From assembly GCA_020850325.1 (NCBI GenBank), contig JADZEW010000016.1, forward strand, positions 62,001 through 126,000: a DNA stretch of 64,000 nt. The letters are read 5' to 3'. This document shows positions 1 to 64,000 of this stretch, piece after piece. This DNA is from Methanoregulaceae archaeon. Lineage in GTDB: Bacteria > Armatimonadota > Fimbriimonadia > Fimbriimonadales > Fimbriimonadaceae. The notes under the pieces are model-generated. The model was not told the DNA's origin. It worked only from the letters and a program-made list of their open reading frames with translations, and made no database searches. Each line of letters opens with the position of its first letter. The first letter of the stretch is position 1. A program made the position numbers and the translations under genes.

Positions 1-1276
1 TCTCACGTGCCGCGTGGGCCGCGCCGTCGAAGGCACCATCGATATCATCGACGACATCGTGCGGGCGGGACAGTCGATCCTATTGCTCGGACGTCCAGGC
101 GTGGGCAAGACCACCAAGCTCCGCGAGGTGGCGCGGGTGCTCGCCGACGAAGTCGGCAAGCGCGTGGTAATCGTCGATACGTCGAACGAAATCGCGGGCG
201 ATGGCGACATTCCGCATCCCGGGATCGGATCGGCCCGGCGGATGCAGGTGCCGTCTGCTCCGCTCCAGCACCAGGTGATGATCGAGGCGGTGGAGAACCA
301 CATGCCGGAAGTCATCGTGATCGACGAGATCGGCAACGAATCCGAGGCGATGGCGGCGCGGACAATCGCTGAGCGCGGCGTTCAGTTGGTGGGCACCGCT
401 CACGGCCAGACCCTTGAGAACCTCATGCTCAACCCCTCGCTGGCCGACCTGATCGGCGGCATCCAGGCGGTGACCCTGTCCGACGACGAGGCCCGCCGCC
501 GTGGAACGCAGAAGACCGTTCTCGAGCGCAAAGCTCCGCCGACCTTCGACGTCGTTATAGAACTGCTGGACTACGAGCGCCTCGCGGTGCACGCGAACGT
601 ACAGAAGACGGTCGATCTGATTTTGCGGGGCATTCCGCCCAAGCCGGAGATTCGCGTGCGAACGATCCATGGCGAGTACGAGGTCGTTCAGCAAGCCGAG
701 AGCAAGGACGTCAAGGAACCGAGTTTCAACGAGCGCTTCCCGGCGCTGGCCCGCCGCCCTGAGCCCGAGCCTGAGGCACCACCCGTCGAATCCGCGGCCA
801 AGCAAGGTGGGCTGGTCCGCATCTATCCGTTCGGCATCGCCCGAACACGCCTCGAGCGGGCGATCCGCGAGAAGCGCGCACCGGCGTTTGTCTGCACAGA
901 CATCACCCAGGCCGACGCGATCATGGCGATCCGCTCGACCTACCAGAATCGCCCCAAGAAGCTGCAGGAAGCGGCCGGTAAGCCCATCCCTGCGGTGGTC
1001 GTGAAGTCGAACACGTTCTCGCAGATTTCGGGAGCGCTGGACGAGATCCTCCGCCGAGCGGGCGAAGGTCCGGACTCCGAGTCGGAGGCGATGGAAGAAG
1101 TGCTGAAAGCGGTGGAGACGGTACTACAAACCGGGAAGCCGTTTGAGCTGACGCCCCAGCCAGCGCCGATTCGAAAGCTGCAGCATCAGGTGACGGAAGC
1201 CCGGAGACTCGCAAGCGAAGCGGTGGGCGAGGAGCCCAACCGACGGATTCGCGTATTGCCGACCCGGCTATCGTAA
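1..1276 (+). CDS. R3H/AAA-type ATPase (Ycf45/SpoIIIAA-like), 5' end outside window
   Basis: The reading frame is open from the first bases ([12 protein letters not shown] reads through the edge), so the true start lies upstream. A Walker A loop (GRPGVGKTT) is followed by a Walker B strand (VIVIDEIG) and an R-finger-like stretch, as in SpoIIIAA/Ycf45-type AAA ATPases. The C-terminal third ends with an R3H-type signature (RKLQH, R-x3-H), a single-stranded nucleic-acid-binding module typical of this family. The protein is probably cytosolic and nucleic-acid-associated; its substrate is unknown. It converges on ruvC and the two coding ends overlap by 9 bp, so no terminator separates them. Confidence 0.85.
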
Positions 1277-1747
1277 CGCGGTCCGCGAGCGGAAAGCGTG
1301 GCAAATCGCGATCGCCAGCGCATCGGAGACATCATCCGGCTTGGGAGCCTGCGCCAAGCTAAGCAGCTTGGTGACCATGAACTGAACCTGCTTCTTGTCG
1401 GCGTTGCCTTGACCGACCACCGCCTGCTTGATCTCCGGTGGCGCGTACTCAGTCCAGGGCTTGCCAAGAGAAGCCCCGGCGAGCAGGATCACCCCGATGG
1501 CCTTGGCGACATCGAACGCGGTGGTCCGGTTCGCGGCGAACACGAGCCGCTCGATGGCGAGCGAGTCAGGCTGAGTTCGCTCGATCAACTCCCGCATCTG
1601 GTCGTGCAAAAGCGTCAGCCGGTCGGCGATCTCGATGCGCGGCGTCTCGATGAGGCCGTACTCGACCGCCTGTAGCTTTGAGCCCTCGCGGCGCACGAGT
1701 CCAAATCCCACGCGCTCCAGTCCGGGATCGACGCCGAGGATCAGCAT
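1268..1747 (-). CDS. ruvC: Crossover junction endodeoxyribonuclease RuvC
   Basis: RuvC resolves Holliday junctions as a homodimer with RuvAB. The 159-residue length is typical. The acidic active site is visible: D7 in ILGVDPG, E66 in LAIERL, and D139 and D142 in [10 protein letters not shown]. It is the last gene of a reverse-strand operon with tdk (4-bp gap), an FmdB-type zinc ribbon and a secreted protein. RuvA and RuvB are not in the window. Confidence 0.95.
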
Positions 1748-1751
1748 TTCA

Positions 1752-2420
1752 CTAGCCCGCGCCTCGCTTCTTGCGAGTGCGAATCTCGAAGCAGTTGCGG
1801 CACCGAGCTTCGTACGCCTCGGTCGCGCCGATCAGAATGATCGGGTCGTCACGGTGTGCCGGGCGCCCGTCGATCGTGCGGTAGGTGTGGGAGGCGGGTG
1901 CGCCGCACTTCATGCAGATCGCGCGAAGCTTGACCACCTCGTCGGCGATCGCGAGGAGCGTCGCCATCGGCCCGAACGGCTCGCGGCGAAAGTCTTGATC
2001 CAATCCGGCCACGATGACCTCGCGCCCGGTGTCGGCGAGTTCGACGACGAGCGGGACAATCGACGGATCGAAGAACTGGACTTCCTCGATCAGAACGACC
2101 TGTGTGTCAGGTTCGATCTTGCGGCGAAGTTCATCGACCGTCGAGACCGGCACGGCCTCGTGCTTGACCCCCATGTGGGTGACGACCATCGCCTCGTCGT
2201 AGCGGTCGTCGATGGACGGCTTGAATACCTGAACCCGCTTCTTCGCGTAAAGCGCGCGCCGCGCTCGACGGATGAGCTCTTCGGACTTTCCGGCAAACAT
2301 GGAGCCGCAGATCACGACGATCTGCCCCAAGGTTTTGGGCTTCAACGGGGTTTCTCCATGGCTTGCTGCTTTCCGTTGTGGGCGAGGGATGGGTTGTGCC
2401 CTCGCGAAGGGTTTTCGCAA
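1752..2420 (-). CDS. tdk: Thymidine kinase (type II)
   Basis: Phosphorylates thymidine to dTMP in salvage. The P-loop is GSMFAGKS at residues 39-46, the catalytic acidic stretch is IEEVQFF around 111-117, and four zinc-binding cysteines sit at C169, C172, C207 and C210, as in type II kinases. The start at 2420 gives about 25 residues more than usual before the core. Part of that extension (about residues 6-16) is encoded by a palindromic repeat (2374-2405) that recurs near 63.15 kb, so the N-terminus may be elongated by repeat insertion. A TTG further in (Leu26) is an alternative start. Confidence 0.93.
2374..2405. repeat. Palindromic repeat family A, copy 1 (inside tdk)
   Basis: A 32-nt element with terminal stem GCGAGGG/CCCTCGC that matches 63138-63169 at 31 of 32 positions in the same orientation. 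A double copy with the arms inverted lies at 62555-62614. It falls within the 5' coding region of tdk and keeps the frame open. Confidence 0.75.
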
Positions 2421-2452
2421 CCGAACCGGGGCGCGTATCGAAAGAAGCGTAC

Positions 2453-2782
2453 CTACAACTCGTCGTCTAACTCGCCCGCGATGTCCGCCTCGAACATCTC
2501 CTCCATATCGTCGGACATGTCTTCATCCACCGCCTTGCCCATCTCCCGCATCATTTCCCGCATCTTCGTCGGGCTCTCCGGCTCGCCGTACTGCTCCAAG
2601 CGGTCGGCGAGGTCATCCAAGCGGTCTTCCTCCGTACGACCTTGACGGAAACGGCTGATCAGCTTGGTCGCCTCTTGCGCTCCGCAGTGGGGGCACACAA
2701 TGTCGCTGCCGTCGGCGGTCATGCCCACGAGCGTGGCGAACTTCCGAGAGCAGCCATTGCAGCGAAACTCAAAGATCGGCAT
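2453..2782 (-). CDS. FmdB family zinc-ribbon protein
   Basis: A small protein (109 aa) opening with MPIFEFRC. The zinc ribbon is C8-x2-C11 and C30-x2-C33 (CPHC), the hallmark of the FmdB/CxxC regulatory-type family. The C-terminal half is highly acidic and probably helical or disordered. Function in the family is poorly defined; many members lie next to unrelated housekeeping genes, as here between tdk (32-bp gap) and a secreted protein (6-bp gap). Confidence 0.85.
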
Positions 2783-2788
2783 ACGATG

Positions 2789-3487
2789 CTAGGGGATACG
2801 CTCCAGAATAACCGCTCCGGTCAAAGGTGTCGGCGCACCGGGGATCGGCGCGGAGGTCCAGTTGGTTTCCAACTTCACGACGCTCCCGTCCCGCTTGTTC
2901 AGCCAGACCTTGCCTTGGCCGCGGGCGGGGTCGCCGGCAACTTCGGCGTATTCAAACTCGGCGCGAATGGTGTCGAACTCGCCGATCTTCTCGTCGTCGT
3001 CGTAGGTGTAGGTTGCCTTCGCCTCGAAGACCCCGGTGTCCACGTTCTTCGGAACGACGCACTCCCACTTGTCGCCCTTGCTGACCGCGACCTTGGGCAG
3101 GCGAACCGCCATCAGATTGGCGAGCCGGTAGACCGACTCATTGACGAGGCCCCCCTGGACCGCCACGACATCGCCCGAAGGGGTGTAGGTGATCGACTGC
3201 TTGGGGAGATCCTCATCCCGAACGACGCCCTCGTCTCCAAACAACTCGACCTTGTAGTCGCTCTGGGTGGCCTCGACCGCATAGTTGCCGTCGGGCTTGA
3301 CCTCGGTCACCTTCTGGGTAAGCACCGATGTGTACACAGCGGTATCGCCAAAAATGCCGAACTCCATGCGAAGCTTGAACTTCTGCACCTCGTCGACTTT
3401 CGGCGTGCGCTTGAGCGTCACGCCTTGCGCCAGTGCCAGCATCGCCACGGACACCAGCCCCACCATCAACCAACTTCGGGTGCGCAT
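2789..3487 (-). CDS. Secreted protein of unknown function
   Basis: A 232-residue protein with a clear signal peptide (positive MRTR, hydrophobic core to about residue 20, likely cut after ALAQ). The mature part is rich in beta-strand-like segments with alternating Asp/Lys/Val; the region around KGDKWEC resembles periplasmic lipid-binding-like barrels of the DUF6263 type, but that is only an impression. It is the first gene of the reverse operon leading to ruvC and diverges from the DoxX gene across only 37 bp, so both promoters must lie in or near that gap. Confidence 0.7.
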   Translation of the reverse strand: MRTRSWLMVGLVSVAMLALAQGVTLKRTPKVDEVQKFKLRMEFGIFGDTAVYTSVLTQKVTEVKPDGNYAVEATQSDYKVELFGDEGVVRDEDLPKQSITYTPSGDVVAVQGGLVNESVYRLANLMAVRLPKVAVSKGDKWECVVPKNVDTGVFEAKATYTYDDDEKIGEFDTIRAEFEYAEVAGDPARGQGKVWLNKRDGSVVKLETNWTSAPIPGAPTPLTGAVILERIP

Positions 3488-3524
3488 GCGCTGAGTTTAC
3501 TGGGTTCGCCACGTCGTTACCGAT

Positions 3525-3917
3525 GTGGAACCGGCATTCATCGCTCAGATCTTGGCCTCAGGCTTCTTCGCCGTGCTGTTCTTGCAGTCGGGCTTCGATA
3601 AGGTCAGCGACCGCAAGGGCAATCTCGAGTGGCTGACCGGCCACTTCGCGAACTCGCCGCTCGCGAAAATGGTTCCGTTCATGCTGACGTTCATCACCAT
3701 GGTCGAACTCGCCGCCGGGGCGGTGTGCGCGGTCGGGGCGGTTATGCTGGTGCTACGGCGCGGGCCCGAGACGGCGGTCGTCGGGCTTGGCCTCAGCGGC
3801 CTCGCCCTGCTCATGTTGTTCTTCGGGCAGCGGATGGCGAAGGACTACCCCGGTGCCGCCACGCTGGCGACCTACTTCGGGGTCATGCTGCTGGGATTGC
3901 TGATGATGCAGTATTGA
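3525..3917 (+). CDS. DoxX family membrane protein
   Basis: A 130-residue protein with four predicted membrane helices and the DoxX-type N-terminus (SGFDKVSD after helix 1). DoxX-like proteins are small integral membrane proteins linked loosely to redox or thiosulfate metabolism; the substrate is not predictable here. A GTG start is used; no better ATG exists before the first helix. The stop lies 8 bp before the convergent OYE stop. Confidence 0.75.
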   Translation: MEPAFIAQILASGFFAVLFLQSGFDKVSDRKGNLEWLTGHFANSPLAKMVPFMLTFITMVELAAGAVCAVGAVMLVLRRGPETAVVGLGLSGLALLMLFFGQRMAKDYPGAATLATYFGVMLLGLLMMQY

Positions 3918-3925
3918 CCAGCCTC

Positions 3926-4984
3926 TCACCACGCACGGCCGTACTGGCGAGGCGGCGTGATCTCCGCCCCCAACTCTTTCGCCGCTCGTAGCGGCCAGTG
4001 CGGATCGCGCAGATACTCGCGAGCCAGCAACACCATGTCGGCGCGCCCTTCGGCGATGATCGCCTCGGCCTGCGCGGGTTCGGTGATCAGGCCCACCGCC
4101 GCCGACGGCATGCCCGCCTCTTGGCGCACCCGCTCGGCGAACTGAACCTGGAAACCGGGCTCGGCGGGAATCTGCGCATCGGGAGTCGCTCCGCCCGACG
4201 AGCAGTCGACCATGTCCACCCCGTGGTTATGAAGGATTCGCGCAAGCTCGACCGTCTCGTCAGCCGTCCATCCGCCATCGACCCAGTCGGTAGCGGAAAT
4301 GCGTAGAAGAAGCGGCAGCCGCTCGGGCCAGACGGTGCGGATCGCATCCGCAATCTCCACGCAGAATCGGATGCGGTTCTCGAACGAGCCGCCGTACTCG
4401 TCAGTCCGCTGGTTCGAAATCGGCGATAGAAACTGGTGGACGAGGTAGCCATGCGCGCCGTGAATCTCCACCACTCGGAACCCGGCGGCGAGGGCGCGAC
4501 CGGCCGCATCGCGGAAGGCCCGCACCATCGCTCCCACGTCGTAGGCGTTCATCTCGCGGGGCATCGGCGAAGTCTCGGAGAACTTCACTGCCGAGGGTGC
4601 AATGCGATCCCAAGGCTGATCGTCGGGCAAAGGACCGGTGCCCTCGAACGGGATGCAATAGCCCGATTTACGCCCGGCATGAGCGAGTTGGATGGCAGGC
4701 ACCGCGCCTTGCGCCTCGATGAAGTTGGCGATCGGACGCCAAGCCTCGATTTGTGAGTCCTTCCACAAGCCGCAGCAGCCCGGGGTGATCCGGGCTTCAG
4801 GGACCACGCCAGTCATCTCCGCCATCACCATCCCCGCGCCGCCTACGGCCCGGCTGCCGAGGTGGACCATATGCCAAGCATTGGGAATCCCGTCGGTGGC
4901 CGAGTACATGCACATCGGCGAGACACCGATGCGGTTGCGGAAGGTCACGCCACGAAGCGTTAGCGGAGAGAAGAGGGAACTCAC
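3926..4984 (-). CDS. NADH:flavin oxidoreductase, old yellow enzyme family (YqjM-like)
   Basis: A TIM-barrel FMN enzyme that reduces activated C=C bonds. The start of the family domain is visible (LFSPLTLRGVTFRNRIGVSP, then MCMYS), with AIQLAHAGRKSGY, the His pair in VEIHGAHGYL and the SNQRTDEYGGSFENR signature. The GTG at 4984 is chosen because it aligns with YqjM-type starts and leaves a 58-bp divergent promoter gap to formate dehydrogenase; the frame stays open to an ATG at 5059. Divergent placement suggests, but does not prove, shared redox regulation. Confidence 0.88.
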   Translation of the reverse strand: MSSLFSPLTLRGVTFRNRIGVSPMCMYSATDGIPNAWHMVHLGSRAVGGAGMVMAEMTGVVPEARITPGCCGLWKDSQIEAWRPIANFIEAQGAVPAIQLAHAGRKSGYCIPFEGTGPLPDDQPWDRIAPSAVKFSETSPMPREMNAYDVGAMVRAFRDAAGRALAAGFRVVEIHGAHGYLVHQFLSPISNQRTDEYGGSFENRIRFCVEIADAIRTVWPERLPLLLRISATDWVDGGWTADETVELARILHNHGVDMVDCSSGGATPDAQIPAEPGFQVQFAERVRQEAGMPSAAVGLITEPAQAEAIIAEGRADMVLLAREYLRDPHWPLRAAKELGAEITPPRQYGRAW

Positions 4985-5042
4985 GGATTGGGTGTACCTG
5001 AGCCAGCGGTTTGGGTGTAGGATAGAGACACGGGCTCCTCTC

Positions 5043-6491
5043 ATGAAACCGCCCACCACCGGTCCCGAAGTTGATTCGTTCTATCATCTAGCCGACGTCG
5101 AGATGACCCACCGCCGGTGTCGAGGTTTGGCTTGCTTTGCCGCCCAGGCCCAGGATCGCGCGGGATGGTCGGCCGCTCTGGCCCAATGGCCCCCGGTCTA
5201 CTGTCTGGGTAAGTGCTACGCGGCCCCGGCGAGCACCGAAACGCCTCAAGAGCCGATCGTCGAGGCGCATTGTTCCGATCCCATCATCCTCGATGGGGTA
5301 GCGGACAACTCGATGCGTTCGTTGGCGGACTACCGCTCGCGGGGCGGCTATTCCGGGCTCGACCGAGCGCTCGCCGGGCCACCCGATGCTGTCGTCCGTG
5401 AAGTCGAAGTCTCCCAGTTGCGCGGTCGTGGGGGTGCAGGATTCCCCGCCGGGAAGAAGTGGCGTGCCGTCTACGATGCGCCCGGCGAGACGAAGTATGT
5501 CGTCGCCAATGCCGACGAAGGCGACCACGGCTCCTACATCGACCGCTTCATCATGGAGCGAACGCCGCACCGGCTCATCGAGGCGATGGCGATTTCTGCC
5601 CACGCGATTGGAGCTCTGCACGGCTACATCTATCTCCGCAAGGAGTACCCGGCGGCGTACGACTCGTTGCTGGTTGCGCTCGACGAGGCCCGCGCGGCGG
5701 GCATCCTGGGTACCCACTTCGATCTTGAGATCGTCATCGGCCAAGGCAGCTACGTGTGCGGCGAGGAGACTTCGCTACTGAACTCGATCGAGCACCGCCG
5801 CCCCGAGGTCCGAGCCAGACCGCCCTTCCCGACGGCGGAGGGTCTTTTCGGCAAGCCGACCCTGGTGAACAACGTCGAGACGCTGGCGAGCGTGCCGTGG
5901 ATCATCCGGTATGGCGGCGCAGCGTATGCCGCCCGAGGATTCTCGAAGAGCCGCGGCACGAAGGCGATCTCGATGAGTTCGCTCTTCAATCGACCAGGAC
6001 TCTACGAAGTCGAGTTCGGCGTGCCTTTGCGCACGATCATCGAAGACATCGGCGGAGGGTTGCGGACGACCGCGCCGAAGGCGATCATCATCGGCGGTCC
6101 GCTCGCCGGACTGATCCATCCCCGCGAGTTCGACACCCCGCTCGGGTTTGAAGAGCTGCAGGCGGTGGGCGGGAGCGTGGGCCACGGCGGCATGGTCGCG
6201 TTTGACCAAAACACCAACATGGCTGAGCTCCTCGCCCACGTGTTTACGTTTGGTGCGATCGAGTCGTGCGGGAAGTGCACGCCGTGCCGGTTGGGGAGTC
6301 GACGCTTGGAGAGTCTGTTCAGAAAGGCGGCAAACGGCGAGCGGCTGGACGCGGCAGAGACCGCCGAAGTCCGCGCATTGCTGGACACCCTGATCCAAAC
6401 AAGCCTCTGCGGCCACGGCTCCGGGCTTGCGGTGTTCGCCAACAGTATGTTCGCCAAGTACGGCGAGGAGTTGAGTTCATGCTTCGCGTAA
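5043..6491 (+). CDS. fdsB: NAD-dependent formate dehydrogenase beta subunit (NuoF-like, with short NuoE-like N-terminus)
   Basis: A 482-residue protein passing electrons to NAD+. The N-terminal ~65 residues carry C26-x4-C31 and C54-x3-C58, the ligand spacing of NuoE/FdsG [2Fe-2S] domains, but much shorter than the usual thioredoxin-like fold. The NuoF core follows: glycine-rich NADH loop (RGRGGAGFPAGKKW, about 127-140), FMN segment (NADEGDHGSYIDR), SLBB-like region, and the [4Fe-4S] ligands C409, C412, C415 and C456. The next gene begins 13 bp before its stop, implying translational coupling. The ATG at 5043 fits the divergent OYE start; an ATG at 5103 would remove 20 residues. Confidence 0.9.
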   Translation: MKPPTTGPEVDSFYHLADVEMTHRRCRGLACFAAQAQDRAGWSAALAQWPPVYCLGKCYAAPASTETPQEPIVEAHCSDPIILDGVADNSMRSLADYRSRGGYSGLDRALAGPPDAVVREVEVSQLRGRGGAGFPAGKKWRAVYDAPGETKYVVANADEGDHGSYIDRFIMERTPHRLIEAMAISAHAIGALHGYIYLRKEYPAAYDSLLVALDEARAAGILGTHFDLEIVIGQGSYVCGEETSLLNSIEHRRPEVRARPPFPTAEGLFGKPTLVNNVETLASVPWIIRYGGAAYAARGFSKSRGTKAISMSSLFNRPGLYEVEFGVPLRTIIEDIGGGLRTTAPKAIIIGGPLAGLIHPREFDTPLGFEELQAVGGSVGHGGMVAFDQNTNMAELLAHVFTFGAIESCGKCTPCRLGSRRLESLFRKAANGERLDAAETAEVRALLDTLIQTSLCGHGSGLAVFANSMFAKYGEELSSCFA

Positions 6492-9133
6492 CCATCAACG
6501 GCACCGAGCACGAGTTTGAGCCGGGAATCAGCGTGCTGCAGGCTCTGCGGCAAGTCGGGATCGAAGTGCCGACCTTGTGCCATGACGACCGCATCAAGCC
6601 GATTGGCGGTTGCCGTCTGTGCGTGGTCGAGCTCGAGGAACGGGGTCGGATGGTCGCCTCCTGCACGACGCCGCTCGAAGCGGGCATGCGCGTCGTCACT
6701 CACTCTGAGGCCGTCGAAGCCTCTCGCCGGACGAACCTGCAGCTTCTCGCCCAATCGGTTCCTCCGAGGCAAGAAGGAACGCCGGTGACGCAGTTCGACC
6801 GGTATCTCGAGCAGTACGGCCTCGTCGCTTCCGGCTCGCTACGCGACCGATTCAAAGATACGAACCACCCCTATCTGCGGGTGGATATGGATCGATGCGT
6901 CGAGTGTTTCCGGTGCGTTCGCATCTGCGACGAGCTGCAGGGCCAGTTCGTGTGGCGCGTGTGGAATCGCGGGGACCAAACAGAGATCCGCCCGGATCGG
7001 GGCACCGCCTTGCTCGACAGTTCTTGCGTGAGCTGCGGCGCTTGCGCGGACACGTGCCCTTCGGGGGCGATCTCGGATCGGCTGATTCGTGATCTCGGCC
7101 AGCCTGTCTCGTGGACCCGCACCACGTGCCCCTACTGCGGAACCGGATGTGAGATGGAAGTTGGCAGCCGCGACGGACAGGTGATCGTCGCCCGCCCGGT
7201 CACGGATTCGCCTGTCGCGAAGGGACACTTGTGCGTCAAGGGGCGCTACGCACATCGCTTTGCCCATGCGACCGACCGCATCACCGAACCGATGATCCGC
7301 GAGAATGGCGAGTGGCGTGAGGTGACTTGGGACGAGGCCTACGAGTTCACCTCGACTCGTATGAAACAGATCTTGGAGGAGTCGGGCCCGCAAGCAGTGG
7401 GTGTTCTCGGTTCTGCGCGGGCGACCAACGAGGAGAACTACGTCGCTCAGAAGTTTGCACGCGTGGTCCTTGGCTCGAACAACGTCGACTGCTGTGCCCG
7501 CGTATGCCATGCGCCCTCGGCGGCGGCTCTTAAGGCGACGCTCGGCACCGGCGCTGCCACCAACTCATTCAACGATATCGAAGTCGCGAAGGGCTTCCTC
7601 GTCTGCGGGGCCAACCCCACCGAGAACCACCCGATCGTGGGTGCGCGTATCAAGCAGGCGGTCATGAAGGGCGCGAAGCTCATCGTGATCGACCCGCGGC
7701 GCATCGAACTGGCTAGGTACGCGGACGTTTACTTGCAGGTCCGTGCGGGCACGAACATCCCGCTCCTTCACGCGATGGCCCACGTGATCATCGAGGAAGG
7801 GCTGATTGATCGCGAGTTCGTCGAAAGCCGCACCGCGGACTTCGAGCGCTTCCGTGAACTGGTGGCCGAGTGGACGCCCGAGTTCGCTTCCACAGTCTGT
7901 GGAGTTGACGCTGACGACATCCGCGCGGCGGCCCGCCTGTACGCGACGACCCGCCCGGCGATGATCTTCCACGGCCTCGGCATGACCGAGCACACGCAAG
8001 GCACCGAGGGCGTGCGCTGCTTGGTGAACTTGGCGCTCCTCACCGGCAACCTCGGCAAGCCAGGCAGCGGCGAGAATCCGCTTCGCGGACAGAACAACGT
8101 TCAGGGCTCGGCCCACATGGGCTGCGAACCGAGCAACCTCGCGGGTTACACCCCGATCTCTCAGATCGGCGACGAGGTCGAAGCGATCTGGGGTGCCCCG
8201 GTTCCCCGCCAGCAGGGTCTCACGTGGATGCAGATGTTGGACGCCGCGGGCCGCGGCGAACTCCGCGCGTTATGGGCCATCGGCTACGACGTGTACTTTT
8301 CGAACGCCAACGCGAACGTGACCGAGAAGGCGCTGAAGACTGTCGAACTGCTCATCGTTCAAGACCTGTTCCTGACCGAGACCGCTCGGGAGTTCGCCAC
8401 CGTGTTCTTCCCCGCATGCAGTGCGTACGAGAAGGACGGCACGTTCATGAACTCCGAGCGACGTGTTCAGCGCGTCCGACAGGCGATCCCGGTGATGGGC
8501 AACTCGAAACCCGACTGGCAGATCGTCGACGAACTCGCCGCGGTCATGGGGAAAGGCGAGTTCTTCGCCTTCGAAAGCCCGGAAGCGATCTGGGATGAAG
8601 TCCGCAAGGTGTGGAAGGCAGGCGCGGGCATCAGCTACGCCCGCATCGAGGAGGCGGGTTTGCAGTGGCCCTGCAAGAGCGAGGACGACCCCGGCACAAC
8701 GATCCTGCACCAGAACAGCTTCCCGATCGGAGATCGGGCCGCGTTCTCGCTCATGGAGTACCGGCCGACTTTGGAGCGGGTTTCCGAGGAGTTTCCTCTG
8801 CTGCTGACGACGGGGCGAGCCCTCGAGCACTTTAATGCGGGCACGATGTCGCGCCGCACGGGCAACGTGGTGCTGATGCCCACGGACTACCTCACCCTCT
8901 CCCATGAGGATGCCCGTCGGCTCGAGGTCAGCGACGGCGATCAGGTTCAGCTGGTGAGTCGCTACGGTCGTGCGCGGCTTCCGGTTCGGCTAAGCGACAA
9001 GATGAGGCCCGGCGAGCTGTTCGCGACGTTCCATGACCCGAACGTGTTCACGAACCGGGTGACGAGCAACGAACGCGACACCGTCGTCGGGGCACCGGAG
9101 TACAAGGTGACGGCGGTTCGGATCGAGGTGTAG
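6479..9133 (+). CDS. fdsA: Formate dehydrogenase alpha subunit (molybdopterin, cysteine type)
   Basis: An 884-residue catalytic subunit oxidising formate to CO2. Domains in order: [2Fe-2S] ferredoxin domain (C34, C45, C48, C62), a His-Cys type linker, two [4Fe-4S] clusters (C140, C143, C146, C150; C183, C186, C189, C193), then the bis-MGD domain with its own cluster (C217, C220, C224, C252). The metal ligand is C343 in RVCHAPS, encoded by TGC, so no selenocysteine. The cluster set is that of cytosolic NAD-linked FdsA/FdhF enzymes. No fdhD, separate fdsG or cofactor gene is adjacent. Confidence 0.93.
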   Translation: MLRVTINGTEHEFEPGISVLQALRQVGIEVPTLCHDDRIKPIGGCRLCVVELEERGRMVASCTTPLEAGMRVVTHSEAVEASRRTNLQLLAQSVPPRQEGTPVTQFDRYLEQYGLVASGSLRDRFKDTNHPYLRVDMDRCVECFRCVRICDELQGQFVWRVWNRGDQTEIRPDRGTALLDSSCVSCGACADTCPSGAISDRLIRDLGQPVSWTRTTCPYCGTGCEMEVGSRDGQVIVARPVTDSPVAKGHLCVKGRYAHRFAHATDRITEPMIRENGEWREVTWDEAYEFTSTRMKQILEESGPQAVGVLGSARATNEENYVAQKFARVVLGSNNVDCCARVCHAPSAAALKATLGTGAATNSFNDIEVAKGFLVCGANPTENHPIVGARIKQAVMKGAKLIVIDPRRIELARYADVYLQVRAGTNIPLLHAMAHVIIEEGLIDREFVESRTADFERFRELVAEWTPEFASTVCGVDADDIRAAARLYATTRPAMIFHGLGMTEHTQGTEGVRCLVNLALLTGNLGKPGSGENPLRGQNNVQGSAHMGCEPSNLAGYTPISQIGDEVEAIWGAPVPRQQGLTWMQMLDAAGRGELRALWAIGYDVYFSNANANVTEKALKTVELLIVQDLFLTETAREFATVFFPACSAYEKDGTFMNSERRVQRVRQAIPVMGNSKPDWQIVDELAAVMGKGEFFAFESPEAIWDEVRKVWKAGAGISYARIEEAGLQWPCKSEDDPGTTILHQNSFPIGDRAAFSLMEYRPTLERVSEEFPLLLTTGRALEHFNAGTMSRRTGNVVLMPTDYLTLSHEDARRLEVSDGDQVQLVSRYGRARLPVRLSDKMRPGELFATFHDPNVFTNRVTSNERDTVVGAPEYKVTAVRIEV

Positions 9134-9135
9134 CT

Positions 9136-9178
9136 AACTCCCCCTCTCCGCAAGCGGGGAGGGGGTCGGGGGGTGGGG
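9136..9178. repeat. Inverted repeat family B, left copy bracketing the DUF559 gene
   Basis: A 43-bp C/G-tract palindrome. Its reverse complement matches 9553-9595 at 39 of 43 positions. It begins 2 bp after the formate dehydrogenase stop and abuts the 3' end of the DUF559 gene. A third copy lies in apbE near 45.0 kb. Confidence 0.85.
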
Positions 9179-9538
9179 TCAACGATCGACCCTGCGCCCA
9201 GAACGCTCTTCACATCTCTTAACAACCAACTCGATCCAGTCTATAACCGGCGCAGCATCCAACATGAAGAAGTCGCGGTTGGGAATGCGGAGAGTCTCGA
9301 TGCCGAACATGGCGAGGTCCTCATCGCGGGCTCGATCGCCTTCGGCATCGTGCTGCTCGCCGTCGAACTCTACCGCCAGCATTGCCTCCTTGCAGTAGAA
9401 GTCCAGCACATAGCCGCTGATGGGATACTGACGCCGGAACTCGAAACCCAGTCTGTGCTTGCGGCACTTCTCCCAGAAGATGCTCTCGGCAACCGACATC
9501 TCCTTCCTCAGCCTGCGAGCACGTTCTTTCTCGGGCAT
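9179..9538 (-). CDS. DUF559 domain protein (Vsr-like / PD-(D/E)XK nuclease fold)
   Basis: A 119-residue single-domain protein. The arginine-rich N-terminus (RRLRKEMSVAE), the F-x-RQ-x-P motif (FRRQYPISGYVLDFY) and the acidic core (LAVEFDGEQHD) match DUF559, a family related to very-short-patch-repair endonucleases. The D/E residues expected for metal-dependent cleavage are all present. The gene exactly fills the space between two 43-bp inverted repeats, with a 14-bp gap on its 5' side. It has no operon partner and looks like a small acquired unit. Confidence 0.88.
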   Translation of the reverse strand: MPEKERARRLRKEMSVAESIFWEKCRKHRLGFEFRRQYPISGYVLDFYCKEAMLAVEFDGEQHDAEGDRARDEDLAMFGIETLRIPNRDFFMLDAAPVIDWIELVVKRCEERSGRRVDR

Positions 9539-9552
9539 GGTTTTCGGGTTTA

Positions 9553-9595
9553 CCCCACCCCCCAGCCCCCTCCCCGCCCGCGGAGAGGGGGAGTT
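9553..9595. repeat. Inverted repeat family B, right copy
   Basis: Mirror image of 9136-9178 (39/43). Its first 25 bases are identical to 44982-45006 inside apbE. It sits between the DUF559 start and the phosphoglucomutase stop at 9599. Confidence 0.85.
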
Positions 9596-9598
9596 GGA

Positions 9599-10942
9599 TC
9601 ACGCCCGAATCAGAGCCAACAGTTCTTCAGTCTTGGCGAGCATCAGTGCGCGGTCGCCACGGGTTTCGACGTTCAGCCGAATCACAGGCTCCGTGTTCGA
9701 ACCTCGCAGGTTGAATCGCCACTCCGGGAACTCCAAGGTGATCCCATCCAGCCGGTTCACCGGAACGCCTGGGTAGGCGGCTTCTACGCGAGCCAGCGTC
9801 GAGGGCACATCCTCGACCACCGAGTTGACCTCACCCGAGCACGGATACGCCTCGATCATCGCGCCAACCAAGTCGCCCAGCGAACGACCCGTTTGCGAGA
9901 CCAGCCGCGCGATCAGCAGGAACGGGATCATGCCGCTGTCGCAGTACCAGTGGTCCTTGAAGTAGTGGTGGGCGCTCATCTCGCCGCCATAGACGGCGTC
10001 CTCAGCCCGCATCTTTTCCTTGATGAACGCGTGACCGCTCTTACACACCACCGCTCGCCCTCCAAGACGTTCGACGATATCCAGCGTGTTCCACATCAGG
10101 CGAGGGTCGTAGATGATGGTCTGGCTGGGGTCCTTGCTGAGGATCGCCTGCGCCAACAATCCGACGATGTAGTAGCCCTCGATGAACTGGCCGGTCTCAT
10201 CGAGGAAGAAGCAACGGTCGTAATCGCCGTCCCAAGCAACCCCGAAGTCGTACGAGCCAGTCGCCAGGGCCTCTACCGTCATCGCACGGGCCTCTTCGAG
10301 GATAGGATTGGGAACGCCGTGGGGGAAGTGGCCATCGGGCTCCCAACGGAGCTTCTCGACCTGGACGGGCAAGTGAGGGAGCAGCGCATCCATGGCTACG
10401 CCCGCCGCGCCGTTGCCGGGATCCGCGAGAATGCGCAGGGGCTTCAAATCACTCGGCGGCACGATCGCGAGGAGGTGCTGGACGAAGTCGCCATAGACGT
10501 CCTTGTCTTCGCGGGTGCCTGCTCCGGTTCGAGTGAACTCGCCCTTGGCCGCGAGCTCTTCGATGGCCAGCAGACCCGTGTCACCCGAGATCGGCCGGCT
10601 TTCGTGCCGCACCATCTTCATGCCGTTGTACTGGGGCGGGTTGTGGCTGGCGGTGATCATGATCCCACCGTCGTAGCCATAGAAGGCGGTGGCGAAGTAC
10701 ACCATCTCGGTGCCGATCAGCCCGAGGTGGACCACATCTACGCCGGCATCGTTCAATCCGCGGGCAAGGGCGTCGTAGAGTTCGGGGCCAGAGAGGCGAA
10801 TGTCGTAGCCGATGCAAACCTTGTGGGCACCCGTTTCGTCCGCGTAGGCGCGCCCGATCCGGTAGGCGATATCGCTATTGAGCTCGTCAGGAACGATGCC
10901 GCGGACGTCGTAGGCCTTGAAGCAGGCCAGGTGTTTCCCCAT
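9599..10942 (-). CDS. Phosphomannomutase/phosphoglucomutase
   Basis: A 447-residue alpha-D-phosphohexomutase interconverting hexose 1- and 6-phosphates for glycan precursors. The four family signatures are seen: phosphoserine loop TASHNPPQYNGMK (S99), metal loop AWDGDYDRCF, sugar loop GGEMSAHHYF and phosphate-binding RGSNTEPVIR. Glu in the sugar loop is typical for enzymes accepting both mannose and glucose phosphates. It lies 36 bp downstream of the creatininase-family gene and may be the end of the dnaA transcript. Confidence 0.92.
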   Translation of the reverse strand: MGKHLACFKAYDVRGIVPDELNSDIAYRIGRAYADETGAHKVCIGYDIRLSGPELYDALARGLNDAGVDVVHLGLIGTEMVYFATAFYGYDGGIMITASHNPPQYNGMKMVRHESRPISGDTGLLAIEELAAKGEFTRTGAGTREDKDVYGDFVQHLLAIVPPSDLKPLRILADPGNGAAGVAMDALLPHLPVQVEKLRWEPDGHFPHGVPNPILEEARAMTVEALATGSYDFGVAWDGDYDRCFFLDETGQFIEGYYIVGLLAQAILSKDPSQTIIYDPRLMWNTLDIVERLGGRAVVCKSGHAFIKEKMRAEDAVYGGEMSAHHYFKDHWYCDSGMIPFLLIARLVSQTGRSLGDLVGAMIEAYPCSGEVNSVVEDVPSTLARVEAAYPGVPVNRLDGITLEFPEWRFNLRGSNTEPVIRLNVETRGDRALMLAKTEELLALIRA

Positions 10943-10978
10943 AGGGTTCGTTCTACCCCGGTAGGGCCAAACCCTGTG

Positions 10979-11722
10979 TCAAAAGCCGCGCAGCACGTAG
11001 CCCTCGTGGAGGGCGGTCAGCTGCTTCACCAACGCGGCCACGGCGGCGTCGAAGATCGCCTTGCCCTTGGCGGGCATACCGAGCGTAGCGTAGCCCAACG
11101 AACCCTCCTCGGTCATCTCGTCGAACAGGTGGATCATGCCGTAAACCGCGGGTTCCGGCGCGAGGCCGTCGTCGCGAAGCTTGTCCTTGCGAACCAGATC
11201 GGGGCGGATGTGCATCATGAGGCTCGCCTCGGCTTCGCAGGCGTGCCGGATCTCCTTGAACGGGCCCTCGAGCACGTCAGCGGTCTCTTCGGCGACCGGG
11301 CCGTAGTAGCCCGAATGGCCAATCATCAGTGCGGGAAGCTGTTCCTTGATCTGGCGCAGCGCGACGCCATTCGGCTCGTTGTTGCCGCCGTGACCGTTGA
11401 TGATAAAGAACTTCCGGAAGCCATGCCGCTGGAGCGAGGAAATCACGCTGGTGAGCGCCCCCATGTAGGTGTCCATCGATGCGCTCAGCGTGCCCGCAAA
11501 CGCTAGGTGGTGGCCGCTCGCGCCCAGCCACAGCGTCGGGGTCATAAGGACTCGATCCGGAATCCGCGCCTCGGCCCCCTCGGCGACCGCCGTGGCGAGA
11601 ATCGAGTCGGTAAACACCGGGAGGTGGGGACCGTGCTGCTCACACGACCCGGTCGGAATCAAGACTACGATCTCACGCGAGAGCGCCTCAACTTCGGGCC
11701 ACGTCAGTTCGGCAAGCTTCAT
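10979..11722 (-). CDS. Creatininase family protein
   Basis: A 247-residue metal-dependent amidohydrolase fold. Metal-binding signatures are present: PTGSCEQHGPHLP with the following TD, INGHGGNNEPN, and HACEAEAS with its glutamates. Family members hydrolyse cyclic amides such as creatinine or the peptide in MftE-type maturation; the substrate here cannot be told. It follows dnaA by 9 bp on the same strand, an unusual partner. Confidence 0.85.
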   Translation of the reverse strand: MKLAELTWPEVEALSREIVVLIPTGSCEQHGPHLPVFTDSILATAVAEGAEARIPDRVLMTPTLWLGASGHHLAFAGTLSASMDTYMGALTSVISSLQRHGFRKFFIINGHGGNNEPNGVALRQIKEQLPALMIGHSGYYGPVAEETADVLEGPFKEIRHACEAEASLMMHIRPDLVRKDKLRDDGLAPEPAVYGMIHLFDEMTEEGSLGYATLGMPAKGKAIFDAAVAALVKQLTALHEGYVLRGF

Positions 11723-11731
11723 GGGCGAAGC

Positions 11732-13108
11732 TTACTCTGGCTGGAGGGAGCGCAAGAGCGACTTTACGTCGCCGCGAACCTCGCGATCCCGCAACATCAA
11801 CTCGTGGATCTTCTGGTAGCCGTGGATCATCGAGGTGTGGTCGCGGTCGCCGAAGAGCGTGCCGATGTGCTTCCAGCTGTCCCCCGTGATCTCCCGGGTG
11901 AGGAACACCGCGATGTGCCGCGCGTGGACGATCGGGGCCTGCCGCCGCACTCCGCGAATCTCTTCGACGGGAATTTTGAAGTGTTTGCTGACCGCGCTCA
12001 CGATCTGCGTGAAGCTGGGCTTCAGTCCGGTCCCGTTGCGAAAGTGGTCCTCCACGAGCTTTGAGGCGAGCTCGATGCCGACCGGAATTCCCTGGATGCT
12101 GGCTTCGGCCATCAGCCGGGTCAGTGCACCTTCGAGCACCCGGATATTCCCCGGCACGTTGTCGGCGAGATACATCGCGACCTCGTGGTCGAGCGGCAGC
12201 AACTCCTGCTCCGCCTTGCTCTTGATGATCGCGCAGCGCGTCTCGGTGTCGGGCGGCTGGACGTCGGCCACCAAACCCGCCTCGAACCGCGACCGCAGCC
12301 GCTCATCCATCTGGTAGATGTCGCGCGGAGGTCGATCTGAGGTCAGCACGATCTGCTTGCCTAGCGCATGAAGGTAGTTGAACGTGTGGAAGATCTCTTC
12401 CTGCGTCTTGTCCTTGCCAGCGATGAACTGTATGTCGTCCACGAGCCACACGCCCACGTTGCGCTGGGCTCGGCGGAACTGCTCGATTCGGTTCGCCTGT
12501 AGGGCGTTGATGAACTCCTCGGCGAACTGCTGAGCGCTCACGTAGACGAGCGGGAAGTGGGGGTCGCGGGCAAGGATCTCACGGGCGATGCTGTGGAGCA
12601 GGTGAGTCTTTCCAAGCCCGGAACCGCCGTAGATGAACAACGGGTTGTACTTCGCGCCTGGCTCGGAGGCTACGGCGCGTGCTCCGGCGAAGGCGAGTCG
12701 GTTGCTCTGCCCGACGACGAAGGTCTCAAAGGCGAACTTGGGGAACGGTCGGAACTGGCAGGACGGCAGCGGTGCCGAGGGCGCGATTGCGGCGGACAGG
12801 ACGGGGTCGGCCGTCTTCGCCTTTGGCCGTGGTGTACTGACGAGTTCGAGTTGGACTTTCTGGCCGAGCTCGTCCGAGAGCATGCGCTCGATCGTGTCCT
12901 GATATCGCTCACGGATCCACTCGAGCACGAACTTGCCGGGCGTAGAGAAGGTGGCGACGCCGCCCTCCAGTGAGCGAGGCTCAAGGGGGCGGAAGAAGCG
13001 CTCGATCCATGCCGGCGGCAGGTCCGAGGAGAGGCGTCGAAACACGGTCTCCCAGGCGTTGACTAAGGCAATCCATTCGGGTCGGTCGTCCAGCGTGTAC
13101 TGTTCCAT
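11732..13108 (-). CDS. dnaA: Chromosomal replication initiator protein DnaA
   Basis: A 458-residue AAA+ initiator. Domain I is at about 1-90, followed by a short linker, then domain III with Walker A GGSGLGKT (161-168), Walker B VWLVDDIQFI and sensor motifs. C-terminal domain IV holds the DnaA-box-binding helix-turn-helix signature (GDRDHTSMIHGYQKI). A good sigma70-type promoter lies just upstream on this strand. Neighbours are not dnaN/recF/gyrB, and no cluster of DnaA boxes was found, so this need not be the origin. Confidence 0.97.
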   Translation of the reverse strand: MEQYTLDDRPEWIALVNAWETVFRRLSSDLPPAWIERFFRPLEPRSLEGGVATFSTPGKFVLEWIRERYQDTIERMLSDELGQKVQLELVSTPRPKAKTADPVLSAAIAPSAPLPSCQFRPFPKFAFETFVVGQSNRLAFAGARAVASEPGAKYNPLFIYGGSGLGKTHLLHSIAREILARDPHFPLVYVSAQQFAEEFINALQANRIEQFRRAQRNVGVWLVDDIQFIAGKDKTQEEIFHTFNYLHALGKQIVLTSDRPPRDIYQMDERLRSRFEAGLVADVQPPDTETRCAIIKSKAEQELLPLDHEVAMYLADNVPGNIRVLEGALTRLMAEASIQGIPVGIELASKLVEDHFRNGTGLKPSFTQIVSAVSKHFKIPVEEIRGVRRQAPIVHARHIAVFLTREITGDSWKHIGTLFGDRDHTSMIHGYQKIHELMLRDREVRGDVKSLLRSLQPE

Positions 13109-13148
13109 GTGGCCGGTAAATCACCCAGTTTCAGGGCGGGGGAACAGC

Positions 13149-13177
13149 ATTATACGCAACCCTACGACGGCAAGCAA
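13149..13177 (-). promoter_or_regulatory. dnaA promoter
   Basis: On the reverse strand TTGCTT (13177-13172), a 17-nt spacer and a perfect TATAAT (13154-13149) stand about 40 bp before the dnaA ATG, giving a leader of roughly 30-35 nt. No strong Shine-Dalgarno is visible. Confidence 0.6.
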
Positions 13178-13220
13178 GGGCCTAGGAATGCCGCTGATCG
13201 ACGCATTCTGGAGAATATCG

Positions 13221-13248
13221 GTCACATCCTTCATGCAGCCTCTATAAT
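13221..13248 (+). promoter_or_regulatory. Possible promoter for thiamine pyrophosphokinase gene
   Basis: A perfect TATAAT at 13243-13248 is preceded, 16 nt away, by a weak -35 (GTCACA). It diverges from the dnaA promoter. The predicted transcript would start near 13255. Confidence 0.4.
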
Positions 13249-13362
13249 CATGATTTTTCGCGATTTTGCGTGGGTTTTCTGACTTCGAGCCTAGATGACA
13301 GAAAGCCGTATCCGTTACGTAGAAGTGTGTCTGAACGCAGGTTCGAAACGTCTAATTTCACT

Positions 13363-14010
13363 GTGGAAAAGCGGATTCTCGGCGTGCTCGGCGGACAGGA
13401 CGTCGATGACCGTTTGTTCAAGTTTTGGGCTAGTTCAAGTCACATATTGGTGGCGGCTGATGCGGGCGCCGATTTGGCGATGCGACACGGCGTCCATCCT
13501 CATGCAATCGTGGGTGATCTCGACAGCGTGTCCTCCCAGGCCCTCGCTTGCGGAGCGGATATCTATAAGTTTGAGAATGAAAGCACGACTGATTGTGACA
13601 AGCTGCTGAGTTGGGTGTGGGGTCAGGGACACCGGGCAATCACCCTGATCGGGGTCGAGGGCGACCGCCTCGACCACGTTCTGTCCACATTAAGTTCCTG
13701 CGCACGGAGCCCCTTGAGAATTCAGCTTGTTCTTAGAGACGGCGCCGGTCTCGTTCTCAAACCGGGTGAACACCGGCTCCCCGGGGTGCCGGGCCAGCGC
13801 ATCTCTCTCCTGCCGATCGGCGTGGCGAAGGCGTTCTCGGTCGAAGGCGTGAGGTGGCCCGTGCAAGAAGTCGACTTCAGCTTGGACCGGTCACTCAGCA
13901 TCTCCAATGAGTTCGCCTCGTCCCAGGTGTCGCTACGGTTTTCCTCGGGGGCCCTGCTGGCGGTCATCGAGTCGCCGAACCGAGAGCCGCTGGATATACT
14001 CAACGTATGA
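13363..14010 (+). CDS. Thiamine pyrophosphokinase
   Basis: Transfers pyrophosphate from ATP to thiamine. Signatures: aspartate cluster VGDLDS (about 50-55), TTDCDK and GVEGDRLDH. The GTG at 13363 is chosen because the family core starts right after it (RILGVLGG) and gives 215 residues; the frame is open back to a GTG at 13270, which would add 31 residues unlike the family. No TPP riboswitch is seen upstream. The stop overlaps the FHA gene start by 4 bp. Confidence 0.85.
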   Translation: MEKRILGVLGGQDVDDRLFKFWASSSHILVAADAGADLAMRHGVHPHAIVGDLDSVSSQALACGADIYKFENESTTDCDKLLSWVWGQGHRAITLIGVEGDRLDHVLSTLSSCARSPLRIQLVLRDGAGLVLKPGEHRLPGVPGQRISLLPIGVAKAFSVEGVRWPVQEVDFSLDRSLSISNEFASSQVSLRFSSGALLAVIESPNREPLDILNV

Positions 14011-14393
14011 TGGATGAGCCCCAAATCGAAGAAGTCGCTGACGCAGCATCCGAGCCTGCCGAGGCTTCAGTTGCCCGCTTGGTCTATAAGGAAGCAGGGG
14101 TTGAGACCTTGACCGAGTTTCCCATCGTGCACGGCTCCATCGTTGGGCGCTTTGATGCCCAGTTGGGCCCAGTCGATGTGAACTGTGCGGATTTGGCCGA
14201 GGGGATGACCGTTTCTCGCCGACATGCCCGGCTTGACCGAGGCGATGCCGGGTGGAGCGTCGAAGACCTGGGCTCTTCGAACGGAACTTATGTGTTGCGC
14301 GATGGCCAGTTTGAGCGAGTGATGGAGGCGGACCTCGCCGACGGCGATGAACTCGCGTTCGGCGAGGCCCGATTCGTGCTTCGACTCAGCTAG
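14007..14393 (+). CDS. FHA domain protein
   Basis: A 128-residue protein that is almost entirely one forkhead-associated domain, which binds phosphothreonine peptides. Canonical elements are present: GR after strand 2 (IVGRF), SRRHARL and the SSNGTYV loop. There is no membrane segment or second domain. It starts in an ATGA overlap with thiamine pyrophosphokinase. A PP2C phosphatase is encoded 5.4 kb away, but no Ser/Thr kinase is in the window. Confidence 0.88.
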   Translation: MMDEPQIEEVADAASEPAEASVARLVYKEAGVETLTEFPIVHGSIVGRFDAQLGPVDVNCADLAEGMTVSRRHARLDRGDAGWSVEDLGSSNGTYVLRDGQFERVMEADLADGDELAFGEARFVLRLS

Positions 14394-16792
14394 CGTTTCG
14401 GCTTAAGCTCGACCTTCAGCGCCGAATAGCCGTTGATCTCGTAGTGCTCAACGCGGATGCGATGACGTCCGCCCAACTTCAGCGTGGCAGTGTAGAGCGT
14501 CGGCCCCTGGTACTTCCAAGCATCCTTGATCACCAACTCGTCATCGACGAAAACCCGGCACCCGTCGTCGGTGGTCACGTTGAGCGTGTATTCACCCTCC
14601 GTGATTTCGAACGTGCCCTCGGCCAGGGTCAAGAAGTGGTCGGCGGGGACGCCCTGGGCCGGCGATCCACCCCAGCCGTAGTTCAGCTCGGAGACCTTCG
14701 CGGTCGCCAGGGGCTCACCCTTCACCACGTCCTTGAAGGCAGGCATCGCTCCCTGAGGATTGGCGACTGAGGCAGGATCCCAGGCGTACCACTTGACATC
14801 CCATTCAATCGGCGCGAGGAACTGCGACCATCCGAATTGGAACGGCTGGCCAGCTGGCGTCACCACGCCACGAACGTCGGTCACCGCGCTGCCGCGATAC
14901 TCGAGGTCGAGCGCACGATCCATCGTCGATCCCGACGGCATGTTCACTCGAATGTAGCCGGGAACCGGAACTTGCGCGGCCGCTCCGCCGCCGACCGTCC
15001 AGTTCACCCCGTCGGTGGACACCGCCTCGATGGTCACGCCCTTCGACTCGCGGACTGCTGCAATGCCCTTCGGGCCGAGCAACTCGAAGGTCATCTTGCC
15101 GTCGACGAGTTCGCTGCGCGGCCAGAGCACAGGGCGCTTGAAGTCGTAGGGCCCCCACTCATCGACGAGGATGAACCGGCGTCCGCGTAGCTGTCCCTTC
15201 TTGATGAAGGGGCGCTTTCCGCCGGCGAGCGGCTTGGGGGCGCGGGTCAGGCGCTCCTTTGCGTATTTGTCGAGCCAAGGATCGTGGTCCATCCCGCGGG
15301 TCATCATCGGGTCGCTCGGATAAGGCATCCAGATGAGGTTGAACCGATCGAGGTACGCCTTGACGTTGGTCTCGGTCGCCACGATCGTGTTGCCATCCCC
15401 GCGCATGACCGGCACTTCCGGCTTATGCTCGGGCTTGAACTCGTACGTGTTGTCCGCACCCGGGTACTTCTCCTCCTTTAGGGCCCAAACGAGGTTGCCG
15501 CGGAACTCGAGGTCGGGGTTGCTGCCCGCCTGCTGGAGAATCCTGCCGATCGAGCTGAACGTGTTGCGGGCGAGGATGACGTTCTTGGTGTCCCGCAAGT
15601 TGATCGAGTTGGTGGTCGTGCTGCTGAACTCGTTGTCGCGAATGATCCAGTTACGGCTGCTGGTATCTCGGAACTTGGGATATCCCCAGTTCGGGTCGAG
15701 CCTCTGGTTCATCCAAAGCGCTATCCCCTCGTTGTCACGATAGAACATGTTTGCGGTGACTTCGTTGTCCTGCCCGTGCTCCCACGCGATGGCCTGGCCG
15801 TTGTAAGCGAAGATGTTGGCGATCGTCTTCGAGTTGTACGAGAAGCCGCCCCAGATGCCGTGCCAGTTCTCCAACAACAAGTTGTTGATGAAGTCGTTGC
15901 GGCTGAACGTGGCTTCGATGCCGTTGGTCGGGGCATGGCTGAAGTCGTTGCCGTAGAGCAGGTTGTCGTTGCATCCACCCTGGCCGTTGTCCATCGTTGT
16001 CTGGCCGGCCCACAGGAAGAAGCCGTCGCCGCCGTGGGTCACCGAGTTGTAGGCGAACACGTTGCGGTGCGACTGCTCATAGATGAGGATGCCGGCGGAG
16101 TCCTGGCCGCGGTTCCACTTGCCGTGGCTGTAACCGCGCACGCACCAGTCGATGTTGTTGTGCATGATGCGGTTGTCGCTGGAGCGGTACATCCCGAGCC
16201 CGAGGGACGAGAGGAACGAAAAGTTGTTGTTCCAGATGAGGCCGCGGTTGCTTCGGTGAATCAGCAGCCCGTTTTGGCCGCCGATGATACGCACGTTCTT
16301 CACCTCAAAGTTGTCACAACCCGAGAGGTATAGCCCCGCGCCATAGCGCAGCCACTCGTCCTTCTCGTTCTGGTGGTAGCTCATCCAATCGCTCGAATCT
16401 TCGCGATCGAGCGTCGAGTTCAGCTGTTGCTTCCAGTTGTAGGAGAAATCGCTGTCGAGCACCTTCAGGCCCGATGCGTTGCGTGCGGCGGCCCCAATCT
16501 TGTAGCCGTGGGTCCGCAGGTTCTTGATCGTCACGTTGCGGCCTTGGATCAGGACGCCAGTGCCGTTGCGCTTGTCCGGATCGGCGTCGGCGGGAGTGCC
16601 TCGCAACACCGAGCCGTTGAAGTCGACCGTGATGTTGTCGCCCTTGATGACGATCGCCGCCGTTTGGGCGGTGTTATCACCGTTCGCGAGGAGCACCTCA
16701 GCGGATTTCAGCTTCACCGATGAGGTGATCGTCATGCCTTCGTGCAGGGTCACGTCTTGCATCGTCGCCAAAGTTATCCAAACGGGAAGCAT
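14390..16792 (-). CDS. Right-handed beta-helix protein with C-terminal PA14 domain
   Basis: An 800-residue protein with a short hydrophobic N-terminus that may be a signal peptide. Residues from about 20 to 450 show repeated coils of the NosD/pectate-lyase type, with N-N ladders (for example IWNNNFSF and IMHNNIDW). A beta-sandwich middle region follows. The last ~110 residues read as PA14 (TLNVTTDDGCRVFVDDELV, then HRIRVEHYEINGYSALKVE), a carbohydrate-binding lectin-like fold. Probably an exported polysaccharide-acting protein. Its stop shares a CTAG tetranucleotide with the convergent FHA gene stop. Confidence 0.8.
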   Translation of the reverse strand: MLPVWITLATMQDVTLHEGMTITSSVKLKSAEVLLANGDNTAQTAAIVIKGDNITVDFNGSVLRGTPADADPDKRNGTGVLIQGRNVTIKNLRTHGYKIGAAARNASGLKVLDSDFSYNWKQQLNSTLDREDSSDWMSYHQNEKDEWLRYGAGLYLSGCDNFEVKNVRIIGGQNGLLIHRSNRGLIWNNNFSFLSSLGLGMYRSSDNRIMHNNIDWCVRGYSHGKWNRGQDSAGILIYEQSHRNVFAYNSVTHGGDGFFLWAGQTTMDNGQGGCNDNLLYGNDFSHAPTNGIEATFSRNDFINNLLLENWHGIWGGFSYNSKTIANIFAYNGQAIAWEHGQDNEVTANMFYRDNEGIALWMNQRLDPNWGYPKFRDTSSRNWIIRDNEFSSTTTNSINLRDTKNVILARNTFSSIGRILQQAGSNPDLEFRGNLVWALKEEKYPGADNTYEFKPEHKPEVPVMRGDGNTIVATETNVKAYLDRFNLIWMPYPSDPMMTRGMDHDPWLDKYAKERLTRAPKPLAGGKRPFIKKGQLRGRRFILVDEWGPYDFKRPVLWPRSELVDGKMTFELLGPKGIAAVRESKGVTIEAVSTDGVNWTVGGGAAAQVPVPGYIRVNMPSGSTMDRALDLEYRGSAVTDVRGVVTPAGQPFQFGWSQFLAPIEWDVKWYAWDPASVANPQGAMPAFKDVVKGEPLATAKVSELNYGWGGSPAQGVPADHFLTLAEGTFEITEGEYTLNVTTDDGCRVFVDDELVIKDAWKYQGPTLYTATLKLGGRHRIRVEHYEINGYSALKVELKPKR

Positions 16793-16801
16793 GAAGGGAG
16801 T

Positions 16802-17683
16802 TTATCCCGAATCATCGGGGACGACACCCCGGACCACAACGATCGCCGCGATCAAGATCAGCATGCCACCCACGATCTGCAGCCCGGTGAGCTTCTGGTG
16901 AAGAAGAACGAAGCCGAGCGATGCCGTCACGATCGGTTCGATTGCGGAGAGCGTCGAGGCGCTCACCGGACCGATGACCTCCATGCCCGCAAACAGGGTC
17001 GCGAGGGCGATGGCCGAGCTGATCGCCAGACCGACGGAGCCGATCCAGCCCTCGGGATTTTGGGGCCACTGCCAGCCTTGCACCGTCGCCAGGATGCCGT
17101 ACGCGAGCGTCGCCGCACCCATGATGACGACCGAGGAGGCCACTCCGTCGGAGTTCTCCAGGAGCTTGGCGCCGGCCACCAGATAGATCGAGTAGAAGAA
17201 CGCCGCCGACAATCCCCACGCGACGCCCTTGGGGGTGGCTGATGCGACCGGGCCGACGGCGAGCGCGGCTCCGAAGATGGCCAAAGCGAGGGCGATGAGC
17301 TTGATCCGCGTCATTTTCTCGTGAAGCAGCCACACGGCGAGGCCAGCGACAATGACCGGATACAGGTAGAGCAACAAGGAGACCAACGCGCCTGGAGCAT
17401 GCAGCAGAGCGGTAAAGAAGCTGTAGGACTGGGCGGTGTACAGCACCAGTCCGAGCAGCATCCAGTGGCCGAAGCTCCGCCCTTTAGGGAAAGGACGCCT
17501 CTGGATCAAGGCCAAAAGCCCTACGATGAGGCCCGAGAGCCCGAAGCGCACGAAGAGCAGCGTCTCCGTCCCCACGTCGCCCCTGCGCGACAGATCGGCC
17601 AGGTACGGCATGGTGCCGAACGAGGTCGCGGACACGATCATGAGGATCGTTCCGAGGTGGGCGGAGCGGGATAGGGTGGCCAT
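16802..17683 (-). CDS. EamA/DMT-family transporter
   Basis: A 293-residue integral membrane protein with ten hydrophobic segments arranged as two five-helix repeats (each EamA). The second repeat ends in the usual pattern ALVI/IAAIVVV. The substrate is unknown; relatives export metabolites or nucleotide sugars. It lies 9 bp upstream of the beta-helix gene on the same strand, so the two are likely co-transcribed. Confidence 0.85.
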   Translation of the reverse strand: MATLSRSAHLGTILMIVSATSFGTMPYLADLSRRGDVGTETLLFVRFGLSGLIVGLLALIQRRPFPKGRSFGHWMLLGLVLYTAQSYSFFTALLHAPGALVSLLLYLYPVIVAGLAVWLLHEKMTRIKLIALALAIFGAALAVGPVASATPKGVAWGLSAAFFYSIYLVAGAKLLENSDGVASSVVIMGAATLAYGILATVQGWQWPQNPEGWIGSVGLAISSAIALATLFAGMEVIGPVSASTLSAIEPIVTASLGFVLLHQKLTGLQIVGGMLILIAAIVVVRGVVPDDSG

Positions 17684-17743
17684 GGATGAGCGCAGCGGGC
17701 ACGAGCATTTTAGCGGGAACTTATCTGGGTTCGCGTCAATCTA

Positions 17744-17772
17744 TTGACAGGGGGTATCGCCCAAGGTACACT
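17744..17772 (+). promoter_or_regulatory. Sigma70-type promoter for speD leader
   Basis: A perfect TTGACA at 17744-17749, a 17-nt spacer and TACACT at 17767-17772. Transcription would start near 17779 and leave a leader of about 230 nt before speD. This is the best promoter in the window by consensus. Confidence 0.65.
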
Positions 17773-17778
17773 TCCCCA

Positions 17779-18011
17779 TTGCGTCACGGCTTGCCGTGAG
17801 GCGGCTGAGGCTCCATCGGGTGCCTCAGGAGAGACCTGCTGTCGTAGCAAAATGAAGCAAACGAGAACACTGGAGGAATGGCTCACAGCTGAGGCATCGT
17901 GCCTTGGCCGTTCCCTGGCTTCCGCTCATCTTGCAGCAGACTCATCGTTTGGGTTTCTCGCGCAAGAGCAATCTTGTGTCTGCGCACGGATCAACTGTGA
18001 GGTTAACTTGA
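17779..18011 (+). promoter_or_regulatory. Long structured 5' leader of speD
   Basis: The leader begins with two compact hairpins. The first is TCACGG with a CTTG tetraloop and CCGTGA (about 17781-17797). The second is CTGAGGC and GCCTCAG around a 10-nt loop (about 17807-17830). I could not match it to a known riboswitch. A 61-codon open frame starting at 17851 runs through the rest of the leader into speD, but has no clear ribosome site. A GAGG about 9 nt before the speD TTG supports that start. Confidence 0.4.
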
Positions 18012-18614
18012 TTGGCAAACACTCTGATTTTGGTTAGCGGTCTGGCATTTGGGGCACTCGCCCTTTCCAAGGCTGGCACGACAACGTCCTGGTTCACTCG
18101 CGTCCTTCGTCGGTTCAAAAAGAACGACGTCGCCGCGCCTCCCGTGATCACTCACGACAACGGCTGGACCCTCATCCACTGCGACGATGCCGCATCGTTC
18201 AACCTGTGGCTGGGTCGCGACGAGGAAGGTCTTCCCATTAAGGACGGCGAAGAGCCGTCATTGGGCTCGCACCTTCTGGTCGAACTCTACGGCTGTGACG
18301 AGGACTCGCTTCGCCTCGAATCCACGGTGGGTGGCGCGATGCGCGAAGCCGCGGTCGAGAGCGAGGCCACCGTCGTCGCTCAGTCGTTCCACGAGTTCAA
18401 GCCGTGGGGCGTCAGCGGAGCGGTCATCATCCAGGAATCGCACTACACGATTCACACGTGGCCCGAGCACGGCTACGCGGCGGTGGACCTGTTCTACTGC
18501 GGGGGTACCGTGAAGGTCCACAAGGCCATCGAAGTCCTGCAGCAGCAGTTCAAACCGACTCGGATCAAGTTCTTGGTTGTGCGCCGAGGACTCGACAGCG
18601 AAGTCCACCGCTAG
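18012..18614 (+). CDS. speD: S-adenosylmethionine decarboxylase proenzyme with N-terminal membrane-like extension
   Basis: Makes decarboxylated AdoMet for spermidine synthesis; self-cleaves to form a pyruvoyl group. The core is intact: cleavage at E142/S143 in QESHYTIHTWPE, H148 and C163. These sit exactly 80 residues later than in Thermotoga-type SpeD (S63, H68, C83). The extra N-terminus contains a hydrophobic stretch (about residues 3-19), a basic patch (RVLRRFKK) and a linker. The start is TTG at 18012, supported by a GAGG. No speE is nearby. Confidence 0.9.
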   Translation: MANTLILVSGLAFGALALSKAGTTTSWFTRVLRRFKKNDVAAPPVITHDNGWTLIHCDDAASFNLWLGRDEEGLPIKDGEEPSLGSHLLVELYGCDEDSLRLESTVGGAMREAAVESEATVVAQSFHEFKPWGVSGAVIIQESHYTIHTWPEHGYAAVDLFYCGGTVKVHKAIEVLQQQFKPTRIKFLVVRRGLDSEVHR

Positions 18615-19834
18615 CCACGGAGGACTCGATACGCTAATGTGAGGGCCGCTTGAGCGGCCCTCGTTCTGTTTCCGTCCCTCGTTCCGCGGAACTTGAACTC
18701 CTCGACGTGGGTTCCGTGCGGCGTGGATACGGACACGTAGGTGAGGCCAACCGGCTTGCCATCGACGTCGGCGGTCGGTCCGGCGTTGCCGGTGGTTGCA
18801 ATGGCCATTTCGACGCCGAGCTTCTCGCGGCATCCGTGAGCCATCGCTTCGGCGCTGGCGGAGGAAACGAGGCCCTCGGCTCTCAAGAGCTCTACCGGAA
18901 TGCCGAGAAGGCTGGATTTTTGAGATGGTGTATAGGCGATGATCCCGCCCGCGAAGGTGTCGCTTGCTCCAGGCACACTCGTGAGTCGTGCCCCCACCAG
19001 TCCGCCGGTCAAGCTCTCGGCGACACCCAGTTTCCAGCCACGCTCTCTGGTCAGAGCGAGCACGACCAACTCCAAAGTTTCGTCGCCCTCGCCGAAGACG
19101 GAGTCGCCGAGCCGACGCCGAACCTCAGCCACCAGCGGGTCGAGGAGGGAAGCATCGCCGCGCGCGGTCAGACGCAGGTGAACCTCGCCTGGCTTCGCAT
19201 AAGGGGCAATTGTCGGGTTCGTCGAGGAAAGCAGGTCGCGAAGGCGGTCTTCGACGACGCTCTCGCCGAGGCCGCACACTCTGAGAATGCGCGAGTGGAG
19301 CGTCTCCGCGCCGCCGAACTCGCGTATCAGCCGCTCGCGGACGGGACCACTCAGCATCGGCATAAACTCCCCGGGCGGTCCGGGCATCGCGACGATGACC
19401 TGACTCCCGCGGCGGCACCACAACCCCGGCGCAGAGCCGTTCGGATTGTCGAGGAACTTCGCCCCGGCGGGCCGCTGAGCCTGCCGAAACTGCGAATCGA
19501 CCCACGGCAAGTTGCGCGTGGCGAACATCCGACGCAGAACCTGGGCGAACTGCTCGTCCGTCTCCAGCGAGACACCGAGGGCGGCGGCGATCGCCTCGCG
19601 GGTGAGGTCATCTTCTGTCGGCCCGAGGCCCCCGATCGTGATCACTACATCCGAACGGCTGAGCGCAAGCTGCAACGCCCCAACCAAGCGGTCGAGGTTG
19701 TCGCCCACCGTCTGGCGATGATAGTGGGCGATGCCGAGTTCGGGCAGGAGCCGCCCGATCGCTTGGGCGTCGGTGTCGGCGATCTGCCCCATGAGCAGCT
19801 CGGTGCCGACGCTGATCACCTCGCACACCTTCAT
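18611..19834 (-). CDS. cinA: CinA family nicotinamide mononucleotide deamidase
   Basis: A 407-residue protein with an N-terminal molybdopterin-binding-like (COG1058) domain (ISVGTELLMGQIADT, TIGGLGPTEDDLT) and a C-terminal CinA/PncC domain (AESLTGGLVGARLTSVPGAS) that deamidates NMN in NAD salvage. Its ATG overlaps the PP2C stop by 4 bp, and its stop shares CTAG with the convergent speD stop. The C-terminal codons double as the speD terminator hairpin. Confidence 0.93.
   Translation of the reverse strand: MKVCEVISVGTELLMGQIADTDAQAIGRLLPELGIAHYHRQTVGDNLDRLVGALQLALSRSDVVITIGGLGPTEDDLTREAIAAALGVSLETDEQFAQVLRRMFATRNLPWVDSQFRQAQRPAGAKFLDNPNGSAPGLWCRRGSQVIVAMPGPPGEFMPMLSGPVRERLIREFGGAETLHSRILRVCGLGESVVEDRLRDLLSSTNPTIAPYAKPGEVHLRLTARGDASLLDPLVAEVRRRLGDSVFGEGDETLELVVLALTRERGWKLGVAESLTGGLVGARLTSVPGASDTFAGGIIAYTPSQKSSLLGIPVELLRAEGLVSSASAEAMAHGCREKLGVEMAIATTGNAGPTADVDGKPVGLTYVSVSTPHGTHVEEFKFRGTRDGNRTRAAQAALTLAYRVLRG
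18641..18673 (+). terminator. Rho-independent terminator of speD
   Basis: A nine-pair stem GAGGGCCGC/GCGGCCCTC with a TTGA loop (18641-18662) is followed by a T-rich tail (GTTCTGTTT). It lies 27 bp past the speD stop, inside the 3' coding part of the convergent cinA. Confidence 0.65.
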
Positions 19835-20655
19835 GCCGTTTCCAGCGCATCGACCCGGACGACGACGACGGTGCAGTTGTCAGATCCGCCATCGCGCAAG
19901 GCCGCATTCACCAACTCCCACGCCGCGTCGGCAGGAGCTCGATCGCACAAGATGGTCTCGATGCCCACCTTGTCGAGGTGGTTGGTGAGGCCGTCGGAGC
20001 AGAGCAGGTAGGTGTCACCGGCAAGCAAGTCGTAGTCGAAGAGCTCGGCGACCACGACTTGCTCGGTGCCGATGGCGCGAGTCAGCATATGGCGGTAGGG
20101 ATGGACCTCGGCATCCTCGCGGCTCATCATGCCCGACGTCACGACTTCATCGACCCAAGTGTGGTCGCGGGTGAGGCAGGCAAGGACTCCATCGCGCAGG
20201 CGATACACCCGCGAGTCTCCGACTTGGGCGATGTGGGCGCGGTCCTGAATCAGGCAGAGCGCGCTAAGCGTAGTCCCCATCCCCCGCCGCCCCGGCACGG
20301 TCGTCGAAACGTCGTACACAGTTCGGTTGGCGGCTTTGACCGCGTCGCGCAGCGCGGGATCCGGCAGGCTGGAAGGATGTCCGAGATACACGTCGAGAAA
20401 AGTCTTGCAGGCGAGTTCGCTGGCGATTTGGCCGGCATCGTGTCCGCCCATACCGTCGCACACCACGAACACCAGCCCGCGTCGCGCCAGCCGGTCGCGA
20501 TCCTCGGTGATGAAGAACTCGTACTTGTCCTCGTTGTTCTCACGCACGCGGCCGAGATCGGTCTTCGCGGCGACGGTCACGCGGGGAATCACCCGGAGTT
20601 CGATCTCCGCCTCAAGTTCGGGCGCAAGGTATTCGGCGGTGATCTCGTCCATCAC
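19831..20655 (-). CDS. PP2C-family serine/threonine phosphatase
   Basis: A 274-residue metal-dependent phosphatase. Motifs in order: VRENNEDKY, VCDGMGGHDAG, GMGTTLSAL, QVGDSRVYRLRDG, LLCSDGLTNHL and GGSDNC. All metal-coordinating aspartates are present. There is no membrane or sensor domain. It is upstream of and overlaps cinA. It could reverse phosphorylation read by FHA proteins such as the one at 14 kb, but the kinase is not seen here. Confidence 0.92.
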   Translation of the reverse strand: MMDEITAEYLAPELEAEIELRVIPRVTVAAKTDLGRVRENNEDKYEFFITEDRDRLARRGLVFVVCDGMGGHDAGQIASELACKTFLDVYLGHPSSLPDPALRDAVKAANRTVYDVSTTVPGRRGMGTTLSALCLIQDRAHIAQVGDSRVYRLRDGVLACLTRDHTWVDEVVTSGMMSREDAEVHPYRHMLTRAIGTEQVVVAELFDYDLLAGDTYLLCSDGLTNHLDKVGIETILCDRAPADAAWELVNAALRDGGSDNCTVVVVRVDALETA

Positions 20656-20732
20656 GGGGTGAGTGTAACCGAGGATGGACGGTTCCCGTAGTCGCCGGTT
20701 GGCTCGTACCGGCGTAGGCGCTTGAATGCCGT

Positions 20733-22199
20733 TCAGATACCCAGGGCCAACTCCTCCGTTGCCAACCGCGAAACAAACTCCGCGTCGTGAGACACGAAGA
20801 TGACCACCCCCTCAAAAGCGGCGAGCGCGGCTTCCAGCGCCTCGAGCGACGGGATATCCAGGTGATTCGTCGGCTCGTCGAGGATCAGCACATTCGCGCC
20901 GCGGAGGATCATCGAGGCGATCTCCACCTTTGTTCGCTCTCCCACGGACAGGTTGCCTACCGGACGGCTGCCAATCTCCCCGCGCATGCCGAGACAGGCC
21001 AAGACCGTCCGGGCCATTTGGGGTTCTCCACCGGCGGCTTCGCTAGCGGATAGCCGCATGTCGAGGGCGGTGCGGGCTTGGCTCAGCGTCGCGAGCTTGG
21101 CATCAGGCGACCAGACGATCTCACCTCGATCAGGTTCCAACTCGTGCGTGAGCAGCTTGAGCAGGGTGGTCTTCCCCGATCCGTTCGGCCCGGTGATCGC
21201 CAGCCGCGAGCGACTCTCGAGCGTGAGGTCGAGCCCATCGAACAGAATGCGGTCGCCGAGAGCCTTGGCTAGGCCGCGAACAACCAGCGGTTGCGCTGAG
21301 CGCAACGGCAGGGTTGGGAACTCGACCTTCAGCGCATCATGCTCGAACGGTTTCTCCGGCGCATCCGAGAGCTCGCGCTGAACCCGTTTGAGGACGGCCT
21401 TGGCTTGTTTCTCGACGCGGGCCTTCTTGGCCTCATAGAAGGGCTTGGCATTGGCGCTGTACTCATTGCCAGGCGGTTTCTTACCCGTCTTGATCGCGCG
21501 CTGCTTTACCGTTTCCGCGACATTCTTCAGCCGCCTCGTCTCGGCGCGGTGCTCCTCCCATTCTCGGGCTTGACGGGTCTTGGTCGTCCGCTTCTCGTCG
21601 AGCATCGCCGCATAGTTGCCGGTGTAGGAAGCCAGCCCCTTCGCCGTGAGCTCGAGGATGCGATCCGGGACTTGCGTCAGGACCGCGCGATCATGGCACA
21701 CGAGCAAAACCGACTCCCGGCAGGCCTGCAGGAACTCGACCAGCCACGCTTTCGCCTCGATATCGAGATGGTTCGTGGGTTCGTCGAGCAAGAGGAGCGT
21801 AGGCTCCGCGGCAAGCAGCCCGGCGATGGTGCAGCGCATCTTTTCGCCGAGGCTCAGCTGGAGATACGGGGCGTGAAGCAACTCGGTGTCAAGTCCAACT
21901 CGACTGGCCGCTCGAGCGAGAGCGTAGGTCGGCACGTCGAACCGTTCGATCAGCGTGCCGGCAAACCCGTGATCGAAGTCCTGCGGCAGGTAGGCGACCT
22001 TGGCGCCCTTGTCGAGGACGACCCGACCGGTGGTCGGCGCCTCTATGCCAGCGAGAATGCGCAGCAGGCTGGACTTGCCGACTCCGTTGCGCCCGACAAG
22101 GGCGACCTTTTCGCCCTCGGCGAGAGCCATGTTGATGTGATCGAAGAGGGAACCCAAGCGCGGGTCCTTGATGCAGGATAGGTTGAAGGCTTGAAGCAT
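20733..22199 (-). CDS. ABC-F family ATP-binding protein
   Basis: A 488-residue soluble protein with two ABC domains: Walker A GRNGVGKSS with signature LSLGE, and Walker A GPNGSGKTT with signature LSVGE. A charged inter-domain linker (about 190-280) is rich in Lys/Arg/Glu, as in ABC-F proteins that enter the ribosomal E site. No membrane domain. Whether it is a translation factor of the Uup/EttA type or an antibiotic-protection protein cannot be decided. Confidence 0.9.
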   Translation of the reverse strand: MLQAFNLSCIKDPRLGSLFDHINMALAEGEKVALVGRNGVGKSSLLRILAGIEAPTTGRVVLDKGAKVAYLPQDFDHGFAGTLIERFDVPTYALARAASRVGLDTELLHAPYLQLSLGEKMRCTIAGLLAAEPTLLLLDEPTNHLDIEAKAWLVEFLQACRESVLLVCHDRAVLTQVPDRILELTAKGLASYTGNYAAMLDEKRTTKTRQAREWEEHRAETRRLKNVAETVKQRAIKTGKKPPGNEYSANAKPFYEAKKARVEKQAKAVLKRVQRELSDAPEKPFEHDALKVEFPTLPLRSAQPLVVRGLAKALGDRILFDGLDLTLESRSRLAITGPNGSGKTTLLKLLTHELEPDRGEIVWSPDAKLATLSQARTALDMRLSASEAAGGEPQMARTVLACLGMRGEIGSRPVGNLSVGERTKVEIASMILRGANVLILDEPTNHLDIPSLEALEAALAAFEGVVIFVSHDAEFVSRLATEELALGI

Positions 22200-22525
22200 G
22201 AGGATCGAAAGTAGGAACGCGAACAGGCGCCGCGTGGCGGCGTGGGTGGGCGAGACTAGCTGTTCGGCTCAGACGATCATAAGCGTCGATAACTCGACGA
22301 ACTCAATGATGGCACAGGGGTGCAGGGTAATCGCTACCCCCACCGACGCTCCGTACAAACCGTGCCCAACCCGAGCCAGCCGAGCTAGCCCGAGCCAATC
22401 CGAGCAGCCCGAGAGGAGTCGGTCGGGGGACGAGCCCACCCCGACGCTCCGTGCCAAGGGGAGTCAACCCGTGCCCACCCGGGCCAATCCAAGGTATCCT
22501 CTCTCATTGGCATCCATGCCTCTCT
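22200..22525. other. Divergent intergenic region with degenerate repeats
   Basis: No convincing gene. It holds two related blocks about 100 bp apart that share CGACGCTCCGT (near 22345 and 22443), a run of CCGAGCC/CCGAGCA words (22372-22425), and the 12-mer GCTCCGTGCCAA (22446-22457), which recurs as a hairpin arm at 50768. A TATCCT near 22492 could be a -10 for rpsF but lacks a good -35. Confidence 0.4.
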
Positions 22526-22546
22526 GCTTGCGCGTGTCGCGCAAGC
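22526..22546 (+). promoter_or_regulatory. rpsF leader hairpin
   Basis: A perfect nine-pair stem GCTTGCGCG/CGCGCAAGC with a TGT loop ends 34 nt before the rpsF ATG. rpsF leaders in several phyla bind S6:S18 for feedback control; whether this one does is not shown by the sequence. A GGGAGGA ribosome site follows. Confidence 0.4.
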
Positions 22547-22580
22547 CAGACAGCCCACAGGGAGGAATCTGAACCTAATC

Positions 22581-22868
22581 ATGCGAAAATACGAAGCGAT
22601 GGCGATTGTGAGGCCCGACCTCAGCGACGCCGATGTCCAGAAGTTGGCCGACCGATACAAGGCCGTGATCGAAGAGCAAGGCGGCACCGTCGAGAGTGCG
22701 GCCAAGTGGGAGAAGCGAAAGCTCGCCTACGAGATCAATGACTTTAAGGAAGGCAACTACGTCCAGTTCCTCTTTGAAGCCGAGGCCAAGGTCCCGCAAG
22801 AACTCCGCCGACAACTTCTCATCAACGACGATGTAATTCGTCACCGAATTTTCCGTCTGGACGACTAA
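22581..22868 (+). CDS. rpsF: 30S ribosomal protein S6
   Basis: A 95-residue ribosomal protein with the family opening MRKYEAMAIVRPDL and the central WEKRKLAYEI. It binds S18 in the 30S platform. It is followed 8 bp later by ssb, the usual order, but rpsR and rplI, which normally come next, are absent. Confidence 0.96.
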   Translation: MRKYEAMAIVRPDLSDADVQKLADRYKAVIEEQGGTVESAAKWEKRKLAYEINDFKEGNYVQFLFEAEAKVPQELRRQLLINDDVIRHRIFRLDD

Positions 22869-22876
22869 ACTAGGAT

Positions 22877-23296
22877 ATGGTTAATCGCGTTGTCCTGATC
22901 GGTCGCCTCACCCGCGACCCCGAGATCCGCACCACGACCACTGGGGCCAAGGTCGCCGAGTTCTCGCTCGCCGTCGACAAGCGCAACAAGGACGAGGGCG
23001 CCAACTTCTTCCGCATCAAGGCATGGGGCAACCAGGCCGAGTATGTGTCGAACTACCTGACCAAGGGCCGGCTCGTCGCGATTGACGGCCGCCTCGACTG
23101 GCGCAAGTGGCAGGATAAAGAAGGCCAGAACCGCGAGACCATTGAGGTCGTCGCTGAGTCGGTTCAGGGTCTCGATCGTCCGCGCGACGATGCGGGCGGC
23201 GGTGGCGGCGGTAACTACGCTCCGGCAACGGCCGCGGTAAGCACTGGTGGCGCAGCTCCGGCGGTCGACGAATACGACCCCTTCGCGGACGAGTGA
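22877..23296 (+). CDS. ssb: Single-stranded DNA-binding protein
   Basis: A 139-residue protein: an OB-fold over the first ~105 residues (MVNRVVLIGRL, FFRIKAWGNQAEY), then a Gly/Ala-rich linker and an acidic tail. The tail ends EYDPFADE, so the DPF element is followed by three more residues instead of ending in the canonical D-I-P-F. Its stop overlaps the isomerase GTG start by 4 bp. Confidence 0.95.
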   Translation: MVNRVVLIGRLTRDPEIRTTTTGAKVAEFSLAVDKRNKDEGANFFRIKAWGNQAEYVSNYLTKGRLVAIDGRLDWRKWQDKEGQNRETIEVVAESVQGLDRPRDDAGGGGGGNYAPATAAVSTGGAAPAVDEYDPFADE

Positions 23297-24357
23297 GCCA
23301 CCTCCTCGACGACGCTTCCTACGTGACGCGCAACGACCCCAAGGGGATGTTGCGCCTCACCTCGGAGTTCCCGGCGCAATGCCGACAAGCGCTTGAGATC
23401 GCCCAAGCGACGCCGCTGAATCCCCTTGGTCCGGTCAAAAATGCGCTTCTAACCGGTCTCGGCGGTTCCGCCGCGGGTGGCGACTTCGTCAAGGCGCTAT
23501 TTGACGATCAGGCGACCGTGCCGTTCATCGTCAATCGTGACTACCATCTGCCTAAGTGGGTCGATGAGGGTTCGCTCGTGTTCGTCTCCAGCTACTCCGG
23601 CAATACGGAGGAGACGATCAGCGCGTATCACGACGCGGTGCGCGTGGGAGCCCGCCGTATCGTCCTCACGAGCGGTGGCAAACTCGCCGAACTCGCCCGC
23701 GAGAACGGTGACGACCTTATCTTAATCCCCGCCGGGCAGCCGCCGCGTACGGCGCTGGGCTTCATGCTCGTGCCGTTGGTGGTGGCTTCGGCGAGGCTCG
23801 GGTTGATTCCCGCGCAGGATTTTGATGGCGTGCTGGCTTCCCTCGATGAGGCGGTTCGCCGCTGGGGTGTGGACCGACTGTTTCCCGAGAACGACGCAAA
23901 GCAGTTGGGTGAAGCGATGCACGGGACGGTGAGCGTACTCTACGGCCTCGGTGGTTGGCAGGCGATCGTCGCGAACCGGTGGAAAGGGCAGATCAACGAG
24001 AACGCGAAGAACATGACCTTCGCGAACGCGTTCCCCGAGCTGAATCACAACGAGATCCTCGGCTGGGTTAGGGCGAACGAGCAGCGCGTCGGCCAGTGGC
24101 TTGCCGTGGTTCTCGAAGACGGCTCTGAGTCGGCGAAAATGCAGGCGAGGCGCGACGTCACCGCTCGGCTGATCCACAATGTTGCGCCCACGATGCGCGT
24201 GCATGCGTTCGGGGCTACACTGCTCGCGCGGATGCTCACGCTGGTCCTCATGGGTGACTTCGTGTCGCTGTACTTGGCGGCGCTGAATGATGTCGATCCG
24301 GAAAACATCGATTCGATCAACGTGCTGAAGTCCGAGCTATCGCGCATCCCCGAGTGA
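23293..24357 (+). CDS. Bifunctional phosphoglucose/phosphomannose isomerase (SIS family)
   Basis: A 354-residue protein with paired SIS domains, interconverting fructose 6-phosphate with glucose 6- or mannose 6-phosphate. Signatures: [21 protein letters not shown] and LNHNEI, as in the archaeal-type PGI/PMI family. It uses a GTG start in a GTGA overlap with ssb, and its end overlaps queC. Its product could feed the hexomutase at 9.6 kb. Confidence 0.9.
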
Positions 24358-25019
24358 TGAAGGCGGTCGTCCTCCTCAGCGGCGGTCTCGACTCCACGAC
24401 GGTCCTAGCAATCGCTCGTTCCGAAGGGTATGAGTGCCACACTCTTACCTTCGACTACGGCCAACGTCACCGAATCGAGCTCGAACGCGCGCGGGTCGTT
24501 TCGTCGCGGCTGGGGGCAGTGCGGCATGTGGCCGTTCGGCTTGACCTCTCCGCGTTCGGGGGATCCGCGCTCACCGACGATATTGCCGTGCCCAAGGATG
24601 GCGTTGGCGTGGGCATTCCTGTCACCTACGTACCTGCGCGAAACACGGTGTTTCTGAGTGTCGCCTTGGGTTGGGCCGAGGTGCTCGGGGCGCAGGATAT
24701 CTTCATCGGCGTGAATGCGCTCGATTACTCGGGGTATCCCGACTGCCGCCCGGAGTTCATCGCCGCATTTGAGCAGATGGCGAATCTTGCGACGAAGGCT
24801 GGGGTCGAAGGGAAACGGTTCCGAGTGCGCACTCCGCTGATCGAGATGACCAAAGCGCAAATCATCCGTACCGGACAGGAGTTGGGCGTGGATTACGCTC
24901 TGACCAGCAGCTGCTATGATCCCGCGTCTGACGGTACGCCCTGCGGAGTGTGTGATTCATGCCGGCTACGGGCCAAAGGCTTCGCTGAAGCGGGATTGGT
25001 GGATCCACTAGGGCGTTGA
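24357..25019 (+). CDS. queC: 7-cyano-7-deazaguanine synthase QueC
   Basis: Makes preQ0 from 7-carboxy-7-deazaguanine for queuosine. The PP-loop SGGLDS (8-13) and zinc-site cysteines C186, C196, C199 and C202 are present. ATG at 24357 is preferred over the adjacent GTG at 24354; either overlaps the isomerase stop. Other que genes are not in the window. Confidence 0.93.
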
Positions 25020-25046
25020 GAATCGCGAGGCGCGTTCGTTCATGCG

Positions 25047-25096
25047 CAAGGCCTCGTCGCTCGCAGCGCCCGCGACCCGAAACCTGTGCCCACAAG
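25047..25096. repeat. Short repeat family C, copy 1
   Basis: Between queC and the PilZ gene. It shares GGCCTCGTC and CGAAACCTG-x-GCCCAC with 29014-29053, with a variable palindromic middle. Its role is unknown; it may act as a transcript-end structure between convergent genes. Confidence 0.45.
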
Positions 25097-25105
25097 GGTC
25101 TGCGC

Positions 25106-25471
25106 TCAGCCAGCTAGTGCTTGCCACTGTCGCTGAAACACACCGTGGACGTACTCGGCCACCGCGACGCGTTCCTCATGCGACTCCGGCGCGAACTTGA
25201 ATCCGCTGACGTACATGCCGTCTTCCGCTCCTGGGTGGCAGTAGCGGATAATGCCGCGAATGGTGAGCGGTGCTTTGCCATCCTGACCGATCCTCAACGA
25301 AAGAGGACGGTCAACGGGCAGTGACTCTTTGCTGCGCAGTTGGACCCCGCCCAATCCGATATCGACCAACATGGCCCGATATGGCTCGGAATCCTCCGCG
25401 ACATAGACCATCGCACACTCGACAAAGTCGAACCGTGCGAACAAACGCCCATCTACCTTGAACTGACTCAT
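25106..25471 (-). CDS. PilZ domain protein
   Basis: A 121-residue protein that reads as one PilZ-like beta-barrel: RLFARFDFVECAMVY, then IGLGGVQLRSKESL and GMYVSGFKF. The R-x3-R and D-x-S-x2-G c-di-GMP motifs are degenerate (RLFAR; DIGLGG), so ligand binding is uncertain. The ATG at 25471 is chosen for its GAGG seven bases upstream; the frame stays open a further 45 codons. It diverges from the pseudopilin operon. Confidence 0.7.
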   Translation of the reverse strand: MSQFKVDGRLFARFDFVECAMVYVAEDSEPYRAMLVDIGLGGVQLRSKESLPVDRPLSLRIGQDGKAPLTIRGIIRYCHPGAEDGMYVSGFKFAPESHEERVAVAEYVHGVFQRQWQALAG

Positions 25472-25624
25472 CGGCCTCAATCCGCCCTTCGGCGGCTCCC
25501 CGTATGTGTTTTCGGCTTTTTGGGACCAAATCTTTCGGTGTTTTTGCGGGAGTTTGCTCGTACATGAGCGAGTTGAGCTCGGTGGGCCCTCTGAAATCCC
25601 CGGCAATGTACCGAAGACAAGGAT

Positions 25625-26029
25625 GTGATGTTGGGGAACGCGCGACGCGGAACTACCTTGGTCGAACTGCTCGTCTGTGCAGTCTTCCTAGGGCTGTGTT
25701 CGGCGGCGATGCTTGGTGCGATCGGGACAGCCTCCCGAGCTTCGTCGATCGCTGAAGAAAAGCTGCTCGCGACGGTCCTGGCAAAGAACGAACTCGACCA
25801 GGCACGGGCCGCCGCTGCGAAGGGAACGCTCACGGTCTCCAACACGACGACGAATCCTACGAACACGGGAATCAAGTACCCGGTCCAGGTGCAAACCGTG
25901 GTTGTCGCCGTGAGCGGCGTCCCCGATCTCTACTTGGTTCGGACTCGAGTGAGTTGGACCAGCGACACGAGCAACGAACACTCGGGCCATGTGGACCTCG
26001 AGACCTATGTGGTGACCAATGACCTCTAG
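25625..26029 (+). CDS. Type IV pilin-like protein (PilV/GspI-like)
   Basis: A 134-residue protein with a prepilin peptidase motif (RRGTTLVELLV: Gly before the cleavage site, Glu at +5) and a hydrophobic first helix, then a small globular beta domain ending VDLETYVV. First of three overlapping genes likely encoding minor pseudopilins. Confidence 0.82.
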   Translation: MMLGNARRGTTLVELLVCAVFLGLCSAAMLGAIGTASRASSIAEEKLLATVLAKNELDQARAAAAKGTLTVSNTTTNPTNTGIKYPVQVQTVVVAVSGVPDLYLVRTRVSWTSDTSNEHSGHVDLETYVVTNDL

Positions 26030-26702
26030 ATGTCACGGCTTTACGCTCGTCGAACTGCTGCTGGCAACGTCCATCACAGCGGTGATCGTCGGTGCGCTCG
26101 GGGGCATGTTTGTGTTTGTCGGCAGCCGAGCCGCACAATCCGTCGCCCAAAACGGTGTTCTTCTGCAGGCGCAAGCTTTGAGCGAGGAGCTGGAGCGCAC
26201 GGTGGTCAATGCCCAGTCCTGTCGGGTCATCCCGGCTCCGGGTGGACTGGCGCTCAAGTGCATCCTGCCCGCGACGGGAGATGACACGGACGGTGATGGC
26301 CTCATCGATCGAGCCAAACCCATGTGGATCACGCCGACCGGCCACGAGGGCTACGGAACGGGCCGCCGAGTGTGGCTCTACTTAGGGGACAGTTCGGGAG
26401 ACCTGAACACGGCAGCAACGGGCAGCAAGCGATTCTGGCGAGCCTATCGCAACGATGACGGCATTCCCACATCGGCGGACATCGACCAGTCGTTCTCAAC
26501 CTACTACGACTCGGGCAACTCTCGCTGGAACCTCATCGACGAAGCTACGTTCAGCGTGAGCGGTGATGGCCTGATTACGTTTACGATCAAGGCGAGCAAG
26601 CTCCGCCGCAACGAATCGCGGATCGGCGGCGGCGACTCGTCCGCAGAAGGTGCCCAGCTCTCTCTCGTCCGAACCGTGTTCTGCCGCAACTGGAGACGAT
26701 AA
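26019..26702 (+). CDS. Type IV pilin-like protein (PilW/GspJ-like)
   Basis: A 227-residue protein with a class III signal (CHGFTLVELLLATS) and hydrophobic helix, followed by an extended beta-rich domain. It starts 11 bp before the end of the previous gene, which implies coupled translation. The spacing of GFTLVELL and the long C-terminal domain fit PilW or GspJ minor pseudopilins. Confidence 0.82.
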   Translation: MTSRCHGFTLVELLLATSITAVIVGALGGMFVFVGSRAAQSVAQNGVLLQAQALSEELERTVVNAQSCRVIPAPGGLALKCILPATGDDTDGDGLIDRAKPMWITPTGHEGYGTGRRVWLYLGDSSGDLNTAATGSKRFWRAYRNDDGIPTSADIDQSFSTYYDSGNSRWNLIDEATFSVSGDGLITFTIKASKLRRNESRIGGGDSSAEGAQLSLVRTVFCRNWRR

Positions 26703-27802
26703 TGACGCAACGACCGCATAACCGACGACTAAGAGCTGGAAGCGCGCTCGTGTTTACCAGCATGCTCATGGTGGCGATCGCGACGGTGGTTGTGTCGACA
26801 TCCCAGCTGAACGCAGCGGCCTCCAGCAAGGCGGAGCGACGAATTGAGGCGGTCAAGGCCGAGGAGTCCGAGAGCGGTGTTCTGGCTGCGGTGCAGGCCA
26901 AGTGCAATGTCAACTCGATCGCTTTGCCGCAGATTTGGAACTTCAGCCTCAATGGGCAGACTCAGTCCGTGGAGATTGTCGACAACAACGCCTCACAGTC
27001 GCGCACCTACGCGGTGACCACCACTGTGAACGGAAAAGAGACCCGTGTCTTCAAGCGCATTATTGGTGGTCGACAAACATCGAACCCGCTCTACTTCGCG
27101 GTTTGGCTGAATGGAAGCACCGACCTCAGCTCCAATTGTCTCACGACCACCAACGGGGGACACGTCTACTGCCGTGGCAACCTGACCCTCGGCCCAACGA
27201 GCAGCATCGATGGCGAAGTCTATGCTGTGGGCAGCCTGACGGACAATGGGGCAACGGTAACCAAGAACGTGCTCCAGAGCGTTCGAAATCGGGTTGCACC
27301 GACGATGACGCGAGCCGACTATGAGACCGCGGCGAGTGGCCTAATCAATCTCGTGAGCTCGATTACCAACATCGTCTTCGCTCCGGTGTCGGTCGGACTC
27401 CCGTATAGCCTGAGGTACTACCGCGACCCCGAGGTAAGAATCCAAGGGACCGTGTCGGGCAAGGGTACGGTCTACATCGAGGGTTCGGCGCGCGTTGAAG
27501 CAGACATCAGCTACACCACTGCTGCGGCTCGAGCCATTTTCATCGTCGAGGGCGATCTTCGTGTGAACAACAATGTGAATCGACTCGACGGAACCTGGTT
27601 CGTCAAGGGCACCTTGAGGATCGACAATGCGGGAACCGCGCTAGCGATGACCCGTGGGGCGCTGATCGCCCTTGGGCCAGTTGAGATCAACCGAGACGTA
27701 ACGATCAACGCCGACAATACGTTCTGGACAAGCCGAAACGAGGGCACCAAGCATCGTGCGCCGGGCTTCTGGCCGGTTGCGGTAGATGGGCTGCTTCGCT
27801 GA
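26702..27802 (+). CDS. PilX-like membrane-anchored protein with beta-helix-like domain
   Basis: A 366-residue protein with an N-terminal helix (ALVFTSMLMVAIATVVVSTS) lacking an obvious G-F-T-L-x-E site, as in PilX-type proteins. The second half (from about 150) has regular short strands (VYCRGNLTLG, IDGEVYAVGSL, IFIVEGDLRV) like a bactofilin or right-handed helix. It shares its first base with the stop of the preceding gene. Its stop is 3 bp from the nuoI stop on the other strand. Confidence 0.7.
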   Translation: MTQRPHNRRLRAGSALVFTSMLMVAIATVVVSTSQLNAAASSKAERRIEAVKAEESESGVLAAVQAKCNVNSIALPQIWNFSLNGQTQSVEIVDNNASQSRTYAVTTTVNGKETRVFKRIIGGRQTSNPLYFAVWLNGSTDLSSNCLTTTNGGHVYCRGNLTLGPTSSIDGEVYAVGSLTDNGATVTKNVLQSVRNRVAPTMTRADYETAASGLINLVSSITNIVFAPVSVGLPYSLRYYRDPEVRIQGTVSGKGTVYIEGSARVEADISYTTAAARAIFIVEGDLRVNNNVNRLDGTWFVKGTLRIDNAGTALAMTRGALIALGPVEINRDVTINADNTFWTSRNEGTKHRAPGFWPVAVDGLLR

Positions 27803-27805
27803 GCG

Positions 27806-28297
27806 CTACTTGACTTCTTCGTACTCGCCCACCCAAGGGGCGTCGGCTTCACCGGGAAACGACTCGAGCAACATCTCCTTCGTATAGATGAAGCTCTCCC
27901 GCTTGTAGTCGGCGAGTTCAAAGTTCTTGCGAAGCACGACGGCTCCGGTGGGGCAGGCGTCCTGGCAATAGCCGCAGAAGATGCAGCGGATCATGTTGAT
28001 CTCGTACCGCTCGGCGTAGCGCTCACCCGGCGAGAACCGCTTCTCGTCCGTGTTCTCGGCGGCAACGACGTTGATGCACCGCGCCGGGCAAGCCCCGGCG
28101 CAAAGCGAACAGCCAATGCACCGCTCGAGTCCGCTCTCATAGCGCGTGAGGAAGTGACGCCAACGGGTGCGCGGATACTGCTCACGCCGCTGCTCGGGAT
28201 AGAAAACGGTCTCCTTCTTGTGGCTCAGCCGCTTCAGCGTGATGCCAAATCCGGTTGCGATCGGTTTAACGACGTCTTTAAAAAGGCTAACGCTCAC
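27806..28297 (-). CDS. nuoI: NADH-quinone oxidoreductase subunit I
   Basis: A 163-residue ferredoxin-like subunit with two 8Fe-type motifs ([12 protein letters not shown] and [12 protein letters not shown]) carrying clusters N6a and N6b. The N-terminal amphipathic region fits membrane association. It overlaps nuoB by 4 bp. No other complex I genes flank this pair. Confidence 0.93.
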
Positions 28298-28872
28298 GCG
28301 TGCACCTCCTCAGGCATGTCCGTTTCGAGAGTCCTTGCATTGATCTCGATGATCTTATTGAACTTGCGCCTCTTGATCTTCTCTTGGAGCTTGATCACCG
28401 CGTAGATCAGCGCATCGGGCGAGGGCGGGCACCCGGGCACATAGACGTCCACGGGGACCACCTGATCAGCACCTTGGACGATCGCGTAGTTGTTATAGAC
28501 GCCGCCGCTGCTGGCGCACGCGCCCATGCTGATCACCCACTTGGGCTCGGGCATCTGATCGTAGATCTGTCGAAGCACCGGAGCCATCTTCTTGCTCAGC
28601 CGGCCAGCGATGATCATCACATCGGCCTGGCGAGGCGTGGCGCGGAACGCTTCCGAACCGAAGCGGGCAAGGTCAAAGCGGGAAGCCGCCGTGGACATCA
28701 TCTCGATGGCGCAACATGCAAGTCCGAATGTGAGGGGCCAGAGAGAGTTAGCGCGGGCTTGGTTCAGGAGGGTGTCGAGCGAAGTGACGACGATGTTGCC
28801 ACCCTTTTGGATGTCTCCAAGCACCGGCGTAGAGCTGTCGTGCAAGACAATGGTTTCGACCTTCTTCGGCAT
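28294..28872 (-). CDS. nuoB: NADH-quinone oxidoreductase subunit B
   Basis: A 192-residue subunit holding cluster N2 near the quinone site. Ligand cysteines: C53 and C54 (LACCAIEM), C119 (GACASSGG) and C148 (VPGCPP). NuoB and NuoI together form the end of the electron wire in complex I; here they occur as a two-gene unit without nuoA, C, D or membrane subunits. Confidence 0.93.
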
Positions 28873-29061
28873 GGCGTTCTACCTTCTACGGAGTGTACCG
28901 GAGGATGGTGCGAATGGCCCGCTGGCCCAGATGGGCGGGGGTTGGCTCGGCGGGCGTCGTACCGCGCCAAGTTTCACCTGAGGCCGCCGGTTGCCATTGT
29001 CCCGGTGGAGCGCAGGGCCTCGTCACGGTGTGACTCGAAACCTGCGCCCACCCGATGAGCC
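28873..29061. other. Intergenic repeats upstream of nuoB and downstream of secA
   Basis: No gene seen. It holds the 16-mer GGCGTCGTACCGCGCC (28953-28968), shared with 60424-60439 and, inverted and imperfect, with 58936 onward. It also holds a family C copy (29014-29053) with an internal GTCAC/GTGAC stem. A nuoB promoter is expected here but none stands out. Confidence 0.4.
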
Positions 29062-32000
29062 TTAGATCACACCCGAGGACCGGAGCGTCGGATAGTGACA
29101 AGACTTGAACTTCTTGCCGCTACCGCACGGGCACGGGTCGTTGCGACCCACGCGAGTCCAGTCGACGTCGGCCAGGTAGCCGTCCGATTGGCCCGGCATC
29201 ACGATCGGCGAGACCGCCGACGTCGCGTCCGCCGTCATTCCCAAGGCCGCCGAACCCGCCGGTTCGTCTTCCATGCGCGTCATTGCCGGCTCCGCTTCCA
29301 GCGGCTGATTCACCTGTAGTTCAGCGCGGAAGATCATCCGCACCGCCTGGTCGCGAATCTGGCGCAGCGTGGTCTGGAACAAGTCGAAGGTCTCCCGCTT
29401 GTACGCGACCAGCGGGTCGGTCTGGCCGTAGCCTCGCAGACCAATGCCCTCGCGGATGTACTCGACGACCTGCAAGTGATCCATCCACTTGTCGTTGACC
29501 GCGCGCAGCATGACCTGCTGTTCGAGGTAGTTCATCATCTCAGGCGGGTAGCTCGCCACCTTGGCGTCGTAGGCGCGGTGAGCGATGTCCTGCACGAAAG
29601 CGATGACCGGCTCGCCTGGCTGGTGTTGCTCCAGTTCGCTGATCGTAGCGAAGTCGATGATCGGGAAAATCTCCGAGATGTCCTCGTAGAGCACCTCGTA
29701 GTCGAACACGCGGCCCTGAACCTCGTCGATCATCCACGCGTTCTCGCAGATTTCGGCGATCAGCTCGTCGATCTGCCCCTTGAGGTCACCACGCACGTCG
29801 CGCTCTCCGATCAGAATCTCGCGCCGCCATCCGTAGATGTGCTCGCGCTGGGCGTTCAAGACGTCGTCATATTCGAGAACGTGCTTTCGCGCTTCGAAGA
29901 AGTGGTTCTCGATGCGCTCCTGGGTTTTCTGGATCATCCCCGAGAGGAACTTGGTGTCGACCTGCTCCATCGGCGGCCACGCCTTCAGCAACGGGTTCTC
30001 CAGCATCTTCGCATTGAAGATCTTCCAAAGTTGGTCCTCGAGAGCAACGAAGAACCGGCTTTCGCCCGGGTCGCCCTGGCGGCCGGCACGACCACGAAGC
30101 TGGTTGTCGATACGGCGGCTCTCGTGACGCTCCGTACCCAAGATGTAAAGACCACCCAGGGCGCGCACCTCTTCGGCAAGCGTGAGGCGCTCCGTATCGT
30201 CAAGCGGCAGCGGGGGAGCAGCGCGCTCTTGGCCACCGCGACGGTAGCTAATGAACGTGCCGGTGTACTCGTCGTAATCGCCCTCTTCCATGTTGCGAGC
30301 GCGTTCGACGAGTTCATCCTGGATACGGCCACCTAGTAGGATGTCGACACCACGACCGGCCATGTTGGTAGCGATCGTCACCTGACCCTTACGGCCTGCT
30401 TCGGCAATGATCAACGCTTCGCGCTCGTGGAACTTTGCGTTGAGCACGTTGTGCGGGATGCCGTGCTTGAGCGCCTCTTCGAGGTTCTCGCGATTCTCGG
30501 TGGGCAGCTTCCATTGCTTCAAGAGCCAGTCAATCATCTCGTCGCTCAGCGAGTCGCTGGGCAAGTTCGCCTTACTCATGAAGGGCGCGAGAACCTGGCG
30601 GGACTGCTCCTTCAGGTCGGCATTGATCAGTTCCTGAGCGTCGTTGCGAAGGTCCTTGGGCAGGTCCTTCTTGACCTCGAGCGATTCGCGCAGGCGGTTG
30701 ATCGCCACCAACTTCTGCAGCATGTCGGCGTCGAGGCGCTGCGAGACCTTCTCAGACATCTCGATCGATCGGGTTCCCACGAGGACGGGCTGCTGTTTGG
30801 TGTACAGCCGGAGGATCTCCCAAGCGATTGCGCGGAACTTCGCCTCTTCGGTCTTGAAGATAATGTCGGCTTGGTCCGCCCGGCACATGGGCCGGTGGGT
30901 CGGGACGCTGACCACGTCGAGGCCGTAAATCTTGCGGAACTCGTCCTCTTCCGTCTTGGCCGTACCCGTCATGCCGGCGAGCTTCTCGTAAAGGCGGAAC
31001 AGGTTCTGGAACGTGATGACGGCGACGGTCTGGCTTTCGCGCTGGACGGTCACGCCTTCTTTGGCTTCGAGCGCCTGGTGCAGGCCATCCGAGAAGCGGC
31101 GGCCGAACATCATACGTCCCGTGTTCTCGTCGACGATGACGACCTCGCCGCTCCGCACGACGTACTCGACGTCGCGGTCAAACAGCGCATAGGCCTTCAC
31201 CGAGGCGTTCACGTGGTGGAACAGCTTCGGATCAGCGGCGATGTTGGGGATGCCCATCATCCGCTCGACTTCGTCCATGCCTTCTTCAGTCAGGCTGGCG
31301 CTGTGGTTCTTCTTATCGGCGGTGTAGTGGACTTCCGGCTGGAGCTGCTTGACGATTTGGTCGACGACCTTGTAGACCGACACATCCTCCTGGCTCGCAC
31401 CGCTGATGATGTGGGGCGTTCGCGCTTCGTCGATGAGGATGGAGTCGACTTCGTCGATGATCGCAAAGTGAAGCTCGCGCATCGACAACTGCTCGAGACT
31501 GAAGGCCATGTTGTCGCGCAGATAGTCGAACCCGAACTCGTGGTTCGTACCGTACGTGATGTCGCACAGGTAGGCCTCACGGCGGCTGATCGGCTCCAGG
31601 TTGGCGTAGCGAGGGTCTTCGTTCTGGACGCCCGGCGCGTAGAGCCACGATCCGCCCAGTTCATCGGAATCCTGACTCTGACCCTGGATGATGCCAACGG
31701 TCATTCCAAGGAAGTGGTAGATCGGCCCCATCCACACCGCGTCGCGGCGGGCGAGGTAGTCGTTGACCGTAACCAGGTGGACGCCCCGACCGGTAAGCGC
31801 GTTCAGATACATAGGTGCGACCGCGACGAGGGTCTTACCTTCACCAGTTTTCATCTCCGCAATGCGGCCTTGATGAAGCACCAACCCGCCGACGATCTGA
31901 ACGTCGAAGTGGCGCATGTGCAGCAGGCGCTTACTGACTTCGCGGACAACCGCGAAGACTTCAGGCGTGATTTGGTCGATCGACTCGCCGTTGGCAAGCC

Positions 32001-32148
32001 GTTGCTTGAACTCGGGGGTTTTCGCCTTAAGTTCATCGTCCGACATTGCGGAGATGGTCGGCTCGAGCGCATTCACGCGCTCGATGATCGGCATCAAGTT
32101 CTCGACATCCTTCTTGCTGGTGTCGAACAGCTTTCTCAGAAATTGCAT
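29062..32148 (-). CDS. secA: Protein translocase subunit SecA
   Basis: A 1028-residue ATPase motor of the Sec pathway. Walker A MKTGEGKT at 99-106, DEVDSILIDEARTP, helicase motifs including VGTRSIEMSEK and ATNMAGRGVDILLGG, then the C-terminal zinc tail CPCGSGKKFKSCH. The length is slightly above the usual ~900 because of inserts in the middle and before the tail. It is downstream of a small exported protein. Confidence 0.97.
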   Translation of the reverse strand: MQFLRKLFDTSKKDVENLMPIIERVNALEPTISAMSDDELKAKTPEFKQRLANGESIDQITPEVFAVVREVSKRLLHMRHFDVQIVGGLVLHQGRIAEMKTGEGKTLVAVAPMYLNALTGRGVHLVTVNDYLARRDAVWMGPIYHFLGMTVGIIQGQSQDSDELGGSWLYAPGVQNEDPRYANLEPISRREAYLCDITYGTNHEFGFDYLRDNMAFSLEQLSMRELHFAIIDEVDSILIDEARTPHIISGASQEDVSVYKVVDQIVKQLQPEVHYTADKKNHSASLTEEGMDEVERMMGIPNIAADPKLFHHVNASVKAYALFDRDVEYVVRSGEVVIVDENTGRMMFGRRFSDGLHQALEAKEGVTVQRESQTVAVITFQNLFRLYEKLAGMTGTAKTEEDEFRKIYGLDVVSVPTHRPMCRADQADIIFKTEEAKFRAIAWEILRLYTKQQPVLVGTRSIEMSEKVSQRLDADMLQKLVAINRLRESLEVKKDLPKDLRNDAQELINADLKEQSRQVLAPFMSKANLPSDSLSDEMIDWLLKQWKLPTENRENLEEALKHGIPHNVLNAKFHEREALIIAEAGRKGQVTIATNMAGRGVDILLGGRIQDELVERARNMEEGDYDEYTGTFISYRRGGQERAAPPLPLDDTERLTLAEEVRALGGLYILGTERHESRRIDNQLRGRAGRQGDPGESRFFVALEDQLWKIFNAKMLENPLLKAWPPMEQVDTKFLSGMIQKTQERIENHFFEARKHVLEYDDVLNAQREHIYGWRREILIGERDVRGDLKGQIDELIAEICENAWMIDEVQGRVFDYEVLYEDISEIFPIIDFATISELEQHQPGEPVIAFVQDIAHRAYDAKVASYPPEMMNYLEQQVMLRAVNDKWMDHLQVVEYIREGIGLRGYGQTDPLVAYKRETFDLFQTTLRQIRDQAVRMIFRAELQVNQPLEAEPAMTRMEDEPAGSAALGMTADATSAVSPIVMPGQSDGYLADVDWTRVGRNDPCPCGSGKKFKSCHYPTLRSSGVI

Positions 32149-32209
32149 GGGTTCGGTTCTCGTTCAAATCGTGGCGGCCACTCCAAGGGAGCGGTCGCAG
32201 ATGGCGATC

Positions 32210-32536
32210 TTAGGCGAGAACGAACGGGCCATCTCGGGTGCGATCCGACTTCGCATAACCACGGTCGAGGCGGGTTATGGGGAGTTCGGGCAAATGCGGC
32301 TCGGCTTCGGGGTCCGCTGAAACGGCTGGAGCCGCAGTGCCAGCTGGCTGGGCGATGAGCCACAGCAACGCGCGGGCTTCCGCACTGAGCGGTCGACCGA
32401 GCTTCTGATCGGCCTCGATCTGGCGAACCATGGCCCCCCACGGAAGCGCATCGAGAGCCGCGGGCAACTGCGCGCGATCCAGAGGCGCGTGGCCTTGGAG
32501 GAGCAATAGGATCAGGGCGGGAATCAGCGGAAACAT
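32210..32536 (-). CDS. Small exported protein of unknown function
   Basis: A 108-residue protein with a strong hydrophobic N-terminus (MFPLIPALILLLLQG) followed by a polar segment. No recognisable domain. The ATG at 32536 is chosen over an upstream TTG because a perfect TATAAT (32556-32551, reverse strand) overlaps that TTG; the transcript would then have a very short leader. It precedes secA by 61 bp. Confidence 0.45.
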   Translation of the reverse strand: MFPLIPALILLLLQGHAPLDRAQLPAALDALPWGAMVRQIEADQKLGRPLSAEARALLWLIAQPAGTAAPAVSADPEAEPHLPELPITRLDRGYAKSDRTRDGPFVLA

Positions 32537-32694
32537 GCGGACAGAAGCCAATTATAGAACGTTGGTGGGTGGAAAGATGTTCTTCAGTAGGTCTCTATCG
32601 GGGATAGACCCACCTCATGCTTGGCCTCGGAGCCATGCCTTGTACCGCTCTTCACGGAGTGCCGTCCGCTCAAGTCGGTAGAATCCCACCGCCC

Positions 32695-33372
32695 ATGATC
32701 CCGCTGCCCAGTCAGGTTCGACGGCATCAACCGGTGGTCACATGGACCCTGGTGGCGCTGAACGTGCTGATCTACTTGTGGGATCGGCGTCTGGCGCTGG
32801 GCGGACCTCCCGTCATTTTCAGCGACCTCATGATGCGTCCGAATGAGGTCGTAGAGGCCCTGACTGGCCAAGGTGAGCGGTTCTCGCTGGTGACTGTTTT
32901 TACCGCGATGTTCCTGCACGGCAACCTGTACCACTTGGTGGGCAACATGCTGTACCTGCTCACGTTTGGCGAAAGCGTCGAGGAGGCTCTGGGAGCGTGG
33001 CGCTACACCGTTTACTACCTGTTCTGGGGGTTCGTTGCAACTGCGGCGCACATCTTCGTAGACCCAAGCTCGACCACGCCGACGCTGGGTGCTTCCGGGG
33101 CAATCGGTGGGGTTCTGGGGTCGTTTTTCCTGCTGTTCCCGGCCAAACGGATCGAACTGTTCCTGTTCGTGACGACGGTCGTGGTCGACGCTTGGAAGTT
33201 GCTCGGGCTGTGGTTCCTCTTCCAGATTCTGCTTCCGCAGGACGGGGTAGCGAACTGGGCGCACGCGGGAGGCTTTATGGCGGGCATGCTGACCGTGTTG
33301 ATTGTTGGTGGCCGGGCGAAGATCCTGAAGGGCCGTGAGCACGAGTTCGCAGATGACTTTGACGAGGAGTGA
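32695..33372 (+). CDS. Rhomboid-family intramembrane serine protease
   Basis: A 225-residue protein with six predicted helices. Catalytic dyad S134 (LGASGAIGG) and H190 (NWAHAGGF), with the oxyanion-side HGNLYHLVGNMLYL motif. The ATG at 32695 fits the usual short cytosolic lead before helix 1. An acidic C-terminal tail ends the protein. Substrates are unknown. Confidence 0.92.
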   Translation: MIPLPSQVRRHQPVVTWTLVALNVLIYLWDRRLALGGPPVIFSDLMMRPNEVVEALTGQGERFSLVTVFTAMFLHGNLYHLVGNMLYLLTFGESVEEALGAWRYTVYYLFWGFVATAAHIFVDPSSTTPTLGASGAIGGVLGSFFLLFPAKRIELFLFVTTVVVDAWKLLGLWFLFQILLPQDGVANWAHAGGFMAGMLTVLIVGGRAKILKGREHEFADDFDEE

Positions 33373-33413
33373 CCAGGGTAAGAAGTGCCGACTGGTCGAC
33401 CAGGCGTTTCGGG

Positions 33414-33436
33414 CCTCGCGACGGCGCGTCGCGAGG
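33414..33436. terminator. Ten-pair hairpin between convergent genes
   Basis: CCTCGCGACG and CGTCGCGAGG around a GCG loop, between the rhomboid gene and the convergent STN-like gene. No T-tract follows on either side, so it may be Rho-dependent, an RNA 3' stabiliser or a REP-like element. Confidence 0.4.
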
Positions 33437-33478
33437 GAAGCAGGATGAACTCGACGTTGACCGAGGAATCGGCCCTAC

Positions 33479-34132
33479 CTACTCGGCGCCGCTTCGCAGC
33501 ACGATCCGGTTCTCTTCCGTCTTCTTGCGGATCAGGATCGTGAGCCGATCGGTGAGCACGTACTCCAGCTTGGTCGCCTCGCAAATCTGGGTCAGCGCTG
33601 ACTTCAGCGAGAGCTTCGTGAGGAGTGCGTCCAGCTTATAGGCAGGTACGGCGGAATCGACCTCGAACGTGATCTCGGTCTGCTTGCCCAACTCGGTGAA
33701 CAGCGCACGCAAATCGGTCTTCTCGAGCTTGGTCGTGACGGGTTTGGCGAGAACGGTTTCCGGCAACTTGCCCTTCGGCTTTTCTTCCGGCTTGGGTTCG
33801 GGCTTCGGCTGCGGAGCCGGTGCCCTCTTAACGAAGTAGATGCCGTTCTGGATTTCATACGCGAGGCTGGCGTTCTTGCAGATCAGGTGCAGCGCCTCCT
33901 CGAACTCGATGTCGTTGAGTGAAAGATAGAGTGCGAATCGCACGCCCGGATCGAGCACGTAGTTCTTCTTCGCCTGGCCAAACAGGTCATGAAGGACCGA
34001 GCGCACATCGTCGCCCTTGGCGTCGACCGAGACGGTGGGCAGTGCCTGTTGGCTACCGGTCTCTTGGGCCACGGCGGCAAGCGGCGTGGCGATGATGGTG
34101 AGAGCAGCGAGCATCGTCAGCAGGTTTTTCAT
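33479..34132 (-). CDS. Secreted protein with two secretin/TonB short N-terminal (STN)-like domains
   Basis: A 217-residue exported protein (signal ending near AAVAQ). Two related modules, about 30-100 and 135-205, have the STN/secretin N-domain pattern (VSVDAKGDDVRSVLHDLF; LEKTDLRALFTELGKQ), separated by a Pro/Glu/Lys-rich linker. Such domains usually lie in secretins or TonB receptors; here they stand alone. It follows the zinc-finger membrane protein by 3 bp, so the pair is co-expressed. Confidence 0.65.
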   Translation of the reverse strand: MKNLLTMLAALTIIATPLAAVAQETGSQQALPTVSVDAKGDDVRSVLHDLFGQAKKNYVLDPGVRFALYLSLNDIEFEEALHLICKNASLAYEIQNGIYFVKRAPAPQPKPEPKPEEKPKGKLPETVLAKPVTTKLEKTDLRALFTELGKQTEITFEVDSAVPAYKLDALLTKLSLKSALTQICEATKLEYVLTDRLTILIRKKTEENRIVLRSGAE

Positions 34133-34135
34133 GGT

Positions 34136-35032
34136 TTAGGACTCCGGAGGATAAACACGGATGGACGGGCGGGGGGTCGTCGGTTCAGCGGGGGTGTGCG
34201 CGGCTTGGCGCGGGGCAGTTCGGCGGGGGCTGGTCGTGCGTCGGGGTGAGGGGGCCGGCTTGGGCGTAGATACGGGCTCGGCCAGCATCTCGGTCACGCC
34301 GAGCATCTCCCAAGCTTCGATCGCGTCCATTTCGGGCTCTGATTCGAAAGCGAGGGTCGGGTCTTCGTCAATCACTTCGTCGGCGAGAGTCTCTTCGCTC
34401 CAGATGTCGAGCGACAGCCATCGCCAGGCCGGCATCACATCGGTAAGGTCGGCGTCAAACTCGATCAGATCGGCCACCGCGAAGGACTCCCACTCGGCGC
34501 GGAAGAGGCGGTCCGAGATTTCGGGAGCTGCGGCTAGCGCCGGCGTGATGACGGTGGTCTTGGATTGGGCGGTGGCGCCCTGGTTTGCCCGCGGACCGAG
34601 CAGGTCGGTCGGGCTCTTGACAAAAGCGTTCATGGCGAGCAGCACTACGGCGAGTGCGCCCGAGAGGATCAGCGGTTTGGAGAAGGTTCGCCGAGGGGTC
34701 GGATCGGCGTCGGGTGTCTCGTCCGACGCGGTGGACGGGGCCGAGTCTGCCAGATGCGGCGTAACCGCATGGGTGGGCGCCGTCGCCGCTGACGGAGTCC
34801 GCTGGCGGATCAGATCGAGCAACGGATTGGCTTCGGCCGGGTCCGGCGTCGGCGAAGTGCCGAGCAGGGTTTGCAGGGTGGCTCGCCGCTGCGCCACTTC
34901 GACGCGGCAGATCGGGCAACGGGCAATGTGCCCTTCCATCTCGCGGACCGCCTCGCTGGGCAATGCATCCCCGGCAAGGTATCGGCCCAACTGGCCTTGG
35001 ACAATCTGACACTCGATCGTTTCAACTGGCAT
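34136..35032 (-). CDS. Zinc-finger membrane protein (anti-sigma factor-like)
   Basis: A 298-residue protein. The N-terminus carries an anti-sigma-type zinc finger (EGHIARCPIC, H-x3-C-x2-C), a disordered Pro/Ala/Thr linker, one membrane helix (LILSGALAVVLLAMNAF, about 120-137), then an acidic extracytoplasmic region and a Pro/Arg/Thr tail. The layout is that of an ECF anti-sigma factor, but no sigma gene adjoins it. An 8-bp inverted repeat ACAACCTA/TAGGTTGT lies just upstream. Confidence 0.6.
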   Translation of the reverse strand: MPVETIECQIVQGQLGRYLAGDALPSEAVREMEGHIARCPICRVEVAQRRATLQTLLGTSPTPDPAEANPLLDLIRQRTPSAATAPTHAVTPHLADSAPSTASDETPDADPTPRRTFSKPLILSGALAVVLLAMNAFVKSPTDLLGPRANQGATAQSKTTVITPALAAAPEISDRLFRAEWESFAVADLIEFDADLTDVMPAWRWLSLDIWSEETLADEVIDEDPTLAFESEPEMDAIEAWEMLGVTEMLAEPVSTPKPAPSPRRTTSPRRTAPRQAAHTPAEPTTPRPSIRVYPPES

Positions 35033-35039
35033 CGTTCAC

Positions 35040-35090
35040 AACCTACTTGAGGTTTTGACCCCTCGTGCGAAGGAGGTCTACATAGGTTGT
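35040..35090. promoter_or_regulatory. Inverted repeat upstream of zinc-finger gene
   Basis: ACAACCTA near 35038 and TAGGTTGT near 35083 form an eight-pair dyad about 36 nt apart, with a nested AACCT/AGGTT. It could be an operator or a leader hairpin; no factor can be named. Confidence 0.25.
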
Positions 35091-35210
35091 CGGTGCGCAA
35101 TCCCGGCAACTTTAGGGGGATTTGCTTGAAGCCCCTGGAAAGCGAGGTACGAACCCCCCTCGCGCCTCGTGGTCTTCTTTCCGAGCCATCCCCCGCCAGC
35201 GTTCATAATC

Positions 35211-37031
35211 ATGAGGATGGCCGCCTCTCCGAACGTTCGCTGGGACCTTTCCGCTCTGTTCTCGGGAATGGACGACCCGCGCATCGCCGCGACGTGGGAC
35301 ACGTCGCTCGCCCGCGCTGACCGCTTTGCCGAGCGGTTCCGCGACACGCTAGATACCCCTGACGTCACCGCCGCCCACCTCGCCGAGGGCATCCGGGAGA
35401 TGGAGGGCATCTACCAGGAAGCGGCTAAGCCCGCCAACTATGCACAACTGCTGATGGCCGCCGACAGCGCTGACCCCAAAATCGGCGCGTTCCTCGCCGC
35501 GCAGATGGAGCGGTTCAGCGAACTCCAGGTGAAGATCATGTTCTTCGAGCTGGAGATTCAGGAGATGGCGGATGAGGTGTTCGCACGGTTACTTGACGAC
35601 CCCGCGCTGGACAACTACCGCCACTATCTGCAGGTTGCCCGCCAATATCGGCCGCACAAGCTTTCCGAGCCCGAGGAGATCATTCTCGAAGAGACCGCCA
35701 ATACCGGTTGCCGAGCGTGGGTGCGGCTTTATGAAGAGGTGATGGCGAACCACGTGTTCCGCCTGACCCCGCCTGATGGAGGCGAGGTCCAGGAACTCAC
35801 GGAAGAGGAGACGACGAAGCTCCTCCGCGACCCGAATCGCGAGATGCGGCAAGCGGCCGGTGATGCGCTCACCCAAGGGCTCGAGGATCTCGAGCGGGTG
35901 GTGGTGTTCACCTACAACAACCTGGTTCAGGACAAGCGCGTTGGGGACCGGCTGCGCAGCCACCCGTACCCCGAGCACTCCCGCCACCTCGCCAACGAAC
36001 TCGACAAGTCGACGGTCGATCTGGTGATCGATGTGTGCCGGGCCAACTACGGTCTGGTCGAGCGGTATTACCGGGTCAAGCGAGAGATTCTCGGCTTACC
36101 GGAACTCACCCATATCGACCGATATGCCCCGCTGTTCCCCGCCAAGGCCGAGGTGCCCTGGGAGCAGGGTCGCGACATCGTGCTCGATGCCTTCGGCTCG
36201 TTCTCGCTCACCCTAGCCGATCGGGCTCGCGAGTTCTTCGATCAAAACTGGATCGACGCTGAGTCGCGTAAGGGCAAGCAGGGTGGCGCGTTCTGCAGCT
36301 ACAACACCCCCGACACTCACCCGGTGGTGTTTCAGACCTACCAGAGCCACTACGACGACGTGATGACCCTTGCCCACGAGCTTGGCCACGGTGCCCACGC
36401 CTCGCTGAGCCGCGCACAGACCTACTTGAACTACCACGGCACGCTTCCGCTTGCGGAACTCGCCTCCACCTTCGGGGAAATGCTGGTGTTCGAGAAGATC
36501 GTCGCGGGGGCAACGCCAGAGGATCGGCTCGCCCTTTACGGTGAGAAGATCGAGACCATCTTCGCAACTGTGTTCCGGCAGTCGTCGCTGTTCGCATTCG
36601 AGCAGAAGGCTCACGAGGCTCGACGGGAAGAGGGTGAACTGAGCCCCGAGCGGTTCGGCGAGCTTTGGCAAGAGTCGGTGCAGGAGATGTTCGGCGATTC
36701 GATCACGCTGGGCGACCAGCATCGGGGCTGGTGGGCGATGGTCGGCCACTTCTTCTTTGCCCCGTTCTATGTATATGCCTACTCGTTTGGCGAACTTCTC
36801 GCGCTCAGCTTGTACGAAATGGCGAAGCAAGGCGGGAGCGAGTTCGAGCAGAAGTACATCGAGTTGCTGCGCCTCGGCGGGTCTCGGTCGCCTCAAGAGT
36901 TGATGGCAACGGTCGGGGTGAACCTCGACGATCGCGCGTTCTGGGAAGGTGGTGTCGCGGCGATCGAGCGGCTCGTAGAAGCGTTTGAGCGGCAATGGGC
37001 AGAACTCGGCCCGCGCCCGGCCCAAGTCTGA
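35211..37031 (+). CDS. pepF: M3-family oligoendopeptidase (PepF-like)
   Basis: A 606-residue cytosolic zinc metallopeptidase. The HELGH motif is at H389, E390, H393, with the third ligand in ELASTFGEML. The N-terminal alpha-helical domain and the C-terminal YAYSFGELLALSLY pattern match PepF. ATG at 35211 is chosen to remove an upstream stretch unlike the family. The stop overlaps the UbiA start (TGATG). Confidence 0.92.
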   Translation: MRMAASPNVRWDLSALFSGMDDPRIAATWDTSLARADRFAERFRDTLDTPDVTAAHLAEGIREMEGIYQEAAKPANYAQLLMAADSADPKIGAFLAAQMERFSELQVKIMFFELEIQEMADEVFARLLDDPALDNYRHYLQVARQYRPHKLSEPEEIILEETANTGCRAWVRLYEEVMANHVFRLTPPDGGEVQELTEEETTKLLRDPNREMRQAAGDALTQGLEDLERVVVFTYNNLVQDKRVGDRLRSHPYPEHSRHLANELDKSTVDLVIDVCRANYGLVERYYRVKREILGLPELTHIDRYAPLFPAKAEVPWEQGRDIVLDAFGSFSLTLADRAREFFDQNWIDAESRKGKQGGAFCSYNTPDTHPVVFQTYQSHYDDVMTLAHELGHGAHASLSRAQTYLNYHGTLPLAELASTFGEMLVFEKIVAGATPEDRLALYGEKIETIFATVFRQSSLFAFEQKAHEARREEGELSPERFGELWQESVQEMFGDSITLGDQHRGWWAMVGHFFFAPFYVYAYSFGELLALSLYEMAKQGGSEFEQKYIELLRLGGSRSPQELMATVGVNLDDRAFWEGGVAAIERLVEAFERQWAELGPRPAQV

Positions 37032-37930
37032 TGACTGATTCCGCCCACGCCCCGATCCGCGGCTGGCAAGCCTTCCGCACCGTGCTCGAAATGATCAAGT
37101 TCGAGCACTCGATCTTCGCATTGCCATTCGCGATGATCGGGATGATGTGGGGGAGCGTTCACAAACTCGGCACGAGTTGGCCAGGGTTCGCAACGTTCTT
37201 CTGGATCGTCGTGGCCATGGTTTCGTGCCGGAGCGCGGCGATGGCGTTCAACCGCATCGCCGATCGGGACATCGACGCGCTCAATCCCCGCACGCGGATG
37301 CGGGCCCTGCCCGCCGGTCTGCTCAAGTTGCGCCAAGTGAACCTGTTCTTGTTGGGCAGCATCGCCGTGTTCGTGCTTGCGGCGGCGATGCTGAATCCGC
37401 TCGCGCTCGCGCTGTCGCCGATCGCGCTTGCGATCACGCTCGGCTATAGCCTGTCGAAGCGATATACCCCGCTTTGCCACCTGATCCTTGGATTCAGCCT
37501 GGGCATCGCCCCGGCGGCCGCCTGGATCGGCGTCACGGGTTCGATTGATCCGGGCGTTCTTTGGTTGACGGCGGCGGTCACGGGGTGGACGGCCGGATTC
37601 GACATCACTTACGCACTGCAAGATGCGGAGTTCGACCATGAGCACGGGCTGCATTCCTTGCCCCAACGCCTTGGGAAGGCCCGAGCACTGGTGGTCAGCC
37701 GCGCGCTCCACCTCGCGGCGATCGCCTGCCTGATCGGGGCGGGATGGGCGGTCGGGGCTGGAGTCGTGTACTACCTTGGCGTCATCGGAGCGGCGGCGCT
37801 CCTCGGCTACGAGCAGTCGCTCGTTCGACCCAATGATCTCAGCCGGGTCGATCTCGCCTTCTTCACCCTTAATGGCTTCATCTCGATGGGCCTCTTCATC
37901 TTCGTTCTAATCGACGGGGTGTTGCGATGA
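37031..37930 (+). CDS. ubiA: UbiA-family prenyltransferase (UbiA/MqnP type)
   Basis: A 299-residue membrane enzyme attaching a polyprenyl chain to an aromatic ring in quinone synthesis. The first Asp-rich motif is in NRIADRDIDA and the second in YALQDAEFDHEHG, among eight or nine helices. The residues around LNPRTRMRALPAG fit the 4-hydroxybenzoate/MqnP subgroup. Its position before the ccm genes and near respiratory genes agrees with a role in the membrane quinone pool. Confidence 0.88.
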   Translation: MTDSAHAPIRGWQAFRTVLEMIKFEHSIFALPFAMIGMMWGSVHKLGTSWPGFATFFWIVVAMVSCRSAAMAFNRIADRDIDALNPRTRMRALPAGLLKLRQVNLFLLGSIAVFVLAAAMLNPLALALSPIALAITLGYSLSKRYTPLCHLILGFSLGIAPAAAWIGVTGSIDPGVLWLTAAVTGWTAGFDITYALQDAEFDHEHGLHSLPQRLGKARALVVSRALHLAAIACLIGAGWAVGAGVVYYLGVIGAAALLGYEQSLVRPNDLSRVDLAFFTLNGFISMGLFIFVLIDGVLR

Positions 37931-38556
37931 AGCAGGTCTTCGGACGGACCAATATCGAAGTTCCCGAACGCTGGCTCCGGCTGATAGCGGGGGCGGACAC
38001 CTCCGGTTTGGCGGCGGCGGCACTCGCAACCGGTCTACCGCTCGATGTCTCGTCACAGCCCGCGCTGTGGGGCGGACATCTGCGGCGGGAGCCCGCCTTC
38101 GAATCCACGCTGGTCATGGCGCGAAGCAGCACCGACTTTGAGCGCGCCTCCGACGAAAGCAACGTCGTCCACCTTGTCCACGCGCACCTCATCGAAGTGC
38201 TATCGTCGCTCGGGCGCCAGCAACTGGACTTCTACTTTGTCCGTGTCCGCCAGCGGCTGCAGGAGTACCAGATCAACGGCGTTCTGCAGGCGTTGGAGAT
38301 GGCGCGCGAAGATGGGCTTGTCCGCTTCCAAGGGCTCGCCGCGGAGGCTTCGGCCCTCGTAGTCCGCAGCGTTTGGCAGGGTCACGACGGATTCGAGGCG
38401 ATTCTCGTGGGCGATGAGTCCGCGCCCGAATTGCAGCCGATCGCGAACGAGCGTCGGGTGGGGGTCCTTCACGAGGGAACAAGCGGCGAACCTCGACTCA
38501 TCTCTGTGCGCACCGTCGCCGATGTGGAGGCCGTCGTTGGACCTGCAAGGGTTTGA
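37927..38556 (+). CDS. Degenerate aldo-keto reductase-like protein
   Basis: A 209-residue protein with local resemblance to aldo-keto reductases: VFGRTNIEVPE (compare the LGRTGLEVS opening), LGRQQLDFYFVR (compare LGTDYIDLYQLH) and MAREDGLVRFQGLAAE (compare VRAGKVRYIGVSN). The catalytic Asp-Tyr-Lys-His set and the NADPH-binding C-terminus are not recognisable and the length is two thirds of normal. It may be a decayed or repurposed enzyme. It overlaps UbiA by 4 bp. Confidence 0.55.
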   Translation: MKQVFGRTNIEVPERWLRLIAGADTSGLAAAALATGLPLDVSSQPALWGGHLRREPAFESTLVMARSSTDFERASDESNVVHLVHAHLIEVLSSLGRQQLDFYFVRVRQRLQEYQINGVLQALEMAREDGLVRFQGLAAEASALVVRSVWQGHDGFEAILVGDESAPELQPIANERRVGVLHEGTSGEPRLISVRTVADVEAVVGPARV

Positions 38557-38797
38557 AGGGTTTCTGACCTACGGCATCGGACTCTGCGGGGTGTTCGCAA
38601 TCCTGTCGCCCCTCATCGGCTGGCGAAAACGCGGACGGCAGACGCTGGTGCTCGCCCTCGCTTTTCTGGCCATGGCTGCCGTGCTCTGGGGGCTCCGCGA
38701 GAACTGGCCGACCCCGGGTGTTGCTCTTGCCGCGGTGGTTCTCGTCGTGTTGCTCGGGCTGGATGCCCTCACCCGTAAGCCGGCGGGCTCGGGCTGA
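38537..38797 (+). CDS. Small two-helix membrane protein
   Basis: An 86-residue protein with three hydrophobic stretches (LTYGIGLCGVFAIL, LVLALAFLAMAAVLWGL, AAVVLVVLLGL). The start is taken as TTG at 38537 because GGAGG lies six bases before it; the frame continues upstream. It overlaps the previous gene by 20 bp and precedes ccmA by 16 bp, so it is probably part of the ccm transcript. Unrecognised family. Confidence 0.55.
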   Translation: MDLQGFEGFLTYGIGLCGVFAILSPLIGWRKRGRQTLVLALAFLAMAAVLWGLRENWPTPGVALAAVVLVVLLGLDALTRKPAGSG

Positions 38798-38813
38798 GCC
38801 ATACTTAGGCTAG

Positions 38814-39392
38814 ATGATCGGGTGTGAGCAGCTGGGGAAGCGGTACGGAACCCGCTGGCTGTTCCGACACCTTGATCTCGACCTCCAGCCCGGAGACTGC
38901 CTGCTCGTCCTCGGCAGCAACGGGGCTGGCAAGAGCACCTTGCTCAAGCTGTTCGCGGGGATCATTCCCGCTTCCGAGGGGACGGTCCAACGGCCCGCGG
39001 ACCCGCGAACCGGGATTGGGTACGCCGCGCTCGATCAGTCGGTCTATCCCGTCCTCACCGTCCGTGAACACCTCGAACTCGCCGCTGAACTGCGCGGCTG
39101 CGCGCCGCGGGCCGATGAACTGCTCGAAGAAGTAGGCCTTTCCTACGCGGCCGAGTTCCCGGGGCGGCACCTTTCGACGGGCATGCGCGCCCGGCTGAAG
39201 TTTGCGCTCGCGATTCAGGCAGAACCCCCGGTCATCCTATTCGATGAGCCCGGGGCAGGTCTCGACGCCGCCGGCCGCGCGATGATCGGCAAGGTCATCG
39301 AGAAGCGCCGCGCGAAGACCGCCTTCATTCTTGCCACCAACGACCCCGAAGAAAGGAGGTTTGCCACCCATGAGCTCGAACTGGGGGAATGA
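38814..39392 (+). CDS. ccmA: Heme exporter ATP-binding protein CcmA
   Basis: A 192-residue ABC ATPase that, with CcmB, frees holo-CcmE from CcmC. Walker A LGSNGAGKST, signature LSTGMRARLKFA, Walker B VILFDEPGAGLD. Shorter than average ABC proteins, as expected for CcmA. Assignment rests on the gene order with ccmB, ccmC and ccmD. It overlaps ccmB by 23 bp. Confidence 0.87.
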   Translation: MIGCEQLGKRYGTRWLFRHLDLDLQPGDCLLVLGSNGAGKSTLLKLFAGIIPASEGTVQRPADPRTGIGYAALDQSVYPVLTVREHLELAAELRGCAPRADELLEEVGLSYAAEFPGRHLSTGMRARLKFALAIQAEPPVILFDEPGAGLDAAGRAMIGKVIEKRRAKTAFILATNDPEERRFATHELELGE

Positions 39393-40047
39393 GATACGCG
39401 CGGTCATCCGCAAAGAGCTCTGCACCGAAATGCGGAACAAGAGCGCGACCTTTACCGCGGTGATGCTGAGCGTAACGACCGTGTTCACGCTCGCGTTCGC
39501 GTTCTACGGCCGGCAGTTGACGGGCGACGGCGCCGCCGGCATGTTGTGGGCGGCGTTGCTCTTTGCCGGGGTGGGCACCCTCACCCGAGCCTTCATCGCC
39601 GAGGAGGAGCAAGGCACCGGCGATCTTCTGCGAATGTGGGCCCGGCCGCACGCGGTGTATTGGGGCAAGGCGATCTTCGCTTTCGGCCAGATGGCCCTTA
39701 CGGGGTTTCTGGTCGCCGCCCTGTTCCTGCTGCTTACCGGAGTGGGCGTGGCGACTCCGCTCATGCTCTTCGTTAGTTTATTAGGGGGAGCAGCCGCTCT
39801 TTCGGGCACGGTGACCCTGGTATCCGCGATGATCGCACGGGGGTCAAATCGCGGCACGTTGGCCGGCGTCGTCGCCTTGCCTCTGCTGCTGCCCCTGATC
39901 GCCCTCGGCGTCACCGCCGGCCGCAGCGCCTTCGAAGGATTGGCAACCTCGAGCGGCTGGGCGGGCACGGCGGGCGTCTGGCTGTATACTTTGCTCGTGT
40001 TTGCTACCGCGCCCTACCAGTTCGCAGCAATCTGGAGGGAACCATGA
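39370..40047 (+). CDS. ccmB: Heme exporter protein CcmB
   Basis: A 225-residue protein with six membrane helices and the CcmB opening (IRKELCTEMRNKSA). The conserved F-I-A-E-E-E-Q-G-T region (AFIAEEEQGTGDLLR) after helix 2 is diagnostic. ATG at 39370 has AGGAGG ten bases upstream, inside ccmA. It overlaps ccmC by 4 bp. Confidence 0.9.
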   Translation: MSSNWGNEIRAVIRKELCTEMRNKSATFTAVMLSVTTVFTLAFAFYGRQLTGDGAAGMLWAALLFAGVGTLTRAFIAEEEQGTGDLLRMWARPHAVYWGKAIFAFGQMALTGFLVAALFLLLTGVGVATPLMLFVSLLGGAAALSGTVTLVSAMIARGSNRGTLAGVVALPLLLPLIALGVTAGRSAFEGLATSSGWAGTAGVWLYTLLVFATAPYQFAAIWREP

Positions 40048-40763
40048 AGTGGCTGCTGCTCCTTGGGATGATCGTGGCGACGGTCTTCTCGTACCAAGTT
40101 GCCCCGGCGAAGGACTTCCCGCAGCCTGAGCTGGCCCGCATCATCTTCTTCCACCTGCCCTGTGCCTACGCGACCGCCGGGTTCTCGATCTTTGCCGCGA
40201 TCGCCTCGTGGAGGTATCTCGCTAAGCGAGACTGGATCTGGGAGTTCCGCGCCCACGCTGCGACCGAGATGGCGCTGACGCTCGGATGCGCGACGATGAT
40301 CACGGGCATTCTCTTCAGCAAGGTCCAATGGGGATCATGGTGGCACTGGGACGCCCGGCAGACGTCATTTCTGATCGTGCTCCTGTTGCTCGGCGCGTAT
40401 TTCGCGATCCGCATGGCCTTCGAGGAAGAGGTGTCGCGAGCACGGGTGAGTGCAGCGTATTCGTCGCTGACCCTGCTGCCGATTCTGTTCCTGATTTTCG
40501 TTTTCCCCAAGCTGCCGCAGGTCGCGAAGAACTCTCTGCACCCGCAGGGCGTCGTCGCCAAGGGCCGCTTCTCACCCGACTACTGGTCAGTGATTCTGAC
40601 CGTGTTCGTTCTCGTCCTCATCACGGCGATCTGGCTCTACAAGATGCACGTTCGCACGTCCGTTCTTACGCAATCGTTGAGAGATCAAGATGGAAACCTG
40701 GAAGATTCTGGCCGCAGTACCACCGCTCGTCGTGTGGATCAGTCTGTTTCTGTACATGAATAA
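40044..40763 (+). CDS. ccmC: Heme exporter protein CcmC
   Basis: A 239-residue, six-helix heme-handling protein. The tryptophan-rich WWD motif (WGSWWHWDARQT) is intact, and the flanking histidines (FFHLPCAYA; NSLHPQG) that ligate heme are present. It presents heme to CcmE. Its C-terminal end overlaps the ccmD-like gene. Confidence 0.93.
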   Translation: MKWLLLLGMIVATVFSYQVAPAKDFPQPELARIIFFHLPCAYATAGFSIFAAIASWRYLAKRDWIWEFRAHAATEMALTLGCATMITGILFSKVQWGSWWHWDARQTSFLIVLLLLGAYFAIRMAFEEEVSRARVSAAYSSLTLLPILFLIFVFPKLPQVAKNSLHPQGVVAKGRFSPDYWSVILTVFVLVLITAIWLYKMHVRTSVLTQSLRDQDGNLEDSGRSTTARRVDQSVSVHE

Positions 40764-40809
40764 GGTCGAGGCGCGCCTGAAGGGCCTGGAAAAGGAGCAT
40801 CGAGGATAG
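40690..40809 (+). CDS. ccmD: CcmD-like micro-protein
   Basis: A 39-codon gene beginning METWKILAAV, with one membrane helix (PPLVVWISLFLYM) and a charged C-terminal tail with Lys/Arg/Glu. This is the size, topology and position (after ccmC) of CcmD, which stabilises CcmC and CcmE. It starts inside ccmC in another frame, 74 bp before its end. Assigned mainly by context. Confidence 0.7.
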   Translation: METWKILAAVPPLVVWISLFLYMNKVEARLKGLEKEHRG

Positions 40810-40821
40810 GATGCGTGCGAT

Positions 40822-40891
40822 TGTGGGATGTCGCTTGAGTCCTGCTTAAGCCAGCCACATTCGACATTCGGCATCCTACATCCCACATCCG
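40822..40891. repeat. Inverted repeat containing five degenerate heptamers
   Basis: TGTGGGATGT (40822) and ACATCCCACA (40878) form a ten-pair outer stem with a weaker GCTTGAG/CTTAAGC stem inside. The right half is an in-register array of five 7-mers (ACATTCG, ACATTCG, GCATCCT, ACATCCC, ACATCCG; 40857-40891). It lies between the ccm operon and the Gfo/Idh/MocA gene. Confidence 0.6.
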
Positions 40892-40922
40892 CCCCCCACG
40901 TGGTAAAACGCCCACATCAGCC

Positions 40923-42293
40923 ATGAGCACTAACCCATCCCGCCGACAGTTTCTTCAAGCCACCGGCAGCCTTGCCGCGGCAACCGTCCTCCCGACCTTC
41001 GGGTTCGCTGGAGTTCACAACGGCGTCGATGAGACGATCCAGGTCGCGCTCGTCGGCTGCGGCGGGCGCGGCGGCGGCGCGGCGATGAACGCCCTGAACA
41101 CGAAGCTGGGCCCCGTGAAGCTCGTCGCGATGGCGGATGCGTTCGAGGATCGCCTCAAAGGCACCTTCGACAACCTCACCAAGGCGGCCAAGGACAAGGT
41201 CGATGTTCCGGAGGAGCGCAAGTTCGTCGGCTTCGATGCCTATAAGCATGCGATGGATGCGTTGCGACCGGGGGATGTCGTCATCCTCACCACCCCGCCC
41301 GCGTTCCGCTGGGTGCACTACCAATACGCGATCTCCAAGAAGCTGAATGTGTTCATGGAGAAGCCGGTCACCGTGGACGGTCCGACGAGCCGGCGGATGC
41401 TCGAACTGAACACCCAGGCCGAAGCGCTGGGCCTCAAGGTCGGCGTCGGCCTGATGTCGCGCCACCAGAAGCCGCTGCAGGAACTTCACGACCGGGTGAT
41501 GAATGGCGAAGTCGGCGAGATCATCCTGATGCGCGGCTACCGCATGCACGGTCCGGCCGGATTCTCGGAGTCGCTGCCCAAGCCCGCCGACGTAAGCGAT
41601 CTCGATTATCAGATCCGACGCTTCCACAGCTTCCTGTGGGCGAGCGGCGGCTTGTTCAGCGACTTCTATATCCACATCATCGACCAAGGCAACTGGATGA
41701 AGAACGCCTTGCCGATCCATGCGCAGGCCATCGGCGGCCGCCACTTCAAGGCTAATAACGAAGGCGCCATGTTTGTGGACCAGAACCTGGACACCTATGG
41801 CGTCGAGTACACCTACGCGGACGGCACGAAGTTCTTCTTCGATGGGCGGTGCATGCACAACACCCACGGCATCTACAGCAGCTATGCGCACGGCACGAAG
41901 GGAGTCGCCATCGCCTCGCGGTCGGGCGACTGCGGCGGACCGTCGGCCATTTACTCCGGCCACAACATTGTCGAGGAGAAGCTTCAGTGGCAGTCCACCG
42001 ACACCACGAACCCGTACCAAAACGAGTGGGAAGCGTTGATGGACGCCATCCGCAACAACAAGAAGTTCAACGAGGTGCGCACGGGCGTCGAGGCCAGCCT
42101 GGTGAGCAGCATGGGCCGCATGGCCGCTCACACCGGGCAGCTGATCACTTACGAGGCGATGCTGAACTGCGAGCACGAGTTTGCCCCGGGACTGGATACG
42201 CTGACGAAGGACTCGCCGGCTCCGGTTCAGCCCGATGCGAATGGTCGGTATCCGATTCCGATTCCCGGTGTCAAGCGCGACCGGGAGTATTGA
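40923..42293 (+). CDS. TAT-exported Gfo/Idh/MocA-family oxidoreductase
   Basis: A 456-residue protein opening with a twin-arginine signal (SRRQFLQATGS). A Rossmann domain follows (VALVGCGGRGGGAAMNAL, then FMEKPVTVD with the family Lys), then the C-terminal Gfo/Idh alpha/beta domain (YTYADGTKFFFDGRC). NAD(P) is presumably bound before export. Such proteins act on sugars or inositols in the periplasm; the substrate is unknown. Confidence 0.9.
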   Translation: MSTNPSRRQFLQATGSLAAATVLPTFGFAGVHNGVDETIQVALVGCGGRGGGAAMNALNTKLGPVKLVAMADAFEDRLKGTFDNLTKAAKDKVDVPEERKFVGFDAYKHAMDALRPGDVVILTTPPAFRWVHYQYAISKKLNVFMEKPVTVDGPTSRRMLELNTQAEALGLKVGVGLMSRHQKPLQELHDRVMNGEVGEIILMRGYRMHGPAGFSESLPKPADVSDLDYQIRRFHSFLWASGGLFSDFYIHIIDQGNWMKNALPIHAQAIGGRHFKANNEGAMFVDQNLDTYGVEYTYADGTKFFFDGRCMHNTHGIYSSYAHGTKGVAIASRSGDCGGPSAIYSGHNIVEEKLQWQSTDTTNPYQNEWEALMDAIRNNKKFNEVRTGVEASLVSSMGRMAAHTGQLITYEAMLNCEHEFAPGLDTLTKDSPAPVQPDANGRYPIPIPGVKRDREY

Positions 42294-42467
42294 TCTCGGC
42301 TCGGTCGGTGTGGGGCTAACTCAGATTACGAATGACGCGGATGTCAGCGTGCCAGGCACGCCTCATTGACCCGCGCCAATCCGAACCACGCTCGCTCATT
42401 GCGCCTGCCGCACACAGGTTACCAGCTGAATCATGTAACTGATCCGGACACGGGCCGTCTCTGAAGT

Positions 42468-43235
42468 ATGTGCGTTCAGAATCCCAGGTGCGTGCCCGTG
42501 GGAGTGCTTCCGCAAACTCGACACGACCCGACAAGCCATACGCCAACTGGAGGCCCTTTCCTCTGGAGTAATAGTCCTGAGACCTTCGCAGGCGGAGACA
42601 ATACGCGATCCGTCCTTGCTCGCCTGACGATTACCGAAGCAACTACCCTACGTGTAGGTTGTCACCATGCTAACAAGAGTGGTCAGAATCGTCGCCTCTG
42701 CGTTGTCGTAGTGAATACATCAACAACGGAACAGTTGACCGTTACAGTTCCACGCAACGTCCAGCATCACCAGTACATCCAAGTTGGAAGCGGGTTAGGA
42801 TACACGGTCGCAATCCCCGGCAGAGAAGTGTCAACAGCTTGGTTCGCGGGCACGAACATCGCCGGGCACGAAGTCAATCTTCCGAACCTGGAGCCTGGCG
42901 GCTCTGTCTGGCTTGAGCTAGGAGACGATGTTGGACAGGGTGTTCGGCGTGTCCGCTCTCACGTAGATCAGCAAGAGGCTCTATGGTTCGGGGTGCTTAG
43001 CGCATTGCTCGAACTATCTGTCGGTGGGCCTGCCGTCGTTTACGTCGCGGCGACGGAACAAGATGTCGCCCCTTCATACTTAGACGATCTCAGCAACGCA
43101 GCAGCGAGAGATTTGCATAAACGAGGCTCTGCTGAAGGTTACGGTGCGCTCACCACGTATGAATCCATCGTGGCAAGAGTTCCGCGTGTGCCAACTCAAG
43201 ATGATCGCTACTACCACTTTTGCCAGGCTGGATGA
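42468..43235 (+). CDS. Hypothetical protein in low-G+C island
   Basis: A 255-residue open frame with no family I recognise. From about residue 45 it has strand-like stretches (LARLTITEATTLRVGCHH, LCVVVVNTSTTEQLTVTV). It lacks a signal peptide and its N-terminus is not convincing, so it may be a truncated remnant. Codon use and base content differ from flanking genes. It overlaps the next gene by ATGA. Confidence 0.5.
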   Translation: MCVQNPRCVPVGVLPQTRHDPTSHTPTGGPFLWSNSPETFAGGDNTRSVLARLTITEATTLRVGCHHANKSGQNRRLCVVVVNTSTTEQLTVTVPRNVQHHQYIQVGSGLGYTVAIPGREVSTAWFAGTNIAGHEVNLPNLEPGGSVWLELGDDVGQGVRRVRSHVDQQEALWFGVLSALLELSVGGPAVVYVAATEQDVAPSYLDDLSNAAARDLHKRGSAEGYGALTTYESIVARVPRVPTQDDRYYHFCQAG

Positions 43236-43489
43236 CCATAGCCGATGAACTGCCTGAAAACTATCCAACTCTTCCCACACCACTGGAACCTGAACCATTT
43301 ATTGGCGAGTATTTCATCGAACAGCACATCCATTTTGGAGTGAACAACTTCTATCATGAAGGCGGTAAGGCCCACTTGATTGTTAACGCGCGTGGTGGAA
43401 CAGGTTGTGGTGCAGTCAGACAACTACATATTGCGCCAGCGCAGATTGTTAGCATCGCCGGAGTGTGGCACGAAACTCGAAGCTCGTGA
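43232..43489 (+). CDS. Hypothetical protein in low-G+C island
   Basis: An 85-residue frame starting in an ATGA overlap with the previous stop, so likely its translational partner. It is rich in Pro and Glu at the N-terminus (LPENYPTLPTPLEPEPF), then strand-like with His residues. No domain is recognised. It could also be the second half of one protein split by a frameshift. Confidence 0.45.
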   Translation: MTIADELPENYPTLPTPLEPEPFIGEYFIEQHIHFGVNNFYHEGGKAHLIVNARGGTGCGAVRQLHIAPAQIVSIAGVWHETRSS

Positions 43490-43693
43490 GAACTCCAGTT
43501 GAGTTTCCTGCATCGAATGAGAATTGCGTCAGCTCAACCCCATGACTGTTGCTCATCAGTAGCCCTGGGTTTGGATCGGTATTCGACTTCATGTTGGGAT
43601 CCGGGGGGACGGCTCCATTTGTTTTTATTGGTCAGGCTTGCTTCCCAGAGATTGCGCCCCCAAATGACCCGCAGTAATCACGAGGAGAAACTA

Positions 43694-44650
43694 ATGACTT
43701 TGCTTCTTGCCTGTCTTGCTTTTTCGCAAAGCACAACACCGCTCAGTTTCGAGTATATGATCCGTGGCGGTGTGACGGATATCGTCAATGGTCAGTTTTA
43801 CATTTCAGCTGGGCTCTTAGAGCCATTAGGCTATCGCGTGCAGTTTGCTGACGGAAAGACAGTCCGTGCCGCTGGATATGGCGGTCATATCAATCTACCT
43901 GTTCGATCTGTGACAGCGTCTCCGCACAGCGCGAACCGGTCGAGCCTAGTCCCTCTTGGCCTTCTGAGTCCATTCGTGAAGAAAGGAATGCGCTTATCGC
44001 AAGGTCACGAGTATGCGACACATGCTTCTGGAAAGAGGCCCGATCTTCCGCCCTCTTTTCTTTGGGAGCAATCACTCACCTATAACTCTGAATCTCTCAG
44101 GCATCGGCGTTGGTTTAAAGTCGCAAACAAGACAATCCCCGGCATGAAGGTCCCTATTCAAATTATCGGGCTAACCGTTGGATTAGATGGATCGTTGAAA
44201 TCGAGTGGCACCCTCTATGGCTATCCAAGAAACTTCGTTTCTGCCCAACTTATCGTGAGGTATAACCGACAACGTCTCCCTAAGACCTATTCTGAGCAGA
44301 CCTTACCCTTGGAGGCATTTACACTTCGAACTGGCGATGGCGGCACATTTCAAAGTCGTTCTCTAGTCGTGACGAGAGAGGTCAAGTTGGGGCAGGGGAT
44401 GCCTCTAGGTTTCAGCGTGCCCCTCACCGTGGAAGTGAATGCGGATAAGGAGCTGGGCACGGCAGTCCCCTTTTGGATTCCGCCGGACCGCTCACCGACC
44501 GAACTGGTCTACTGTGATGGACGGACTCTGCTTCGTGCAAAGCTAGTCGAATTTGACGGCCCTAGCAAGTCCCTTGATCCTGTAGGATTGGGTCAGGATA
44601 CACTTACGGTCGACAACAAGACGTTCCGGTATGAACAGGTGTTCAAATGA
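43694..44650 (+). CDS. Exported hypothetical protein (copper amine oxidase stalk-like N-terminus)
   Basis: A 318-residue protein with a short signal (MTLLLACLAFSQST). Residues about 20-90 (VNGQFYISAGLLEPLGYRV, then INLPVRS) resemble the stalk-type domain found in exported proteins of Gram-positive and related bacteria; the rest is unrecognised. The start is set at ATG 43694, preceded by GAGGAG with a seven-base gap. It is the best-supported gene of the island. Confidence 0.6.
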   Translation: MTLLLACLAFSQSTTPLSFEYMIRGGVTDIVNGQFYISAGLLEPLGYRVQFADGKTVRAAGYGGHINLPVRSVTASPHSANRSSLVPLGLLSPFVKKGMRLSQGHEYATHASGKRPDLPPSFLWEQSLTYNSESLRHRRWFKVANKTIPGMKVPIQIIGLTVGLDGSLKSSGTLYGYPRNFVSAQLIVRYNRQRLPKTYSEQTLPLEAFTLRTGDGGTFQSRSLVVTREVKLGQGMPLGFSVPLTVEVNADKELGTAVPFWIPPDRSPTELVYCDGRTLLRAKLVEFDGPSKSLDPVGLGQDTLTVDNKTFRYEQVFK

Positions 44651-44712
44651 CCGTCGGTGGAATCCAACAAGCCGAAACTCAGCACCCGTAGGAGTCTGGA
44701 GCTTCTGCAGAA

Positions 44713-45696
44713 TCAATCTCTCGCCACCCGCACGTAGCTCTCGGTCACCCAGTAGTGCCGCAGCACCCGCCGCGCGGTCCTGGTACCCGTTAACGCGAAA
44801 ATCTTCGACACCGGGTCGCTGGTCAGGCCGTCCTTCGCGACGACGGTCGCTTGGACGCGGTTCGTGACCGCCCACCCGGTGCGCGGATCAACCACATGCG
44901 AGTACCGCTTACCGCCGATGATCACGAACTGCTCGGTGTCGCCGGACGTCGAGACGGCGCAGTTGGAGAAGGTGCGGATTTCCCCACCCCCCAGCCCCCT
45001 CCCCGCGAGACGATCACTCGCAGAGAGGGGGAGACCGGAGAAGGGGAGCCCGGAAACCATGATCTTCCAGCCCAGCGCCCCGGGCGGGGCGTCCGACACC
45101 ACGATGTCGCCCCCCATTTCGACGAGCGCGCTCTTGACTCCATGAGCCCGAAGCACCTTCTGCGCCTCATCGCACGCGTAGCCCTTGGCAATGCCGCCGA
45201 GGTCGAGCTTCATTCCCGGTAGCCGAAGCCGGACGAACCGGGACGGCTTATCAAGAGTGAGATTGCGATAGCCAACCAGCCGGCGAGCCGCCTCGATCTC
45301 GGCTTTGGTGGGCAGCTGCGCCGTCCGCCGAGCCGTGCGCCACAGTTGGATCACCGGTGCGGCCGTGATATCGAAAGCGCCGCCGGTCAGTCTCGAAACA
45401 TCCTGAGCCCGAATGAAAACGATAAGCAAGTCGGGTGAAACCTGCACGGGTGGACCGCCGGCTCGCGCGCACAGGCGATTCAACTCGCTGTCCTTCCGAT
45501 AGTCGCTCATGATGGTGTCGAGTTCCGCGATCCTCGCAAAGGCCGCCGCGCACGCCTTTTCCGCCGTAACTTCATCAGGCGCGTAGGCGATGATGCGGGC
45601 GTCGACCCCCATGTGATATTGCGTAAAGGTAAAACGTTCAAGCGGCTGTGGCGTCGAAACCATAGCTGCGGCCACCAGACCCAATAGAACTCCCAT
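44713..45696 (-). CDS. apbE: FAD:protein FMN transferase ApbE
   Basis: Attaches FMN covalently to a Thr/Ser of partner proteins in the periplasm. Visible family features: HMGVDARI opening, DYRKDSELNRL, the KLDLGGIAKGYACDE motif, and SHVVDPRTGWAV. The N-terminus has a signal-like MGVLLGLVAAAMVS. A palindromic repeat (44982-45035) encodes an insert with LPLSASDRLAGRGLGGG between two conserved blocks. Its target (an FMN-binding domain protein) is not in the window. ATG 45696 overlaps the start of the divergent gene. Confidence 0.9.
   Translation of the reverse strand: MGVLLGLVAAAMVSTPQPLERFTFTQYHMGVDARIIAYAPDEVTAEKACAAAFARIAELDTIMSDYRKDSELNRLCARAGGPPVQVSPDLLIVFIRAQDVSRLTGGAFDITAAPVIQLWRTARRTAQLPTKAEIEAARRLVGYRNLTLDKPSRFVRLRLPGMKLDLGGIAKGYACDEAQKVLRAHGVKSALVEMGGDIVVSDAPPGALGWKIMVSGLPFSGLPLSASDRLAGRGLGGGEIRTFSNCAVSTSGDTEQFVIIGGKRYSHVVDPRTGWAVTNRVQATVVAKDGLTSDPVSKIFALTGTRTARRVLRHYWVTESYVRVARD
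44982..45035. repeat. Repeat family B, copy inside apbE
   Basis: The first 25 bases equal 9553-9577; a GAGAGGGGGAG arm follows after a longer loop. The frame of apbE stays open through it, adding about 18 residues. Confidence 0.8.
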
Positions 45697-46471
45697 GCTT
45701 GCCACTTTGATTGTTTTGACGTCTCTGCAGGACGGCGCCGTACTGCGACCTTTCACCGAAACGCTGCCCAAGTCTACGGCTAAGGTCGAGATGATCGCCG
45801 TGCCCGCGGGCAAAGTCAAGATCGGGAACAAGGAAGTCGAGGTCAAGCCGTTCTACATTGCGAAGACGGAGACCACCTGGGAGGCCTTCGATGCGTTCCT
45901 CGCGAGCGGAGAGCCGTCGAAACCCTATGATCAGACCGAGTTCGCCGCCGATGCGGTCGCTCGCCCCAGCCGCGGATACACCTTGCCCGATCTGGGGTGG
46001 GGCCACAACGGCTATCCCGCGATCAACCTGAACTACACCTCGGTGGAGATGTATACGCGGTGGCTGTCCTCGGTCACGAAGAAGAAGTATCGGCTGGCCA
46101 CGGAAGCGGAATGGGAGCTGGCCTGTCGCGCGGGCAAAGTCGGCAACGCGATGATGGATCTCGCCACCGCGAACAAGGTGGCCTGGCACGCGGGAAACAG
46201 CAAGGGCCAAACTCAGCCCGTCGGCAAGAAGGAAGCAAACGCGTGGGGCATCCACGATATGTACGGCAACGTTGGGGAATGGGTCCTCGATATGAAGGGC
46301 GAACCCGTCCTTGCCGGAGGCACCTTCCGCGACAAGTTGGACCTACAGATTCCGACCGCTCGACGGCCTTATGACCCGGATTGGCAGATGTCCGATCCGC
46401 AGCTTCCGAAGAGTCGGTGGTGGCTTTCTGACGGCCCCATCGTGGGTTTTCGAGTCGTCTGCGAGCCGTAG
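45695..46471 (+). CDS. SUMF1/formylglycine-generating-enzyme-like protein
   Basis: A 258-residue protein with a short hydrophobic N-terminus and an FGE-sulfatase domain: PAGKVKIGNKEVEVKPFYIAK start, TETTWEAFDAF, EAEWELACRAG, then YGNVGEWVLD and a final GFRVVCE. The paired catalytic cysteines of true FGE are not evident, so it may be an EgtB/PvdO-like relative. The start at 45695 overlaps the apbE ATG head to head (CATG); ATG 45791 would leave room for promoters. Confidence 0.8.
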   Translation: MLATLIVLTSLQDGAVLRPFTETLPKSTAKVEMIAVPAGKVKIGNKEVEVKPFYIAKTETTWEAFDAFLASGEPSKPYDQTEFAADAVARPSRGYTLPDLGWGHNGYPAINLNYTSVEMYTRWLSSVTKKKYRLATEAEWELACRAGKVGNAMMDLATANKVAWHAGNSKGQTQPVGKKEANAWGIHDMYGNVGEWVLDMKGEPVLAGGTFRDKLDLQIPTARRPYDPDWQMSDPQLPKSRWWLSDGPIVGFRVVCEP

Positions 46472-46656
46472 ACGGACCTGGCCAACGCCCCTCAGGCTCC
46501 CAAACGCCCGTTTTGGGCTCTATTCGTGTCGCAATTTTTATGTACACGGGCTGAAATTTAGTCATTTTTGGCAACTCTTCGTCATATTTGGGCCATGATT
46601 GGAATGGGACACCGTCCCAAGGGCGACATGAAGTCGAAGACGAGGGGAAAACGAGG
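46472..46656 (+). promoter_or_regulatory. A/T-rich upstream region of the cytochrome cluster
   Basis: A marked A/T-rich stretch between two G+C-rich genes, with TTGGCA at 46568 and a CATGAT (46594) 20 nt later. It is probably the promoter of the respiratory cluster, but the spacing is too long to be sure. A GAGGGG at 46642 is the ribosome site for the decaheme gene. Confidence 0.3.
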
Positions 46657-47631
46657 ATGAAGTATCAAGCCATCTTTCTTGCGATTGGCGTCTTGTTGTT
46701 GCTCTTCGGCTTTGCGCATTCAGAGCAGCAAGGCAAGGGGAAATCCCAAGCCGAGCGGATCTTCGCCCGCGCAACCGAAGACGACTACATGGGCAGCGAG
46801 GCATGTGCCAGCTGCCACGAAGATGTTTCAAAGGGGTTTGCGGCATCGCCTCACGCCCCGCTAATGGCCCATGCTGGCCTACCGCTGGATAAGCAAGGTT
46901 GCGAAGGATGCCACGGACCGGGCCGCATCCACCAAGCCGAAGAAAACGCCGAAGTTATCGCGTTCCGCAAGATGACGCCGGAAGAATCCAGCGCCGCCTG
47001 TATGCGATGCCACGGCCAAACCCTGAGCGAAGTGCATTGGAAGGTCAACGAGCACAAGAAAGCTGGCCTGTCCTGCGTTTCGTGCCATCAGATTCACCCG
47101 ACCTCCGACCCCGCACTTACGGGCGTGAAGAAAGGTAACGCCAAGGATGCTCGCTCACCGATCTTTGTGGCCAATGTCGATCCCAAGGCCATGCTGAAAG
47201 CCGATGAGGCCACGCTGTGCGGTTCCTGCCACGGGCCTACCTTGGGCGACTTCAAGCACGCTTCTCACCACCCGGTTCCTGAGGGTTCCATGGTGTGCAG
47301 CGACTGCCATACTCCGCACCCCACCAAGGATGCGAAGGTTCGCAAAGACGCGTTGAAGAACAACTGTGTCACGTGCCATACCGAAATGGCGGGACCCTTC
47401 GTATTCGAGCATGATCCGGTTTCCGGCCACACGGGCGACGGCTGTCTGGAATGCCACCAGCCGCACGGCTCGAACAACCCGAAGATGTTGAACTCGGTAT
47501 CCCGCGGCCTATGCTCTCAGTGTCACACCGACAAACTGGGCCGCCACTACCCGGGTCAAACCTGTTGGACGGCTGGTTGCCATGTCGCATCGCACGGAAG
47601 CAACACGGATCCGCGATTCTTGAAGCATTGA
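46657..47631 (+). CDS. Decaheme c-type cytochrome (DmsE/MtrA-like)
   Basis: A 324-residue exported protein with a hydrophobic signal. It holds ten heme motifs: nine CxxCH (CASCH, CEGCH, CMRCH, CVSCH, CGSCH, CSDCH, CVTCH, CLECH, CSQCH) and one CX4CH (CWTAGCH). The opening (YMGSEACASCHEDV) and the HHPVPEG-S-M block match DmsE/MtrA-type periplasmic or barrel-inserted decahemes. It lies 8 bp before an outer-membrane barrel gene, the mtrA-mtrB order. Confidence 0.9.
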   Translation: MKYQAIFLAIGVLLLLFGFAHSEQQGKGKSQAERIFARATEDDYMGSEACASCHEDVSKGFAASPHAPLMAHAGLPLDKQGCEGCHGPGRIHQAEENAEVIAFRKMTPEESSAACMRCHGQTLSEVHWKVNEHKKAGLSCVSCHQIHPTSDPALTGVKKGNAKDARSPIFVANVDPKAMLKADEATLCGSCHGPTLGDFKHASHHPVPEGSMVCSDCHTPHPTKDAKVRKDALKNNCVTCHTEMAGPFVFEHDPVSGHTGDGCLECHQPHGSNNPKMLNSVSRGLCSQCHTDKLGRHYPGQTCWTAGCHVASHGSNTDPRFLKH

Positions 47632-47639
47632 GGCCTATC

Positions 47640-49271
47640 ATGAGTCAAACCACACTGCGCAATCTAGCATCGCTCGCGGGAGTTCTCGTGCTGGCGATGG
47701 GGGCGTGGGCTCAGGAAACGACGCCCGCGGAGGAACCCGAAGAGCAGGAAGAAGTCGAAATCCCCGTCCGGTACAACTCGCTGACCTTTGGCTATTCCAC
47801 TTGGAAAGCTAGCGGCAACCGGTTTCGGATGGGCCAGTTCGCCCGTGTCCCCGAGGGGCTCACGCTGGCCGAGCTGAAGTACATGAGCCCGGGCGGCGAG
47901 GGCCATCCGTATTACTCCTTGGTCTGGCGAGGTACGCCGGGTCAGGACTCGTACGGCTCTGGGTTGGTGTATCTCAACTCCGGCCTGACCGCAATCCGCG
48001 GCAGCGTCCAAGAGCGGCAATACTACGCCGAACCCAGCTGGGTTCCTACGGCACGAAGCCGCGACAAGGTCGGCACGATTTCAGTCGAGCATGCGATCGC
48101 TCCAAACATTGGAGCTTTTGTCAGCTACCGCAGCGATGATCGCTCGCAGAGCTACGTTCCTCCTAAGGCTACGGGACGGGTGCGCTCGCGAACAGTCGCC
48201 GGCGGGCTGGAGGGTCGATTTGGCCCGATCCAAGCCGGAGTGAACATTACGGACCGCCGCACCTTCGACGACACCGGCCGTCAGCCAGCAACGCTGCAAC
48301 GCCGCATCGAGGCTCACATCGCCGGCACGCTCGGTGACCGATTGAGTCTGCAAGGCGCCGCGGGATACACGCGGATCGAGCAGGCGGGTCGGCCTTCCGG
48401 CAACGTCCGAACCCTGGCCATGGCGGGCTACGTCGACCTAGGCCCGGCAACCTCGTTGCAGTTCAACGCGGGACGAGACGAGTTCGACATCCGCAACATG
48501 GTTCAGAACGCCTACACCCGGAAACGGTTCAACTCAGGCCTGAAACTGAACCACCAACTCGGCAGCTGGAACCTCCAGCTTGGATTCCGTCACCGAGAGG
48601 CGGAGCGCGTTCGCACCGATCGCACGTTCGTCGATGTTCCCAAGTGGAACACGTACGATGCGCGCCTCAGCGGACGGCTCAATAACGGTATCCGCGTGAC
48701 CCTACGTGGAAACTGGGAAGACATGACCGCCTCGGCCCGAATCGCTGGCCCCGACCCGCGGCAAATGCTGTGGGACGACAAGGCGATGGGCCAAATCAAG
48801 TTGGACGGCGGAAACGAGCTGTTCACCGGCTATGCGAGCTACACCTACCGATTCCGCCAGAACAAGCAACGCGGCGTGGACGTAGGCTGGCAAAACATCG
48901 CACTCGGTGGAAGCTATCAGTTCGCACCGAGCCTGCTCGGCTATGCCGAGTGGAGCTACGACGCGATTCGCGCGAAGGGTGCTTCGGAAGGCACCAGCGA
49001 TACGCTGGATACGTTCTTCCCGAACAGCACGGCATTCTCGATGGGTCTCGACTGGGTTCGCAATGAACGCGAGACTCTGTCGGCCAGCTTGAACACCTTT
49101 GGCACCAACAACTGGAGCGGCACTCAGCTGACGCTGCAGTATCGCCGCCAAATCTCGGCCGACCACTCACTCGATCTGGTCGTCGCGCCTTGGCGGTTTT
49201 CTGATCGACTCTACGGACTTACGGGGTATGAAACGACATTCCTCGGGGTTCGCTACACGGTGAAGTTTTGA
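47640..49271 (+). CDS. Outer-membrane beta-barrel protein (MtrB/PioB-like)
   Basis: A 543-residue protein with a signal ending near GAWAQ and an acidic N-terminal segment. Many amphipathic strands with aromatic girdles follow, and it ends in TVKF with a terminal aromatic, as for Bam-inserted barrels. About 26-28 strands are plausible. Identification as the porin of a porin-cytochrome conduit rests on the flanking multihemes. GAGG six bases before ATG 47640 supports the start. Confidence 0.78.
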   Translation: MSQTTLRNLASLAGVLVLAMGAWAQETTPAEEPEEQEEVEIPVRYNSLTFGYSTWKASGNRFRMGQFARVPEGLTLAELKYMSPGGEGHPYYSLVWRGTPGQDSYGSGLVYLNSGLTAIRGSVQERQYYAEPSWVPTARSRDKVGTISVEHAIAPNIGAFVSYRSDDRSQSYVPPKATGRVRSRTVAGGLEGRFGPIQAGVNITDRRTFDDTGRQPATLQRRIEAHIAGTLGDRLSLQGAAGYTRIEQAGRPSGNVRTLAMAGYVDLGPATSLQFNAGRDEFDIRNMVQNAYTRKRFNSGLKLNHQLGSWNLQLGFRHREAERVRTDRTFVDVPKWNTYDARLSGRLNNGIRVTLRGNWEDMTASARIAGPDPRQMLWDDKAMGQIKLDGGNELFTGYASYTYRFRQNKQRGVDVGWQNIALGGSYQFAPSLLGYAEWSYDAIRAKGASEGTSDTLDTFFPNSTAFSMGLDWVRNERETLSASLNTFGTNNWSGTQLTLQYRRQISADHSLDLVVAPWRFSDRLYGLTGYETTFLGVRYTVKF

Positions 49272-49317
49272 ATCTTTCGCTACGGAGAGAAGGAACAGTT
49301 ACGAACGGAGGACTACT

Positions 49318-50760
49318 ATGAGATCTCGATGGCTCATGACCCTGTTTGCGTCGATTCCCATCATCGCGGCGGCGCTGGCCCTCCAGAGCTGCGGCGGCGT
49401 GGGTGGACCGCAAACGGATACGGGTGGATTGCCGTCAGTGACCCAGCAGTTTCTCGCCTTGCTAGGGGTTGACCAAAAGTCAGCCACCTACATCGGGGCG
49501 GATGCCTGCGCTGGATGTCACGGCGGTAAGAATCCCGACGACCCAATCTACGCTCACTGGAAGGACACAGTTCACGCCGAAAAAGGTGTGACCTGCGAAC
49601 GATGCCACGGCCCGGGAAGCGCCCACCAGGCGGCCCCGTCCAAGGAAAACATCTTGACCTTCCCCAAATCCCACTCGCCGGTCGTGTGCGCACAGTGCCA
49701 CGGTCCGACGCATGACCAGTACAATTTCTCGCAGCACTCGAAGCTGATCGTAGACCCGGTCGAGGAAGCAATCCTCAACCCCAATCAATACGGTCGCAAC
49801 TCGCGATGTATCTCTTGTCACAGCGGCTTGTTCGCAACCGAAATCGTGGCAAAGGGTGTTGATGTTGCTGCGATGACCGACGACGAGATCAAGCACATCG
49901 CGGAAGCAACGCTTACCACGGTGCCGCATTCGGCATCCTGCGTGACTTGCCACAATCCTCATAAGAAGACGGGCAACCTTACCGACAGCGGCAAGGAAGT
50001 GATGCTCCGCAATAAGACGTTTAACTCGGACACGACGGATGTCGGCCCGGGAACGACGGCCCAGCAGTTCACCAACTTCGACCACGGTTGCGCCAAGTGC
50101 CACAACGGCCGCGGCACCAACCCGGCCGACGCCCGGTTGCAAGCATCGACGGCTCGTCCCAGCATGCACGACAGCAATCAGTACAACATGCTGATGGGCT
50201 TCGGCGGTGTGGAAGGTACCGGCCCGGTCCAGCGCAATACGGCTCACGCCAACGCGCCTGGACAGTGCAGCAAGTGCCACATGCCCGATTCGCGGCACAC
50301 CTTCACGGTGAGCTTCGACAAGGGATGCGCGCCGTGCCACTCGGCAGCCGATGCCGCCGCCCGGACGGGGCAAGTGAAGTCGGAAGTTCTCGGTTTGCTG
50401 ACCTCCCTGCGCGGCCGAATGGAAGCGTGGGCAGCGGCGAACCTCGGCGATGCCGACTTCTGGGACTACACGTCGGTCATCCAGGGCGAAGGCAAGACGC
50501 CTCCGAACCAGGCCAACGTGCCGATCGAGATCAAGCGAGCTCGACACAACTACTACTTCATCATCCGCTCGGGCGATTACGGCGTGCACAACGCCCCGTA
50601 TGCCAAGCACTTGGTGACCGTAGCCAACACGAACCTGGACGCGCTGAATGCGCCAAGACCGGCCGCTCCGAACATGAGCGCTGAGCAGCAGCTCAGAGTC
50701 ATCGAAGAGCACCGAAAGAGGGCTAACCAGGCAGAGATGAATCTGCCGGAAGACAACTAG
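49318..50760 (+). CDS. Octaheme c-type cytochrome lipoprotein
   Basis: A 480-residue protein with a lipobox (ALQSC, C25) and eight CxxCH motifs (CAGCH, CERCH, CAQCH, CISCH, CVTCH, CAKCH, CSKCH, CAPCH). The hemes occupy the first ~350 residues; the remainder is helical and heme-free. As a lipoprotein next to a barrel and a decaheme it may be the outer-face terminal reductase (MtrC/OmcA role). Gene order places it third in the cluster. Confidence 0.88.
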   Translation: MRSRWLMTLFASIPIIAAALALQSCGGVGGPQTDTGGLPSVTQQFLALLGVDQKSATYIGADACAGCHGGKNPDDPIYAHWKDTVHAEKGVTCERCHGPGSAHQAAPSKENILTFPKSHSPVVCAQCHGPTHDQYNFSQHSKLIVDPVEEAILNPNQYGRNSRCISCHSGLFATEIVAKGVDVAAMTDDEIKHIAEATLTTVPHSASCVTCHNPHKKTGNLTDSGKEVMLRNKTFNSDTTDVGPGTTAQQFTNFDHGCAKCHNGRGTNPADARLQASTARPSMHDSNQYNMLMGFGGVEGTGPVQRNTAHANAPGQCSKCHMPDSRHTFTVSFDKGCAPCHSAADAAARTGQVKSEVLGLLTSLRGRMEAWAAANLGDADFWDYTSVIQGEGKTPPNQANVPIEIKRARHNYYFIIRSGDYGVHNAPYAKHLVTVANTNLDALNAPRPAAPNMSAEQQLRVIEEHRKRANQAEMNLPEDN

Positions 50761-50767
50761 CCGATCC

Positions 50768-50799
50768 GCTCCGTGCCAATCTCCGGGTTGGCACGGAGC
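50768..50799 (+). promoter_or_regulatory. Strong intercistronic hairpin before ccmF
   Basis: A perfect 12-pair stem GCTCCGTGCCAA/TTGGCACGGAGC with an 8-nt loop, no T-tract. It could lower readthrough or protect the upstream mRNA, uncoupling cytochrome and maturation gene levels. The arm sequence also occurs at 22446-22457. Confidence 0.55.
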
Positions 50800-50823
50800 A
50801 ACCCTTGATTTGGATTCGAAACC

Positions 50824-53217
50824 ATGACCGAACTAGACCCGAACAACCTCGTCTCACCGCCCAGTTGGTCCCTCGCTCTGGGTACAGGTTGTCGAGCCCT
50901 CGTCATCGCCGCCGCTCTGTTCTTTGCGATCTCGGCCCTCGCCTGGTACATCAGTCCGCGCAAGCAGTCTCTCGAACGCGTGGGCGCTTGGTCTTTCACC
51001 CTCGGGTGCCTTTCGCTCTTCGGCACCTTCCTTGGGCTCGCGACGCTCTTTGTCGCCAATCGATTTGAATACGAATACGTGTGGGGACACGCCGACACCA
51101 AGAACGCGGTTCCTTATCGCATCGCAGGCATCTGGTCGGGTCAAGAGGGAAGCTTCCTGCTTTGGGCCGTCTGTGCGGCCGTCTTCGGCGTTCTCGCCGT
51201 TCGGCACGCCCAGAACTTACGACGATGGTTCAGCATTGTCTATGCGCTGTTCCTGGGCGCGCTCTCGAACATCCTGGCCTTCGAGTCGCCGTTTGACTTG
51301 AACAAGTTCGAGGGTACGCCCTTTGTCCCCGTCGAGGGCATGGGACTTGCCCCATCGTTGCAGAACTACTGGGTGACGATCCACCCCCCGACGATCTTCC
51401 TCGGATTTGGATCGCTCACGGTTCTTTTCGCCCTCGCGATCGCCGCGTTGGTTCGGCGCGACTACGACGAGTGGTTGCCGATCGTGCGGCCCTGGGCCAT
51501 TATCTCGGCGACGCTGGTCGGCGTCGGTCTCTGCATGGGTGGATTCTGGGCCTACGAGACCCTTGGCTGGGGCGGCTTCTGGATGTGGGATCCGGTCGAA
51601 AACGTCAGCTTTGTCCCCTGGTGCTTTGTTGTCGCGCTCATCCACGGCATCATCGTCCAGTCGACGCGAAAGACCTGGAAGATCACGAACACGCTTCTCG
51701 CTTCACTCCCCTTCCTCGCTTTTGTTTACGGCACCTTCCTAACGCGTTCGGGCCTGCTTTCCGAGGCCAGCGTCCACAGCTTTGCCGAGATGGATCGCTC
51801 GGCCCTCAAACTGCTTGTGGCCGTCATGGGCGGCTCGGTGCTCGGTTTCTTGGGCCTGTGGACGGTTCGAGCCTTCCAGGCGCGCCGAAGTACGATGCAC
51901 GCCGATGAGCCGGGCGGCGTGTTCCGTCGGGAAGTCTTCTACATGATGGGCGCGCTGCTGCTGGTCCTCATGGGTCTCGCGACCGCGATCGGCATGAGCG
52001 TCCCCTTGGTCATGGCGCTCATGGGCCAGAAGCCCAAGGTCGTCGAGGAAGCGCTGTACCACCAGGTACTCCCCTACATCTTCATTCCGCTGATGCTGCT
52101 CATGGCGATAACGCCCTTCGTGAGTTGGCGATCCATGAAGCCGAAGGAGTTCTGGGGACGCTTCTACTCGATCGCCTGCATCGCGATCGGTCTAACCGGC
52201 ATCACCCTCTTCTTGACGGTCGTTACACCGGCCCGAACCCTCATCAACTTGAACCCGACCATCACCATGACCGGCGGTTACAAGGTCAAGGGGCTGATGT
52301 TCCTGTTGCTGCTGGTGGGCATCTGCTACATGGTGCTCGTCGCCAACACGTGGCGTGTCATCGAACTCGTCAAGCGCACAAAGATGGGCGTGATGTCGTT
52401 CATGTCGCACATCGGCATCGCGATCCTCATGGCGGGACTCATTGTCTCTCGCGGATTCGAGCAACATGATGAAACGGTGGTCATGCGAGATCACCCGGGG
52501 CGGCTACTCGGCTACGAAGTGCATTACAAGGGCATGACGTCCGATCTTGCGGATCGGAACAACCAAGTGCTCTTCGAACTCCGCGACCCGCACAAGAATG
52601 GTGAAGTTCTCTTCACGGCCAGTCCCGGCCTCTATAACGTGCGCCAGGGCGATCAAATGAACTCGATGGTCTGGCCGCACATTGAGCGCGGCATCCTCCA
52701 CGATGTCTACGTTTCGCTGGGTCCGCCTCAAGATCGTGCTAGCCAAGATGTGAACGTTCCCCTTGGTAAGTCAGTCAAACTCGGTGAGCTGACCCTAACT
52801 TACGAAGAGATGGTGCGCGAAGGGGAGATGGGCTCGAAGGGCACCCTTTTCGGAGCCAAGATCAAGGTTACTGGGCAAGGCCGTGACGACACGATCATTC
52901 CGAAGCTGGAAATCGGTACGGGAGGCGACACCGTGGAACACGCGGTCGAACTCGACCAGAACATGCAGCTCGTCATGACCGGCATGAATGCCGCAGACCG
53001 CTCGATAACCATTCGTGTGCAGCTCAACACTCCGATTTATCCCGTCGAGATCTTCCATAAGCCGCTCGTCGGGCTAGTTTGGCTGGGGACGGCGATCATG
53101 ACGATCGCCGGTTTCCTCGCCGCCGCTTATCGCCGATACCGCGGGCCGCGCCCAACCGATGTCTCAGATTCAAATGAGGCGAAATCGGAGGCCCCCCCGC
53201 TCGTCAAATCAATGTAA
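50824..53217 (+). CDS. ccmF: Cytochrome c maturation protein CcmF
   Basis: A 797-residue membrane protein, heme lyase of the system I pathway. The WWD domain (GWGGFWMWDPVENVSF) and the flanking histidines (TIHPPTIFLG; ASVHSFAEMD) are clear, with about 14-15 helices and a ~150-residue C-terminal periplasmic region. It is longer than the ~650-residue E. coli protein. It lies within the cytochrome cluster, away from ccmABCD. CcmG and CcmH are not in the window. Confidence 0.95.
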   Translation: MTELDPNNLVSPPSWSLALGTGCRALVIAAALFFAISALAWYISPRKQSLERVGAWSFTLGCLSLFGTFLGLATLFVANRFEYEYVWGHADTKNAVPYRIAGIWSGQEGSFLLWAVCAAVFGVLAVRHAQNLRRWFSIVYALFLGALSNILAFESPFDLNKFEGTPFVPVEGMGLAPSLQNYWVTIHPPTIFLGFGSLTVLFALAIAALVRRDYDEWLPIVRPWAIISATLVGVGLCMGGFWAYETLGWGGFWMWDPVENVSFVPWCFVVALIHGIIVQSTRKTWKITNTLLASLPFLAFVYGTFLTRSGLLSEASVHSFAEMDRSALKLLVAVMGGSVLGFLGLWTVRAFQARRSTMHADEPGGVFRREVFYMMGALLLVLMGLATAIGMSVPLVMALMGQKPKVVEEALYHQVLPYIFIPLMLLMAITPFVSWRSMKPKEFWGRFYSIACIAIGLTGITLFLTVVTPARTLINLNPTITMTGGYKVKGLMFLLLLVGICYMVLVANTWRVIELVKRTKMGVMSFMSHIGIAILMAGLIVSRGFEQHDETVVMRDHPGRLLGYEVHYKGMTSDLADRNNQVLFELRDPHKNGEVLFTASPGLYNVRQGDQMNSMVWPHIERGILHDVYVSLGPPQDRASQDVNVPLGKSVKLGELTLTYEEMVREGEMGSKGTLFGAKIKVTGQGRDDTIIPKLEIGTGGDTVEHAVELDQNMQLVMTGMNAADRSITIRVQLNTPIYPVEIFHKPLVGLVWLGTAIMTIAGFLAAAYRRYRGPRPTDVSDSNEAKSEAPPLVKSM

Positions 53218-53227
53218 GGAGAAAATG

Positions 53228-53554
53228 ATGAAACGACTACTCACCGTCAGCATGATCGCCGGCCTCGGAGCTCTCGCGATGGCGTTTGCCCCGATTGGTA
53301 AGGCCTTTGACGACCACTACAAGGTCGCGAAGGACTCGGGCCTGAAGAAGGCGGCATGCGCTGTCTGCCACGTGTCACCCAAGGGGGGCAAACTCAATCC
53401 CTACGGGCTCGATATGCAGGCCGAGATGAAGAAGGCTAAGTCCAAGAAGCTGACGCCGGCTATTCTCAAGGAGCTCGAGAACCTCGACTCCGACAAGGAC
53501 GGCAAGAAGAACATCGACGAAATCAAGGCTGACAGCAACCCTGGTCTCAAGTAA
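53228..53554 (+). CDS. Small monoheme cytochrome-like protein with EF-hand-like loop
   Basis: A roughly 108-residue exported protein: signal to about residue 26 (MAFAPIGKAF), one CxxCH (CAVCH), and a C-terminal LDSDKDGKKNIDEI with the D-x-D-x-D-G pattern of a calcium-binding loop. AAGGAG lies six bases before ATG 53228 (53225 is the adjacent alternative). A likely soluble periplasmic electron carrier or dockerin-like helper. Confidence 0.75.
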   Translation: MKRLLTVSMIAGLGALAMAFAPIGKAFDDHYKVAKDSGLKKAACAVCHVSPKGGKLNPYGLDMQAEMKKAKSKKLTPAILKELENLDSDKDGKKNIDEIKADSNPGLK

Positions 53555-53575
53555 ATGAACTTCAGGAGGGGTGGA

Positions 53576-55531
53576 ATGCGTAACTCAGAGCAATCTTCGC
53601 TGATCAAGCGGCTCATGCTCCCTATTGGGCGTCGCGTTCTGCCCCTCCTTCTCGCTACTGTGCCGTTTGTCTTGGTCGGTGTGTTTGCCCAAGACCTGTT
53701 AGCGCAACCCGATAAGAACCTCGTCCAAGAGCGGTCAGAGACGAACCAGGCCTGCATGGGCTGTCACGATCCGGAAACCGAATCGGCTCCCGCCGTACAC
53801 ATGGCGGCTCTGGACAAGTCCCCCCACAAAGACCTGGACTGCACCAGCTGCCACTCCAGCTTTACGCCTGAGTATCCGCACACGGATGAGATGAAGGCGG
53901 AGAAGCCGGATTGTGCCTCTTGCCACCCCGACGCCGCCGATGCCTTGATGCTGAGCGTCCACGGCAAGATCGAGAACTTCCCCGAAGATGCCCCGACCTG
54001 CATCTCCTGCCACACGACCGGCACCGACCCGCACGCGGTGGTTCGCCCCAGCGAAGGCACTCGCAAAGAGCGAGTCAAGCTGTGCTCCTCGTGCCACAAC
54101 GATATCGCCAAGATGGAGCGACACGAGGTCGATACCGACGCCGTGCCCTCCTACGAGGCCAGTTTCCACGGTAAGGCCCTCCTGCGATTTGGTCGCGAAG
54201 ACACCGCGATCTGTACCGATTGTCATACCGGCCACAGCGTATTGGCATCCTCCGAACCGGAGTCGACCACCCATCGCGAAAACCTGACGAAGACGTGCGG
54301 CCAAGCTGGTTGCCACGTTGGCGCGACGATGAACTTCGCGAACTCGGGCTTCAGCCACCTGCACATCACGGTGAAGAATGACCCGCTTCTGACCGCGACC
54401 GAGTGGTTCTTCAAGATTCTCACCTTTGGCGTCCTCGGACTCCTGCTGCTCGGCATCTTGTTCGACATGCGGGTGGCACTCTTTGGCAAGAAGCCCCCCG
54501 GGGTCTCTCCGCCGGTGGTGGTCTTTGTCGCGCTCGGCTTTGCGACGCTGATCGCCTCGATCATGCTTGCCGTCTTCGCGAATCCCTTCGGCTACTACAC
54601 GACGATCGCCTCAGTTGGGTTCGGCATGCTAGCCGCAGGCACCCACATCGTCACCAAGAAGAAGAAGGCAAAGGTCGAGGGCGTCAAGAGATACCAGCGG
54701 TTTACGGTTTCCCAACGAATCCAGCACCTGCTGACGATCATCACCTTCACGCTGCTCGTGGTGACGGGCATGCCGATCCGCTACCCGAACAACGATTTCC
54801 TTCATGCCTTCTACATGTCGATGGGTGGCATGGAAGTGATGCAGGTCGTGCACCGCGGGGCCGCCATCGGCCTGATCGCGGTGTGGATCTACCACACGCT
54901 CGAGCTCTTGGTGCGGTGGAAGAAGGCTAACTTCAGTTTTGACTCGTGGACGATGTGGCCGCGAAAACGCGACATCAGCGACTTGGTGGGGACAGTCAAG
55001 TATCACTTGGGCAAGAGCCCGCACCCGCCGTCCTACGATCGCTTCCAGTTCCGCGAGAAGTTCGACTACTTCGCCGTCTACTGGGGCATGCCGATCATGG
55101 TCTTCTCCGGCCTCATCCTGTGGTTCCCGGTGTTCTTCGGCGGATTCTTGCCGGACACCGGCATTCCGCTGGCCTACATTGCTCACTCGGATGAATCAGT
55201 GCTCGCGTTCTTGACCATCGTTACGTGGCACTTCTACAACACGCACTTCAAACCGTCGAGTTTCCCGATGAACCCGGTCTTCATCACGGGCACGCTCACT
55301 GAGGAAGAAATGCGCGAAGAGCATGGCGATGAGTTGAAGCGCATCCAGGCGATGGAAGGCATAGCGTCGGATACCGCCGAGGCTGCCGCCGACGAAGTCG
55401 CCGAGGAGCCCACCGAGGAAGCCACGGACGTCGAGCAGGTAGAGGAGTCGGATGAATCTCCTGCCGCCACGGCCGATGAGCCGGTAGCCGACGGGGCGCA
55501 AGAGCCCACGGACGAAGAACGGAAGGATTAA
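53576..55531 (+). CDS. Heptaheme c / cytochrome b membrane fusion (CbcL-like)
   Basis: A 651-residue fusion. The exported N-terminal half has six CxxCH (CMGCH, CTSCH, CASCH, CISCH, CSSCH, CTDCH) and one CX4CH (CGQAGCH). The C-terminal half has about six membrane helices with heme-b-type histidines (RIQHLLTI; VHRGAAIGLIAVWIYHTLEL; VTWHFYNTHF). It ends in FPMNPVFITGTLTEEEM and an E/D-rich tail of about 70 residues. The layout is that of CbcL-type quinol oxidases. GGAGG six bases upstream of ATG 53576 sets the start. Confidence 0.88.
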   Translation: MRNSEQSSLIKRLMLPIGRRVLPLLLATVPFVLVGVFAQDLLAQPDKNLVQERSETNQACMGCHDPETESAPAVHMAALDKSPHKDLDCTSCHSSFTPEYPHTDEMKAEKPDCASCHPDAADALMLSVHGKIENFPEDAPTCISCHTTGTDPHAVVRPSEGTRKERVKLCSSCHNDIAKMERHEVDTDAVPSYEASFHGKALLRFGREDTAICTDCHTGHSVLASSEPESTTHRENLTKTCGQAGCHVGATMNFANSGFSHLHITVKNDPLLTATEWFFKILTFGVLGLLLLGILFDMRVALFGKKPPGVSPPVVVFVALGFATLIASIMLAVFANPFGYYTTIASVGFGMLAAGTHIVTKKKKAKVEGVKRYQRFTVSQRIQHLLTIITFTLLVVTGMPIRYPNNDFLHAFYMSMGGMEVMQVVHRGAAIGLIAVWIYHTLELLVRWKKANFSFDSWTMWPRKRDISDLVGTVKYHLGKSPHPPSYDRFQFREKFDYFAVYWGMPIMVFSGLILWFPVFFGGFLPDTGIPLAYIAHSDESVLAFLTIVTWHFYNTHFKPSSFPMNPVFITGTLTEEEMREEHGDELKRIQAMEGIASDTAEAAADEVAEEPTEEATDVEQVEESDESPAATADEPVADGAQEPTDEERKD

Positions 55532-55545
55532 GACAGAGAGACATT

Positions 55546-55938
55546 ATGAGACAAGGTGCATTGATTTCTGGAGTCGTCGCCCTCGTGGCGACCGTGGGGC
55601 TGACGACGGTGTTCGTCCAGAACGCCAGCCCTTACGTCACTATCAAAGAGGCCGCTGCGCAAAGCCGCGACGTCCACGTCGTGGGGCAGCTTGTTCCCGG
55701 GTCGCTGTCGTTGAACACCCTCGGCCGCGAGACCCGCTTCGTGCTGAAGGATGAGACCGGGGAGATTCCGGTGGTGTACACCGGCCCTCCGCAGTCCAAC
55801 CTCGCGTCGGCGACGCAAGTGGTGGTCATCGGCTACCACGAGAACGGATCGTTCCATTCGAAGCAGATGCTCGTGAAGTGTCCTTCGAAGTACGAGAGCG
55901 AGAAGGACGCCGCCTCGAAAGTAAAGACTCCGGCGTAG
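55546..55938 (+). CDS. ccmE: Cytochrome c maturation protein CcmE (CxxxY type)
   Basis: A 130-residue membrane-anchored OB-fold heme chaperone: one N-terminal helix, GQLVPGSLSL, then FVLKDETGEIPVVYTG. At the heme-binding position the usual His is replaced: C112-P-S-K-Y116, the CxxxY variant described for archaea and some sulfate reducers. It lies 14 bp after the CbcL-like gene and closes the cluster. Confidence 0.85.
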   Translation: MRQGALISGVVALVATVGLTTVFVQNASPYVTIKEAAAQSRDVHVVGQLVPGSLSLNTLGRETRFVLKDETGEIPVVYTGPPQSNLASATQVVVIGYHENGSFHSKQMLVKCPSKYESEKDAASKVKTPA

Positions 55939-55948
55939 GGGATTGCGC

Positions 55949-56001
55949 GGGTTGGCTCGGCTTGCTCGGGATGAAGCAAACCCAAGCCTTCGAGCCAACC
56001 C
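55949..56001. terminator. Hairpin between convergent ccmE and SUF-associated gene
   Basis: GGGTTGGCTCG (55949) and CGAGCCAACCC (55991) form an 11-pair stem with an inner GCTTG/CAAGC stem, placed between two stop codons. It may end transcription in both directions, though no T-tract is present. Related GGTTGGCTCGG words occur at about 28940. Confidence 0.5.
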
Positions 56002-56011
56002 AGTGAAGTCC

Positions 56012-56353
56012 CTACTTCCCTTTGAGCGTGAAACTTGTGCCGCAACCGCAGCTGCGGGCGGCGTTGGGGTTGTCAAAGCGGAAGCCGCCGCCAATCAAGT
56101 TACCGGTGTACTCGATCTCAGTCCCCTGCAGGATCTCCGCCGAGCGCGGATCGCACACCAGGGTCACCCCTTCCTCGACCTCGCAGACCAGATCGTTTTC
56201 GCGCGGCAGGTCCTCGGGCCGCATCATGTACTCGAATCCCGAGCAACCGCCCCCCTTCACCCCGATACGGAGGATCGACTTGTCTTGCCGCTTGAGAAGG
56301 TGCCGCACCCGAACGAGCGCTGTTTCGGTCAGTCGATAGGGAAAATCGCTCAC
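56012..56353 (-). CDS. Iron-sulfur cluster carrier, IscA/SufA/ErpA family
   Basis: A 113-residue A-type carrier with the three ligand cysteines C37 (GGCSGFEY), C102 and C104 (SCGCGTSF). It starts at GTG 56353 in a GTGA overlap with the Rrf2 gene; the frame is open further upstream but not conserved. It is the last gene of the suf operon. Confidence 0.92.
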   Translation of the reverse strand: MSDFPYRLTETALVRVRHLLKRQDKSILRIGVKGGGCSGFEYMMRPEDLPRENDLVCEVEEGVTLVCDPRSAEILQGTEIEYTGNLIGGGFRFDNPNAARSCGCGTSFTLKGK

Positions 56354-56817
56354 TCGGTCCGCCCTCGGATGCCCGCCGGCACGGCGCCCATCACGGTCAC
56401 TGGCACTTCCGGCTCGTCGCGAATGATGTCGGCGAGTGAAATCTCGTCCAACACCGAATCCACCGCGTCTTGCACTCGCGACCACAACGAGCGGATCGTA
56501 CACGCGAACGAGTGCGCGCACACATCGCCCTTGCCACTGTGTTTCCCGCAGAACTCCTCGTCGTAAAGTCGGCCACCCAGGTGGGCGAGCGCTTCGTTGA
56601 CGCTGATCTGCTCGGCCGGGCGAGCGAGTGCGTAGCCGCCGGTTTGTCCGCGCGTACTGGTCACGAACTCTCCCTTGCGCAAGATCATGAGCAGCTTCGC
56701 GACGTGGGCTTCGGTCAGCCCTTCGCGCCGGCTAATCTCGGGAATCGTGATCCCTTCCTTGCGGCCGACTGCCACCAGACACCGCAACCCGTACTCTTCT
56801 TGCGCAGAAAACTTCAT
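56350..56817 (-). CDS. Rrf2-family regulator (IscR/SufR-like)
   Basis: A 155-residue winged-helix protein (MKFSAQEEYGLRCLV; TSTRGQTGGYALARP). Three cysteines after the recognition wing (C90, C100, C106) could hold a [2Fe-2S] or [4Fe-4S] cluster, so it likely senses Fe-S status. It lies inside the suf operon and probably controls it; a dyad near the sufS start is a candidate operator. Confidence 0.9.
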   Translation of the reverse strand: MKFSAQEEYGLRCLVAVGRKEGITIPEISRREGLTEAHVAKLLMILRKGEFVTSTRGQTGGYALARPAEQISVNEALAHLGGRLYDEEFCGKHSGKGDVCAHSFACTIRSLWSRVQDAVDSVLDEISLADIIRDEPEVPVTVMGAVPAGIRGRTE

Positions 56818-57180
56818 CTACATCAGCCCCAGCATCAGTTTGACGTCTTCCGACATCCGATCAAGGGTGAACGGCGGATCCCAAGTGAGTTCGACCGTCA
56901 CCTTTCCTACGCCAGGAGTCTGGCTTGCCGCCATCTCGACTTCGCCAGGAAGCGACCCGGCTACCGGGCACGCGGGCGACGTCAGGGTCATGACGATGTG
57001 CGCCGATGCATCGTCGGCGATGATGATGTCGTAGATCAGGCCCAGATCGTACACGTTCACCGGAATCTCCGGGTCGTAGACCTGGCGAATCTGCTCCACG
57101 ATTTCGCTCTCGAGCACGCGTTTCTGAATCGGGTTCAGCGGCGCCGCTGCGGTTGGGGTCGGTTCGATGGGTTTGGGCAT
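56818..57180 (-). CDS. MIP18/SufT-like protein (DUF59)
   Basis: A 120-residue protein with a DUF59 core: VYDPEIPVNVYDLGLIYD, then MTLTSPACP with the conserved Cys, and LTWDPPFTLDRMSED. Family members help mature Fe-S proteins. It is 3 bp downstream of sufU and 0 bp upstream of the Rrf2 gene. Confidence 0.9.
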   Translation of the reverse strand: MPKPIEPTPTAAAPLNPIQKRVLESEIVEQIRQVYDPEIPVNVYDLGLIYDIIIADDASAHIVMTLTSPACPVAGSLPGEVEMAASQTPGVGKVTVELTWDPPFTLDRMSEDVKLMLGLM

Positions 57181-57183
57181 GGG

Positions 57184-57630
57184 TTACTCCGTCGAGACGC
57201 GGCCGTCTCCCGCAAGCGCGGCGTGAAGGGTGTGCCAGGCAAGGGTCGCACACTTAACCCGCATCGGATACTCGCGGACCCCAGCGAAGGCCTGGAGCTT
57301 GTCCAGCCCGTCTTCGGGAAAGCCCTCGATCGCCGCGTCGTCGGTAAGCATCGCGTGGAAGCGCTGGAAGATCGCCTCCGCCTCCTCGACCGTCCGCCCA
57401 CGAAGGGCTTCCGTCATGAGCGAGGCGCTCGCGGTCGAGATCGCGCACCCTTGCCCGACAAAGCTCACATCCTCGACGATGCCGTCTCGCACCACCGCGT
57501 ACACGTGGATCTGATCGCCGCACAGCGGGTTGTGACCGTCAGCTTCGTGGCTCGGATGCTCGATCACCCGGCGGTTGCGGGGGGCTCGGTTGTGGTCGAG
57601 AATCAAGTCCTGATAAAGCTCGCTCATCAT
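57184..57630 (-). CDS. sufU: SufU-type sulfur transfer / scaffold protein
   Basis: A 148-residue NifU-N-like protein with C37 (NPLCGDQI), C62 (GCAIS) and C127 (KCATLAW), and the 18-20-residue insert typical of SufU. SufU accepts sulfur from SufS using a zinc site. ATG 57630 overlaps the sufS stop (ATGA). Confidence 0.93.
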   Translation of the reverse strand: MMSELYQDLILDHNRAPRNRRVIEHPSHEADGHNPLCGDQIHVYAVVRDGIVEDVSFVGQGCAISTASASLMTEALRGRTVEEAEAIFQRFHAMLTDDAAIEGFPEDGLDKLQAFAGVREYPMRVKCATLAWHTLHAALAGDGRVSTE

Positions 57631-58853
57631 AGGCCGAACACCTCCCGGACCCGGCGCAGAGCCGAGGCAAGCACATCGATGTCTTCCCGGGTGTTGTAGA
57701 GCGCGAGCGAGGCCCGCGCAGTTGCCGCCACCCCCAGACGCGCCATCAGTGGCTGGCAACAATGGTGCCCGGCGCGCACCGCTACGCCCTCGCTGTCGAG
57801 AATCGTGCCGATGTCGTGCGGGTGAACGTCGGCCATTGTGAAGCTGATCGTGCCCGCCTTGCCGGGGGCGGTGCCGTGGATCTTGAGTCCGGGAATCTCG
57901 CTGAGCCGTTCGTGTGTGTACAGCGTCAGTTCCGACTCCAAGTGGTGGGCATCTTCGAGCCGAGGCGAGAGGAACTCGATCGCCGCACCGAGGCCGATCG
58001 CATCGGCAATGTTCGGGGTGCCGGGCTCGAACTTGTCGGGAAGAGCCGCGTAGGTGGTCTTCTCGAAAGTCACCGAGCGGATCATGCCTCCGCCGAGTTG
58101 ATAGGGCGGCATGGCGTCGAGCAGTTCGCGGCGCCCGTACAGCGCTCCGATTCCGGTAGGGCCATACATCTTGTGGCTGGCCATGGTGTAGAAGTCGACT
58201 CCGGCGGCCTGAACATCCATCCTCAGGTGGCCAAGCGCCTGGGCTCCATCGACGAGCACCTTGGCTCCGACCGCGTGCGCCATCTGGGTGATCTCCAGGA
58301 TCGGGTTAACCGTACCCAGCACGTTGCTGACGTGGGTGACGCCCACCATCTTCACGCGCTCGTCGAGCAACTTCGCCATCGCTTCCATATCCAGCGAGCC
58401 GTCGTCAAGAATCGGCACAACAATGATCTCGGCACCCGTTTGTTGCGCGACCACCTGCCATGGAACGATGTTCGCGTGATGCTCCATCTCGGTAAGCATG
58501 ATGCGATCGCCGGGTTGCAGGAACGTGCGTCCCCAACTCGCGGCGACGAGGTTGATCGCCTCGGTGCTGCCTTTCGTGAAGACGACTTCGGCATCCTCCC
58601 GAGCGTTGATGAACCCTTGGAGCAGTCTTCGGGCGTGCTCAAACTGATCGGTGGCGCGCTGGCTGAGGGCATGGACGCCCCGGTGGACGTTCGCGTGGGA
58701 GTGGCGGTAGTAGTCGCTGATCGTGTCGATGACGACATCCGGCTTCTGGGTCGACGCCGCGTTGTCGAGATAAACCAGCCGTTTCCCGCGGATGGTTTCC
58801 TTAAGGATGGGGAATTGTTCTCGAGTCGATTCAAGCGCGGCAAGAGCCATCAC
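57627..58853 (-). CDS. sufS: Cysteine desulfurase SufS
   Basis: A 408-residue PLP enzyme taking sulfur from cysteine. PLP lysine K228 (MASHKMYG), catalytic cysteine in GHHCCQPLM (C365, followed by an extra C366), and the VYLDNAASTQKP opening. First gene of the operon sufS-sufU-sufT-rrf2-iscA. SufB, SufC and SufD are absent from the window. Confidence 0.95.
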   Translation of the reverse strand: MMALAALESTREQFPILKETIRGKRLVYLDNAASTQKPDVVIDTISDYYRHSHANVHRGVHALSQRATDQFEHARRLLQGFINAREDAEVVFTKGSTEAINLVAASWGRTFLQPGDRIMLTEMEHHANIVPWQVVAQQTGAEIIVVPILDDGSLDMEAMAKLLDERVKMVGVTHVSNVLGTVNPILEITQMAHAVGAKVLVDGAQALGHLRMDVQAAGVDFYTMASHKMYGPTGIGALYGRRELLDAMPPYQLGGGMIRSVTFEKTTYAALPDKFEPGTPNIADAIGLGAAIEFLSPRLEDAHHLESELTLYTHERLSEIPGLKIHGTAPGKAGTISFTMADVHPHDIGTILDSEGVAVRAGHHCCQPLMARLGVAATARASLALYNTREDIDVLASALRRVREVFGL

Positions 58854-58857
58854 CCTA

Positions 58858-58880
58858 ATTGTACGCTTTTGTCAAGATTC
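58858..58880 (-). promoter_or_regulatory. Candidate Rrf2 operator / promoter of the suf operon
   Basis: On the reverse strand CTTGACA (58876-58870) and TACAAT (58863-58858) lie 6 nt apart, too close for one promoter. TTGAC and GTACAA form an imperfect dyad of the kind bound by Rrf2 proteins. It is only 5 bp before the sufS ATG. Confidence 0.3.
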
Positions 58881-58935
58881 ATGTCCCGAGATTGATTTGA
58901 GGATTGCGATTGGCCAATGGTGCTCCAATATCGAT

Positions 58936-58966
58936 GGCGCGGTACGACACCCCCGCGCACCTCGTG
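58936..58966. repeat. Repeat family D, copy 1
   Basis: The reverse complement matches 60409-60439 at 29 of 31 positions; similarity continues for roughly 50 bp further. The two copies point toward each other around the solute-binding protein gene. Confidence 0.7.
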
Positions 58967-59039
58967 ATTTAGACTCTATCCAGGCAACCTGAGCTACCCG
59001 AGCAAATCCAGGCCAGTTCCGGGCAAACCTAAGGCACCC

Positions 59040-60329
59040 TCACCGGCTCTTTGCGAACTCGGCGTCGATTCGCTCGGAAGTGCTGCGCAAAGTTGTCGCC
59101 ACATCGGACCCGTTGAGGATGCTCTGCATCGCGCTTGCCCCGTGCTTTTCCACGATCTCGTACCCTTCGATGCGCGAGCCATACGGCGGGCGACCGGTCG
59201 GAATGATCGGCAGAAACGAGCGCTCGATCACCTGTTCGACCGTGGCTGGCTTGGTTTGCTCGAGTCCGGCCCGCTCCTGGCTGATGTCGATCCGGGCGCA
59301 CACTGCGATCCCGGTCGACTGGTACTCGCGCTGGATCTCCTGTGAGGTCCACATTTTGATGTACTTCCAGGCAAGTTCCGCGTTCTTGGCTCCCCGCGGA
59401 ATGCCGTACGCCGACATGTACAGCACCGTGTGCGACTCGGGGGTGTTGTGGGGGAACTCAATGACGCCGAGCCGCTCCCAGTTGATCTGCTTCGCACTCT
59501 TGTAGCCGACCAGCGCCCAGTGGCCCGACACGGTCATCGCCGCTTGCCCGTTGGCGAATAGGTCGACGCCCATCGAGGCGGCCTCGCTGAGGGTTGGCGC
59601 GACACCGTGCTCGGTTGCGAGATCGCGCAGGAAGCCAAAGGTCTGGATGTTCTCGGCGGAGTCCAGGGTGCCTTTCGCCAATCCATCGGCAGAGAGCACG
59701 TCGCCGCCGTTGTTCCACAACCACATCACCCAACCCGGCATCCAGTTTGTGAACACGAAGCCGTACTGCTGGGTCCGGTTGTTCTGGCGGACGGTGAGTT
59801 GTTGAGCCGTGCGGAGAAAGTCGTCGAAGTTCCAGCCGGGCTTGGGGTAAGGCACGCCCAAGTCATCGAACAGATCCTTGTTGTAGTACATCACCATCGG
59901 GGTGAAATCGTTCGGGATCGCGTAGATCGCCTCGTCGCGCTGGTAGGTGGCGAGCACGTTGGCGTAGTAGTCGCTGACTTTGAACTCGGGATCGCGCTCG
60001 ATGAACGGACGGAGGTCTTGAAGTAAGCCGTTGTTCACGAAAACCGCGGCACTGCTCGCGTCGACGACCATGACGTCGGGCTGCGACCCGGCGACGAAGT
60101 TGAGGAGCATCTTGGGCACGTACTCGCCTGGAATGCCTTCGACGCGCACCTTTGCCCCATTGCGCTCGCCGAACTGGCGATTCTTCGCCTGAACCATCTG
60201 CTCGAAGGGGCCATCATCTCCCGCTCCGCCCCAGTTGGAGACGCGCAAGACGTTCTCTTCGCCCGCCGGACGCAGGCATCCACCCACGGCGAGCAACAAA
60301 AGGAGTCCAAGTAGCGCGATGCGCCTCAT
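59040..60329 (-). CDS. ABC transporter solute-binding lipoprotein (sugar type)
   Basis: A 429-residue lipoprotein (LLLAVGGC, C18). Family 1 extracellular binding-protein features: LRVSNWGG, a hinge FTPMVMYYNKDLF, and SHTVLYMSAYGIPRGAKN. It would deliver a carbohydrate to an ABC permease, but no permease or ATPase gene adjoins it. It is flanked by an inverted repeat pair (family D). Confidence 0.88.
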   Translation of the reverse strand: MRRIALLGLLLLLAVGGCLRPAGEENVLRVSNWGGAGDDGPFEQMVQAKNRQFGERNGAKVRVEGIPGEYVPKMLLNFVAGSQPDVMVVDASSAAVFVNNGLLQDLRPFIERDPEFKVSDYYANVLATYQRDEAIYAIPNDFTPMVMYYNKDLFDDLGVPYPKPGWNFDDFLRTAQQLTVRQNNRTQQYGFVFTNWMPGWVMWLWNNGGDVLSADGLAKGTLDSAENIQTFGFLRDLATEHGVAPTLSEAASMGVDLFANGQAAMTVSGHWALVGYKSAKQINWERLGVIEFPHNTPESHTVLYMSAYGIPRGAKNAELAWKYIKMWTSQEIQREYQSTGIAVCARIDISQERAGLEQTKPATVEQVIERSFLPIIPTGRPPYGSRIEGYEIVEKHGASAMQSILNGSDVATTLRSTSERIDAEFAKSR

Positions 60330-60540
60330 GGGGGAGAGCTTACCGGGTTGGTAAAGTCATGCTCGGCTTGACCTGGATTGGCTTGGGTTGGCGCAGGCCC
60401 CTGAAGACCACGAGGAGCGCGGGGGCGTCGTACCGCGCCTCTCTGCGGGGCCGGGCACCGTCAGTATATGACTCGGGCGACTCCTCATGAGTTGCTGGAC
60501 GATCGCCCAAGAAGCCGTGGGATTTGGGGAGATGGATAAC
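60330..60540. other. Intergenic region with repeat D copy 2
   Basis: No gene seen. 60361-60400 carries words related to GGATTGGCTTGGGTTGG; 60409-60439 is the mirror copy of 58936-58966, and its last 16 bases recur at 28953-28968. It separates two reverse-strand genes. Confidence 0.45.
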
Positions 60541-61962
60541 TCACTCGACCAGCCACAACTCGTAGTTCTCGCGTTCGGACACGGCAATGCGAGACAACCC
60601 AGGGGGTGCTTCGCTAGGAAGAATCCGACCCGCCCGGGTGATGACATAGAGTGGCTTCGGAGCGGCTTCGAGGTGCTCGAAGGTCTCCGCCTCGACGAAC
60701 ACGCGGTCGAGCATGAACGCGATGGATGGATGGCTGGTCTCCTGGAGCTTGGGCTTGCCCGTGCCTTGGTCGGCTTGGCGGCGCGGCATCTGATACGCCG
60801 CCACATGCCCGCCTTTCTTCTCCAGGACGAGACGCGCCATCGCGTGAACTTCGGCGTGGCCGCTCAGCCGGTACCACGTGTGGAAGCCGACGTTGGCCAA
60901 CACCAGCATGAACGCGACTCCAGCACCCAACTTGATCCACCTCGACTTCGGCAGCGTTCGCCCATCGGTCGACCAGCGCCATGCCAAGTGATCCGCGAAG
61001 AGCAAGCTCAACGGAATGAGACACGGCTGGACATAGTGGATGAGCTTCGTGCCGCTGATTGTGAAGAAGATGAACGGAATCGCCGCGCATGCCGCCAAGT
61101 AGCGGGAGAGCGGATCGCTTGTCGCACGGCGCGGCCAGGCACCGAACACGCGGAATGACCAGGGCGCCATTCCGAGCAGCAGCACCGGCAGGAAGAACAG
61201 GAGGTTTGCGATCCCGCCGATCGAGTGGGCGGTATCACCGCCCGTGAACCGGTTGAGGTTCTGCTCGATGAGGAACTTCTGCACAAACATCTGCCCGTCC
61301 TTCAAATACGCAGGCAGATACCAACTGGCGATGACGGCGAAGAGCAGAACAAATCCACCAAGCCACGCTCCCCGCAATCCCTTCTTCAGTTCAGGTTCGC
61401 GGAACCAAACCCATACGAGTAGCGGCCCAAACAGAAGCAACGAGACCGGCCCCTTGGCGAGCACGCCAATACCCAGAAGTGCGCCGGTCGCCCATCGCCA
61501 ACGCTTGTCGCCCACCATCGATTCGTAGAAGGTCAGGCACGCGAGATTAAACGAGACGGCCAGCAGCGTGTCCGTCATCATCATGCGTCCGAGAGCCACC
61601 CAAAGGAGCGAAGTGGCCAGAATCGTCGGAGCGAGCACGGCAACGACCGGCGACATCCTGCGCTTGGCGAAGGCGTAAACACCCAGAGCGCCAAGAACCG
61701 ACGCGATCACGCTCGGCAAACGCGCGCCGAAGTCCGGTCCAAACCATGCCACGAGCGGCTTGGCGACCCAGTAGAGCAAGATCGGCTTCTCGAACCACGG
61801 CTTCCCGTTGTAGTACGGCGTGATCCACTCGCTGCGGCGGTTCATCTCCATGACGACCGCTCCGTAGAACCCCTCGTCGAGGTCGAACAGTCCGTACGTC
61901 CACCACCCGAGCAGGGGGATCAGCGAGACCGCAAGCACCCAGAGGATCGGCTTACGCACCAT
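60541..61962 (-). CDS. ArnT/PMT-family glycosyltransferase (GT39/83-like)
   Basis: A 473-residue membrane protein with about 11 helices. The first periplasmic loop has the acidic motif FDLDEGFYG and the conserved EWITPYYNGKPWFEKPIL stretch of polyprenyl-phosphate-sugar-dependent transferases such as ArnT. It overlaps gmhA by 11 bp, so it is probably an envelope polysaccharide or lipid A modifying enzyme. Confidence 0.88.
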   Translation of the reverse strand: MVRKPILWVLAVSLIPLLGWWTYGLFDLDEGFYGAVVMEMNRRSEWITPYYNGKPWFEKPILLYWVAKPLVAWFGPDFGARLPSVIASVLGALGVYAFAKRRMSPVVAVLAPTILATSLLWVALGRMMMTDTLLAVSFNLACLTFYESMVGDKRWRWATGALLGIGVLAKGPVSLLLFGPLLVWVWFREPELKKGLRGAWLGGFVLLFAVIASWYLPAYLKDGQMFVQKFLIEQNLNRFTGGDTAHSIGGIANLLFFLPVLLLGMAPWSFRVFGAWPRRATSDPLSRYLAACAAIPFIFFTISGTKLIHYVQPCLIPLSLLFADHLAWRWSTDGRTLPKSRWIKLGAGVAFMLVLANVGFHTWYRLSGHAEVHAMARLVLEKKGGHVAAYQMPRRQADQGTGKPKLQETSHPSIAFMLDRVFVEAETFEHLEAAPKPLYVITRAGRILPSEAPPGLSRIAVSERENYELWLVE

Positions 61963-62524
61963 CGGCCAGCCGCGCCTCCACCGCTTCGATCAGCGCATGG
62001 AGCGCGAGCATATGGAGTTCTTGGATTCGGTCTGAGGTTACGCCAGGGGCGAGCACAACGCGATCGCAAAGCGGCTGGAGCTCGCCCCCGCCCTTGCCGA
62101 GAAAGCCATAGACTTGGACTCCGCGCCGCTTGGCGGCTTCGGCGGCCCTCAAGAGATTCGGGGAGCGGCCGCTGGTGGTGAGGAGCACCAAAATGTCGCC
62201 TTCGTGACCGAAGGCGTCGACCATCCGCGAGAACACGTGCTCGTAGCCATAGTCGTTCGCGACGCAGGTCAGGTGAGCGGGGTCCGTGAACGCCATCGCG
62301 GGCAGTGGGTCGCGGTCGTTGCGGAACCGGCCGCTAAACTCCTCGGCGAAGTGGGCGGCGTCGGTGAGGCTCCCTCCGTTGCCGCACGAGAAAACGCGAC
62401 CGCGGCGCCGGAAGCAATCGGCAAGTTCGTCGGCCATCTGATCGAGAGTCGCGAGCACCATGGGGTCGCGACGGAACTCATCGAGCACTCCGGCAGCATC
62501 GGCGAACGCGCGTTCGAAGATCAC
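61952..62524 (-). CDS. gmhA: Phosphoheptose isomerase GmhA
   Basis: A 190-residue SIS-domain enzyme converting sedoheptulose 7-phosphate to the D-glycero-D-manno-heptose precursor for LPS. Signatures: CGNGGSLTDAAHFAEE, LTTSGRSPNL, and HMLALHALIEAVE. It lies between a transferase and a heptosyltransferase-like gene, pointing to an LPS core locus. Other gmh/hld genes are not seen. Confidence 0.92.
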   Translation of the reverse strand: MIFERAFADAAGVLDEFRRDPMVLATLDQMADELADCFRRRGRVFSCGNGGSLTDAAHFAEEFSGRFRNDRDPLPAMAFTDPAHLTCVANDYGYEHVFSRMVDAFGHEGDILVLLTTSGRSPNLLRAAEAAKRRGVQVYGFLGKGGGELQPLCDRVVLAPGVTSDRIQELHMLALHALIEAVEARLADGA

Positions 62525-62554
62525 AGGTGAAGTGTGGCACAGAGCTTCTTAGTA

Positions 62555-62614
62555 GGCGAGGGATGTCTTGTGCCCTCGCATCCGAGAGTGAGGGCACAAC
62601 GCATCCCTCACCCA
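62555..62614. repeat. Palindromic repeat family A, inverted pair
   Basis: Two ~26-nt copies face each other with a 9-nt spacer, forming a long hairpin between gmhA and the glycosyltransferase stop at 62608. Arms share GAGGGATG and TTGTGCCCTC with the copies at 2374 and 63138. The right arm overlaps the last codons of the glycosyltransferase. Confidence 0.75.
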
Positions 62615-63582
62615 CAAATGGCCTGGGCTAGCAGGAGGTCACAGACTGCCTGGGGTTCGATTCTCGCCAGTCCGGACGGATCGTACAGCGTGTTCGACAT
62701 TTGGCCGTACGGACAGGAGCGGTGCGGCTTTGTGATCGAATACAGGCCGATCGCTGGCTTGCCGAGAGCGGCGGCGAGGTGGGTGCTGCCCGTGTCGCCG
62801 CCGACGTGCGCCTCCGCGAGCGAAAGCAGTGCGACCAACTCCCTGACCGACGTCCCCCCGACCAAAGAGATGGGCGCGTGCTTCGCCGCCGCGGCGACTT
62901 CATTGAAGGCGTCGTGATCGGCCTGAGCCCTGCCGCCCAAGAACACGCTCGCGATGCCTTGTTCGGCGAGCGCATCGGCTACCGCTGCGAACGATGCGGC
63001 GGGCCAGCGCTTTGTGGCCCAACCTGCGCCGGCGTTCATGGCGATGAATCGGCCGGTGACGCCTCGATCCGTTAGGATGGCCCTGACGGTCTTGAGGTCT
63101 TCGGGCTTGGGTTCGAGGGCGAAATCCGTTGACGTGTCGTTGTGGGCGAGGGATGGGTCGTGCCCTCGCAGCGCCTCGATCGTAGCCCGGGCGACATCGA
63201 CGTACTGGTCGACGATGTGAATGCTCGACGGATCCGGCAGCACAGGACCGGCGAAGAAGCGTGAGAGTTCACGCTGCCAATGATAGGCGAGTTTGATCGG
63301 CGACTTCGCTCGACCGACCACGATCCCGCTCTTGGTCAACCCCTGCATGTCCAGCGCGGCATCGAAAGGAGCCCCGAACGTCGGCCATGTCGATGACTTG
63401 AACCCCGGCTTCGCCCTGATGACTTCGTCCACCGCGGCGCAGCACTCGACGATCCCCGCGAACCGCGGGTCGACCACCCAGGTGATGTGAGACTCTGGAA
63501 AAGCCTGCCGAAGGCAAGAAGCCACCGGCAACGTACAGACGACGTCCCCGAGCGCGGACAGCCGACTGATGAGGAAACGCAT
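62608..63582 (-). CDS. Family 9 glycosyltransferase (heptosyltransferase-like)
   Basis: A 324-residue GT-B fold enzyme: opening RFLISRLSALGDVVCTLPVA, then MNAGAGWATKRWPAASFAAV and the GGDTGSTHLAAALGKPAIGL donor-site region. It resembles WaaC/WaaF/RfaQ transferases adding heptose to the LPS core. A repeat copy (63138-63169) encodes part of the segment between the two domains (HDPSLAHNDTS). Its ATG overlaps the lepA stop by one base. Confidence 0.88.
   Translation of the reverse strand: MRFLISRLSALGDVVCTLPVASCLRQAFPESHITWVVDPRFAGIVECCAAVDEVIRAKPGFKSSTWPTFGAPFDAALDMQGLTKSGIVVGRAKSPIKLAYHWQRELSRFFAGPVLPDPSSIHIVDQYVDVARATIEALRGHDPSLAHNDTSTDFALEPKPEDLKTVRAILTDRGVTGRFIAMNAGAGWATKRWPAASFAAVADALAEQGIASVFLGGRAQADHDAFNEVAAAAKHAPISLVGGTSVRELVALLSLAEAHVGGDTGSTHLAAALGKPAIGLYSITKPHRSCPYGQMSNTLYDPSGLARIEPQAVCDLLLAQAICG
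63138..63169. repeat. Palindromic repeat family A, copy inside glycosyltransferase
   Basis: 31 of 32 bases equal 2374-2405. Read in a different frame from the tdk copy, giving a different peptide, yet the gene stays open. Confidence 0.75.
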
Positions 63583-64000
63583 TACTCAGCCACTTTGAGG
63601 ACGCTGAGGAACGCTTCCTGCGGAACCTCGATGGTGCCGATCTGCTTCATGCGCTTCTTGCCTTCCTTTTGCTTCTCGAGGAGCTTTCGCTTTCGTGTAA
63701 CGTCGCCGCCGTAACACTTGGCGATAACGTTCTTGCGGAAGGGCTTGATGGTGTCGGCCGCAATGACCTTCGCCCCGATCGCTGCTTGCACGCGCACCTC
63801 GTATTGCTGGCGCGGGACAACCTTGCGGAGCTGCTCCACCATCGCCCGGCCGCGCTGATACGCGAACTGGCGGTGCACGATGAAACACAGCGCGTCGACC
63901 GGGTCCCCGTTGAGCATGATGTCCACCTTGACCAGATCGGACCCTTGGTAATCCGCGACGTCGTAATCGAGCGATGCATAGCCTCTCGTCGAAGATTTGA
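63582..64000 (-). CDS. lepA: Elongation factor 4 (LepA), C-terminal part
   Basis: The last 139 codons of LepA; the 5' end lies beyond the window. The segment reads [15 protein letters not shown], then [14 protein letters not shown] and [18 protein letters not shown], ending in the LepA-specific C-terminal domain ([20 protein letters not shown]). LepA is a ribosome-bound GTPase. Its stop overlaps the glycosyltransferase start. Confidence 0.95.

Follow-up and report, generated by a model that had tools for sequence, protein, structure and literature searches.

The window analysed here is a stretch of 64,000 nucleotides (C16:62001-126000) from a Fimbriimonadaceae MAG of the little-studied phylum Armatimonadota (3.5 Mb, 98% complete). 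An Omp85/BamA gene was found in this genome, and the host therefore very likely has an outer membrane. Seven genes lie at positions 46657-55938 of the window, all on the + strand and separated, in order, by gaps of 8, 46, 63, 7, 0 and 14 bp. They encode a decaheme cytochrome, an outer-membrane barrel, an octaheme lipoprotein, CcmF, a small monoheme protein, a heptaheme c/cytochrome b fusion and CcmE. The operon carries 26 c-heme motifs (24 CX2CH and two CX4CH), of which nine CX2CH and one CX4CH fall in the decaheme, eight CX2CH in the lipoprotein, one in the monoheme protein, and six CX2CH and one CX4CH in the cytochrome b fusion. By comparison, composition-matched shuffled proteins had a mean of 0.02-0.10 CX2CH motifs, with a maximum of 2. 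The genes, coordinates, strand and heme total given in the initial annotation were confirmed, provided that both CX4CH sites are counted. The decaheme locus of L003, from Fimbriimonadaceae, is 99% identical to that of the window.

Upstream of the operon lie genes for an ApbE flavin transferase (44716-45846, - strand) and an FGE-like protein (45695-46468, + strand). The same pair is found near the conduit genes in G065 and G042 (loci L069 and L072), and a link to flavinylation is possible. On the other side, Fe-S assembly genes at 56012-58853 (ErpA-, Rrf2-, SufT-, SufU- and SufS-like by inspection) occupy the opposite strand and run toward the 3' end of the operon.

The first gene (46657..47631, +) encodes a decaheme cytochrome with a signal peptide. 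Its score against TIGR03508, the DmsE family, was 193.3 bits, a narrow pass over the cut-off of 192.2, and it matched MtrA (6r2q_A) at 1e-32 as a single sequence and at 3.5e-52 as a profile. In the alignment of 28 decaheme homologues, the 10 proximal and 10 further histidines were all fully invariant. The family profile score and the ten bis-His hemes thus place the protein in the MtrA/DmsE family. The last motif is CX4CH, invariantly, in those Armatimonadota sequences that reach the site, and CX2CH in an acidobacterial homologue (L015). Given the fully conserved His sets, this motif and the CX4CH of the heptaheme fusion both look like real heme sites; for the latter, the same conclusion is drawn from two homologues that have CX2CH at the same place.

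The second gene (47640..49271, +) encodes the barrel. Sequence searches did not identify it: there were no Pfam matches up to an E value of 10, the score against NCBIfam GSU2204 was 17 bits (cut-off 350), and the weak PDB profile matches to ordinary porins (8jto, 8wv0) were taken as generic barrel resemblance. Its identity was settled by fold. The AF2 model, made with 27 homologues, has 26 strands (pLDDT 86.9, pTM 0.75). The top Foldseek match was MtrB (2.9e-12), and VIA-align superimposed the model on MtrB (6r2q_B) with a Z of 26.3 and an rmsd of 2.8 over 487 aligned residues, as against a Z of 17.2 for the runner-up, a siderophore receptor. The modelled barrel is thus MtrB-like by fold, while sequence profiles did not assign it to that family. 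It contains no Cys residues. With a decaheme of the MtrA/DmsE family and a barrel of the MtrB fold, the porin-cytochrome architecture claimed for this locus was borne out.

The third gene (49318..50760, +) encodes the octaheme lipoprotein, a putative outer-face cytochrome. Its lipobox is LQSC, and Cys25 is invariant across the homologues, as are the eight proximal histidines and the eight CX2CH or equivalent sites. The best matches in the profile search were OmhA (6qvm, 1.5e-13) and OcwA (6i5b, 8.3e-12), followed by MccA and NrfA. Confidence in the AF2 model is moderate (pLDDT 63.7, pTM 0.45). With this model, the fold comparison gave a Z of 8.4 and an rmsd of 5.8 over 290 aligned residues for OcwA, and a Z of 7.9 and an rmsd of 5.8 over 305 residues for OmhA; a Z near 8 may reflect a common arrangement and is not decisive alone. 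MccA ties in the fold matches, over a short C-terminal stretch. Because sequence and fold matches agree, we tentatively assigned the octaheme as OcwA/OmhA-like: judged by sequence, and more weakly by predicted fold, its nearest solved relatives are these two proteins of Gram-positive metal reducers. OcwA is related to NrfA, has a three-helix C-terminal bundle and is unrelated to MtrC, and both OmhA and OcwA are surface terminal reductases (PMC6703420).

The initial annotation had described the lipoprotein as differing from MtrC in its eight hemes and its heme-free C-terminus. The heme count stands, but the protein is not a reduced MtrC: it has eight hemes instead of the ten of MtrC/OmcA, it gave no match to the MtrC-family profile in Pfam, and OcwA/OmhA, then NrfA/MccA-type proteins, are nearest. 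A shortened MtrC was thus ruled out. MtrC-type chains were also absent from the fold matches, which says little given the moderate model. As to the heme-free C-terminus, it resembles the helical C-terminal part of the OcwA/OmhA fold and carries a GVHN motif whose His is invariant.

Seven non-motif histidines are invariant in the octaheme for eight hemes, and position 215 is His or Met. In alignment A2, most of the class has His here, and the Chthonomonas-type rows L009, L011, L012 and L014 have Met, possibly a natural swap of heme ligand. With seven such histidines for eight hemes, one heme could be open, and the octaheme might then be a surface enzyme that the conduit feeds and that reduces a soluble compound outside the cell, such as nitrite, hydroxylamine, tetrathionate or sulfite. 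In Shewanella, an extracellular DMSO reductase is supplied in this way by the DmsE/DmsF conduit. We consider this unlikely: all eight motifs of the octaheme are CX2CH, with neither CXXCK nor the long catalytic motif CX12-15CH found, the His or Met at position 215 is available as the eighth ligand, and an NrfA-like gene with CXXCK is present elsewhere in the genome.

The heptaheme fusion (53555..55531, +; 658 aa) combines seven c hemes with a cytochrome b561-type domain (PF01292, cytochrome c7 domains). In 12 homologues, the seven proximal and seven further histidines of the c part are invariant, and six additional invariant histidines lie in the membrane and C-terminal part. A multiheme c part joined to a b561-type membrane part and linked to a conduit is the layout of CbcL, MtrH and MtoC. 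The fusion is CbcL-like in this sense, by layout and conduit linkage. Within the class, the CbcL-like protein occurred in 20/34 genomes with the octaheme vs. 0/79 without it (p 2e-13; this and the other co-occurrence p-values ignore shared ancestry, and genomes are not independent samples). The CbcL-type fusion proposed in the initial annotation is therefore upheld, and it is found only in conduit genomes. Clusters without the CbcL-like gene mostly carry a fusion of a monoheme part and DUF2231 (PF09990), which stands at the place of the CbcL-like gene at L074:11974-12771 (+) and also in L071, L081, L082, L008 and L078. One genome had both, 19 had the CbcL-like gene only, 11 the DUF2231 fusion only and three neither (p 1e-5). 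We infer that the two serve as alternative electron-input units, one taking the place of the other. The membrane part of the DUF2231 fusion has five invariant histidines, and the protein is a candidate for a new quinone-linked electron unit.

The small monoheme protein (53225..53554, +), with a signal peptide and one CX2CH, is kept in most clusters and is weakly similar to the GEGP diheme family. Its description as EF-hand-like has a DSDKDGKKN stretch as sole basis, and Pfam gave only a sub-threshold match to Temptin_C. The protein is possibly a periplasmic carrier.

CbcL/MtrH/MtoC homologues are found in iron reducers and iron oxidisers alike (PMC6295460), which would also suit a conduit run inwards, in which Fe(II), minerals or partner cells would donate electrons that end up on quinone or a terminal oxidase. 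However, the inward-running MtoAB/PioAB clusters often have no outer cytochrome (PMC4245776), whereas here the outer cytochrome is conserved and related to terminal reductases. The inward direction is thus improbable. The outward direction, favoured because of this relationship of the outer cytochrome, is the likeliest and would serve the respiration of an extracellular acceptor.

Two genes of the operon encode heme maturation proteins: CcmF (50824..53217, +; PF01578, PF16327) and CcmE (55546..55938, +; PF03100). About 6 kb upstream lie an ABC ATPase gene (38814..39392, +; PF00005), which is ccmA by its position beside ccmB and ccmC, followed by ccmB (39373..40047, +; PF03379, 2.4e-18) and a ccmC-like gene (40044..40763, +; PF01578, 8.6e-18). 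In one relative, ORFs resembling ccmB and ccmC (L008:8288-9825) lie directly upstream of the conduit, closer than in the window. A second CcmE-CcmF pair, with no cytochrome gene seen nearby, is encoded on contig C21 (L024:9000-11793) and is the housekeeping copy. CXXXY is present in both CcmE copies and CcmH was not found in the genome, a streamlined Ccm set like that of archaea (PMC9084895). Elsewhere, contig C30 (L025:4294-8328) carries the NrfA-like gene (four CX2CH and CXXCK) with a multiheme partner upstream; a 407-aa ORF, ResB-like by position only, and then a CcsA-like gene come after it. These genes seem to provide the nitrite reductase with a cytochrome maturation route of its own, the second in the genome.

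Two CcmF were found in 23/31 good genomes with the octaheme vs. 1/57 without it (p 2e-13; split hits merged by hand). In the CcmF tree, the cluster CcmFs lie on the same side of a modestly supported branch (67/96); some forks close to it are open. The conduit is present without a second CcmF in G043, G069, G070 and G071, and the cluster-type CcmF is the sole CcmF found in G018, G072 and G084. The link between conduit and CcmF is thus strong, not absolute. Dedicated lyases for odd motifs exist (PMC6976685), and the CX4CH of the decaheme is invariant in the Armatimonadota sequences that reach it. The operon CcmF and CcmE could accordingly be specialists for CX4CH, as NrfEFG is for CXXCK and SirEFG for CX12NKGCH. 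We judge this quite unlikely. The CX4CH decaheme is kept in G043, G069 and G070 without a linked CcmF, the CcmF of G018, G072 and G084 looks like a general lyase given that it is the only one, and a single position discriminates cluster from other CcmF at the 90% level. The simplest reading of the operon CcmE and CcmF is extra capacity for a heme-rich client. The interleaving of maturation genes with the conduit, which the initial annotation called unusual, is conserved here; as a kind of arrangement, it has precedents in nrfEFG and sirEFG (PMC6976685).

The decaheme-barrel-octaheme trio recurs, with the genes adjacent, in two lineages, the class of the window and loci of Chthonomonas/Chthonomonadales. 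The octaheme was found in 34/113 genomes of the class and in 61/291 species genomes of the phylum. The cluster also occurs in relatives assembled as single contigs (G061, G069 and G070), and we therefore ruled out contamination of the MAG or an oddity of one genome. A 2018 survey of CbcL does not mention the phylum Armatimonadota (PMC6295460), and a 2025 hot-spring study mentions, for one Armatimonadota lineage, multiheme cytochromes embedded in the membrane but does not specify them (PMC11788075). We found no report of such a conduit in Armatimonadota in the literature searched, although absence there is not proof.

The present analysis establishes gene order, protein families, the fold of the barrel, heme-ligand conservation, recurrence across the phylum and co-occurrence. 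From these we infer complex formation, surface exposure, the direction of electron flow, the acceptor and the service of CcmE and CcmF to these cytochromes. In our view, the operon very probably encodes a trans-outer-membrane conduit of the MtrCAB type, in which the outer cytochrome is of the OcwA type, and heme lyases whose genes are inherited with it. The MtrA-like decaheme would sit inside the 26-strand MtrB-like barrel and connect the periplasm with the outer face of the outer membrane, where the OcwA/OmhA-like octaheme lipoprotein would lie. Electron exchange with the quinone pool would fall to the CbcL-like cytochrome b/c protein, with the small monoheme protein as a possible bridge across the periplasm. 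The path would thus run from the quinone pool through the CbcL-like unit, perhaps the monoheme carrier, the decaheme in the barrel and the octaheme to the outside. The operon CcmF and CcmE, together with ccmABC, would add heme-attachment capacity for the 26 hemes. Armatimonadota probably exchange electrons with the outside world.

These results extend MtrAB-type conduits to Armatimonadota. Two designs of surface cytochrome, each associated until now with a different type of cell envelope, come together here, a point of relevance to the spread of extracellular respiration. With somewhat less than even confidence, we suggest that the phylum has a class of conduit of its own that extends throughout it, composed of an MtrAB-type core, an OcwA-type cap, interchangeable inner-membrane modules and co-inherited CcmE and CcmF. 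Under this tentative proposal, the modules would be the CbcL-like protein or the monoheme-DUF2231 fusion, and the cap would be a type of cytochrome that is elsewhere known from the cell walls of Gram-positive bacteria. The clusters offer testable cases in heme-lyase genes that are co-inherited with their client cytochromes and in DUF2231, which may be a quinone-linked unit of a new kind.

Among known systems, NrfEFG and SirEFG resemble the operon in that a CcmF paralogue is encoded beside its multiheme cytochrome (PMC6976685). However, each is devoted to an odd motif of a single enzyme and has CcmH/CcmI-like partners, whereas CcmF is here accompanied by CcmE, with CcmH not found in the genome. 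CbcL, MtrH and MtoC share with the heptaheme fusion the N-terminal position of the multiheme c part, but CbcL of G. sulfurreducens has nine CX2CH, compared with seven c hemes here, one of them at a CX4CH. The Pcc system of Geobacter (OmbB-OmaB-OmcB) likewise combines a barrel with periplasmic and outer multiheme cytochromes. Its porins, predicted to have 18-22 strands, show no phylogenetic relationship to Mtr (PMC4245776); our barrel model, with 26 strands, falls outside that range and is paired with an MtrA-family decaheme. The likeness to MtrCAB of Shewanella, and to its relatives DmsEF, MtoAB and PioAB, covers the MtrA-family decaheme, the 26-strand barrel of the MtrB fold and an outer lipoprotein cytochrome. 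The Armatimonadota system differs in a barrel that lies below Pfam detection and has no Cys, in the CX4CH at the last decaheme site, in an outer cytochrome that is an OcwA/OmhA-like octaheme, and in an operon that also includes a CbcL-like unit, CcmE and CcmF. That outer cytochrome, in turn, appears to resemble OcwA of Thermincola and OmhA of Carboxydothermus in its profile and best fold matches, its helical C-terminal part and the GVHN His. It has eight hemes, compared with 9 and 11 in OcwA and OmhA, and, unlike these Gram-positive wall proteins, it is a lipoprotein of an outer-membrane bacterium and is paired with a barrel conduit.
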